This document shows, piece after piece, positions 1 to 32,688 of a stretch of 32,688 nucleotides of DNA. Made by a program: the position numbers and the translations under genes. Origin of the DNA: Candidatus Heimdallarchaeota archaeon (GTDB lineage Archaea > Asgardarchaeota > Heimdallarchaeia > Hodarchaeales > Hodarchaeaceae); assembly GCA_020348965.1 (NCBI GenBank), contig CP070760.1:2734445-2767132 (forward strand), in the 5' to 3' direction. The number at the start of each line of letters is the position of its first letter. Position 1 is the first letter of the stretch. Below the pieces are notes generated by a model that was given only the letters and a program-made list of their open reading frames with translations, ran no database searches and had not been told where the DNA came from.

Positions 1-466
1 CCGATACCAGATTTGGGACTTAGCTGGACAGCAGCGTTTTGATGCTGTGAGAGAAGTTTATTACAAGGGAAGTGTTGGAGCCCTTCTTGTTTACGATGTT
101 ACTCGACCTGATTCTTACTTTAATACCCCTAAATGGATAAATGAGCTGTGGACAAACAATGGCAGAGGCCGCGTTCCCATAGTAGTTGTAGCTAATAAAA
201 TCGATATGCGTGAGCTATCAGACGACACTGTCTCCCCAGAACAAGGGAGAGTCTTTACTGAAAGGCTTTCGAAGCTGACCAAGCCTGAAGGGTTTGAATG
301 TCACTTCATTGAAACCTCCGCCAAAACTGGTGTTAATATTCAACCAGCCTTCCAACTTCTTGGTACAAACATCGTTAGATTTGTTGATAATCAACGCAAA
401 ACAAGTCGAAAAGCGACAAGTCGTTGGAAGACAACCACACAAAGGTCTATCCAAAGACAATATTAA
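1..466 (+). CDS. Ras-like small GTPase, 3' part (5' end outside window)
   Basis: The reading frame is open from base 2 to the TAA at 464-466, so the gene begins left of the window. A GTG at 47 could be mistaken for a start but lies inside the domain. The visible part has the G3 motif WDLAGQQRF (bases 14-40), with Ala, Gly and the catalytic Gln in place. It also has the G4 motif NKID and the G5 motif ETSAKTG, all typical of the Ras superfamily. The P-loop and switch I are off-window. The last 30 or so residues are basic (KTSRKATSRWK) and contain no Cys, so no prenylation site is seen; the basic tail could bind acidic lipid or nucleic acid, which is inference. It is likely a GTP-binding switch of the type abundant in Asgard archaea; its partner is unknown. 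It ends about 50 bp from the convergent glycosyltransferase. Confidence 0.9.
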   Translation, partial: RYQIWDLAGQQRFDAVREVYYKGSVGALLVYDVTRPDSYFNTPKWINELWTNNGRGRVPIVVVANKIDMRELSDDTVSPEQGRVFTERLSKLTKPEGFECHFIETSAKTGVNIQPAFQLLGTNIVRFVDNQRKTSRKATSRWKTTTQRSIQRQY

Positions 467-497
467 TTTTCCCTTATTTTATGCTTCTTTTAATTTT
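467..497 (+). terminator. T-rich terminator after the first GTPase
   Basis: Directly after the TAA are several T-runs (four to five T each) in a pyrimidine-rich tract. Archaeal RNA polymerase terminates on such plus-strand T tracts without a required hairpin. The position between two convergent genes fits. Confidence 0.5.
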
Positions 498-514
498 TGA
501 AAGACAGTAGAGTC

Positions 515-1222
515 TTAAAAGAGAGACCGAAAGTAGACTAGTATTTGTTTCATACCAATCTTTGACTCTCCAGCTTCTCGTGCCTGAAAAGTGTAGAAGA
601 ATTCTCCAATTTCGCTTTTTCGAGGCAACACTTTTAGTAGATCAAATAACAACTTATATCCTTTGGGAGAGATAGTTTTAGGGTGTTGATCAATTAGCTC
701 TTTCACAAACTGTACTTCCCCACCGAAAAAGCCACTCATAATATCTTTTGGACGAGGTCGTCGCCTAAGAAGTAATGAGAATTTCCCGAGAGTAGTTGCT
801 CCCCATGAAATTATTTTCCGTCGAAAACTCCATCCTTCAACACTTGATCGTGTTCCGATGACAAGTTGATACCCTTCTATCATTAGATTCAGACCATCAG
901 TAATTTTTTCAGGAGGATGTTGGAAATCGCAATCAATGACAATAAAAAACTTAGTTTTGGTAATTTTTAACGCGTCAACCAGAGAAATTGTCAGTCCCTT
1001 GATGGCTTCTTCTTTGCGATCTAAAAAGAAAACTCGTGAATTTTTAACGCTCCAATTCAAAACTACATCATTAGTTCCGTCAGTGGAGCCATCATCAGCA
1101 ACGATAATTGAAACCTGTTGGTATAGTGATAATAACCGATCGATCATCTTCTCAACATTGATTCTCTCATTCAGTGTTGGTATAATAACGGTTAGCTGCT
1201 CAGCTGACTGACTCTTATTCAT
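515..1222 (-). CDS. GT2 glycosyltransferase, dolichol-phosphate mannosyltransferase (DPM1) type
   Basis: A 235-aa GT-A fold enzyme expected to move a sugar (probably mannose or glucose from a nucleotide sugar) onto dolichyl phosphate at the cytoplasmic membrane face, feeding N-glycan or lipid glycosylation. Visible motifs: the N-terminal PTLNE nucleotide-binding strand (residues 15-19), DDGSTDGT at 43-50, and the metal-binding DxD in DCDFQHPPE (97-105), where most relatives have DADLQHPPE. The DPM hallmark MSGFF is at 162-166 and AGESKIG lies near the C-terminus. There is no transmembrane helix after the catalytic domain, so it resembles the short eukaryotic DPM1 rather than the archaeal forms with C-terminal membrane segments. 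An ATG at 1222 is preceded by a GGAAGG-type ribosome site. It is divergent from the next gene. The exact sugar cannot be read from sequence. Confidence 0.85.
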   Translation of the reverse strand: MNKSQSAEQLTVIIPTLNERINVEKMIDRLLSLYQQVSIIVADDGSTDGTNDVVLNWSVKNSRVFFLDRKEEAIKGLTISLVDALKITKTKFFIVIDCDFQHPPEKITDGLNLMIEGYQLVIGTRSSVEGWSFRRKIISWGATTLGKFSLLLRRRPRPKDIMSGFFGGEVQFVKELIDQHPKTISPKGYKLLFDLLKVLPRKSEIGEFFYTFQAREAGESKIGMKQILVYFRSLF

Positions 1223-1298
1223 AACTAACCTTCCTTTGGGAGGTCTTATAGAACTTTTTGCATTGTTAGGTATTGTGTAAGATTTAATAGCTTTAGTT

Positions 1299-1778
1299 TT
1301 GAAACTACTTCAAACGGTAATATACTTCCATCCATTGGGATTTCATGTGAGTCTAGTTCAAATTTTAGAAAAATTCGCTGAGGGGTTTTCAGTACGCGGT
1401 ATCTTCCTTCAAACAGCTACTCAAACATTTCCAATAATCCAACAAAAGGCCGATTCTCTTTTATTAATCAAAAGACATCCAAATCTTCAGATTGGTATTA
1501 ATAAATTGAGAATTAAAGATGATAAAATCGGTGTTTTAGTAGACTCACTTGATGACGAAACAAACATCATTATTGTAACAGCTTACAAACATGTTAAAGA
1601 AGTTGCAGCACATTGGAAGCGCTTCTCACCTGTAATTCAAAAACAAATCCAAATAGAGGAATATATTCATCAGGAAAGCATTGAAACAAAGCTGATTAAC
1701 CAACTTGAAGACATCCGGATAGCACTTAGTACCTCAACGACATTATTAAAGGAGAAGATTAATTATGGCTCAAAATAA
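1299..1778 (+). CDS. Hypothetical protein, first gene of the coiled-coil/GTPase cluster
   Basis: A 159-aa protein that I do not recognise. The chosen start is TTG at 1299; the frame is open from 1281 with no ATG, and a later GTG exists near the HVSLVQ segment. The N-terminal half alternates hydrophobic strands and helices (VIYFHPLG, VSLVQILEKF, SLLLIKR, KIGVLVDS, NIIIVTAY), which suggests a compact alpha/beta domain of about 110 residues. The C-terminal 50 residues are helical and charged. There are no membrane segments or metal motifs. The 3' end overlaps the next gene by 14 bases, and that gene's ribosome site lies inside this one, implying co-translation with the coiled-coil protein. A longin- or roadblock-like fold is conceivable given the GTPase context, but no motif proves it. 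Confidence 0.65.
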   Translation: MKLLQTVIYFHPLGFHVSLVQILEKFAEGFSVRGIFLQTATQTFPIIQQKADSLLLIKRHPNLQIGINKLRIKDDKIGVLVDSLDDETNIIIVTAYKHVKEVAAHWKRFSPVIQKQIQIEEYIHQESIETKLINQLEDIRIALSTSTTLLKEKINYGSK

Positions 1779-3150
1779 TAATCAACTTGATGATGAAGAG
1801 CTAGAACTTGCCCAACGCGTCCTGGAATTGTCACAGTTTGTAGACGAGAATAGGAAAATTATAACAGATCTCGAAGAAAAACTAAGTAGAAAGAATTCTA
1901 TCATACAGAAATTGGAAAAACAATGGGGGGAATTCTCAACTCAATTCAGCACGGTTAATGAGAAACTAGAACAACAAGCCCAAGACACGGAAAAGAAATT
2001 AGAGGAAATCTCAACTCAATTCAGCACGGTTAATGAGAAACTAGAACAACAAGCCCAAGACACGGAAAAGAAATTGGAGGAATTCTCAACTCAATTCAGC
2101 ACGGTTAATGAGAAACTAGAACAACAAGCCCAAGACACAGAAAAGAAATTGGAGGAAATCTCAACTCAATTCAGCACGGTTAATGAGAAACTAGAACAAC
2201 AAGCCCAAGACACGGAAAAACAACTGGAGGGGATCTCAGCACAATTTACCGAAACCCAGAAGCAACAAGATGAACGTCTTTCAACACATCAAGTACAATT
2301 CAAAACAACTTTAGATGAAGCAGTAACTAGTATTGATGAGAATATTACAACTTTAAGTCAGAATCATGAAACCTTCAAATCGGAGCTTAAGGATCAAACT
2401 GAGAATACTCAATCTCAAATGGATAGCATCATCAAAAGCATAGAATTGCTTGGAGAAGGATTGGAAAAGCTTAACAATAAGCATTCTACCATTTTAGAAG
2501 AACTGAGACAGAGTATAAGTCAATTTAAACAAAAGTTAAAGGAATTAGTCAGTCTAACAAAAGCTGATCAAAAAACTCACTTTGAGAATTTTTCTCGAAT
2601 AGTTGAGAGTTATAACGAGAATTTAAGAACTGAATTGGCACTCACAGCGCACTCATTAAAGGAATCAGACACAAAAATCCTAGATGAAGTTTCAGCTAGT
2701 TTCATGTCGATCAAGATTGGTACAGAACTTCAACAATCAATTGCTGATCTAACAAGTGAATTAAAAACTGAGGCTCAAAAGACACGTAACGAATTAGTCG
2801 AAGGACTCCAAAAGAATGTCCAAGAATATGAAATAACAATGGAGGAGCAAAAAAAGAGCATAGAAAACTATGAGCGTGAATTAAAACAGTTTCAAGACGA
2901 AATTTTAGCAATAATTGACCGTAAGGTTAATGAGAAATATGAAGTAATCTCTTCATTGCTATCACAAGTTGTCACCCAAGCAGAAGAACTTGCTCTCCTC
3001 ATCAAAACTTCAGAAATCCAAATTGCGTCTTCTCCTTATCAAACTGACCAAATATCCTCCGAAGAAAAAGAACCTGAGGAGAAAGACACATCAGAACCTA
3101 ATTCCCATGATGATACCCGAAATCAGCATAATCAAGACAATAATGCATAA
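1765..3150 (+). CDS. Long coiled-coil protein with tandem 25-residue repeats
   Basis: A 461-aa, almost entirely helical, Gln/Glu/Lys-rich protein with no signal peptide or membrane segment. The ATG at 1765 has a clear AAAGGAGA ribosome site at 1748-1755. Residues 1-55 are acidic and helical. Residues of roughly 57-157 consist of four near-identical 25-residue units (core STQFSTVNEKLEQQAQDTEK) plus a decayed fifth. The rest is heptad-like (TTLSQNHETFKSELK, LGEGLEKLNNK and similar) to about residue 420, followed by an acidic, disordered, Asn/His-rich tail (EEKEPEEKDTSEP). No catalytic motif is seen, so a scaffold, tether or filament role is inferred. Its neighbours (overlapping unknown gene upstream, two small GTPases downstream) suggest it could be an effector or scaffold for these switches. 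Coiled-coil similarity alone is not homology evidence. Confidence 0.85.
   Translation: MAQNNNQLDDEELELAQRVLELSQFVDENRKIITDLEEKLSRKNSIIQKLEKQWGEFSTQFSTVNEKLEQQAQDTEKKLEEISTQFSTVNEKLEQQAQDTEKKLEEFSTQFSTVNEKLEQQAQDTEKKLEEISTQFSTVNEKLEQQAQDTEKQLEGISAQFTETQKQQDERLSTHQVQFKTTLDEAVTSIDENITTLSQNHETFKSELKDQTENTQSQMDSIIKSIELLGEGLEKLNNKHSTILEELRQSISQFKQKLKELVSLTKADQKTHFENFSRIVESYNENLRTELALTAHSLKESDTKILDEVSASFMSIKIGTELQQSIADLTSELKTEAQKTRNELVEGLQKNVQEYEITMEEQKKSIENYERELKQFQDEILAIIDRKVNEKYEVISSLLSQVVTQAEELALLIKTSEIQIASSPYQTDQISSEEKEPEEKDTSEPNSHDDTRNQHNQDNNA
1936..2235 (+). repeat. Four in-frame 75-bp tandem repeats
   Basis: Units begin at 1936, 2011, 2086 and 2161 (each with TCAACTCAATTCAGCACGG) at an exact 75-bp period. 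Copies differ by only a few bases, such as ttagagg/ttggagg and the Glu-Phe/Glu-Ile codon pair at the junction. A decayed fifth unit starts at 2236 (TCAGCACAATTT). Near identity at synonymous sites points to recent duplication or gene conversion. The 75 bases encode 25 residues, so phase with the reading frame is kept. Confidence 0.97.
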
Positions 3151-3243
3151 GTTATCTTGAAGAAAGAAACGATTTAAAAAGGTAAGTACTTAGAATTCTT
3201 AGAAAATAAGAAAATGTTTGTGTGTTACGAGGAACAAGTAGAA

Positions 3244-3250
3244 GGAAGGA
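3244..3250 (+). promoter_or_regulatory. Ribosome binding site that decides the GTPase start
   Basis: GGAAGGA ends nine bases before the ATG at 3260. An in-frame TTG at 3254 is only three bases from it, too close to be used, so the ATG is preferred. Confidence 0.6.
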
Positions 3251-3259
3251 TTCTTGACA

Positions 3260-3784
3260 ATGGAAAAACCCCTAAAGGTCGTCATTGCAGGAGAAAAACA
3301 TGTAGGTAAGTCTTCACTTGTTCACAGGTTTATCCACCAACAGTTTCCATTAAAAGATTTGTATTCAACAGTGGGATTTGACTTTACTGTCAAGAATTTA
3401 ACTCTTGAGGATGGGTCCAATGTAACTCTCCATCTATTTGATTTTGGAGGAGAGCCCAGTTTTAGGATGATATTTCCACAATACGCTTCCGATAATGATG
3501 GCCTCATTCTAGCTTTCGACCCATCTCGTGAGGAAACATTTGATGCTCTTCATGAATGGATAAGAGTTTATAAACAAAGAAAACATGAAAAGGAAAGTGT
3601 CAATTTCCTAGTTTCTACAAAATCTGACTTAGGAGTCTCCCCCTCACCTCTTAAAATCAATGATTTTAGAAATCAATATCCAATCGACCAATATTTTCAA
3701 ACAAGTGCTGTCACAGGGGAAAATGCTCAATTAGTATTTCAGAAAATGGTGGAAGCAATTCGAAAGAAACATCGAAAGCGATGA
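3260..3784 (+). CDS. Divergent Ras-like small GTPase (DFGGE type)
   Basis: A 174-aa single-domain P-loop GTPase from ATG 3260. G1 is GEKHVGKSS (residues 11-19). Switch I has the conserved Thr in YSTVGFDF. G3 is DFGGE (61-65), where Ras/Rab have DTAGQ, so the catalytic Gln is replaced by Glu and the usual Ala by Gly. G4 is TKSD (120-123) in place of NKxD, and G5 is TSAVTG. The domain is complete and of normal length, but the altered G3 and G4 suggest changed hydrolysis and perhaps altered base affinity (inference). The C-terminus is strongly basic (KKHRKR) with no Cys, so no lipid anchor is predicted. It follows the coiled-coil gene by 109 bp and precedes the next GTPase by 22 bp, probably in one transcript with the latter. 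Confidence 0.88.
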   Translation: MEKPLKVVIAGEKHVGKSSLVHRFIHQQFPLKDLYSTVGFDFTVKNLTLEDGSNVTLHLFDFGGEPSFRMIFPQYASDNDGLILAFDPSREETFDALHEWIRVYKQRKHEKESVNFLVSTKSDLGVSPSPLKINDFRNQYPIDQYFQTSAVTGENAQLVFQKMVEAIRKKHRKR

Positions 3785-3806
3785 CCAACAGAAAAAGGTT
3801 AATCTC

Positions 3807-4364
3807 ATGACGAAATTCATTGTAGATGTCCATACATTAACAGTAAAAGTCGTTGTAGCTGGCCCTGGGGGCGTAGGTAAGACCACTTTGTTAAAACGAT
3901 ATGAAACAAACAACTTTATTCCAGCAGTTAGCACTGTTGGTATAAATTTTTTAGTTATGGATCAAGAAGTAGGAGAAACCGTGTTACGAACTGCGTACTG
4001 GGATTATGCAGGAGAGGATCGCTTCAGAATGCTTTTCCCAGGGTATTGTCAAGGTTCTTCGGGAGCATTGGTTGCATGGGACACTTCTCGAATTCAAACA
4101 CTGGCAGAACTACCCGAGTGGTTGGGAATGATTCGTGAACACAATGACCCAGATATTCCTATTGTCCTTCTTGGAAATAAGATTGACACCGTCTCAGAAG
4201 ACACAAGAGATTTAATAATAGAATCTTCCACCAGATTTGTCAAAGAGCACTCTCTCTCAGGGTTTTACTTTACATCTGCCAAGACTGGAGAAGGAATTGA
4301 AAATCCGTTTGCACATTTGGGAATCCTAATTGTTGAATATAACAAGCGGAAAGGTAAAGCGTAA
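3807..4364 (+). CDS. Ras-like small GTPase (DYAGE type)
   Basis: A 185-aa small GTPase. G1 is GPGGVGKTT (residues 19-27), the switch I Thr is in VSTVGINF, and G3 is WDYAGEDRF with D66 and Glu70 at the position of Ras Gln61. G4 is NKID (124-127) and G5 is TSAKTGEG. The segment RMLFPGY after G3 closely matches RMIFPQY in the preceding gene, so the two form a related pair although the rest has diverged. The tail is KRKGKA with no prenylation Cys. The start is ATG 3807, 22 bp after the previous stop, with AAAGG upstream. It probably works with the preceding GTPase and coiled-coil protein; no specific partner can be named from sequence. Confidence 0.92.
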   Translation: MTKFIVDVHTLTVKVVVAGPGGVGKTTLLKRYETNNFIPAVSTVGINFLVMDQEVGETVLRTAYWDYAGEDRFRMLFPGYCQGSSGALVAWDTSRIQTLAELPEWLGMIREHNDPDIPIVLLGNKIDTVSEDTRDLIIESSTRFVKEHSLSGFYFTSAKTGEGIENPFAHLGILIVEYNKRKGKA

Positions 4365-4431
4365 GTATATTTAATTTAAAACTTCGAGCAATACTATTCA
4401 ATTACTTAAAGAGACCTAGAGTTCCGTTAAC

Positions 4432-4437
4432 TTTTTT
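4432..4437 (+). terminator. T6 run downstream of the GTPase pair
   Basis: A run of six T lies about 70 bp after the stop at 4364, in the 269-bp AT-rich gap before smc. It is the best plus-strand termination candidate there. The rest of the gap shows TATA-like A/T stretches around 4511-4532 that could serve smc, but nothing definite. Confidence 0.35.
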
Positions 4438-4633
4438 AAATACAAAGAACCTTCGAATAAGTGTTACAACCTTGAATCTTAAGCAATAAATTATGTGTTT
4501 TGTATTTTAGCTATATTTATATTATTTTTAAATGACCAGTGATTATCAGATGAAGAGTTTTATTACCTCTGTTAAACACGAAGAATAATGAACAATTTCT
4601 CATCTAACAATATTTCTGACTGGAGCTGAGCCT

Positions 4634-7600
4634 ATGGTTCATATTAAGGAGATTAGAATGACAGGATGGAAGTCATATGGACCTGGTACAGTTAGGATGC
4701 CTCTCGCAAAGGGTTTTACTGTCATTGTCGGACCAAACGGCAGTGGAAAATCAAATAGTATCGATGGAGTGAACTTTTGTCTTGGCGCACTGTCTAAGAA
4801 GAGTATGAGAGCAGAAAAGATGGTGGGGCTCATTTACAATGGAATTGGAGGAAAAAAACCGGCCGACAAAGCCATTGTTGAGATTATCTTTGATAATAGT
4901 GACTATGCTATTCCGATAAAAGAGAAAGAGGTTGTAGTCACTCGAGAACTCAAACGGAATGGATCGGGGACATACAGATTAAATAAGAAAAGGACTACTA
5001 GAACCGATATTCTTGATAAACTTCGAATAGCTGGTATAGACGTTGTAAGTAGTTATAACATCATTGCTCAAGGCCAAGTCGGCGAAATTGTAGGTATGAA
5101 TCCAATAGAGCGGCGACAGTTAATGGAAAACTTGGCGGGAGTTGGACAATTTGACAATAAAAAAAGAACAGCCCTTATTGAGTTGGATGAAGCACAGCGA
5201 AGAATGGATGAGCTCCAACTCTTGGTAAATGAAGTAGCGAAACGAGTGGAGTCGTTACGAAAGGAGAAAGAGGATGCAGAACGCTGGACTCAGCTAGATG
5301 AGGACATCACCCAGTTGAAAGCACTATTAATCTCCTACAGTTTCCATGAGCACCAACAACAGACAGCAAAATTGGATGAGGAAATTTCCAAAATCCGAGA
5401 TGATCAAGAAACCTTCATTACCGAACGTGGTCAAATTGATGAGAGGGTTGAGGAAGTAACTGAAAAAATTCGAACCTTGGAAGATCAACTAATTCGATTA
5501 GAAACGTCTCTTACTGAAATTCGGACTTCAGCAGAAGAAAAGAATATTGAAAAGACAAAAATTGAAGAGAAAACTGAATTTAATAAGAAAACCATCAAAT
5601 CTAATGAAAATCGTACTAAACAACTCCAAGAACGACTGGCTCAAATCGAGAAAAAAGCCGAAGAAGATATAACAACAAAGGAAAAATTAGAAGAATCAAA
5701 GAAAGACCTCGGAATCAAAATTGAGGAGACTCAAAATCAGCGTACAGAAATAGAAAAGGATTTAGAACAAAAAAATCAGGAATATGATAGTATTAAGAAT
5801 GAATATGATGATGCTGAACGTCGACATCGGGTAGAGAATGATCGTCTGACAAAAACCCAAGTCTCTTTTGAAGTATCTCAAAATATGGTTACTGCTTTTC
5901 AAAACAATGTGAATGAATTTGAAAAACGGCAGAAAGATCTTGAGGACCAAATTTCTGCTACTCAATCAAAATCTCAAGAACTTATACAAGCCAACAAAGA
6001 AGATACAGAAAAACTTAATGAGGCAAGGTCGAAAGTCGGTGACGTAGATCAGAAAAAACAAAATTTAGATGCAAGAATAGAATCCTTAGATCAAAAAGCC
6101 CGTGAACTCAACGACAATTATCTTGTACAAAAAGCACGAATAGACACTATATCATCATTTTTAAAGTCAGAAGCAGGAAAAGAAAACCCAGCAGTTTCTT
6201 TCATTGGTACTAAAGCCAATGCAGGAGAAATTCAAGGTGTACTTGGAGAATTTCAGAATTTATCGAAAGAGGGAGAGAATTTACCTTCGGAAGTAGGCCA
6301 TCTCTCCGATGCGGTTATTACAGACACTATTGATACATCATTATCATGCATCAAGCTTTTAAAGGAAAATGCAGTTGGTGCAGCAAATTTTATCCCATTA
6401 GAGAAGTTTAAACTTAAAACTTCAGAGAAGTTTTCAAACATTGTAAAGAAGATTCGAGAACAAAATGAAATTGTTGACGACCTCGATCGAGCTGCAAAAA
6501 CATGGCGGAAGGGAGGACAAACAGTTTCAACTGTCGACGGAGATGTTTTCCATTCTAATGGAATTATATACGGTGGGTTCCACCTTGTTTCAGCTCAAGA
6601 AACAGTTGATCAACTTCGTGCCGACATGGACACAACAAAAGCGGAATTGAACGAAACCAAAGGAAAATTGAAGCAGGAACAAGAAAATAAGAAGAAACTC
6701 CTAGAGCTCGAAAAAGTCATCAACCAATCCATCGAAAAACTCGAGAAACAGATTCAAGATCACACTATTCAGTTGAATCAACACGAGAATGAAATAAACC
6801 TTTATCAAGATAATATTGAAAAGAATAAGCAAGAATTGGAACCCCTTCAACAACAATTACAAGATCGGTTAAAGTCAAAGGATGAACAGCAAAAAGAAAT
6901 GGAATTCTATGAAGAAAGTCTAGAAAAAATCGCTAATGAAGTAAAAGAAATTGAAGAAAGACTTGAAGCCGCCGACACTCGACCACTCCTAGAAAAAATG
7001 AATCAGGTTGAGCAGCAGCTAGGAAAATTACAGGGAAAACTTTCTGGAGTAGAATCGCGCATCGAGGGATTGATTACTAGTAAAGAAGAAAAGGACCAAA
7101 GATCTAAGGAAACGAGCGAAGAAATAAATTCCATCCAAGTTGAAACAGCAAATATAACTGGAGAACTTCAAGTTTTAGGTGAACAACATTCTCAACTAAG
7201 TGAACAATTAAAGACGATCTTAGAAGAGGAAGAGACGATATCAAAAGAGATAAAGGATGTTAAATCGGATCTTAATACTCAAAAGAAATATCAGGGGCAA
7301 CTTGTGAAAGATAAAGAGAAGCTAAATGAAAAAATTGCGAAGTACGAGGAAAGAGTTACGGAAGTGAAAATTCAACGAGAGAGACTAACCGTCGAACTGG
7401 AAAAATTGGAGACTGAAGCTCTAGAAGGCAATATCGAAATTCTTCCTGCCGACGCTGAAGAGCTTAAGAAAATAGATGAAAATAAAATTGCTAGGGAAAT
7501 TAATCAGAAATCTGATGAAAAGAAACGCTTAGAACCTGTCAACATGCGAGCTTTGAAGGAATTCCAGGAAGAAAACGCACGTTACATTGAGTTGTTGGAT

Positions 7601-8209
7601 CGTAGAGATATTCTTATTGAGGAACGTCAAGTTATTCTTGATTTCATAGAAGAAATTGAAACTGAAAAGTTTTCCGTGTTCATGAAGGTCTTCAGATCAG
7701 TTAATAAACACTTTGGTCAAATCTTCCATGAACTCTCGGGAGGAGATGCTCGATTAATATTAGAAAAAGATCCAAAAAAGGGGGAGGACATTTTTGAGGG
7801 AGGAATGTTTATCGAAGCTCATCCTGCAGGAAAAAAAGTCGCCTCGCTTGAATCAATGTCAGGGGGTGAAAAAGCATTAACAGCTCTCGCGTTTATTTTT
7901 GCTGTTCAAACAGTCGATGCCCAACCATTCTATATTTTAGACGAAATTGATGCTGCTTTAGACCCAATGAACGTCCGTCGAGTTGCTAAACTACTACATC
8001 GGATGAGTCGAAGTGTTGGCCAAGATGAGGACGATAAATCCCAAAGATCGAAAACCCCAGGCGCTCAATTTCTCGTAATTAGTCATAGGGACATATTGAT
8101 GGCTTGGGCTGATCGATTATATGGATGTACTAATGTTAAGGGATTAAGCTCGGTCTTTTCAATACAGATGAGTGAGGAACGACAATTAGAACGAGCAGGG
8201 GCGTTTTAA
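4634..8209 (+). CDS. smc: Chromosome segregation ATPase SMC
   Basis: A 1191-aa SMC of normal full length. It dimerises at the hinge, its ATPase heads engage with ATP, and with kleisin and ScpB it forms a DNA-loading ring. Seen in order: Walker A GPNGSGKSN (residues 33-41); a Q-loop region IIAQGQVGE (about 143-151); the first coiled coil to about residue 510; a hinge of about 515-650 with the Gly-rich GEIQGVLGEF and GGF segments; the return coiled coil; the signature MSGGEKALTALAF (from residue 1075); and Walker B YILDEIDAALD with D1103/E1104, followed by a D-loop. Start ATG 4634 has a weak GGAG upstream. The kleisin follows after 38 bp, so the two are likely one transcript. Confidence 0.97.
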   Translation: MVHIKEIRMTGWKSYGPGTVRMPLAKGFTVIVGPNGSGKSNSIDGVNFCLGALSKKSMRAEKMVGLIYNGIGGKKPADKAIVEIIFDNSDYAIPIKEKEVVVTRELKRNGSGTYRLNKKRTTRTDILDKLRIAGIDVVSSYNIIAQGQVGEIVGMNPIERRQLMENLAGVGQFDNKKRTALIELDEAQRRMDELQLLVNEVAKRVESLRKEKEDAERWTQLDEDITQLKALLISYSFHEHQQQTAKLDEEISKIRDDQETFITERGQIDERVEEVTEKIRTLEDQLIRLETSLTEIRTSAEEKNIEKTKIEEKTEFNKKTIKSNENRTKQLQERLAQIEKKAEEDITTKEKLEESKKDLGIKIEETQNQRTEIEKDLEQKNQEYDSIKNEYDDAERRHRVENDRLTKTQVSFEVSQNMVTAFQNNVNEFEKRQKDLEDQISATQSKSQELIQANKEDTEKLNEARSKVGDVDQKKQNLDARIESLDQKARELNDNYLVQKARIDTISSFLKSEAGKENPAVSFIGTKANAGEIQGVLGEFQNLSKEGENLPSEVGHLSDAVITDTIDTSLSCIKLLKENAVGAANFIPLEKFKLKTSEKFSNIVKKIREQNEIVDDLDRAAKTWRKGGQTVSTVDGDVFHSNGIIYGGFHLVSAQETVDQLRADMDTTKAELNETKGKLKQEQENKKKLLELEKVINQSIEKLEKQIQDHTIQLNQHENEINLYQDNIEKNKQELEPLQQQLQDRLKSKDEQQKEMEFYEESLEKIANEVKEIEERLEAADTRPLLEKMNQVEQQLGKLQGKLSGVESRIEGLITSKEEKDQRSKETSEEINSIQVETANITGELQVLGEQHSQLSEQLKTILEEEETISKEIKDVKSDLNTQKKYQGQLVKDKEKLNEKIAKYEERVTEVKIQRERLTVELEKLETEALEGNIEILPADAEELKKIDENKIAREINQKSDEKKRLEPVNMRALKEFQEENARYIELLDRRDILIEERQVILDFIEEIETEKFSVFMKVFRSVNKHFGQIFHELSGGDARLILEKDPKKGEDIFEGGMFIEAHPAGKKVASLESMSGGEKALTALAFIFAVQTVDAQPFYILDEIDAALDPMNVRRVAKLLHRMSRSVGQDEDDKSQRSKTPGAQFLVISHRDILMAWADRLYGCTNVKGLSSVFSIQMSEERQLERAGAF

Positions 8210-8247
8210 AAATCAAATAATTTCTTTGAATGCCCGAGGTAGATTAA

Positions 8248-9111
8248 ATGGCTGATGTAGACTCAGTTGATACTGATGAAGACGAAGATGATGAAGACGA
8301 TTACATACGATTATTCAGTCATAGCGGGCAATTCTTCCTTGAGGAACCTTATATTTACCTGATCAATCCAGATCTTTTTCCTGAGCGGGTGGCTTATATC
8401 CGAGATTTCAAGATGAAAGAAATCTTACCAGATTTCCATGATAAACTCCTCCGTCAGGGTTTGGATTTCCGAATACTCGGTCAAGCAATATATTCAGCCT
8501 CCCGAATTCACAAGAAGAAGGTCAGTCTAGCTATTCAGTATGAGAAAAAACAGGAGGAAAAACTAGCAATTCGAGCTAAAAGGCGAGAATTCCGATTTAA
8601 AATCCCTCTTCATTATTATGTAACTAGAAACCTTTTATCATTAGCAGAATCCGCTAATCCTGAATCTTTTTATGCTGAACTCCTATTGGGACTCCAAGAA
8701 GAAGATGAGAAAAGAAAGCAAGAAAAAGCTAGAGAGGAACAGAAGAAACTAAAAGGGAAGGAAGTTCGAAAACGAAGACGACGACTAGAACTTGCTGATT
8801 TTGAAAGTTTTGACTATGAGCTTGATCTGGACAGAGTGGCTATAGAGGACATTGTAAAGAACACTTTTGAAGTCATAAAAGAGATTGCAAATAAAGATAA
8901 GAACAAGGAAGCCGAATTTTCCAAAGTTGTCAGGCAGATAGAAGGAAGATCTACTTCAGATGAAAAGAGGCGGCTAACCAGGGCGCGAGTTCTAATATCT
9001 TGTCTTTATTTGTTTCGAGACGAACTTATTACTGCCGAACAGGAATTAAATCCCCCCTATGAAATTTATATTCAAGTAGTGAAGAAAAAATCGAAGAAAC
9101 AATCCACTTAA
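8248..9111 (+). CDS. scpA: ScpA-like kleisin of the SMC complex
   Basis: A 287-aa protein directly after smc, with GAGGT seven bases before ATG 8248. The fold plan matches ScpA: after a very acidic start (residues 8-18 almost all Asp/Glu), there is a helical N-terminal domain (INPDLFPERVAYI... DFRILGQAIYSASRIHKKK) that in the family binds the SMC neck. A long charged linker follows (about 150-190, KRKQEKAREEQKK), then a small C-terminal winged helix (VAIEDIVKNTFEVIKEIA to about 275) that binds the other SMC head. Sequence identity to textbook ScpA looks low, so the call rests on domain order, size and position. It would bridge the two SMC heads and recruit the ScpB proteins encoded at 12001-13871. 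Convergent with the next gene. Confidence 0.78.
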   Translation: MADVDSVDTDEDEDDEDDYIRLFSHSGQFFLEEPYIYLINPDLFPERVAYIRDFKMKEILPDFHDKLLRQGLDFRILGQAIYSASRIHKKKVSLAIQYEKKQEEKLAIRAKRREFRFKIPLHYYVTRNLLSLAESANPESFYAELLLGLQEEDEKRKQEKAREEQKKLKGKEVRKRRRRLELADFESFDYELDLDRVAIEDIVKNTFEVIKEIANKDKNKEAEFSKVVRQIEGRSTSDEKRRLTRARVLISCLYLFRDELITAEQELNPPYEIYIQVVKKKSKKQST

Positions 9112-9144
9112 CCTAGAAACTTGAGGGAAGAGAGAAGAAGGAAT

Positions 9145-11547
9145 TTACATTCCTACTTCTGCACGAGTTATCTCTTGTGAGCGAGCCAAGAAATAATCAC
9201 CCAGTACAATTTTTCCCATTAGTGTTACAAATGAATCTGAAAAACTCGCAATGGCAACTGTTTCTCCTTGATCCTCTGTTACACCAATAATTACCTCTTC
9301 TCCGTCTCGATCAGCGGCGACATACTTGTCAACATCTTCGAATCTAGAAATGTCAACGCTGCGAACACGAACATTAGGCTTTAAAAAGAGTTTTTTCAAT
9401 AGATCAATATTCTTGGACGGGTCAATAACTGATACAATATTGATTCTCTGGTGACTCTTTGTTTCTTGTATTAAATCAATTGGGATTTCATCAGTTTGCG
9501 GTATTAATAAGGTCATTCCTCCTTTCATCCTTGAGAACATACCTTTAAAATAGGTTAAAACAGCTTCACGAGATACTATTGGAGCAGTTTGTACTTCAGG
9601 ATGTGGAGTGTCCTTCACCAGAGAGGAAATTTTTTCTAAGGAAAATAAATAATTCTTAAATGCCTCTTCACTTCGCTGTAGAACATCCTTAAATTTCGCT
9701 GAATAATCGGTAAGTTCTGTCTCTAAAGTGGTGATTTCGGCCTGAATACTGGATGATACAAGCTGATTCGTGGCTGATAGTTGGTCTGTAGATGTTTTGT
9801 TAATTTCGTTTACCACAGCTGACATCTTTTCTTTTAGTTTCATTGTTTGAGCTATCAAGTGTTCCGACGTTTTTTCAGCAGATGCTGACATAATTTCGCT
9901 AAATTTGCTATCATAATCACTTAATTGCCCAGTTAGGCCTTCAATAAACTGATTGACTCCTTCTAGAAGAGAAGTATTACCTTGAGTGATTAAAGCTTCC
10001 ATTTCTTTATGATTTACGTTCACAGAAGATTTAAATTCTTCCATCATATTTTTAAAAGTCTCTTTTGCTTGATTTCTTGATGTGGTGAGTTCTGATTGAA
10101 ATTTTGCAAGCTCCTCTTTCATAAAGTTTTCTTGGGGTGCCATTGTCTCCTTAAATTGATCCAAATGTGATTTTATTTCAGTTTTTAACTCTTGAACAAG
10201 CTGAGTTAACTCATTTACTGTTGCCCCACTTATTTCATCACTTGTTCCTTTGGAATTTCTTATCATTTCATCAAGTATGGTATTCATTTCTTCAGTTGTT
10301 TTTGCATGTGTATTTTTAACTTCTTGTGCAAGTCCACCAAATGTAGATTCAGTATTAATAACAACTTTTTGAACATCACTGTCTGTTTGAACCTTTACTG
10401 CTTCAGAGAACTCTCCAAGAGAGGTTTCAACTTGGTTTCTAGCTTCTGTTACCTTTTGGGTGATTGATTCTTGAGTTTGTTTTAGCATATCAACAAGTTG
10501 ATTCTGTGCTGTAATTAACGTATCACTTATTGCCTGCTTAAGATTTTGAGCGCTATTCTCGGTTTTTAAATTGATTTTATCACGTGTAGAGGCGAAGGCT
10601 CCCACTGCTTCATTTTTGCTTGTCTCTAGCTGCTGATGCAAGCTTTCATTAAAAGAATCAAGCGATGCGATTACTTTGGACTTGTTTTCATCTTTTACCC
10701 CTTCGACTATTCGAGCTACTTCAGTTGAAACATGAGTCATTTTAGATGCTAATTTCTCATTCCTCTCATCAATCGATTGAAATAGAGTCTGTCCTGTTTT
10801 GTCCATCGCTTGATGAACATTTTGAATCCCGCTTGTAAGAGAATTTTTTGATTCTGAGAATAAGGATTCGATTTGAGTTACTAAGTCTTGGTTTCGTTGG
10901 GATTCTACCGTTTCTAATTCACTGATCCCCCCTTGGTATTTCTCTAGAAGTTTCTGATTAGTTTCTTGGAAGGTTGTTCCCAATTCATTAGCTTTTTGTT
11001 CAGATAACCCCTTCAGATTTGAAATTAACGATTGGTGGTCACTTTGTTTTGTCTCAATTGTCTTGATAATATCAGTTTTTGTCTGATCAGTTCTTTGTTC
11101 CACCTCAAGAGTGTATCGAGCTATTCTTGCATCAATATCTCCTTCAGCTTTCATCTCAGCCTGATTTAAAGTACTTTGAGCAGCAGCTAAACCATCACTG
11201 ATTTTTTGGGACTCTTCTCGTAATTTTCCGAGAATGACTCCTAATTTTTGAGCAATATGCTCATCGAGTTGAGTTGATAAGGCCTCCATTTGTGAAATAG
11301 TTTTTTCATTTGAAGCCTTTAAATCTTTAAAAGGAAGAATTGAGTGATATCTTGAGGCAATCCCTGGAATCTGATAGACGTATCCTTTTGTTGTTAATCC
11401 TTCAAGGGATTTTATAGTATCAACAGAGGTAAATTCTGTATTCTTGATTATTTCTCCCAGAGAAAGAGGGCCTAAAGCAAGTAATATCACATATACTTTA
11501 CTCTCCTGAAAATCTAGGTCTAAAGACTCGAGTCCAAGACTGGTCAT
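9145..11547 (-). CDS. TrmB-type winged-helix protein with very long coiled coil
   Basis: An 800-aa protein from ATG 11547 (GGAAGTGA just upstream). Residues 1-80 form a TrmB-family winged helix (ESKVYVILLALGPLSLGEI, then a recognition-helix region and KGYVYQIPG wing). Residues of about 80-650 are an unbroken Gln/Thr/Glu-rich helical region with heptad-like pattern (EITTLETELTDYSAKF and similar). Residues of about 655-800 form an alpha/beta domain (VLTYFKGMF, GMTLLIPQ, INIVSVID, VRVRSVDI, DYFLARSQE) like the C-terminal sensor half of TrmB regulators. Ordinary TrmB proteins lack the roughly 570-residue insertion, so this looks like a DNA-binding tether or sensor rather than a simple sugar regulator (inference). 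It lies convergent to the kleisin gene and divergent from scpB, inside the SMC locus. Confidence 0.75.
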   Translation of the reverse strand: MTSLGLESLDLDFQESKVYVILLALGPLSLGEIIKNTEFTSVDTIKSLEGLTTKGYVYQIPGIASRYHSILPFKDLKASNEKTISQMEALSTQLDEHIAQKLGVILGKLREESQKISDGLAAAQSTLNQAEMKAEGDIDARIARYTLEVEQRTDQTKTDIIKTIETKQSDHQSLISNLKGLSEQKANELGTTFQETNQKLLEKYQGGISELETVESQRNQDLVTQIESLFSESKNSLTSGIQNVHQAMDKTGQTLFQSIDERNEKLASKMTHVSTEVARIVEGVKDENKSKVIASLDSFNESLHQQLETSKNEAVGAFASTRDKINLKTENSAQNLKQAISDTLITAQNQLVDMLKQTQESITQKVTEARNQVETSLGEFSEAVKVQTDSDVQKVVINTESTFGGLAQEVKNTHAKTTEEMNTILDEMIRNSKGTSDEISGATVNELTQLVQELKTEIKSHLDQFKETMAPQENFMKEELAKFQSELTTSRNQAKETFKNMMEEFKSSVNVNHKEMEALITQGNTSLLEGVNQFIEGLTGQLSDYDSKFSEIMSASAEKTSEHLIAQTMKLKEKMSAVVNEINKTSTDQLSATNQLVSSSIQAEITTLETELTDYSAKFKDVLQRSEEAFKNYLFSLEKISSLVKDTPHPEVQTAPIVSREAVLTYFKGMFSRMKGGMTLLIPQTDEIPIDLIQETKSHQRINIVSVIDPSKNIDLLKKLFLKPNVRVRSVDISRFEDVDKYVAADRDGEEVIIGVTEDQGETVAIASFSDSFVTLMGKIVLGDYFLARSQEITRAEVGM

Positions 11548-11685
11548 TATTTCACTTCCAATATAAATTCAATTAAACGATTTCTTACACTTTTAAATTA
11601 TAGTATAGTTCTTGTAAATTAAGGTTTTCTTTCGACAGGATAAAATTTAATGATATGTGTGTACTTTCCTTTCTAAATTTTCTGA

Positions 11686-12000
11686 ATTGATCGTCATCAC
11701 AAGTATTTTATTCAGATTGATCCGACAAAATACTCAAAATACCATCATCATGGGATTTATAGTCGAATAAACTTTGTAACAGATATCATAACAACATTAA
11801 GAGATCCAAAGTTAAAAATCAAGAATATAGCAAAAAAGGCTGTCTAGATAAATTCATTGAGCTCTTATCCTCATTTTCTTGGAAATCCAGAAGTAGAGAT
11901 TATCTGAAAAAATATGGAGCTAAATTAAAAAATCAATATAAGGGATTGGTTCCTTGGCTTAAACGAATGATAATCATCAGTTTTGATCCCGGGTCTACCA
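11686..12000 (+). pseudogene. Possible broken gene in the 450-bp gap before scpB
   Basis: The gap 11548-12000 has no intact gene. Two overlapping plus-strand frames look protein-like. Frame A, 11686-11847, has no start codon and reads FIQIDPTKYSKYHHHGIYSR and DIITTLRDPKLK before TAG. Frame B, open 11763-12011, reads LDKFIELLSSFSWKSRSRDY and KNQYKGLVPWLKR. One frameshift near 11840 would join them into a product of about 100 residues. Neither has an upstream ATG with a ribosome site. This could be a gene remnant (for example of a mobile element) or chance. The gap also holds the divergent promoters for the TrmB-like gene and scpB, none of which I can place with confidence. Confidence 0.25.
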
Positions 12001-12561
12001 ATGGACATTAAAGCATTAAAAGAAAAAAATGTGATAGAGGCTGCATTATACCTGTACGACCGACCAATGAGCTTTGGAGAGCTAGCTGAACTTGTACAGA
12101 AAAGTGAGGGTGTTGTAGAAAGGCTTATTGAGAAGATTCGCGATGAACATCTTGATCAAAACACAGCTTACTCAATTGTTGATGTCGAAGAGGGACTTGT
12201 CCAACTGAGGTTGCGTGAAGAAGTAGCGGCTCAACTACACTGGCCCTTTATTCAGCGATCTGAAGTACCTCGTCACTTATTGAAAGTACTTAGCTTGGCA
12301 TCTTTCAAAGAATATGTATTAGAGGAACAGGTAACGCCAAGTAAACTACAAAAAATTCTTGGAAAACGAGTTAAAGAGGATTTAGAAGAATTAAAAGCAA
12401 TGAATTTGATCAATATAACTCCAAAGGGGAAAAAAAATATAATAAACGTAACAGAGGATTTTTTACAGTTGTTCAAATTGCCAATGGAATTTGAAAAGAT
12501 AAAAATCGCCATACAAACTGGTTTAAGAGAATATGCGCTTCGAGAACTCCAATATGAATAA
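12001..12561 (+). CDS. scpB: ScpB-like winged-helix subunit of the SMC complex (first copy)
   Basis: A 186-aa protein with the two-winged-helix plan of ScpB, which dimerises and binds the kleisin linker to regulate the SMC ring. The first winged helix spans residues of about 1-85 (VIEAALYLYDRPMSFGELAELV, then GLVQLRLR wing). The second spans about 90-165 (LLKVLSLASF, VTPSKLQKILG, DLEELKAMNLI, and the family-typical INVTEDFLQLFKLP ending). ATG 12001 is chosen because the domain begins there; an in-frame TTG at 11983 adds MIPGLP. Neither has a visible ribosome site. The next ScpB-like gene starts 17 bp downstream, so the two are co-transcribed. It belongs functionally with smc and scpA at 4634-9111. 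Confidence 0.85.
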   Translation: MDIKALKEKNVIEAALYLYDRPMSFGELAELVQKSEGVVERLIEKIRDEHLDQNTAYSIVDVEEGLVQLRLREEVAAQLHWPFIQRSEVPRHLLKVLSLASFKEYVLEEQVTPSKLQKILGKRVKEDLEELKAMNLINITPKGKKNIINVTEDFLQLFKLPMEFEKIKIAIQTGLREYALRELQYE

Positions 12562-12578
12562 CAATACGTTGATGACCT

Positions 12579-13871
12579 ATGTTCAGACTCTTTAGACGTC
12601 GTAAGAAGGACAAAAAAATCGAAAAAGTGATAGAGGAAAAATCAGATACCGTGGAACCTGAACTATCTCCTATTTCTGAGACATCAGCAATCTCTCCAGA
12701 AGAATCTCAGGTTGATACAATAATAGATTCTCCCGCTGAAATCCCTTTTGAAGAAAGATTTGCTGGAATTCCAAAAGTAATTACAGATACAATCTCAGAA
12801 GATTTTGATGTAATAGAACCAATTCAAGACTTTGTTCCCTTTGCTCAGACAATTGTTGAAAACGAGGTTACCATTAACAGCTTCATTTCTCCTGAACTAT
12901 TTATAGAATCCGTTGATTCTAAACCAGGCAGTTATGATTCTTCAGTAGTGAGCCCTTTAGCCGAACTCCCTCCAATTTCTCTTGATGAAAGAATTGAAGG
13001 GGCTTTATTTTCTGTTGGAAGACCGATTCATGCAATAGAACTCATAGAGGGATTACAGGAAGAATCTCCTCTTGTCAAACGAACACTACGAAAGCTTTCT
13101 AGACGAAGGAAAAAGAGCTCACCAATAGTAATTGAAGAAATATCTAAGGATAGATGGGTTCTTCAATTAAATCCCATTTATCATGAGTTTTTCGATTCAT
13201 TAACTCCATCTAAATTTATGTCAGTAGAAGAACGTCGAATTTTAACAGAAATCGCCTATAGACAACCAATCTCATTAGGTATGTTGAAGAAAATTATCCG
13301 AAAAATAGGGCCAGTAAAAATTACAGAAGTATGTAAACAACTCGAAGAAAATGGTTATGTCACTAGCGAAAAACGGGCGAGGTCACTGGTATATTCTACA
13401 CTACCGAAATTCGCTCAAGATTTCGGATTTGATGATGAAAGTCGTCGTCTAAAACTCCAAATGTTATGGCGTTTGAAACGTTTGTCAGGATTTGATGATG
13501 GTAGTGAGGAAGAAGAACTCCCTGAAGAGCTGGAATCTGAACTAGATGAACAACCAACAGAAACACCCCCCGAAGACGAAGCACCTGAACTCCCAGTCGA
13601 AGCACCTCCTGATGAACCCGAGACCGAACCACCCGAACCCCCAATCGAAGCACCTCCTGATGAACCCGAGACCGAACCACCCGAACCCCCAATCGAAGCA
13701 CCTCCTGATGAACCCGAGACTGAACCGCCTGAACCCCCAATCGAAGCACCTCCCGATGAACCCGAGACTGAACCGCCTGAACCTCCAATCGAAGCACCTC
13801 CCGATGAACCCGAGACCGAACCAGCCGAACCCCCAGTTGAAGATCTCCCCGATGAACCCGAAGCTAATTAA
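12579..13871 (+). CDS. Second ScpB-like protein with Pro/Glu repeat tail
   Basis: A 430-aa protein in three parts. Residues 1-135 are acidic and low complexity after a basic start (MFRLFRRRKKDKK). Residues of about 136-300 repeat the ScpB layout: SLDERIEGALFSVGRPIHAIELIEGL as the first winged helix with a WVLQLN wing, then KFMSVEERRILTEIAYRQPI, a recognition helix and ENGYVTSEKRARSLVYS as the second. Residues of about 310-430 are acidic and proline-rich, built of 16-residue repeats. The core is diverged from the copy upstream and has a more basic linker (RRRKKSS). A ScpB1-ScpB2 heterodimer on the kleisin is a reasonable inference. The tail is probably disordered and could be a spacer or a docking region for proline-binding partners. 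Confidence 0.75.
   Translation: MFRLFRRRKKDKKIEKVIEEKSDTVEPELSPISETSAISPEESQVDTIIDSPAEIPFEERFAGIPKVITDTISEDFDVIEPIQDFVPFAQTIVENEVTINSFISPELFIESVDSKPGSYDSSVVSPLAELPPISLDERIEGALFSVGRPIHAIELIEGLQEESPLVKRTLRKLSRRRKKSSPIVIEEISKDRWVLQLNPIYHEFFDSLTPSKFMSVEERRILTEIAYRQPISLGMLKKIIRKIGPVKITEVCKQLEENGYVTSEKRARSLVYSTLPKFAQDFGFDDESRRLKLQMLWRLKRLSGFDDGSEEEELPEELESELDEQPTETPPEDEAPELPVEAPPDEPETEPPEPPIEAPPDEPETEPPEPPIEAPPDEPETEPPEPPIEAPPDEPETEPPEPPIEAPPDEPETEPAEPPVEDLPDEPEAN
13599..13868 (+). repeat. In-frame 48-bp tandem repeats (16-residue Pro/Glu units)
   Basis: Units start at 13599, 13647, 13695, 13743, 13791 and (decayed, partial) 13839, at an exact 48-bp period. Each encodes APPDEPETEPPEPPIE or a close variant. 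Copies differ mostly at third positions (ccacccgaa/ccgcctgaa), consistent with recent slippage or conversion. The long open frames on other strands here are by-products of the repeat. Confidence 0.97.
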
Positions 13872-13908
13872 CCTAAAGAGTAAAAAGTTTTAGAAACCAA
13901 TGTTAGTT

Positions 13909-14442
13909 TTAATACGGATTTTCTTCTAAGAACAGAAGGTACCGTTCAATTAACTCTTTATAAATTTGAGGAATTATATCTCCGCCGAGCTTAGCAGAAC
14001 ATTCGTAGAAGGGAACTCCTAATTTTTCTGCAAATGTACTCGCTTCCTCTTTGCTCACACTGCGTGATTCATCTAAATCTGACTTATTTCCAATAATTGT
14101 AATGAAAGTCTCTTCTCCCACTATACTTTTAAAATCAGCAATCCAACGATCTAATTCTTCAAAAGTCTCTTTTCGGGTTATATCATAAACAACGATGCAT
14201 CCAAATGCCCCCTGATAATATGCGGGACGTATTTTACCAAAAAATTCCTGTCCAGCTGTATCTATTAAGAGTAGCTTGATTTGGTGATCTTGGACGATTA
14301 AACGCTTCGTTGTAATATCGACCCCAATAGTTGGTATGTAATCATGAGAAAACTTATTCTCCGCGTACCTACGAATGAGGCTCGTCTTCCCGACCTGGTA
14401 ACTACCGGTAGAACATATTTTAAGAATCCATTCGTCTGACAT
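13909..14442 (-). CDS. Rab-like small GTPase with canonical motifs
   Basis: A 177-aa GTPase with unusually eukaryote-like Rab motifs: G1 GSYQVGKTS (residues 13-21), switch I DYIPTIGVD with Thr at 38, G3 DTAGQEFF with the catalytic Gln at 65, G4 NKSD (119-122) and G5 ECSAK (147-151). The WILKICSTGS start and the acidic end LEENPY contain no C-terminal Cys, so the geranylgeranyl tail of true Rabs is absent. The active site looks fully competent. An AGAGGT ribosome site lies close to ATG 14442. It is a close paralogue of the gene at 14705-15244 (shared YQVGKTSLIRRYAE and VDITTKR), so a tandem duplication is clear. It would act as a cytosolic GTP switch; regulators and effectors are unknown. Confidence 0.95.
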   Translation of the reverse strand: MSDEWILKICSTGSYQVGKTSLIRRYAENKFSHDYIPTIGVDITTKRLIVQDHQIKLLLIDTAGQEFFGKIRPAYYQGAFGCIVVYDITRKETFEELDRWIADFKSIVGEETFITIIGNKSDLDESRSVSKEEASTFAEKLGVPFYECSAKLGGDIIPQIYKELIERYLLFLEENPY

Positions 14443-14704
14443 TTACCTCTGTCCTGCATGATTGGAAGGAATTCTGGATAGTATAATTAAGGAATGTTCT
14501 AATGATGATATTTGGTAGACTTCCTTCGAGTTTTATATTATCTTGTATCATCCTAATTTTATCTTCCTACAGTAACATTGTTTTGGTTTTTCTAAATAAA
14601 TCAATTCATTTTTTGAAAAATGGAACTCTAAAGAGAAATGAGTCCGAGATAAGCATTGAGAAGAAGGTATTCACAATCCCCTCATCTCCAATGAGAATTT
14701 TTTC

Positions 14705-15244
14705 TTAAAAGATTTCTAATTTTTGGAGATGTTCTAAATACTTTCGAGTGAGATGTTCATAGATTTCAGGAATCACAGGGGTTCCTAATTTTGCAGATGT
14801 TTCAAAAAATGGGAACCCAAATTTATCAGCTAGAGCTTTTCCTTCGGTTGACGAAACACATCTAAGATCGGTTAGATCAATCTTATTTCCTACTATAGCA
14901 ATTGCTGCTTCCTCACCTGCAACACTGCGGAAATCAGTAATCCACCTCTCAAGATCTTCAAATGTCTCCAATCTAGTGATATCATAGACTATGATGCAAG
15001 AAAAAGCACCTTCAAAATAGGTTTTACGAATTCTCCCAAAATATTCCTCACCAGCAGTATCGACTAAGACAAGCTTAACATTTTGGTTATCAACAGTGAT
15101 TCGCTTCGTAGTAATATCTACTCCGATTGTTGGTAAATAATCTTGGATAAACTTTCCCTCAGCATACCTACGGATGAGACTCGTCTTTCCAACTTGATAC
15201 GAGCCAGCAGAACAAATTTTTAGAACCCATTCATTCCGTTGCAT
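14705..15244 (-). CDS. Rab-like small GTPase, paralogue with Glu at the Gln61 site
   Basis: A 179-aa GTPase: G1 GSYQVGKTS, switch I DYLPTIGVD, G3 DTAGEEYF with Glu66 where its sister has Gln, G4 NKID and G5 ETSAK. It is closely similar to the neighbour at 13909-14442 over the whole length, especially up to switch I and in the ITDFRSV/IADFKSI region. The Glu replacement is expected to alter, not necessarily abolish, hydrolysis (inference from Ras-family enzymology). It ends LQKLEIF with no prenylation Cys. Starts at ATG 15244 with only a weak GGGGT upstream. It is 262 bp upstream of the sister gene on the same strand, so each may have its own promoter. Confidence 0.95.
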   Translation of the reverse strand: MQRNEWVLKICSAGSYQVGKTSLIRRYAEGKFIQDYLPTIGVDITTKRITVDNQNVKLVLVDTAGEEYFGRIRKTYFEGAFSCIIVYDITRLETFEDLERWITDFRSVAGEEAAIAIVGNKIDLTDLRCVSSTEGKALADKFGFPFFETSAKLGTPVIPEIYEHLTRKYLEHLQKLEIF

Positions 15245-15488
15245 TTATTTGTACCCCAAATCACACACTTAAGTGGAGGTTTTCTTCAACCAATTATTGT
15301 AATATTGTTTTTTAAGCGAATTTTGAATTTTAAGTCTATTCATTCTCTTCTTTTTTTTGGTTTTATTTACATCTTTCCTAATGACTCGATTCGAATAATT
15401 CATTTCACCATTGTTAAGCAAGTTAATTTTTAACTGACGCAAAATCACGTAAATCGCCTAGAAACTCAAATAGTTAGATGTATTTGAC

Positions 15489-15495
15489 TATAAAT
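15489..15495 (+). promoter_or_regulatory. TATA-like box before the por operon
   Basis: TATAAAT lies 21-27 bases before the likely TTG start of porG, near the spacing of an archaeal TATA box to a start site. That would place transcription almost at the start codon, which conflicts with the GGAG between them, so it is tentative. The rest of the 270-bp divergent gap (15245-15515) is very AT-rich with a T8 run at 15351-15358. Confidence 0.3.
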
Positions 15496-15500
15496 GACTA

Positions 15501-15504
15501 GGAG
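15501..15504 (+). promoter_or_regulatory. Ribosome binding site for porG
   Basis: GGAG within AGGAGA lies 11 bases before the TTG at 15516 but only two bases before the in-frame GTG at 15507. This favours the TTG start, giving the N-terminus MATEIIDIRLHG. Confidence 0.45.
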
Positions 15505-15515
15505 ATGTGCTTGTT

Positions 15516-16088
15516 TTGGCAACAGAAATTATTGATATTCGATTACATGGGAGAGGCGGACAAGGCGTGATGACCAGTAGCTATTTAATCGCTGAAGCTG
15601 CCCTTCTTGAAGATAAGTATGTTCATGCCTTTCCCTCTTTTGGACCAGAACGTTCAGGCGCCCCCATCGCTGCGTTTGCACGAGTCAGTGAATCACGGTT
15701 CTATGTAAAAACTGAAATTTATAAACCAGACATTGTGATTGTACAGGATCCCACATTATTGGGTCAAGTGGATGTTCTTTCAGGTCTTAAGGAAGGTGGA
15801 CTCGTCATCATCAATACGGATGATCCGAATTCCGAAGGAGTTGTTAACATTAAAAAATCCCGCTCTGATGCTCAATTTGCGACAGTAGATGCAACCAAGA
15901 TCGCTGCAGAAGAAATTGGAATTAAACAAACGAACACGGCAATTCTTGGAGCGCTGGTTAATCTCACAAACAGCAGTATCATAACACTTGACTCAATTAA
16001 GAAAGCAATAATGGCCCGATTCCGAGAAGAACCAGCCAAGAAAAATATAAACGCTGTAGATCGTTCTTTTAACGAGGTGAGTAAATAA
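15516..16088 (+). CDS. porG: 2-oxoacid:ferredoxin oxidoreductase gamma subunit
   Basis: A 190-aa (TTG 15516) gamma subunit of the pyruvate/2-oxoacid:ferredoxin oxidoreductase, which oxidatively decarboxylates a 2-oxoacid to acyl-CoA with ferredoxin as acceptor, or runs in reverse. Family signatures: RLHGRGGQGVMTSS near the start, FPSFGPERSGAP, and the IVQDPTLL segment, ending in the helical domain of this family. An in-frame GTG at 15507 would add MLV. It is the first gene of G-D-A-B, the common archaeal order, and its stop overlaps the porD start by one base. Confidence 0.95.
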   Translation: MATEIIDIRLHGRGGQGVMTSSYLIAEAALLEDKYVHAFPSFGPERSGAPIAAFARVSESRFYVKTEIYKPDIVIVQDPTLLGQVDVLSGLKEGGLVIINTDDPNSEGVVNIKKSRSDAQFATVDATKIAAEEIGIKQTNTAILGALVNLTNSSIITLDSIKKAIMARFREEPAKKNINAVDRSFNEVSK

Positions 16089-16435
16089 TGCCTATTCTTC
16101 CAACAGATGTTTCAGATGAAGAATTCAAATTATGGATAAAAGAAAAATGGGGTTATAAAAAACTCCCTATGGCTGGCAGCGCACCTCCAGGAAGTGCAAA
16201 ATTCTTCAGGACTGGTGATTGGGCTGCTCAACGCCCTATTTTAATCAAAGATAATTGCATTTCGTGTCTAGAATGTTATTTCTTCTGTCCTGATAGTGCT
16301 ATCACGATGGAAACTGGTGAGGACGGTAAAAAACGTCCAAAATTTGATTATTTCTACTGCAAAGGCTGTGGTGTCTGTGCAAATGAATGTCCAGGTAGAA
16401 AGGGCAACAAGGCTATAATTATGGAGGATCTCTGA
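16088..16435 (+). CDS. porD: 2-oxoacid:ferredoxin oxidoreductase delta (ferredoxin) subunit
   Basis: A 115-aa protein with two 4Fe-4S motifs: CISCLECYFFCP (CxxCxxCxxxCP) and CKGCGVCANECPG. It passes electrons from the TPP centre of PorB to free ferredoxin. The N-terminal 55 residues (KEKWGYKKLPMAGSAPPG) are the usual leader that packs on the complex. GAGGTGA at 16074-16080, seven bases before ATG 16088, lies inside porG, so translation is coupled. Confidence 0.96.
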   Translation: MPILPTDVSDEEFKLWIKEKWGYKKLPMAGSAPPGSAKFFRTGDWAAQRPILIKDNCISCLECYFFCPDSAITMETGEDGKKRPKFDYFYCKGCGVCANECPGRKGNKAIIMEDL

Positions 16436-16437
16436 AA

Positions 16438-17613
16438 ATGACAAGAATTGCAGTTACAGGTGACGATGCAGTAGCACTTGCAGCAAAAGCTGTAAATCCT
16501 GATGTTGTTGCTGCTTATCCTATCACTCCTCAAACGATAATCGTTGAAAGATTTGCTGATTTTGTAGCAGATGGAGAGGTCGATACTGAATTCGTAACAG
16601 TTGAATCAGAGCATAGCGCGATGTCTGCTTGTGTTGGAGCCAGTTCAGCAGGAGCTCGTGTTTTCACAAGCACTGCAAGTGCAGGTCTTATGCTTATGTA
16701 TGAAATAGTCTTTATTGCCGCATCCTCTCGTACCCCCATTGTTATGGCGCTAGCTAATCGAGCGATAAGTGGACCCATAAATATCCATGGTGAAATGACA
16801 GATCAGATGCTCTTACGAGATTCTGGTTGGATAAGTCTTTTCTGTGAAGATAATCAAGAAGCCCACGACCAGACTATCATGGCTTTCAAGATTGGAGAAC
16901 ATCCTGATGTATTGTTACCAGTTGCAGTTGGTCTCGATGGTTTTATACTGTCTCATGCTATTGAAGGAATTATTCCTGTCTCTCGTGATAAAGCACAAAT
17001 GTTTCTTGAAGGTGAAAGAAAAGCAGATCTTAAACTTGATACCACGAAGCCACTCAGCATTGGGTTATTGCATTTACAGGACTATTACATGGAAGCTCGT
17101 GCTCAGATCAAGGATGCTCAAGTAGATGCAAAAAGGATCATTCTAGAAGTATTTGATGAATGGGAAAAACTCACTGGCCGAAAATATAAGCCTATTGAAT
17201 CCTATATGATGGAAGATGCAGAATATGCCTTTATCACAATGGGTTCTTCTGCAGGTAATGCTCGAACTACGGTTGATGAACTCCGTGCAAGAGGAGAAAA
17301 AGTAGGATTAATCAAAATTCGTATATATCGTCCTTTTTGGGGTGAAAAAATAGTAGAGCTTTGCAAAAATCTGAAGGGATTGATATCTATTGAACGTGCA
17401 CATTCATTCGGTGGTCCTGGAGCTATTCTGAGTCAAGACATCAAATCCTGTCTTTATGGTAGTGGCGTCTCTCCATTACTTGCAGAGTATACAATTGGTC
17501 TGGGTGGTCGTGATACCCTTATTGGTGACTACCATAGAATGTATGAAAGAGCGAAAGCGGCGTTTACCGAAGGTAAAAACCTACCTATCTCTTGGATGGG
17601 AGTGAGAGAGTAA
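16438..17613 (+). CDS. porA: 2-oxoacid:ferredoxin oxidoreductase alpha subunit
   Basis: A 391-aa alpha chain, complete. YPITPQT near residue 22 and the E(S/H)SAMSACVGAS stretch belong to the pyrimidine-binding TKF domain; GPINIHGEMTD and the C-terminal YRPFWGEKI/RAHSFGGPGA segment match pyruvate:ferredoxin oxidoreductase alpha chains. The size and motif pattern favour pyruvate over 2-oxoglutarate or indolepyruvate, but substrate is not proven. GGAGG ends ten bases before ATG 16438. It is followed by porB after 13 bp. Confidence 0.95.
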   Translation: MTRIAVTGDDAVALAAKAVNPDVVAAYPITPQTIIVERFADFVADGEVDTEFVTVESEHSAMSACVGASSAGARVFTSTASAGLMLMYEIVFIAASSRTPIVMALANRAISGPINIHGEMTDQMLLRDSGWISLFCEDNQEAHDQTIMAFKIGEHPDVLLPVAVGLDGFILSHAIEGIIPVSRDKAQMFLEGERKADLKLDTTKPLSIGLLHLQDYYMEARAQIKDAQVDAKRIILEVFDEWEKLTGRKYKPIESYMMEDAEYAFITMGSSAGNARTTVDELRARGEKVGLIKIRIYRPFWGEKIVELCKNLKGLISIERAHSFGGPGAILSQDIKSCLYGSGVSPLLAEYTIGLGGRDTLIGDYHRMYERAKAAFTEGKNLPISWMGVRE

Positions 17614-17619
17614 AGGAGG
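17612..17619 (+). promoter_or_regulatory. Strong ribosome binding site for porB
   Basis: AAAGGAGG overlaps the porA stop codon and sits seven bases before the ATG at 17627, the best Shine-Dalgarno match in the window. Confidence 0.75.
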
Positions 17620-17626
17620 CATAATT

Positions 17627-18592
17627 ATGACATTTGAAGTACCAAAATATAGATTGAAAGATTTAGTAGATAAACCTACATACTTCACTGGGGGTCATCG
17701 ACTTTGTGCTGGTTGTGCAGCTGGTTCAATGGCACGTCAAGTGACAATGGCTTTCAATAAACCAACGATGATTTTTAACTCTACTGGATGCCTAGAAGTC
17801 GCATCGACAATTTACCCATTCTCTGCTTGGGAAGTTCCCTGGCTTCATGTTGCCTTCGAAAACTCTGCAGCGGTTGCAAGTGGGGTGGAAGCAGCCATTA
17901 AAGCTATGACAAGGAAGGGCACCTATACAGCAGGAAAAACAGATATTGTTGTGTTCGGTGGAGATGGTGGAACATATGACATTGGTATTCAAGCGATATC
18001 TGGTGCGTTCGAGAGAGGACACGATCTTCTTTACATCTTATATGATAATGGGGCATACATGAACACCGGAATCCAACGATCTGGTGGTACACCATTCAGC
18101 GCCTCTACAACCACTTCTCCTGCTGGTTCAGTAATTCCAGGAAAAAGTCAGTTCAGAAAACCCATAACTGACATTATGATTGCCCATCGTATTCCATTTG
18201 TAGCGACTGCAGCCCCAGCTTACCCAGCAGATCTAGTCGCTAAAGTTCGCGCTGGACTTGATGTAGAAGGCCCCGCCTTTATGCATATTGATGCATCATG
18301 CAATCGAGGACAACGATTTGACCCTGCAAAATCGATTGAATATGTTAAAATGGCTGTGGAGACCTGTTTGCATCCTTTATACACAGTTATTGAAGGTGAA
18401 TACAAACTTAGTCGTCCTAGTGAGCGAATTGCAAAAGATCCATCACGGAAAATCCCATTAGTAGAATTTCTCAAGAAAGAAGGGCGCTGGCGTCACTTAT
18501 TCAGACCAACTGAAAGAACTGATCTTATCGAAAAGTTTCAAGCAGAAGTCGATAAACGTTGGGAAGAGCTACTTGCCAAAACAGGTTTCTAA
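17627..18592 (+). CDS. porB: 2-oxoacid:ferredoxin oxidoreductase beta subunit (TPP-binding)
   Basis: A 321-aa catalytic beta chain. GHRLCAGCAAG near residue 23 supplies two of the conserved Cys that with a third (NSTGCLE) and a later one bind the proximal 4Fe-4S cluster. The TPP/Mg motif GDGGTYDIG... YDNGAYMNTG is complete, and SRGQ-like CNRGQRF follows. The C-terminal domain (KLSRPSERIAKDPSRKIP, VEFLKKEGRW) is typical of the family. It is the last gene of the operon and is followed directly by T tracts. Confidence 0.96.
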   Translation: MTFEVPKYRLKDLVDKPTYFTGGHRLCAGCAAGSMARQVTMAFNKPTMIFNSTGCLEVASTIYPFSAWEVPWLHVAFENSAAVASGVEAAIKAMTRKGTYTAGKTDIVVFGGDGGTYDIGIQAISGAFERGHDLLYILYDNGAYMNTGIQRSGGTPFSASTTTSPAGSVIPGKSQFRKPITDIMIAHRIPFVATAAPAYPADLVAKVRAGLDVEGPAFMHIDASCNRGQRFDPAKSIEYVKMAVETCLHPLYTVIEGEYKLSRPSERIAKDPSRKIPLVEFLKKEGRWRHLFRPTERTDLIEKFQAEVDKRWEELLAKTGF

Positions 18593-18600
18593 TTTCCCTT

Positions 18601-18627
18601 CCTTCTTTTTTTATTCCTTCTTTTTTC
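18601..18627 (+). terminator. Pyrimidine-rich terminator after the por operon
   Basis: Runs of seven T (18606-18612) and six T (18621-18626) in a C/T-rich tract begin nine bases after the porB stop, a typical archaeal multi-T terminator. Confidence 0.7.
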
Positions 18628-18740
18628 ATATTTCGTTGACCTTCTTGTACTCTTTAATTGATGAGCTTAGAGCCTCAAAAATTATTGATAATAAATTACT
18701 TAAAGGATACATTTTCTCTTAATTTCTTGTAATCATAATT

Positions 18741-18747
18741 AGGAGAG
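18741..18747 (+). promoter_or_regulatory. Ribosome binding site of a small gene
   Basis: AGGAGAG lies exactly seven bases before TTG 18754 and supports translation of the 55-codon frame that follows. Confidence 0.55.
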
Positions 18748-18753
18748 TCATAA

Positions 18754-18921
18754 TTGGAATCAGGAATTTCTGTAAAAGATACAGGAAAAGGACTCCAACT
18801 TACTTTAGATGGAGATATGTATCGAAAGATTGCACAAGACTGGGAACAAGGAATACTACGACCCTTCTATACTCATTTGAAAGAATTCATCAAGCAATTA
18901 GAGAGTGACTATGGCACCTAG
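18754..18921 (+). CDS. Small hypothetical protein, 55 aa
   Basis: A TTG-initiated frame with a strong ribosome site and a TAG at 18919-18921. The product is acidic at its start (ESGISVKDTG), then LQLTLDGDMYRKIAQDWEQG and a helical end (RPFYTHLKEFIKQLESDYGT). Codon use resembles the neighbouring genes and there is no membrane segment. It may be one helix-rich domain. I do not recognise it. It stops five bases before the end of the convergent gene on the other strand and is separated from porB by the T-rich terminator, so it probably has its own promoter. Confidence 0.6.
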   Translation: MESGISVKDTGKGLQLTLDGDMYRKIAQDWEQGILRPFYTHLKEFIKQLESDYGT

Positions 18922-18926
18922 ACAAC

Positions 18927-19253
18927 TTACCAATCGTAAGGGGAACTTCCCTCTATTAATTCGCCTGAAAAAAGAGTAAGTAAGTCATAAATCTCGCGAC
19001 AGGCATCTACATGTTCTGAGCTGATTGAATCTGCAGCCTGTAAGACGAAGAGCAGCCTCTCTTCCTCCCAGACAACCCGAATTGATATGTCATTACCCTT
19101 ATATAATATGAAGAAGAAAGGTGACTTTTCAGAGTATTGAAATTTAATTTCATTATCCTGTAATGTTGTTTTCAGATCTTCTTTGAAATCTTTCCAAACT
19201 GAATTATCAGCAAACTTGACAGTAAATTTCTTATGCTCTTGAGTATTATTCAA
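18927..19253 (-). CDS. Hypothetical protein overlapping the hydrolase gene
   Basis: A 108-aa protein of unknown function. TTG 19253 is preferred because it overlaps the hydrolase stop by eight bases, a common coupling arrangement. An in-frame GTG at 19298 would add 15 residues (MRSIDSSQRNGVKSR) with a 53-base overlap and no ribosome site. The sequence alternates short strands and helices (KKFTVKFADNSVW, FFFILYKGNDISIRVVW, RLLFVLQAAD, REIYDLLTLFSG), suggesting a small alpha/beta domain. There are no Cys clusters or membrane helices. Its tie to the hydrolase suggests a joint role, nature unknown. Confidence 0.65.
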   Translation of the reverse strand: MNNTQEHKKFTVKFADNSVWKDFKEDLKTTLQDNEIKFQYSEKSPFFFILYKGNDISIRVVWEEERLLFVLQAADSISSEHVDACREIYDLLTLFSGELIEGSSPYDW

Positions 19254-20589
19254 CCTTGATTTGACTCCATTTCTTTGTGATGAATCGATTGATCTCACTT
19301 GCTACTAGATTTGGTTCCTCAAAAATAAGCATATGACTTCCTGGAAGATCCCTATGAGTAAGAAGATGGGAGGGAATACACTCGATCATCTCCTGCTTTA
19401 AATCCTCTGGAACCAGTTGATCTTGATCGCCCCATAGAACTAATAGGGGCTTTGTTAATGATTGGAGCTTTTTTGTATAATCCTTGGGAATAAAATCTTT
19501 GAAAATTTCATAATATATCAGGTCGGGGATAGAAAAAGCGTGCTGGATAAATGGATCTATAATCGTGCTGTCAGTGTCTCTGGAATATAGAATTTTAGGG
19601 GCAAATTTTCGAACTTGCCCTTTAAAAGAACCCCAAATCTGGACTGGAGGTAAAAATTTTATGCCCTTCCTGAAATTATTGGGAGCACGGTGTGCACCGG
19701 ACACTAGAATTAGTTTTGCAATGTTTGAATATTTAGGATTCAAAAATTCCTCCAAGATAATTGCTGAGAAAAGAGAATGTGCTCCAATGATTATTTCTTT
19801 ATCAGAACCAAGATAGTTTAGGAAAATCTTTAGATCCTGAACATAATCCTTCAGAGTAAATTCATTGTCTTGGTCGAAAGGTTCAACAAATCCTCTAAGT
19901 CCTAATATATATAATTGGTAGTTTCCTAACAATGAAGAAATTAATGGGTAGAAATCTTCAATTCGTCCCCCAATAGGAGAAAGCAATAATAAGATAGTCG
20001 GATGGGAGTAAGATGTATGAAAAAATTTGAATTTTCGACCATTAAGTTCGATTTCGCTAGTTTCATATGGAAATTTCGGTTCAAGGGGAGAAAGTAAAGT
20101 CTTGGTAGGTCCACTTGTTAATGAACGGAGTCGGGAAGTGAGACCCCCGAAGAGCTGTTGAAATTGCTCAATTGGTGTCATAAGTAATTGAGCAAAAGTT
20201 TCTATTACATCTTCTTCTGATTTTTCAGCAATTTCTGCCTGTAACTTCTGAACTTCTTTTTGGAATGTTAGAATCTCATCCTTTACACTATTTATGTCTG
20301 CAAGACTAAATGAGAAGAGAGGAAGCATTTGATTTGGGGGTTCCCCCATCTCTAGTTGAAGATATTGTTGTTTTTTCATTTTTTGACGCTTTTCAATAAT
20401 AATAACATTTTGTAGATGTTTTAGAGGATAATTTACAATGATTAAAGGTGATTTTTCGGCGGTTTGAACTGCAAATTCAATTCTTTCTTTCACACGATTA
20501 AGACGTAAAACTCCATGACGTTTGTCACGAAGGCGTGAATCACCTTCGTGATATGAAGCAAGCCATTCTGCTCTTATCTCTTCAGACAT
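19246..20589 (-). CDS. Alpha/beta hydrolase with extra N-terminal domain
   Basis: A 447-aa protein from ATG 20589. Residues 1-110 are strand-rich (HGVLRLNRVKERIEFAV, PLIIVNYPL, VIIIEKR) and end in a helix SVKDEILTFQKEV, an outline that resembles a PH/GRAM-like domain (inference). A coiled linker follows, then an alpha/beta hydrolase fold from about residue 180: LLLLSPIGG as oxyanion strand, the nucleophile elbow GAHSLFSA (usual GxSxG altered, Ser kept), the acid in WGDQDQLVP and the catalytic His in GSHMLIFEEP. The triad therefore appears complete. Substrate (ester, lipid or other) cannot be told. No signal peptide or membrane helix, so it is cytosolic or peripheral. The following gene overlaps it by eight bases. 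Confidence 0.8.
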   Translation of the reverse strand: MSEEIRAEWLASYHEGDSRLRDKRHGVLRLNRVKERIEFAVQTAEKSPLIIVNYPLKHLQNVIIIEKRQKMKKQQYLQLEMGEPPNQMLPLFSFSLADINSVKDEILTFQKEVQKLQAEIAEKSEEDVIETFAQLLMTPIEQFQQLFGGLTSRLRSLTSGPTKTLLSPLEPKFPYETSEIELNGRKFKFFHTSYSHPTILLLLSPIGGRIEDFYPLISSLLGNYQLYILGLRGFVEPFDQDNEFTLKDYVQDLKIFLNYLGSDKEIIIGAHSLFSAIILEEFLNPKYSNIAKLILVSGAHRAPNNFRKGIKFLPPVQIWGSFKGQVRKFAPKILYSRDTDSTIIDPFIQHAFSIPDLIYYEIFKDFIPKDYTKKLQSLTKPLLVLWGDQDQLVPEDLKQEMIECIPSHLLTHRDLPGSHMLIFEEPNLVASEINRFITKKWSQIKVE

Positions 20590-20663
20590 ATTCTCTGGCT
20601 TCCATAAATTAAGCTCGTAACAAGATAGGCATAATACAAAGAAATACTAAATCATTTCTAACC

Positions 20664-20855
20664 TTATTTTTCAGTAAGTTTTTTTGTAGTCTTGTGGATC
20701 CGATCTTTAACCATCTCAGTCACCCCACTCTTTTCCAGCTCTTCTTTAATAGATTCTTTTGCGATATCAGCTGCAGCTCCACCCACAGCCCTAGTTGTGA
20801 CATTTAATGCTTCTTTTGATGCTCCCTTTATCACTTTCTTGGTGATTTTCTTCAT
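20664..20855 (-). CDS. Short Lys/Ala-rich helical protein
   Basis: From ATG 20855 the product is 63 aa, MKKITKKVIKGASKEALNVT then an Ala/Gly-rich stretch (GGAAADIAKESIKEELEK) and a basic tail. Upstream starts in the same frame (ATG 20900, TTG 20951) extend it to as many as 95 residues with NYAMIFLGNGSKFFRVKV, which looks less like the rest, so the short form is preferred; no start has a clear ribosome site. It is amphipathic and might bind membrane or DNA, but this is only inferred from composition. It lies upstream of the hydrolase on the same strand. Confidence 0.5.
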   Translation of the reverse strand: MKKITKKVIKGASKEALNVTTRAVGGAAADIAKESIKEELEKSGVTEMVKDRIHKTTKKLTEK

Positions 20856-20988
20856 GACCTTAACCCGAAAGAACTTTGAACCATTTCCTAAAAAAATCAT
20901 TGCATAGTTTTCTTTACAGAGATTGATAAAAAAATGAGTGAGCTGATTCAAGCTATCACTCTATGCCTCTAACTAGAGTTGAAGATCC

Positions 20989-23637
20989 ATGAAACCGTGG
21001 TATGAAATAGTTACTCCTTATTCAGTGATCCAACTTGGTCATTTGGAGGAGAGTCTTTTTATTGCTGATCTTGGTGATATAATTCAAGAATCTGCACCTT
21101 CTGAATACTTAGATCCCCATAAATTTTTTCAACAAACTTACCTTACAAGAGGGATAACTTCCCTTCTAAATTCAGTTCGATCAAAGCTCTGTAATCAAGA
21201 AGGTAGTGGGATAATTAAACTTCAAACTCCATTTGGAGGAGGAAAAACACATACACTAATCGCTATCTATCATTATGCCACGAGTGGATCGGAGGTAGGT
21301 AAATATCTTTCAATAGATCCATTATTTCTTAAGACAAAGGTCGTTTCAATTGTTGGAACTCAATTAAATCCTTTAGAAGGTCGTAAAGAAAATAATATAA
21401 TTGTTCATACCTTATGGGGTGAAATTGCCTATCAAATTGGTGGATTAGTAGGCTATAAAGAATTTGAAGCGAATGATATTAATCGAATTAGTCCAGGAAA
21501 AGAAAAATTACAACGTTTTCTCGCAAAATATGAACCTGTTCTTTTCCTTCTTGATGAAATGGTAGAGTATGTTACAAAAGCTCGAGGAGTACCAGTGAAT
21601 GAATCCAATCTTGGAACTCAAACCCTCTCATTTTTTCACGAATTAACAGAGGCTATTAGCTCCCTAACTAGAAGCCTACTAGTAATCACTCTTCCCGTAC
21701 ATAAATATGAGGATTTTTCTGAGGGTGGTTCTGATACACTTCAACGAATGAATCACATTTTAGGACGTGTGGAAACAATCGAAACACCTATTGATAGGCA
21801 AGAATTGTATCGACTGGTCACTAAAAGATTAATAGAGACGGTAATCCTCCAAGATCGTGATGAAGTAGTTTTTAATTATATGAAGGTTTATCAAAAACGA
21901 AGAAATGAACTTCCAGACAAAGTTCAGGAACCAGTCTTCATCAGAAGAATGAAAGATGCATACCCTTTCCATCCTGAGCTTATTGATTTGCTTTATGATA
22001 ACTGGTCGCCATTTCCTTCATTTCAAGGTATAAGAGCTATTTTACGAATTTTAGCCCACACTCTTTCTGATTTATGGTCGAAAAAAGGTGATATTGACCT
22101 AATTCTCCCTGCAGATATAAATCTTCAACAGGTCTCTCTAAGAAAAGACTTCCTACAGCACCTCAATCCTCAAATTGAACTAATTTTTAATACTGATGTG
22201 AGTGAGAAAAACTCAAATGTCAGTCTCCTAGATAAGAAGCATCTAAACTGGAATAGACTGGCCTCACACCTTTCTCAAACGATTTTCCTCTCCACTTTCA
22301 CATATAATGAGATTTCGAAAGGGATAACAAATGCGGAACTAAAATTGAGACTAATTAGACTTAATTTTCCTCCTTCATTAATTTCAGAGGTTCTCCTTCA
22401 GGTCCAAAAATCTCTTTATTTTTTACACCTTGAAGATGGACGTTATTATTTCAGTCTTGTACCGAATCTAAATCGCAAAATCGAAGACCTCAAGAAGCTC
22501 CATCAAGTTGAATTTGACATAAAAATGCAAGAAGAAATCAAGAAGCATGTAGGGGAGGAAATTAGTTCAATAATTTGGCCCACTTCTTCAAATGAAATTC
22601 CTGATGACCGACAACTTAAAATCGTGATCGTACGTCCATCTACATCTGAAAAAGTTTTATTAAATTGGCTAGATCAGAAGGGAGATACGTTTCGCCAGAA
22701 CAAGAATACAATAATTTACGCTTTAGCAAAAGAATCTTTTTTAAGTGATTTAGAAGACCTTATTTTAACAAAACTCGCATTAATAGAATTGGTTAATGCA
22801 AAGAAACATCAAAATTTTTTCTCAGAGGTTAAACAAAGGTTGGAAAAAACTTCGGCTTCCTTGACATATTGTTTACGGAAAACATATTCAATTCTCTTTT
22901 GTGGGGATCGTTTCATTACACTTGGACTACCCCAGCTTGAATATGAATCCCTAACTAAGTGGTATCACCGTGAATTGATGGCTCGAGATATGATCGTATC
23001 TAAACTTCATTACCGCAAGTTGGTTGAGTTATTCATTTCTTCCCCCTCAATCTCCACGAAACAGGTTCTTGAACAATTTTATATTAATCCTAACTTTTTC
23101 AAGATTGAATCTTCCGCAGTAATTCGGCAAGCTATTTGCAGGGGAGTCGAAGAAGGAGCTTTTGGATTTGCTAATCTAAGTAATAATGAGATAAACATAG
23201 CATCATTCTTTATCTCCGCTAAATTAGCACAGACACAAATTTCTTTCACATCAGGAGAAGTTCTTATTGATAAAAATATTGCCGAAATTATAGCGAAAAG
23301 AATTGCAGAAAATCCAGAAATTAAGAAGGTTGTGATTCCAGACAAGATTGGAAAATCTATTACCTCTGATTTATTATTTGAAACACCTTCAAAATTAAAA
23401 CCTCAAGAATTTAGCTCCTTAGTTTTAAATATTCAAGATCTTAATTCTAAGTCTCTACCTGCATTATATCGAGGGGTCCTCAAACCTCTTGAAAAGAGAA
23501 ATGCTGAAATTTTCTTAGAATTAAGAATGGAAATTAAGTGTGAACAAAAGATCTCTGAAATATTAATAGAAACAGGTTTAAGTGAAACAATCACTCAACT
23601 TGGGGCTCGAATCACACAAATAAAGAAAGCAAATTGA
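20989..23637 (+). CDS. DUF499-family AAA-type ATPase
   Basis: An 882-aa protein whose N-terminus matches the DUF499 (COG1483) pattern: MKPWYEIVTPYSVI, SLFIADLGDI, an FFQQTYLTRGI-type segment, then Walker A TPFGGGKTH (K86, T87) and Walker B VLFLLDE (D189/E190) followed by MVEYV. A sensor region ITLPVHKYEDFSEGGSD and a conserved HPELIDLLY-type segment come next, and a large C-terminal half has several helical domains, ending near TSGEVLIDKN. Members are often next to DUF1156-type DNA methyltransferases in defence or DNA-modification loci; no methyltransferase, nuclease or helicase gene is in this window. Likely role: ATP-driven remodelling of a DNA-associated complex (inference). It is preceded by a 37-bp gap from the divergent short gene and starts at ATG 20989. 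Confidence 0.85.
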   Translation: MKPWYEIVTPYSVIQLGHLEESLFIADLGDIIQESAPSEYLDPHKFFQQTYLTRGITSLLNSVRSKLCNQEGSGIIKLQTPFGGGKTHTLIAIYHYATSGSEVGKYLSIDPLFLKTKVVSIVGTQLNPLEGRKENNIIVHTLWGEIAYQIGGLVGYKEFEANDINRISPGKEKLQRFLAKYEPVLFLLDEMVEYVTKARGVPVNESNLGTQTLSFFHELTEAISSLTRSLLVITLPVHKYEDFSEGGSDTLQRMNHILGRVETIETPIDRQELYRLVTKRLIETVILQDRDEVVFNYMKVYQKRRNELPDKVQEPVFIRRMKDAYPFHPELIDLLYDNWSPFPSFQGIRAILRILAHTLSDLWSKKGDIDLILPADINLQQVSLRKDFLQHLNPQIELIFNTDVSEKNSNVSLLDKKHLNWNRLASHLSQTIFLSTFTYNEISKGITNAELKLRLIRLNFPPSLISEVLLQVQKSLYFLHLEDGRYYFSLVPNLNRKIEDLKKLHQVEFDIKMQEEIKKHVGEEISSIIWPTSSNEIPDDRQLKIVIVRPSTSEKVLLNWLDQKGDTFRQNKNTIIYALAKESFLSDLEDLILTKLALIELVNAKKHQNFFSEVKQRLEKTSASLTYCLRKTYSILFCGDRFITLGLPQLEYESLTKWYHRELMARDMIVSKLHYRKLVELFISSPSISTKQVLEQFYINPNFFKIESSAVIRQAICRGVEEGAFGFANLSNNEINIASFFISAKLAQTQISFTSGEVLIDKNIAEIIAKRIAENPEIKKVVIPDKIGKSITSDLLFETPSKLKPQEFSSLVLNIQDLNSKSLPALYRGVLKPLEKRNAEIFLELRMEIKCEQKISEILIETGLSETITQLGARITQIKKAN

Positions 23638-23853
23638 GTAATAAAGAATAAGTATAAAATTAGGAGATAAAATAATAAAAAAAATCTTAGCGATTAACAT
23701 GCCAAGACTATAATGCTGTATCACTCTTTATGTTTTAACGAAAAACCTTCTAAACAAGATTAATGGAAGGATAATCACGATTGATTAAATTAGAAAGATA
23801 TAAAAAGATAATTTGTGGTGATTTAGAAGATACCTAACCTTGAGGGAAAATTA

Positions 23854-25164
23854 ATGTATAGTGGTGAAAATATTCAACTTAAGAAAATTTCATTGATCTT
23901 ACTAAAAATAGCAGCACTTACGTTCCTTGCTGGCGCTTTCTTACCTTGGTATGTTATCAAAGCAGAAGATTTTGGTGGATTCAGTGATGCTTCAAGTATC
24001 TTTGGAATTATTTTCTCTACGAGAACTACGGGTGATTTTCTTTCTTATCTTCTGATGATCGATTTTGTCCTAATTCTACTAGCGATTTTTACTCTTCGTC
24101 TCGCTTGGACATCATGGGCAGTAAGTAAAGATCTGGAACAAAATTGGACATTCGGGGATTCCCTGAGATTACTGGTTCAATTAATTGTGTATGTCATTAT
24201 CGTGTTATTCTTAGGAACAGAACAATTTTATGCACATTATTCTTTTTATTTTGCGGCTATTACCAGTCCATCTGGCAGCACAGGAACTATCCTTTTTGAT
24301 CTTGTTGAATTTCCTAGAGCTACACTCGGTTTGGGTCTGATTATTGCTTTTTTAGGTGTAATTCTCGCAGGTGTTGGATCAGTATTAACATTGGGGTCAA
24401 GAGACTTTTCAAGACCGTTTGTTAATTGGACTGCTCCAACAGTAGGGACGATTTTTTACATTGTAGGATTCTTTGGGTCAATATTTATTTGGATACCGTG
24501 GTATGTACTTGGGGCGAATCCCTCTGGTATACGAGCCCTTTCTGGGTTCGGTTTTTCTTTGGGGCTACTCGCGGGAACGGGTGGAGGAATGGCCGTCATT
24601 GCGTCTTCAGCAGTCTTAACGTTCCTAGCTATTGCGGTTTTAATTTGCACTGCGAAGCTTCAAAATAAAGGAAAAAAAATCCTTGATGGTAACCGAACAC
24701 AGTTCATTACATTTGATTCTCCTTGGGTTTTGTTTATTTGTCCTGCTGTACTCTTTATTACAGGATTAATCATATTTTTATTTGGAGGAATGCTAGAAAT
24801 ATCCGTAAGTCGTACTGTTAGCGGAAATAATTTCAGTGATTCTTTTCCATTCTCCGATCTTAATTATTTAATAACACTTATTCCCATTTTTTTGATCATT
24901 CTTGGGATTATTGGATTTGTTCCATCAGTTCTCACGAGAATAAAGCCAACACCTAGCAGAGCACAGCGAACGGTTTTCACTCCTGCTCCAACTACAAGAT
25001 TTGCTAGAACTCCTACCACAAAAACAAGAACTCCCCCCATATCAAGGGCAGCACCACCAATTAGACCTGCCACAAGTAGTCAGATCTATTGCCCAAAATG
25101 TGGTAGTCCAAACGATCGTGCCTATAGTTTTTGTGAAAGTTGTGGAAACCAACTCCCACGATAA
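23854..25164 (+). CDS. Multi-pass membrane protein with C-terminal zinc ribbon
   Basis: A 436-aa protein with about eight hydrophobic helices (near residues 12-30, 62-82, 107-126, 155-178, 195-217, 233-263, 291-312 and 337-358). A Thr/Pro/Arg-rich disordered linker follows (RTPTTKTRTPP), and at the end a treble-clef-like zinc ribbon CPKCG...CESCGNQL (four Cys in two CxxC pairs). WYV/LPWYV motifs recur before loops. This resembles a class of archaeal membrane proteins with cytosolic zinc-ribbon tails; no transporter or enzyme motif is seen. ATG 23854 follows GAGGG by about seven bases. The 216-bp gap before it is AT-rich, with TATA-like AGATATAAAAAG near 23800. Confidence 0.75.
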   Translation: MYSGENIQLKKISLILLKIAALTFLAGAFLPWYVIKAEDFGGFSDASSIFGIIFSTRTTGDFLSYLLMIDFVLILLAIFTLRLAWTSWAVSKDLEQNWTFGDSLRLLVQLIVYVIIVLFLGTEQFYAHYSFYFAAITSPSGSTGTILFDLVEFPRATLGLGLIIAFLGVILAGVGSVLTLGSRDFSRPFVNWTAPTVGTIFYIVGFFGSIFIWIPWYVLGANPSGIRALSGFGFSLGLLAGTGGGMAVIASSAVLTFLAIAVLICTAKLQNKGKKILDGNRTQFITFDSPWVLFICPAVLFITGLIIFLFGGMLEISVSRTVSGNNFSDSFPFSDLNYLITLIPIFLIILGIIGFVPSVLTRIKPTPSRAQRTVFTPAPTTRFARTPTTKTRTPPISRAAPPIRPATSSQIYCPKCGSPNDRAYSFCESCGNQLPR

Positions 25165-25210
25165 ATCGTCGAGGAATAAGTCATATATCAATAAACGAAG
25201 TATGACTTCC

Positions 25211-25226
25211 TTCGTTCTTCTTTTTT
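25211..25226 (+). terminator. T6 terminator after the membrane protein gene
   Basis: A C/T tract ending in six T (25221-25226) follows the 25164 stop and lies just before the convergent uvrC end, a good plus-strand terminator. Confidence 0.6.
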
Positions 25227-25230
25227 ATAT

Positions 25231-27066
25231 TCAATCATTGGTTTTAAAGAAAAGATAAATTTTCTCTGCGAGTGAGCGGCTGATCCCATCCACTTCACTT
25301 AGTTCATCAGCACTGGCTTCTTTGATTCTGTTTAAATCGCCAAAATGTTGCAGAAGTTTGTTCCTCCTCTTGTAACCAACTCCTGGAATTTGATCCAGCT
25401 GTGATTTGGGTTGTAATGCCCTTCTCTTCTGATGATAGCTTATTGCAAATCGGTGTGCCTCATCCCGACATTGCATGAGTAATTGCAAGGCTGGACTATC
25501 TAAAGGAATAGGAGTTGGAAATTTCTTTTTGGGAATGAATACTTTCTCTTCTCTTTTTGCGAGACCTATAACAGGAATATTGTTTTTAAATTGTGATAAC
25601 ACATTATGAATAGCATTTACTTGCGGTTTTCCTCCATCAATTAATAGTAAATCTGGTAGGGAAGAAGCAAATTGAGGGTCGTCCCGTCTTAAACGCCGTG
25701 TCACTACTTCCCGTAACATTGCAACGTCGTTGGGTTTGGATTCTCCTGTTTTTATCTTAAAACGACGATATTCTGATTTTAAAGGCAGACCATTCTGAAA
25801 CACGACCATGGATCCTACTGGGAGAGTTCCTTGAATATTTGAGATGTCGAATGTTTCGATTCGTCGAGGTAAGGTAGGGAGGTTGAGATAGTTTTGTAGT
25901 TCAGATAAAGCCATCTGCTTAAATTGGTCTCTCTTCAGTGTTAATCTGACTTCCTCACCTAGATCCAACTTACAACGTTTAATTTGTTTTTGTAAAAGAG
26001 GATTCGTCAGAAGAGAAGGTTCATACGTAACTCGCACATTTTCTCCCTGCTTCTTTGATAACCAAATTTCCAAAGTCTCTATTTCATCTTCTAATAGAGT
26101 GGAAATTTCTATCTTTCTAGGGATAAAATCCGTGCGAAAATAATATTGATTGATAAAAGTTCTAATGATTTCTGACTCGGGTAAGGTTTCGAGTATACCC
26201 AAGTACCGTGTTTCAGTATGAATAATAACGGCATTTTGAAGCCATAGAACCACCAGCATATAGTGATTGTCCTCTTCTAAAAGAAAAATGACATCTTTAT
26301 CCCGTGGATGAGGAAACCCTTTTTGGAAATCAATTATCGTTTCAATTTGAGCAATACGGTCCCGGATTTTCGCTGCTAATTCGAAATTTAAGCCTTCAGA
26401 AGCACGATCCATATTCTGATACAGAACTTCAAGTAAATCCTTTCTTTTCCCTTGTAAGAATAGTACGAATTGGTTAACAATCATTTGATATTCTTCTATA
26501 GATATTTTTCCCACACAGGGAGCCGTACATCTCTGAATAGAATAATCAAGACATTCTTTCTTCGTTCGAAAACAATAGCTCTTATTGGCTACTGGGAAAA
26601 TTTTTCGTAAAGAACGCACAGAAGCACGAAGAGCTTTAACATCTGTCTTTCTACCAAAAAACCAATCATGAGGATTACTGACGCTACGAACAATAAATAT
26701 ACGGGAAAATGGCTCATCAGCCGAAGGCCTCGTAATTTGAATCATTGGATACTCTTTATCATCTGAAAAGCGATAATTATAACGAGGAGAATGGATCCGT
26801 ATTAACTCGCGTTCATGTAATAACGCAGCTTCCTCAGACTCATGGATTTCATAATCAATTGATTTAATTTCTGAAACTAATCTGCGTGTTTTTGGATCCA
26901 CAGGGTCTTTTTTGAAATAAGAAGAAACTCGTTTTTTTAGATTAGTTGCGGCACCAATATAGATTATTTTGCCTTTATCATTCTTCATGAGGTAGATACC
27001 GGGCTGGAGAGGTAGTTTACCTAGGAAGGAATCAAGAGAGGAGACCCCAGGAGGCATGCTACTCAT
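25231..27066 (-). CDS. uvrC: UvrC, excision nuclease subunit C
   Basis: A 611-aa UvrC, which makes both incisions around DNA lesions with UvrB. Domains seen in order: GIY-YIG nuclease for the 3' cut (PGIYLMKN, YIGAATNLKKR, residues 22-46); a Cys-rich segment (SYCFRTKKEC, RCTAPCVG) matching the UvrC iron-sulfur region; a UVR domain (RASEGLNFELAAKIRDRIA, about 215-235) that binds UvrB; the RNase H-like 5' nuclease (ETFDISNIQGT, LLLIDGGKPQV, EAHRFA); and C-terminal helix-hairpin-helix pairs (IPGVGYKRRNKLL, VDGISRSLAEKIY). Length is normal. ATG 27066 and a second ATG at 27057 are possible; no clear ribosome site. The family is bacterial and thought to be transferred to archaea. uvrB lies 2.2 kb away on the other strand; uvrA is not in the window. 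Confidence 0.96.
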   Translation of the reverse strand: MSSMPPGVSSLDSFLGKLPLQPGIYLMKNDKGKIIYIGAATNLKKRVSSYFKKDPVDPKTRRLVSEIKSIDYEIHESEEAALLHERELIRIHSPRYNYRFSDDKEYPMIQITRPSADEPFSRIFIVRSVSNPHDWFFGRKTDVKALRASVRSLRKIFPVANKSYCFRTKKECLDYSIQRCTAPCVGKISIEEYQMIVNQFVLFLQGKRKDLLEVLYQNMDRASEGLNFELAAKIRDRIAQIETIIDFQKGFPHPRDKDVIFLLEEDNHYMLVVLWLQNAVIIHTETRYLGILETLPESEIIRTFINQYYFRTDFIPRKIEISTLLEDEIETLEIWLSKKQGENVRVTYEPSLLTNPLLQKQIKRCKLDLGEEVRLTLKRDQFKQMALSELQNYLNLPTLPRRIETFDISNIQGTLPVGSMVVFQNGLPLKSEYRRFKIKTGESKPNDVAMLREVVTRRLRRDDPQFASSLPDLLLIDGGKPQVNAIHNVLSQFKNNIPVIGLAKREEKVFIPKKKFPTPIPLDSPALQLLMQCRDEAHRFAISYHQKRRALQPKSQLDQIPGVGYKRRNKLLQHFGDLNRIKEASADELSEVDGISRSLAEKIYLFFKTND

Positions 27067-27135
27067 CAGGCTGTAATAAGATTCTTTACTTAAAGACTTA
27101 TTATGGGTAGATTTAGAAAATATCAGTGAACCTTC

Positions 27136-27312
27136 TTAGGGGTTATACACTGCCACGTCGTCTTTTGATCCAATAAGCACTAAAAACGAAGATTCAATAG
27201 TGAATCCTAGAAATTTCCAATAAAATGGCTTTTTAGATAACGACATTGTTTCTATCTCTGTACAAATCTGAGAGATGTCAGGAATTCGAAAGGGAATACG
27301 AACTATTCTCTT
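27136..27312 (-). pseudogene. Protein-like open frame, likely gene fragment
   Basis: The 415-bp gap 27067-27481 has no clear gene. On the minus strand a frame of 59 codons is open from 27312 to the TAA at 27136-27138. Its first ATG is at 27246, giving only 36 residues. The whole frame reads like real protein (IVRIPFRIPDISQICTEI, then SLSKKPFYWKFLGFTI and FLVLIGSKDDVAVYNP), ending in a hydrophobic strand pair. The lack of a start for the upstream part suggests a decayed gene or an undetected start. No ribosome site was seen before the ATG. I see nothing else definite in the gap. Confidence 0.3.
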
Positions 27313-27481
27313 TCACAATGAACTATTTCCGAATCTTATGAATAGCGATTTTGGTAATGAAAAAATCCAAACTAGTCCAAAAGGAAAATAACAAAAAATA
27401 ATAATATTTACAACATTTTAGTTAATGATTAAGCTCAGATTAAAGTTGGTCATAATCTGATCTAAGGTGATTCAATTATTG

Positions 27482-28291
27482 ATGAATCCTAATGCCACTC
27501 ACTTTTTTGTCATGTGTCCTCCATTTGAAATTGTCGAGAAAAAAAGGCAGGTAATCGTCGCGAACAGGGGAGTTTTTGAAATTTCACGAAATAAAATCCA
27601 GTATATTGTCGCGGATGTCATTACCGACTATTTAGTGCTCCAACCAGAAGATGGGATCGGAATAATGACCGAATTACCACCTAATATCAATATAAATTCT
27701 TTTCATTTACTTAACCACCTGTGTGAAGGAATGTCCGAGATCTGCTTTTCAATTCCTGGTTATCAAAAAGAAAACTTGCTCCTCGATTTTCTTTTCGGAG
27801 ACATTTTGCCATTTACAATGAAACAATTTGAGTCAGGGTTCTTTCAGTTAGAACCGCTACCTCAAACTATTTACGAAGAATTTTATAGAATGTCAATGTC
27901 TATTGAAGATGTTATGACTACTACGATAGCTACATTTGATGAAAATGTGTTTATCCCTTTTAAACAGAAATTTATTTCTGCCATCCATAATAAAACAGCC
28001 GAAAATACCAAATCAGATGTGAATTTTTCTAGAGATTTTCCTCGATTCTTTAGTCTCCATCAAAATCTTTTAACAATACTCCTTTCTCAAGCTAAACAAG
28101 TTTCTGATCATCAACACTTATCTTTCTATATTTTTGCCCCTATTTTAAGAAAAATGAGAATGCTCAATACTTTAAAAGCTCATTCTGAATTGAAGAGACG
28201 TAAGAATCGAGTTGAAATAAAAATAAATCCAATAAAAGTGGATTCAAAAAAAGTAGTAGAAAAAATCACTCCACTAGTCGGAGTTAAATAA
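27482..28291 (+). CDS. Hypothetical protein next to a P-loop GTPase
   Basis: A 269-aa protein from ATG 27482. GGTGA at 27466-27470 lies 11 bases upstream; in-frame GTG 27467 and TTG 27479 are alternatives. The N-terminal 60 residues are strand-rich (THFFVMCPPFEIV, RQVIVANRGVFEIS, YLVLQPEDGIGIM). Residues 70-230 are mostly helical with aromatic-rich stretches (EEFYRMSMSIEDVMTTTI), and the tail is basic (KRRKNRVEIKINPIKVDSKK). No signal, membrane segment or catalytic motif is apparent. It converges on the GTPase gene 12 bp away. I do not recognise the family. Confidence 0.7.
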   Translation: MNPNATHFFVMCPPFEIVEKKRQVIVANRGVFEISRNKIQYIVADVITDYLVLQPEDGIGIMTELPPNININSFHLLNHLCEGMSEICFSIPGYQKENLLLDFLFGDILPFTMKQFESGFFQLEPLPQTIYEEFYRMSMSIEDVMTTTIATFDENVFIPFKQKFISAIHNKTAENTKSDVNFSRDFPRFFSLHQNLLTILLSQAKQVSDHQHLSFYIFAPILRKMRMLNTLKAHSELKRRKNRVEIKINPIKVDSKKVVEKITPLVGVK

Positions 28292-28303
28292 TCAACCAAC
28301 ATG

Positions 28304-28975
28304 CTATGTTTGATAGAGATAAACTTTGAGAATTTCAAATAATTTGTCTAAAGATTTGTATGGGCTATGTATTGCAGAAAGATATGAAATACCGAATTTT
28401 GATTGAGGAAAAGTATTTTTAAATTCATCCATGGTAGGAGCAAAATGTGCTAAAAAGTCTACTGCTTTTTCCTTAATTTTTGCGGACATCTTGAATGGTT
28501 TATCTATGGATTGAGGTGAGAATAGATCCACTTTATTCACTACAAAGTGAAAAATGTACTTTGTGTGTGCTGCCTTTTTATCAGCTTTTTCGGGCTTTAA
28601 ATCAAGTGAATCCAGAAAATAATTATAGGAGTCTTCCATTGCAACGCGTTGTACCTCAACCGATTGATCAGGGTCAAGTAAAAAGAGCATGCCATCCGTT
28701 TTAAATTTACGCATGGCCTCACGCCATTTTCGTCTAAGTTTATAGTCCCCTGGATTGTCTATTGCAATGATTCGATATTTTCTATGTGCTTCTGGAGAGT
28801 ACCACGGACATTTTTCAGAACTTCTCAATTTAATCTTCTTTTCTTCAATATTAATTTCGAGAGTCTTTTTGCTTCCAATTGTCTTGACATCTGATCCCTT
28901 CATCCTATTAATTAGAGTGGTCTTCCCTACTCCAGTATTTCCAAGGACGGTAACACGGATATCTCTATCAAGCAT
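28304..28975 (-). CDS. Divergent P-loop GTPase (DNPGD type)
   Basis: A 223-aa GTPase outside the Rab group. G1 is GNTGVGKTT (residues 12-20). G3 is IDNPGDYKL (D73-G76), the DxPG form seen in translation-type and Arf/SRP-like GTPases rather than DTAGQ. G4 is NKVD (147-150), preceded by the FHFVV strand, and the G5-like segment is YLSAIHSP. A 20-residue insert with KCPWYSPEAHRKY lies between switch I and G3. Strand order fits a complete Ras-type fold with family-specific insertions. No transmembrane or lipid signal. ATG 28975 is the chosen start. Its role is unknown; the unknown neighbour converges on it 12 bp away. Confidence 0.8.
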   Translation of the reverse strand: MLDRDIRVTVLGNTGVGKTTLINRMKGSDVKTIGSKKTLEINIEEKKIKLRSSEKCPWYSPEAHRKYRIIAIDNPGDYKLRRKWREAMRKFKTDGMLFLLDPDQSVEVQRVAMEDSYNYFLDSLDLKPEKADKKAAHTKYIFHFVVNKVDLFSPQSIDKPFKMSAKIKEKAVDFLAHFAPTMDEFKNTFPQSKFGISYLSAIHSPYKSLDKLFEILKVYLYQT

Positions 28976-29315
28976 ATTTCAGCCTCTCTGTTAGTGTTTT
29001 GATACTATTTTATTAATATGATTAGAATTGGTCGTCTGTTCTCTGAGAAGAGGTGAGGGAAATTTATTTTTCTTGGATTAGCTATACTCCATGAATGACT
29101 CTCAATCTTTTATGAATAAATCTTTCTAGCCCACTTATAAACTAATTCATATGAATTGGAGTGTGAAAATGGATCGATCTATTTTTAAGATAATAAGAGT
29201 ATCATTAAAAACAGTAAAAGAATTTTTTTAGAAATATCAAATTACCAATACATTCTCATTTAAGAATGACTAATTATTTTAATTATCATTCAGTGTAAAG
29301 CTAAATAGAGATCAT
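28976..29315 (+). other. AT-rich intergenic region between divergent GTPase and uvrB
   Basis: This 340-bp stretch holds no clear gene. A TATAAAC at 29136-29142 may be a promoter element for uvrB. A 20-codon frame at 29169-29231 (MDRSIFKIIRVSLKTVKEFF) has GGAG seven bases before its ATG, but it is too short to call. Poly-T of seven bases occurs at 29223-29229. Confidence 0.35.
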
Positions 29316-31340
29316 GTGAAGTTGGAGAGACTTATTCTGCCAGAATTTCAATTAATATCCCCTTACCAACCTTGTGGTGACCAGATACAGGCTGTTCAAA
29401 AACTTGTTCAGGGTTTAAAGGATGGTAAAAGGCACCAAACCTTATTAGGAGTTACGGGATCAGGAAAAACATATACGATCGCGAACGTCATTAACGAGGT
29501 ACGAAAACCAACCCTAGTAATCTCTCATAATAAAACGCTAGCTGCGCAACTTTATCAGGAGTTTAAAGAGTATTTTCCACACAATGCTGTTGAGTACTTC
29601 GTCTCATATTATGACTATTTTCAGCCTGAAGCATACTTGCCGACCACTGACCGTTACATCGAGAAAGATTTTAATGTTAACGAAGAAATAGAAAAAATGA
29701 GGGCTTCTGCTACAAGAAGTCTCCTCGAACGGGATGATGTGATTGTAATTGCAAGTGTTAGCTGTATTTACGGTCTTGGATCGCCAGAAGTTTACAAAAA
29801 TATGAGTTTATTTGTAGAAAAAGGTGTGAGCAATTCGAAAGAAGAAGTTCTCTCCAAATTAGTAGATATTCAGTACGAGCGAGATCAATTGGCTTTAACA
29901 CGCGGGAAATTTAGATCACAAGGCGATACAATTGACGTTTGGCCAGCTTACGAAGATAACACAGCAGTACGTATAGAACTTTTTGGAGATGAGATTGACC
30001 GAATCGCTCGAATCCATCCGATTTCAGGGAAAACTCTGGTTGAGCTTGAAGGTGCAATCGTTTTTCCTGCAAAACATTATGTTAGACCCAAAGAAGAGCT
30101 AAGAGAAGCGTTAAGTGGAATCCGTAAAGAATTGAAAATAAGGTTAAAAGAATTAAGAGAACAAAACAAGATGATAGAAGCTCACAGATTACAACAAAGG
30201 ACTTTATATGATTTAGAACTAATGGAAGAGATTGGTCATTGTCCAGGGATGGAGAATTATTCCCGATACTTTGATAAACGAGAGGAGGGAGACCCACCTT
30301 CAACATTACTGGATTTCTTTCCTAAAGATTACCTCCTCATTATAGATGAATCTCATATGACAATTCCCCAAATTGGAGGGATGCGAGAAGGTGATCTTTC
30401 TCGAAAAAAGACCTTAGTTGATTATGGATTTAGGCTTAAAAGCGCAATTGACCATCGACCTCTCACTTTCACAGAATTCGAATCCCGAATGGGGCAGACA
30501 ATTTACGTCAGTGCAACACCAGGCCCATATGCACGAGAAAAGAGTGGAAAAGACAGCATTGTAGAGCAAATTATCAGACCAACAGGATTAGTTGATCCAG
30601 AAATCGAAGTTAAATTGAATCTAACAAACCATATAGATGACTTGGTCGCTGAAATAAGGAGAGTAACGGAAAGAAAGGAAAGAGTTTTAGTAACAACTTT
30701 AACAAAACGAATGGCTGAAAATCTTGCTGATTATTTTGATGAGATAAGTATCAAGGCACGATATCTACATTCAGAGATTAAAACCTTAGAACGAACTGAT
30801 ATTTTACGATCATTGAGACTAGGGGACTTCGATGTACTTGTTGGTATTAATCTTCTAAGAGAAGGGTTAGATCTACCAGAGGTTTCTCTTGTTGCTATTT
30901 TGGATGCAGATAAGATGGGATTTCTCAGAAATGAACGATCATTGATTCAAACCATAGGCCGTGCGGCTCGAAACGTCAATGGAAGAGTAGTGTTCTATGC
31001 TGACAAAATCTCTGAATCTATGGAATTTGCCATTGCGGAAACAAAACGACGTCGTCGAAAACAACTGAAATATAATGAAAAAATGGGAATTACTCCACAA
31101 ACAATTTACAAAGAGGTAAGGTCTCCGCTCGTGGAACTACAAACATCATTCACCACAATTCAAAAGGAGAAGATCTCAGCAGAAGACCTCCCAGATTATA
31201 TTGAAGCATTAAAGCAAGAAATGCAGCTAGCTGCAAAAAATCTCGAATTTGAGAAAGCTGCTGAAATACGAGATATGATTTTTGAGTTAGCTAAGCCTAA
31301 GACCAAGAAAAAACCAAAAATGGTTAAAAGAAATAAGTAA
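29316..31340 (+). CDS. uvrB: UvrB, excision nuclease damage-recognition helicase
   Basis: A 674-aa UvrB, normal length. It verifies lesions and loads UvrC. Walker A GVTGSGKT (residues 45-52) with NKTLAAQLY after it; the family-defining beta-hairpin SYYDYFQPEAYLPTTDRYIEKD; the Walker B LLIIDESH, SVSCIYGLG and SATPGPYA helicase motifs; GINLLREGLDLPEVSLVAILDADKMGF and QTIGRAARN as motifs V/VI; and a C-terminal UVR domain (MQLAAKNLEFEKAAEIRDMI) that pairs with the one in UvrC. The start is GTG 29316 with a weak GAG; an overlapping ATG at 29314 is in another frame. The tail is Lys-rich (KTKKKPKMVKRNK). Family is bacterial in origin. Confidence 0.97.
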   Translation: MKLERLILPEFQLISPYQPCGDQIQAVQKLVQGLKDGKRHQTLLGVTGSGKTYTIANVINEVRKPTLVISHNKTLAAQLYQEFKEYFPHNAVEYFVSYYDYFQPEAYLPTTDRYIEKDFNVNEEIEKMRASATRSLLERDDVIVIASVSCIYGLGSPEVYKNMSLFVEKGVSNSKEEVLSKLVDIQYERDQLALTRGKFRSQGDTIDVWPAYEDNTAVRIELFGDEIDRIARIHPISGKTLVELEGAIVFPAKHYVRPKEELREALSGIRKELKIRLKELREQNKMIEAHRLQQRTLYDLELMEEIGHCPGMENYSRYFDKREEGDPPSTLLDFFPKDYLLIIDESHMTIPQIGGMREGDLSRKKTLVDYGFRLKSAIDHRPLTFTEFESRMGQTIYVSATPGPYAREKSGKDSIVEQIIRPTGLVDPEIEVKLNLTNHIDDLVAEIRRVTERKERVLVTTLTKRMAENLADYFDEISIKARYLHSEIKTLERTDILRSLRLGDFDVLVGINLLREGLDLPEVSLVAILDADKMGFLRNERSLIQTIGRAARNVNGRVVFYADKISESMEFAIAETKRRRRKQLKYNEKMGITPQTIYKEVRSPLVELQTSFTTIQKEKISAEDLPDYIEALKQEMQLAAKNLEFEKAAEIRDMIFELAKPKTKKKPKMVKRNK

Positions 31341-31373
31341 TCCACTATTCTTTTGAGAGAGACGAACCAGGAT

Positions 31374-32688
31374 TTAACTATGAATTGGGCGACCGAGAGC
31401 ACATAGTACTGCTTCTTTTATTGTTTCATAATATACAGGATGCGAGTGTTCAACTTTAATCAAGTCTGCAGCTTTCATCCGATTACCTACAGCTAGAGCT
31501 CCTTCTGCAATTAGTTCAGTCGCATTAGGACCTATAATATGAACACCTATTATTTCAGTACTTTCAGCATCGAGAATCACTTTAATAAATCCACGATTTT
31601 GTCCAGATATTACAGCTCGTCCATTTCCTTGAAAAGGAAATTTTCCAATGAGGATTTCACCATACTTGTCTCTCGCTTTTTCCTCAGACAGTCCCACAGA
31701 AGCCACCTCAGGGTTTGTGAATATAGTTGTTGGGATGGCATAATAATCCATTTCAGTTTCATGTCCAAGAGCATTTTCAACAGCAACTTCTCCTTCATGA
31801 GACGCTGTATAAGCTAACATTGGTGACGGTACTCCTTGAACTACATCACCAGCCGCATACACATCAGGGATATTTGTCTCCATCTTATAGTTAACAATAA
31901 TTCCACGATCATGCTCGACCCCTATTTTGTCAAGATTTAATCGACTTATCTCCGGAGCTCGTCCAATCGAAACTAAGACATAATCAGCCTCAATATTATG
32001 CTCATTATTCTCTGAATCTATAAAAGTAACTCTTTTATTACCAAGGGGAGTATCAGAGATACGAGTGACTCGGGAACTAGTATGAACTTTGATTCCAGAT
32101 CGTTTAAAAGAAGCCTCAAGTTCATTACTAAGATCAGGATCTTCCATTGGAATCAAGCGTGAAAGCATCTCCACAATAGTGACATCTGTTTCCTCAAAGC
32201 ATCTAAAAACACATGCAAACTCCCCACCGATCGCACCTCCTCCAATGACAATCAAACTTTTAGGAATATGCTGTAACTCAAGTAATTCTTTGCTAGTTAA
32301 GACTTTTACTCCATCAATTCCTGGAATAGGTACAAAAAAAGGTTTACTACCAGTAGCGATAATTACTTTCTTTGCTGAAACACTGTAGCTCCTATTCATA
32401 GCTGTTACTGAAATTGTGTGAGGATCAATGAATCTTCCTTCACCATTTAACACCCTAATTTTACCGTTTTGTAACAGGTAAACGATCCCTTTCACAAGAC
32501 GCCGAACAATCATATTTTTTCTCTTCTGAATGCGGGGAAAATCAACCCCAAGATATTCAGACTTCAACCCAAATCGTGCCATTTCTCTTAGGGCCTTACA
32601 TCGCTTCGCAGACTCAACCAATACTTTTGTAGGAATACATCCACGATTAAGGCAAGTACCTCCAACCTGACCTTTTTCGATCAGTACA
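31374..32688 (-). CDS. lpd: Dihydrolipoyl dehydrogenase-type flavoprotein, N-terminus cut by window edge
   Basis: FAD- and NAD-dependent disulfide reductase; the frame stays open to the right edge, so the extreme N-terminal FAD strand is missing. Read inward from 32687, the first codons give VLIEKGQVGG and the redox-active CLNRGCIPTK (CxxxxC), which defines the class I family. Next are the ATGSKP segment, an NAD-binding GGGAIGGEF, the VSIGRAPE strand, the YAAGDV FAD motif and a C-terminal dimer domain ending HSHPVYYETIKEAV, with the catalytic His and Glu present. This is E3 of a 2-oxoacid dehydrogenase or glycine-cleavage system, though thioredoxin-reductase-like or mercuric-reductase-like substrates are possible. 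No E1/E2 gene is seen here. Confidence 0.9.
   Translation of the reverse strand, partial: VLIEKGQVGGTCLNRGCIPTKVLVESAKRCKALREMARFGLKSEYLGVDFPRIQKRKNMIVRRLVKGIVYLLQNGKIRVLNGEGRFIDPHTISVTAMNRSYSVSAKKVIIATGSKPFFVPIPGIDGVKVLTSKELLELQHIPKSLIVIGGGAIGGEFACVFRCFEETDVTIVEMLSRLIPMEDPDLSNELEASFKRSGIKVHTSSRVTRISDTPLGNKRVTFIDSENNEHNIEADYVLVSIGRAPEISRLNLDKIGVEHDRGIIVNYKMETNIPDVYAAGDVVQGVPSPMLAYTASHEGEVAVENALGHETEMDYYAIPTTIFTNPEVASVGLSEEKARDKYGEILIGKFPFQGNGRAVISGQNRGFIKVILDAESTEIIGVHIIGPNATELIAEGALAVGNRMKAADLIKVEHSHPVYYETIKEAVLCALGRPIHS

What the first reader, a model, noticed from the sequence alone, without database searches (positions are those of the whole stretch)
9145..11547. Giant TrmB-coiled-coil protein inside the SMC-Scp locus
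A TrmB winged helix and a TrmB-like C-terminal domain are separated by about 570 residues of coiled coil, far beyond normal TrmB size (about 250-350 aa). Its place between the kleisin and ScpBs suggests a DNA-tethering structural protein rather than a sugar-responsive repressor. This is a possible new class of nucleoid or chromosome-anchoring protein.
Basis: partly seen in the sequence, partly recalled or inferred. Interest (0 to 1): 0.7.

Follow-up and report, generated by a model that had tools for sequence, protein, structure and literature searches.

The report
Asgard TrmB-derived 11-residue-repeat rod protein
An 800-residue protein made of two small end domains borrowed from a sugar-regulator family and joined by a very regular, fixed-length rod of about 85 nanometres turns out to be one member of an undescribed protein family found across Asgard archaea, and its place beside the chromosome-folding (SMC) genes is a local quirk of one genus.

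Summary
The ORF is real (9145-11547, minus strand, 800 aa). It has a TrmB winged helix (aa 2-79), a 570-residue helical linker and a TrmB-like PLD-fold C-terminal domain (aa 650-800). It sits between scpA and scpB1, but on the opposite strand. Its place is conserved throughout its genus. In the sister family and every other Asgard smc locus read, smc-scpA-scpB lack it. Homologues occur in 192/228 Asgard genomes, including 35/36 Heimdallarchaeia genomes with no ScpB over cut-off. The SMC link is therefore a genus-specific insertion. The linker is not a classical heptad coil: it is a nearly uninterrupted, acidic hendecad (11/3) stalk. Ten species at 42-67% identity align without a single gap, and stalk length is residue-exact within most orthologous clades. 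The recognition-helix Tyr essential in TrmB proteins is absent in 68/68 members but present in four of five short TrmB-type proteins of the same genomes. Best reading: a TrmB-derived rigid rod (about 85 nm; up to about 230 nm in relatives) acting as a molecular spacer whose ends dock partners. A sequence-specific repressor is unlikely; an SMC accessory or DNA tether is possible but not supported. It is a new, phylum-wide variant of the TrmB fold.

The parts
9145..11547 (-). whole gene: 800-aa TrmB wHTH / hendecad stalk / PLD-like C-domain protein
11311..11544 (-). N-terminal TrmB-type winged helix, aa 2-79; recognition helix aa 39-55; I45 in place of TrmB Tyr50, D43 in place of Arg
   Evidence: PF01978 26.6 bits; profile matches TrmB 3qph 1.1e-9 and TrmBL2 5bqt 1.1e-8; residue tallies
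9601..11310 (-). 570-residue hendecad (11/3) helical stalk, aa 80-649, net charge -29
   Evidence: periodicity peak 3.67 (power 64, best of 200 shuffles 9.9); register 3+4+4; zero gaps over 10 species; charge; helix in AF2 model
9148..9600 (-). C-terminal PLD-like domain, aa 650-800, with conserved R-D-x-E-E motif (aa 747-751), no HKD
   Evidence: AF2 pLDDT 92; Foldseek 2f5t 2.3e-7, 5bpi 5e-7; HKD tally
4634..8209 (+). smc (context)
   Evidence: TIGR02168 575 bits, above its 567 cut-off; heptad period 3.50 in its N-terminal arm
8248..9111 (+). scpA-like kleisin (context; assigned by position between smc and scpB and by conservation, no Pfam/NCBIfam hit)
11983..12561 (+). scpB1 (context)
   Evidence: PF04079 4.5e-16
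12579..13871 (+). scpB2 (context)
   Evidence: PF04079 1e-15
11548..11982 (.). 435-bp divergent intergenic region between this gene and scpB1 (own promoters expected for each)
   Evidence: no operator demonstrated

Best explanation
The protein is a TrmB-derived rod. SHOWN by sequence or model: a TrmB winged helix at the N-terminus, a nearly uninterrupted hendecad helix of 570 residues, and a TrmB/PLD-fold pseudo-enzyme domain at the C-terminus, in an Asgard-wide, multi-paralogue family whose stalk length is residue-exact within most clades. INFERRED: two (or more) chains pair in parallel, as the short alpha-5 coiled coil pairs TrmB and TrmBL2 dimers. This would give a stiff rod of about 85 nm (570 x about 0.148 nm) with paired winged helices at one end and paired PLD-like domains at the other. 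The exact length conservation and the loss of canonical DNA-reading residues suggest a spacer or 'molecular ruler' that holds two partners (protein-protein docking through repurposed winged-helix and PLD-like ends) at a fixed distance. Its position between scpA and scpB1 is a genus-specific insertion that split the scp operon, so function should not be read from the SMC neighbours.
For: Architecture. Phylum-wide (192/228 genomes; listed full-length frames mostly about 750-1,800 aa) with several paralogues. Hendecad register with power 64-77 at 3.67 residues (shuffle maxima about 10) and none at 3.5, while the N-terminal SMC arm of the same window peaks at 3.50. Stalk 570 residues in 10/10 genus members (identity of the coil to the window down to 32%), 526 in 9/9, 522 in 10/10, 549 in 5/5, 544 in 4/4 of other clades; zero gap columns over 799 columns. 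Stalk net acidic in 60/60 and no transmembrane-like segment. Recognition Tyr (essential in TrmB/TrmBL1/TrmBL2; PMC4158304) in 0/68 members against 6/7 comparators. Not SMC-linked elsewhere. PMC4158304 and PMC4877046 describe the dimerising helix after the winged helix.
Against: No dimer prediction, expression or localisation data. The full-length AF2 model is a monomer at pLDDT 70 with helix breaks near aa 187, 356 and 525, which may be real hinges or the known AlphaFold artefact on long or hendecad coils (PMC11676326). PF01442 (apolipoprotein) weakly matches the stalk (67.7 bits, below its cut-off of 90), so an amphipathic lipid-binding helix is not strictly excluded. Stalk length varies within one family (637, 680, 686 in f4), so the length constraint is not universal.
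Confidence: 0.55

Rival explanations
1. Nucleoid or chromosome-anchoring protein: the winged helices bind DNA non-specifically, as in TrmBL2, and the rod bridges DNA to DNA, to membrane or to SMC.
For: TrmB ancestry; closest folds include TrmBL2, an abundant archaeal chromatin protein that forms DNA filaments (PMC4877046). It lies between scpA and scpB1 wherever the genus contigs allow a test, and the operon tolerates it across species at 42-67% identity.
Against: The recognition Tyr is lost in 68/68, the Arg position is Asp/Glu in 11/11 genus members, and the winged-helix domain averages -2 net charge there. The stalk is acidic. The family occurs in 35/36 genomes with no ScpB hit over cut-off and was never found near scp outside the genus.
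Confidence: 0.22
2. Ordinary transcriptional regulator (of scpB or itself) with an ornamental long linker.
For: Divergently placed from scpB1-scpB2 across a 154-511 bp intergenic region in the genus; TrmB proteins often autoregulate (PMC4158304).
Against: DNA-recognition residues lost; no sugar-binding effector subdomain; no conserved palindrome seen in the intergenic regions (by eye only); neighbours differ in every other family, so there is no conserved target.
Confidence: 0.1
3. Membrane- or lipid-surface protein: the 11/3 helix is an apolipoprotein/perilipin-like amphipathic helix lying on membranes or vesicles.
For: PF01442 matches, one homologue above the gathering score (L167, 137.6 bits); 11/3 periodicity is shared with lipid-binding 11-mers (general knowledge).
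Against: Narrow 3+4+4 core (a, d/e, h/i) with Ser/Thr/Asn/Gln/Glu elsewhere and few Lys/Arg; net charge about -5 per 100 residues, negative in 60/60, unfavourable for anionic membranes; PF01442 also hits unrelated helical proteins such as ORF 1765-3150.
Confidence: 0.13

Closest known systems
TrmBL2 (Thermococcales chromatin protein, PDB 5bpi/5bpd/5box/5bqt)
   Same: wHTH, then helix, then a PLD-like domain without the sugar-binding extension; the helix after the wHTH makes the dimer
   Different: 264 aa with a short linker; keeps the recognition Tyr; coats DNA. Here the linker is 570 residues of hendecads and the Tyr is lost
TrmB / TrmBL1 sugar regulators (PDB 3qph, 2f5t)
   Same: same N-terminal domain family and the same fold of the first effector subdomain
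   Different: no second (sugar-binding) subdomain, no recognition Tyr, 800 instead of about 340 aa
Hendecad coiled-coil families (Martinez-Goikoetxea and Lupas 2023, J Struct Biol; known here only from its citation in PMC11676326)
   Same: long stalks made almost only of 11-residue repeats
   Different: no paper in the open library holds both 'hendecad' and 'TrmB'; whether their survey lists this family could not be checked
PLD superfamily
   Same: fold of the C-domain (7e0m, Zucchini, F13)
   Different: single half-domain; HxK(x)4D absent in 71/72 members, so a pseudo-enzyme

Membership tests
TrmB family (PF01978) | TrmB wHTH above Pfam gathering score | tested here: met
   26.6 bits against 25.6; nine of ten homologues above cut-off
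TrmB family (DNA-reading regulators) | conserved recognition-helix Tyr needed for DNA recognition | tested here: not met
   Ile45 here; 0/68 members have Tyr, 6/7 comparators do (criterion from PMC4158304)
TrmB family (sugar regulators) | effector domain PF11495 with sugar-binding second subdomain | tested here: not met
   no PF11495 hit; C-domain 151 aa against 233 aa in 2f5t, first subdomain only
TrmB family | PLD-like fold of first effector subdomain | tested here: met
   Foldseek 2f5t E 2.3e-7, TMq 0.70
TrmBL2-type chromatin protein | non-specific DNA coating / filament formation | not testable with these tools
   needs EMSA or magnetic tweezers; residues and charge argue against
SMC-complex accessory subunit | co-occurrence and co-location with smc/scpA/scpB | tested here: not met
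   adjacent only in genus g1; absent from the scp operon of the sister family (L133, L134) and from L135-L154; present in 35/36 genomes without ScpB
Hendecad coiled coil | 11/3 periodicity with 3+4+4 core positions | tested here: met
Hendecad coiled coil | parallel oligomer in solution | not testable with these tools
   no multimer prediction offered
PLD enzymes | HxK(x)4D(x)6GS motif | tested here: not met
   HxK(x)4D absent in 71/72 C-domains, including this one

The most novel reading that the evidence does not exclude
Asgard archaea carry a phylum-wide, paralogous family of hendecad 'ruler' proteins (about 65-230 nm) evolved from a transcription regulator by growth of its dimerisation helix and loss of DNA reading: a new class of intracellular scaffold that sets distances, with one copy captured in the SMC operon of one Hodarchaeales genus.
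Probability: 0.35. Interest if true: 0.78.

Novelty: new variant of a known kind. Interest (0 to 1): 0.55.

Why it matters
It would be an undescribed long structural protein family present in most Asgard genomes, the archaea closest to eukaryotes, and a clear case of a transcription factor turned into a rod by 11-residue repeats. The residue-exact length across diverged species predicts a measurable 'ruler' function, testable by adding or removing whole hendecads. It also warns against reading function from the smc-scp neighbourhood.

Tried and rejected
SMC-accessory reading: dropped after the sister family and other Asgard smc loci showed smc-scpA-scpB without the gene. Apparent loss in G005: its gene is cut by a 100-N gap, not deleted. 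Conserved neighbours elsewhere: only lineage-specific ones were found. Rfam on the window: nothing. PDB sequence search with the C-domain: nothing significant; only the fold comparison worked. Multiples-of-11 length differences: f1, f2 and one f3 clade differ by 11 and 44, but other clades do not fit, so not claimed. Genome-wide search with the full-length alignment failed for lack of conserved stretches, so the C-domain was used; all 25 confirmed relatives were Asgard, but the pattern search has low sensitivity, so absence outside Asgard is not proven.

Full report
CHECK OF THE OBSERVATION. The ORF 9145-11547 on the minus strand encodes 800 aa. Pfam gives TrmB (PF01978) at aa 6-70, 26.6 bits against a cut-off of 25.6. 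A profile of 18 homologous N-domains finds TrmB 3qph (1.1e-9) and TrmBL2 5bqt (1.1e-8) first in the PDB. The C-terminal 151 residues have no Pfam or PDB sequence match. AlphaFold2 models them with pLDDT 92, and Foldseek ranks the TrmB effector domain 2f5t first (E 2.3e-7), with TrmBL2 and PLD enzymes next. The gene lies between scpA and scpB1-scpB2 but on the other strand, so it is not part of their transcript.

WHERE IT OCCURS. The organism belongs to a 12-genome genus whose public relatives are named Hodarchaeota, Hodarchaeum or Heimdallarchaeota. In nine of the twelve genomes both flanks are seen, and the gene lies between scpA and scpB1 in the same orientation. In G004, G005 and G008 an assembly break removes one side, and the visible side agrees. 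Gene order over about 17 kb is conserved in the genus, so the position is general synteny and not independent evidence of a link. In the sister family (G012, G013) smc-scpA-scpB1-scpB2 runs without the gene (L133, L134), and the homologue lies on another contig with unrelated neighbours. None of the other Asgard smc loci read (L135-L154) has it.

C-domain homologues occur in 192/228 Asgard genomes, most in frames of about 750-1,800 aa. Of ten distant loci from other classes (L162-L171), nine carry both end domains on one frame. In the class, families f4-f7 (36 genomes) have no ScpB over cut-off and no canonical SMC at 1e-60. In the nine genomes of f4-f7 tested with the SMC_N model, the frames over the cut-off are at most about 1,005 aa, unlike the SMC of about 1,190 aa. 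Yet 35 of those 36 have the C-domain. The family therefore cannot be an obligate SMC partner, and the insertion into the scp operon is best read as a derived, genus-level event. Neighbourhood clustering found only lineage-specific neighbours.

THE STALK. The averaged hydrophobicity of the 570-residue linker in ten species has one peak at 3.67 residues (power 77; best of 100 shuffles 10.1) and nothing at 3.5. The window protein alone gives 64 against 9.9. The N-terminal SMC arm of the same window peaks at 3.50. Folding onto 11 positions gives hydrophobic a, d/e, h/i, the 3+4+4 pattern of hendecads. The register runs through the whole stalk with slow phase drift only. Peaks of 3.62-3.68 are found in other Asgard families and in own-genome paralogues, in stalks up to 1,541 residues. 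Length is exact within most orthologous clades: 570 in 10/10, 581 in 2/2, 526 in 9/9, 549 in 5/5, 544 in 4/4 and 522 in 10/10, but 637, 680 and 686 within f4. Over ten genus members at 42-67% identity to the window, the 799-column alignment has no gap at all, whereas the more conserved SMC, ScpA and ScpB1 each have one or two gap blocks. All 60 stalks measured are net acidic (mean -4.7 per 100 residues) and none of these proteins has a clear transmembrane-like segment.

THE ENDS. A review of the family gives one recognition-helix Tyr (49-51) as essential for DNA recognition in TrmB, TrmBL1, TrmBL2 and MalR (PMC4158304). None of 68 stalk proteins has it. Four of five short TrmB-type proteins from these Asgard genomes and both PDB references do; the fifth is a short paralogue with both end domains. 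The Arg two positions before is Asp or Glu in 11/11 genus members and is Arg in no stalk protein. The C-domain lacks the sugar-binding subdomain and, in 71 of 72 cases, the HxK(x)4D motif. A conserved R-D-x-E-E stands where the active-site motif would be (this placement is inference).

MECHANISM. TrmB and TrmBL2 dimerise through a short amphipathic helix after the winged helix (PMC4158304, PMC4877046). The simplest reading is that this helix grew by hendecad amplification into a rod of about 85 nm, with paired ends, while canonical DNA reading was lost. Fixed length suggests a spacer or ruler. These last steps are inference. A nucleoid role through non-specific DNA binding, lipid binding, or ordinary regulation remain as rivals with lower weight.

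LIMITS. No multimer model could be run. The full-length AF2 monomer (pLDDT 70) shows helix breaks near aa 187, 356 and 525, and AlphaFold is known to bend long and hendecad coils spuriously (PMC11676326). Occurrence outside Asgard was tested only with a low-sensitivity scan. Several tree positions are on long branches.

Noticed in passing
genomes of families f4-f7 among G016-G063 (e.g. G024, one contig, 92% complete): 36 Heimdallarchaeia genomes show no ScpB over cut-off and no canonical SMC, while Hodarchaeales and family f3 have them: an apparent SMC-ScpAB-less Asgard lineage.
   Followed up: partly
L135 (G008) and L136 (G010): A second, divergent smc-scpA-scpB locus in two genus members; the one in G010 has a 1,473-aa SMC like those of other Asgard classes (1,474-1,494 aa in most of L140-L151), suggesting transfer.
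   Followed up: no
window 12579-13871, C-terminal part about 13440-13850: ScpB2 ends in a proline/glutamate-rich tandem repeat (about five copies of a PPEPPIEAPPDEPETE-like unit).
   Followed up: no
window 1765-3150: 461-aa helical protein with 25-residue tandem repeats (ISTQFSTVNEKLEQQAQDTEKKLEE) and hydrophobic period 3.59, conserved upstream of smc in the genus.
   Followed up: partly
L038 8260-8770 and the matching stretch of L039-L042: A block of about 90 nt (GTGAAATCCTCAAATGAGGGATTCGCTTAAAAT...) conserved between the rod gene and scpB1 in five species; no Rfam hit except a sub-threshold one elsewhere in the region; possible small RNA.
   Followed up: partly
G000:C1 127372-129612, 664281, 100015, 2004271, 2819306 (L155-L159): Own-genome paralogues; one 760-aa copy stands divergently next to a Ras-like GTPase gene, and Ras-like genes are also near some relatives (L077, L089).
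   Followed up: partly
L169 (G108): Three genes with this winged helix within 13 kb in one genome: 918 aa with both end domains, 294 aa, and one running off the end of the stretch.
   Followed up: no
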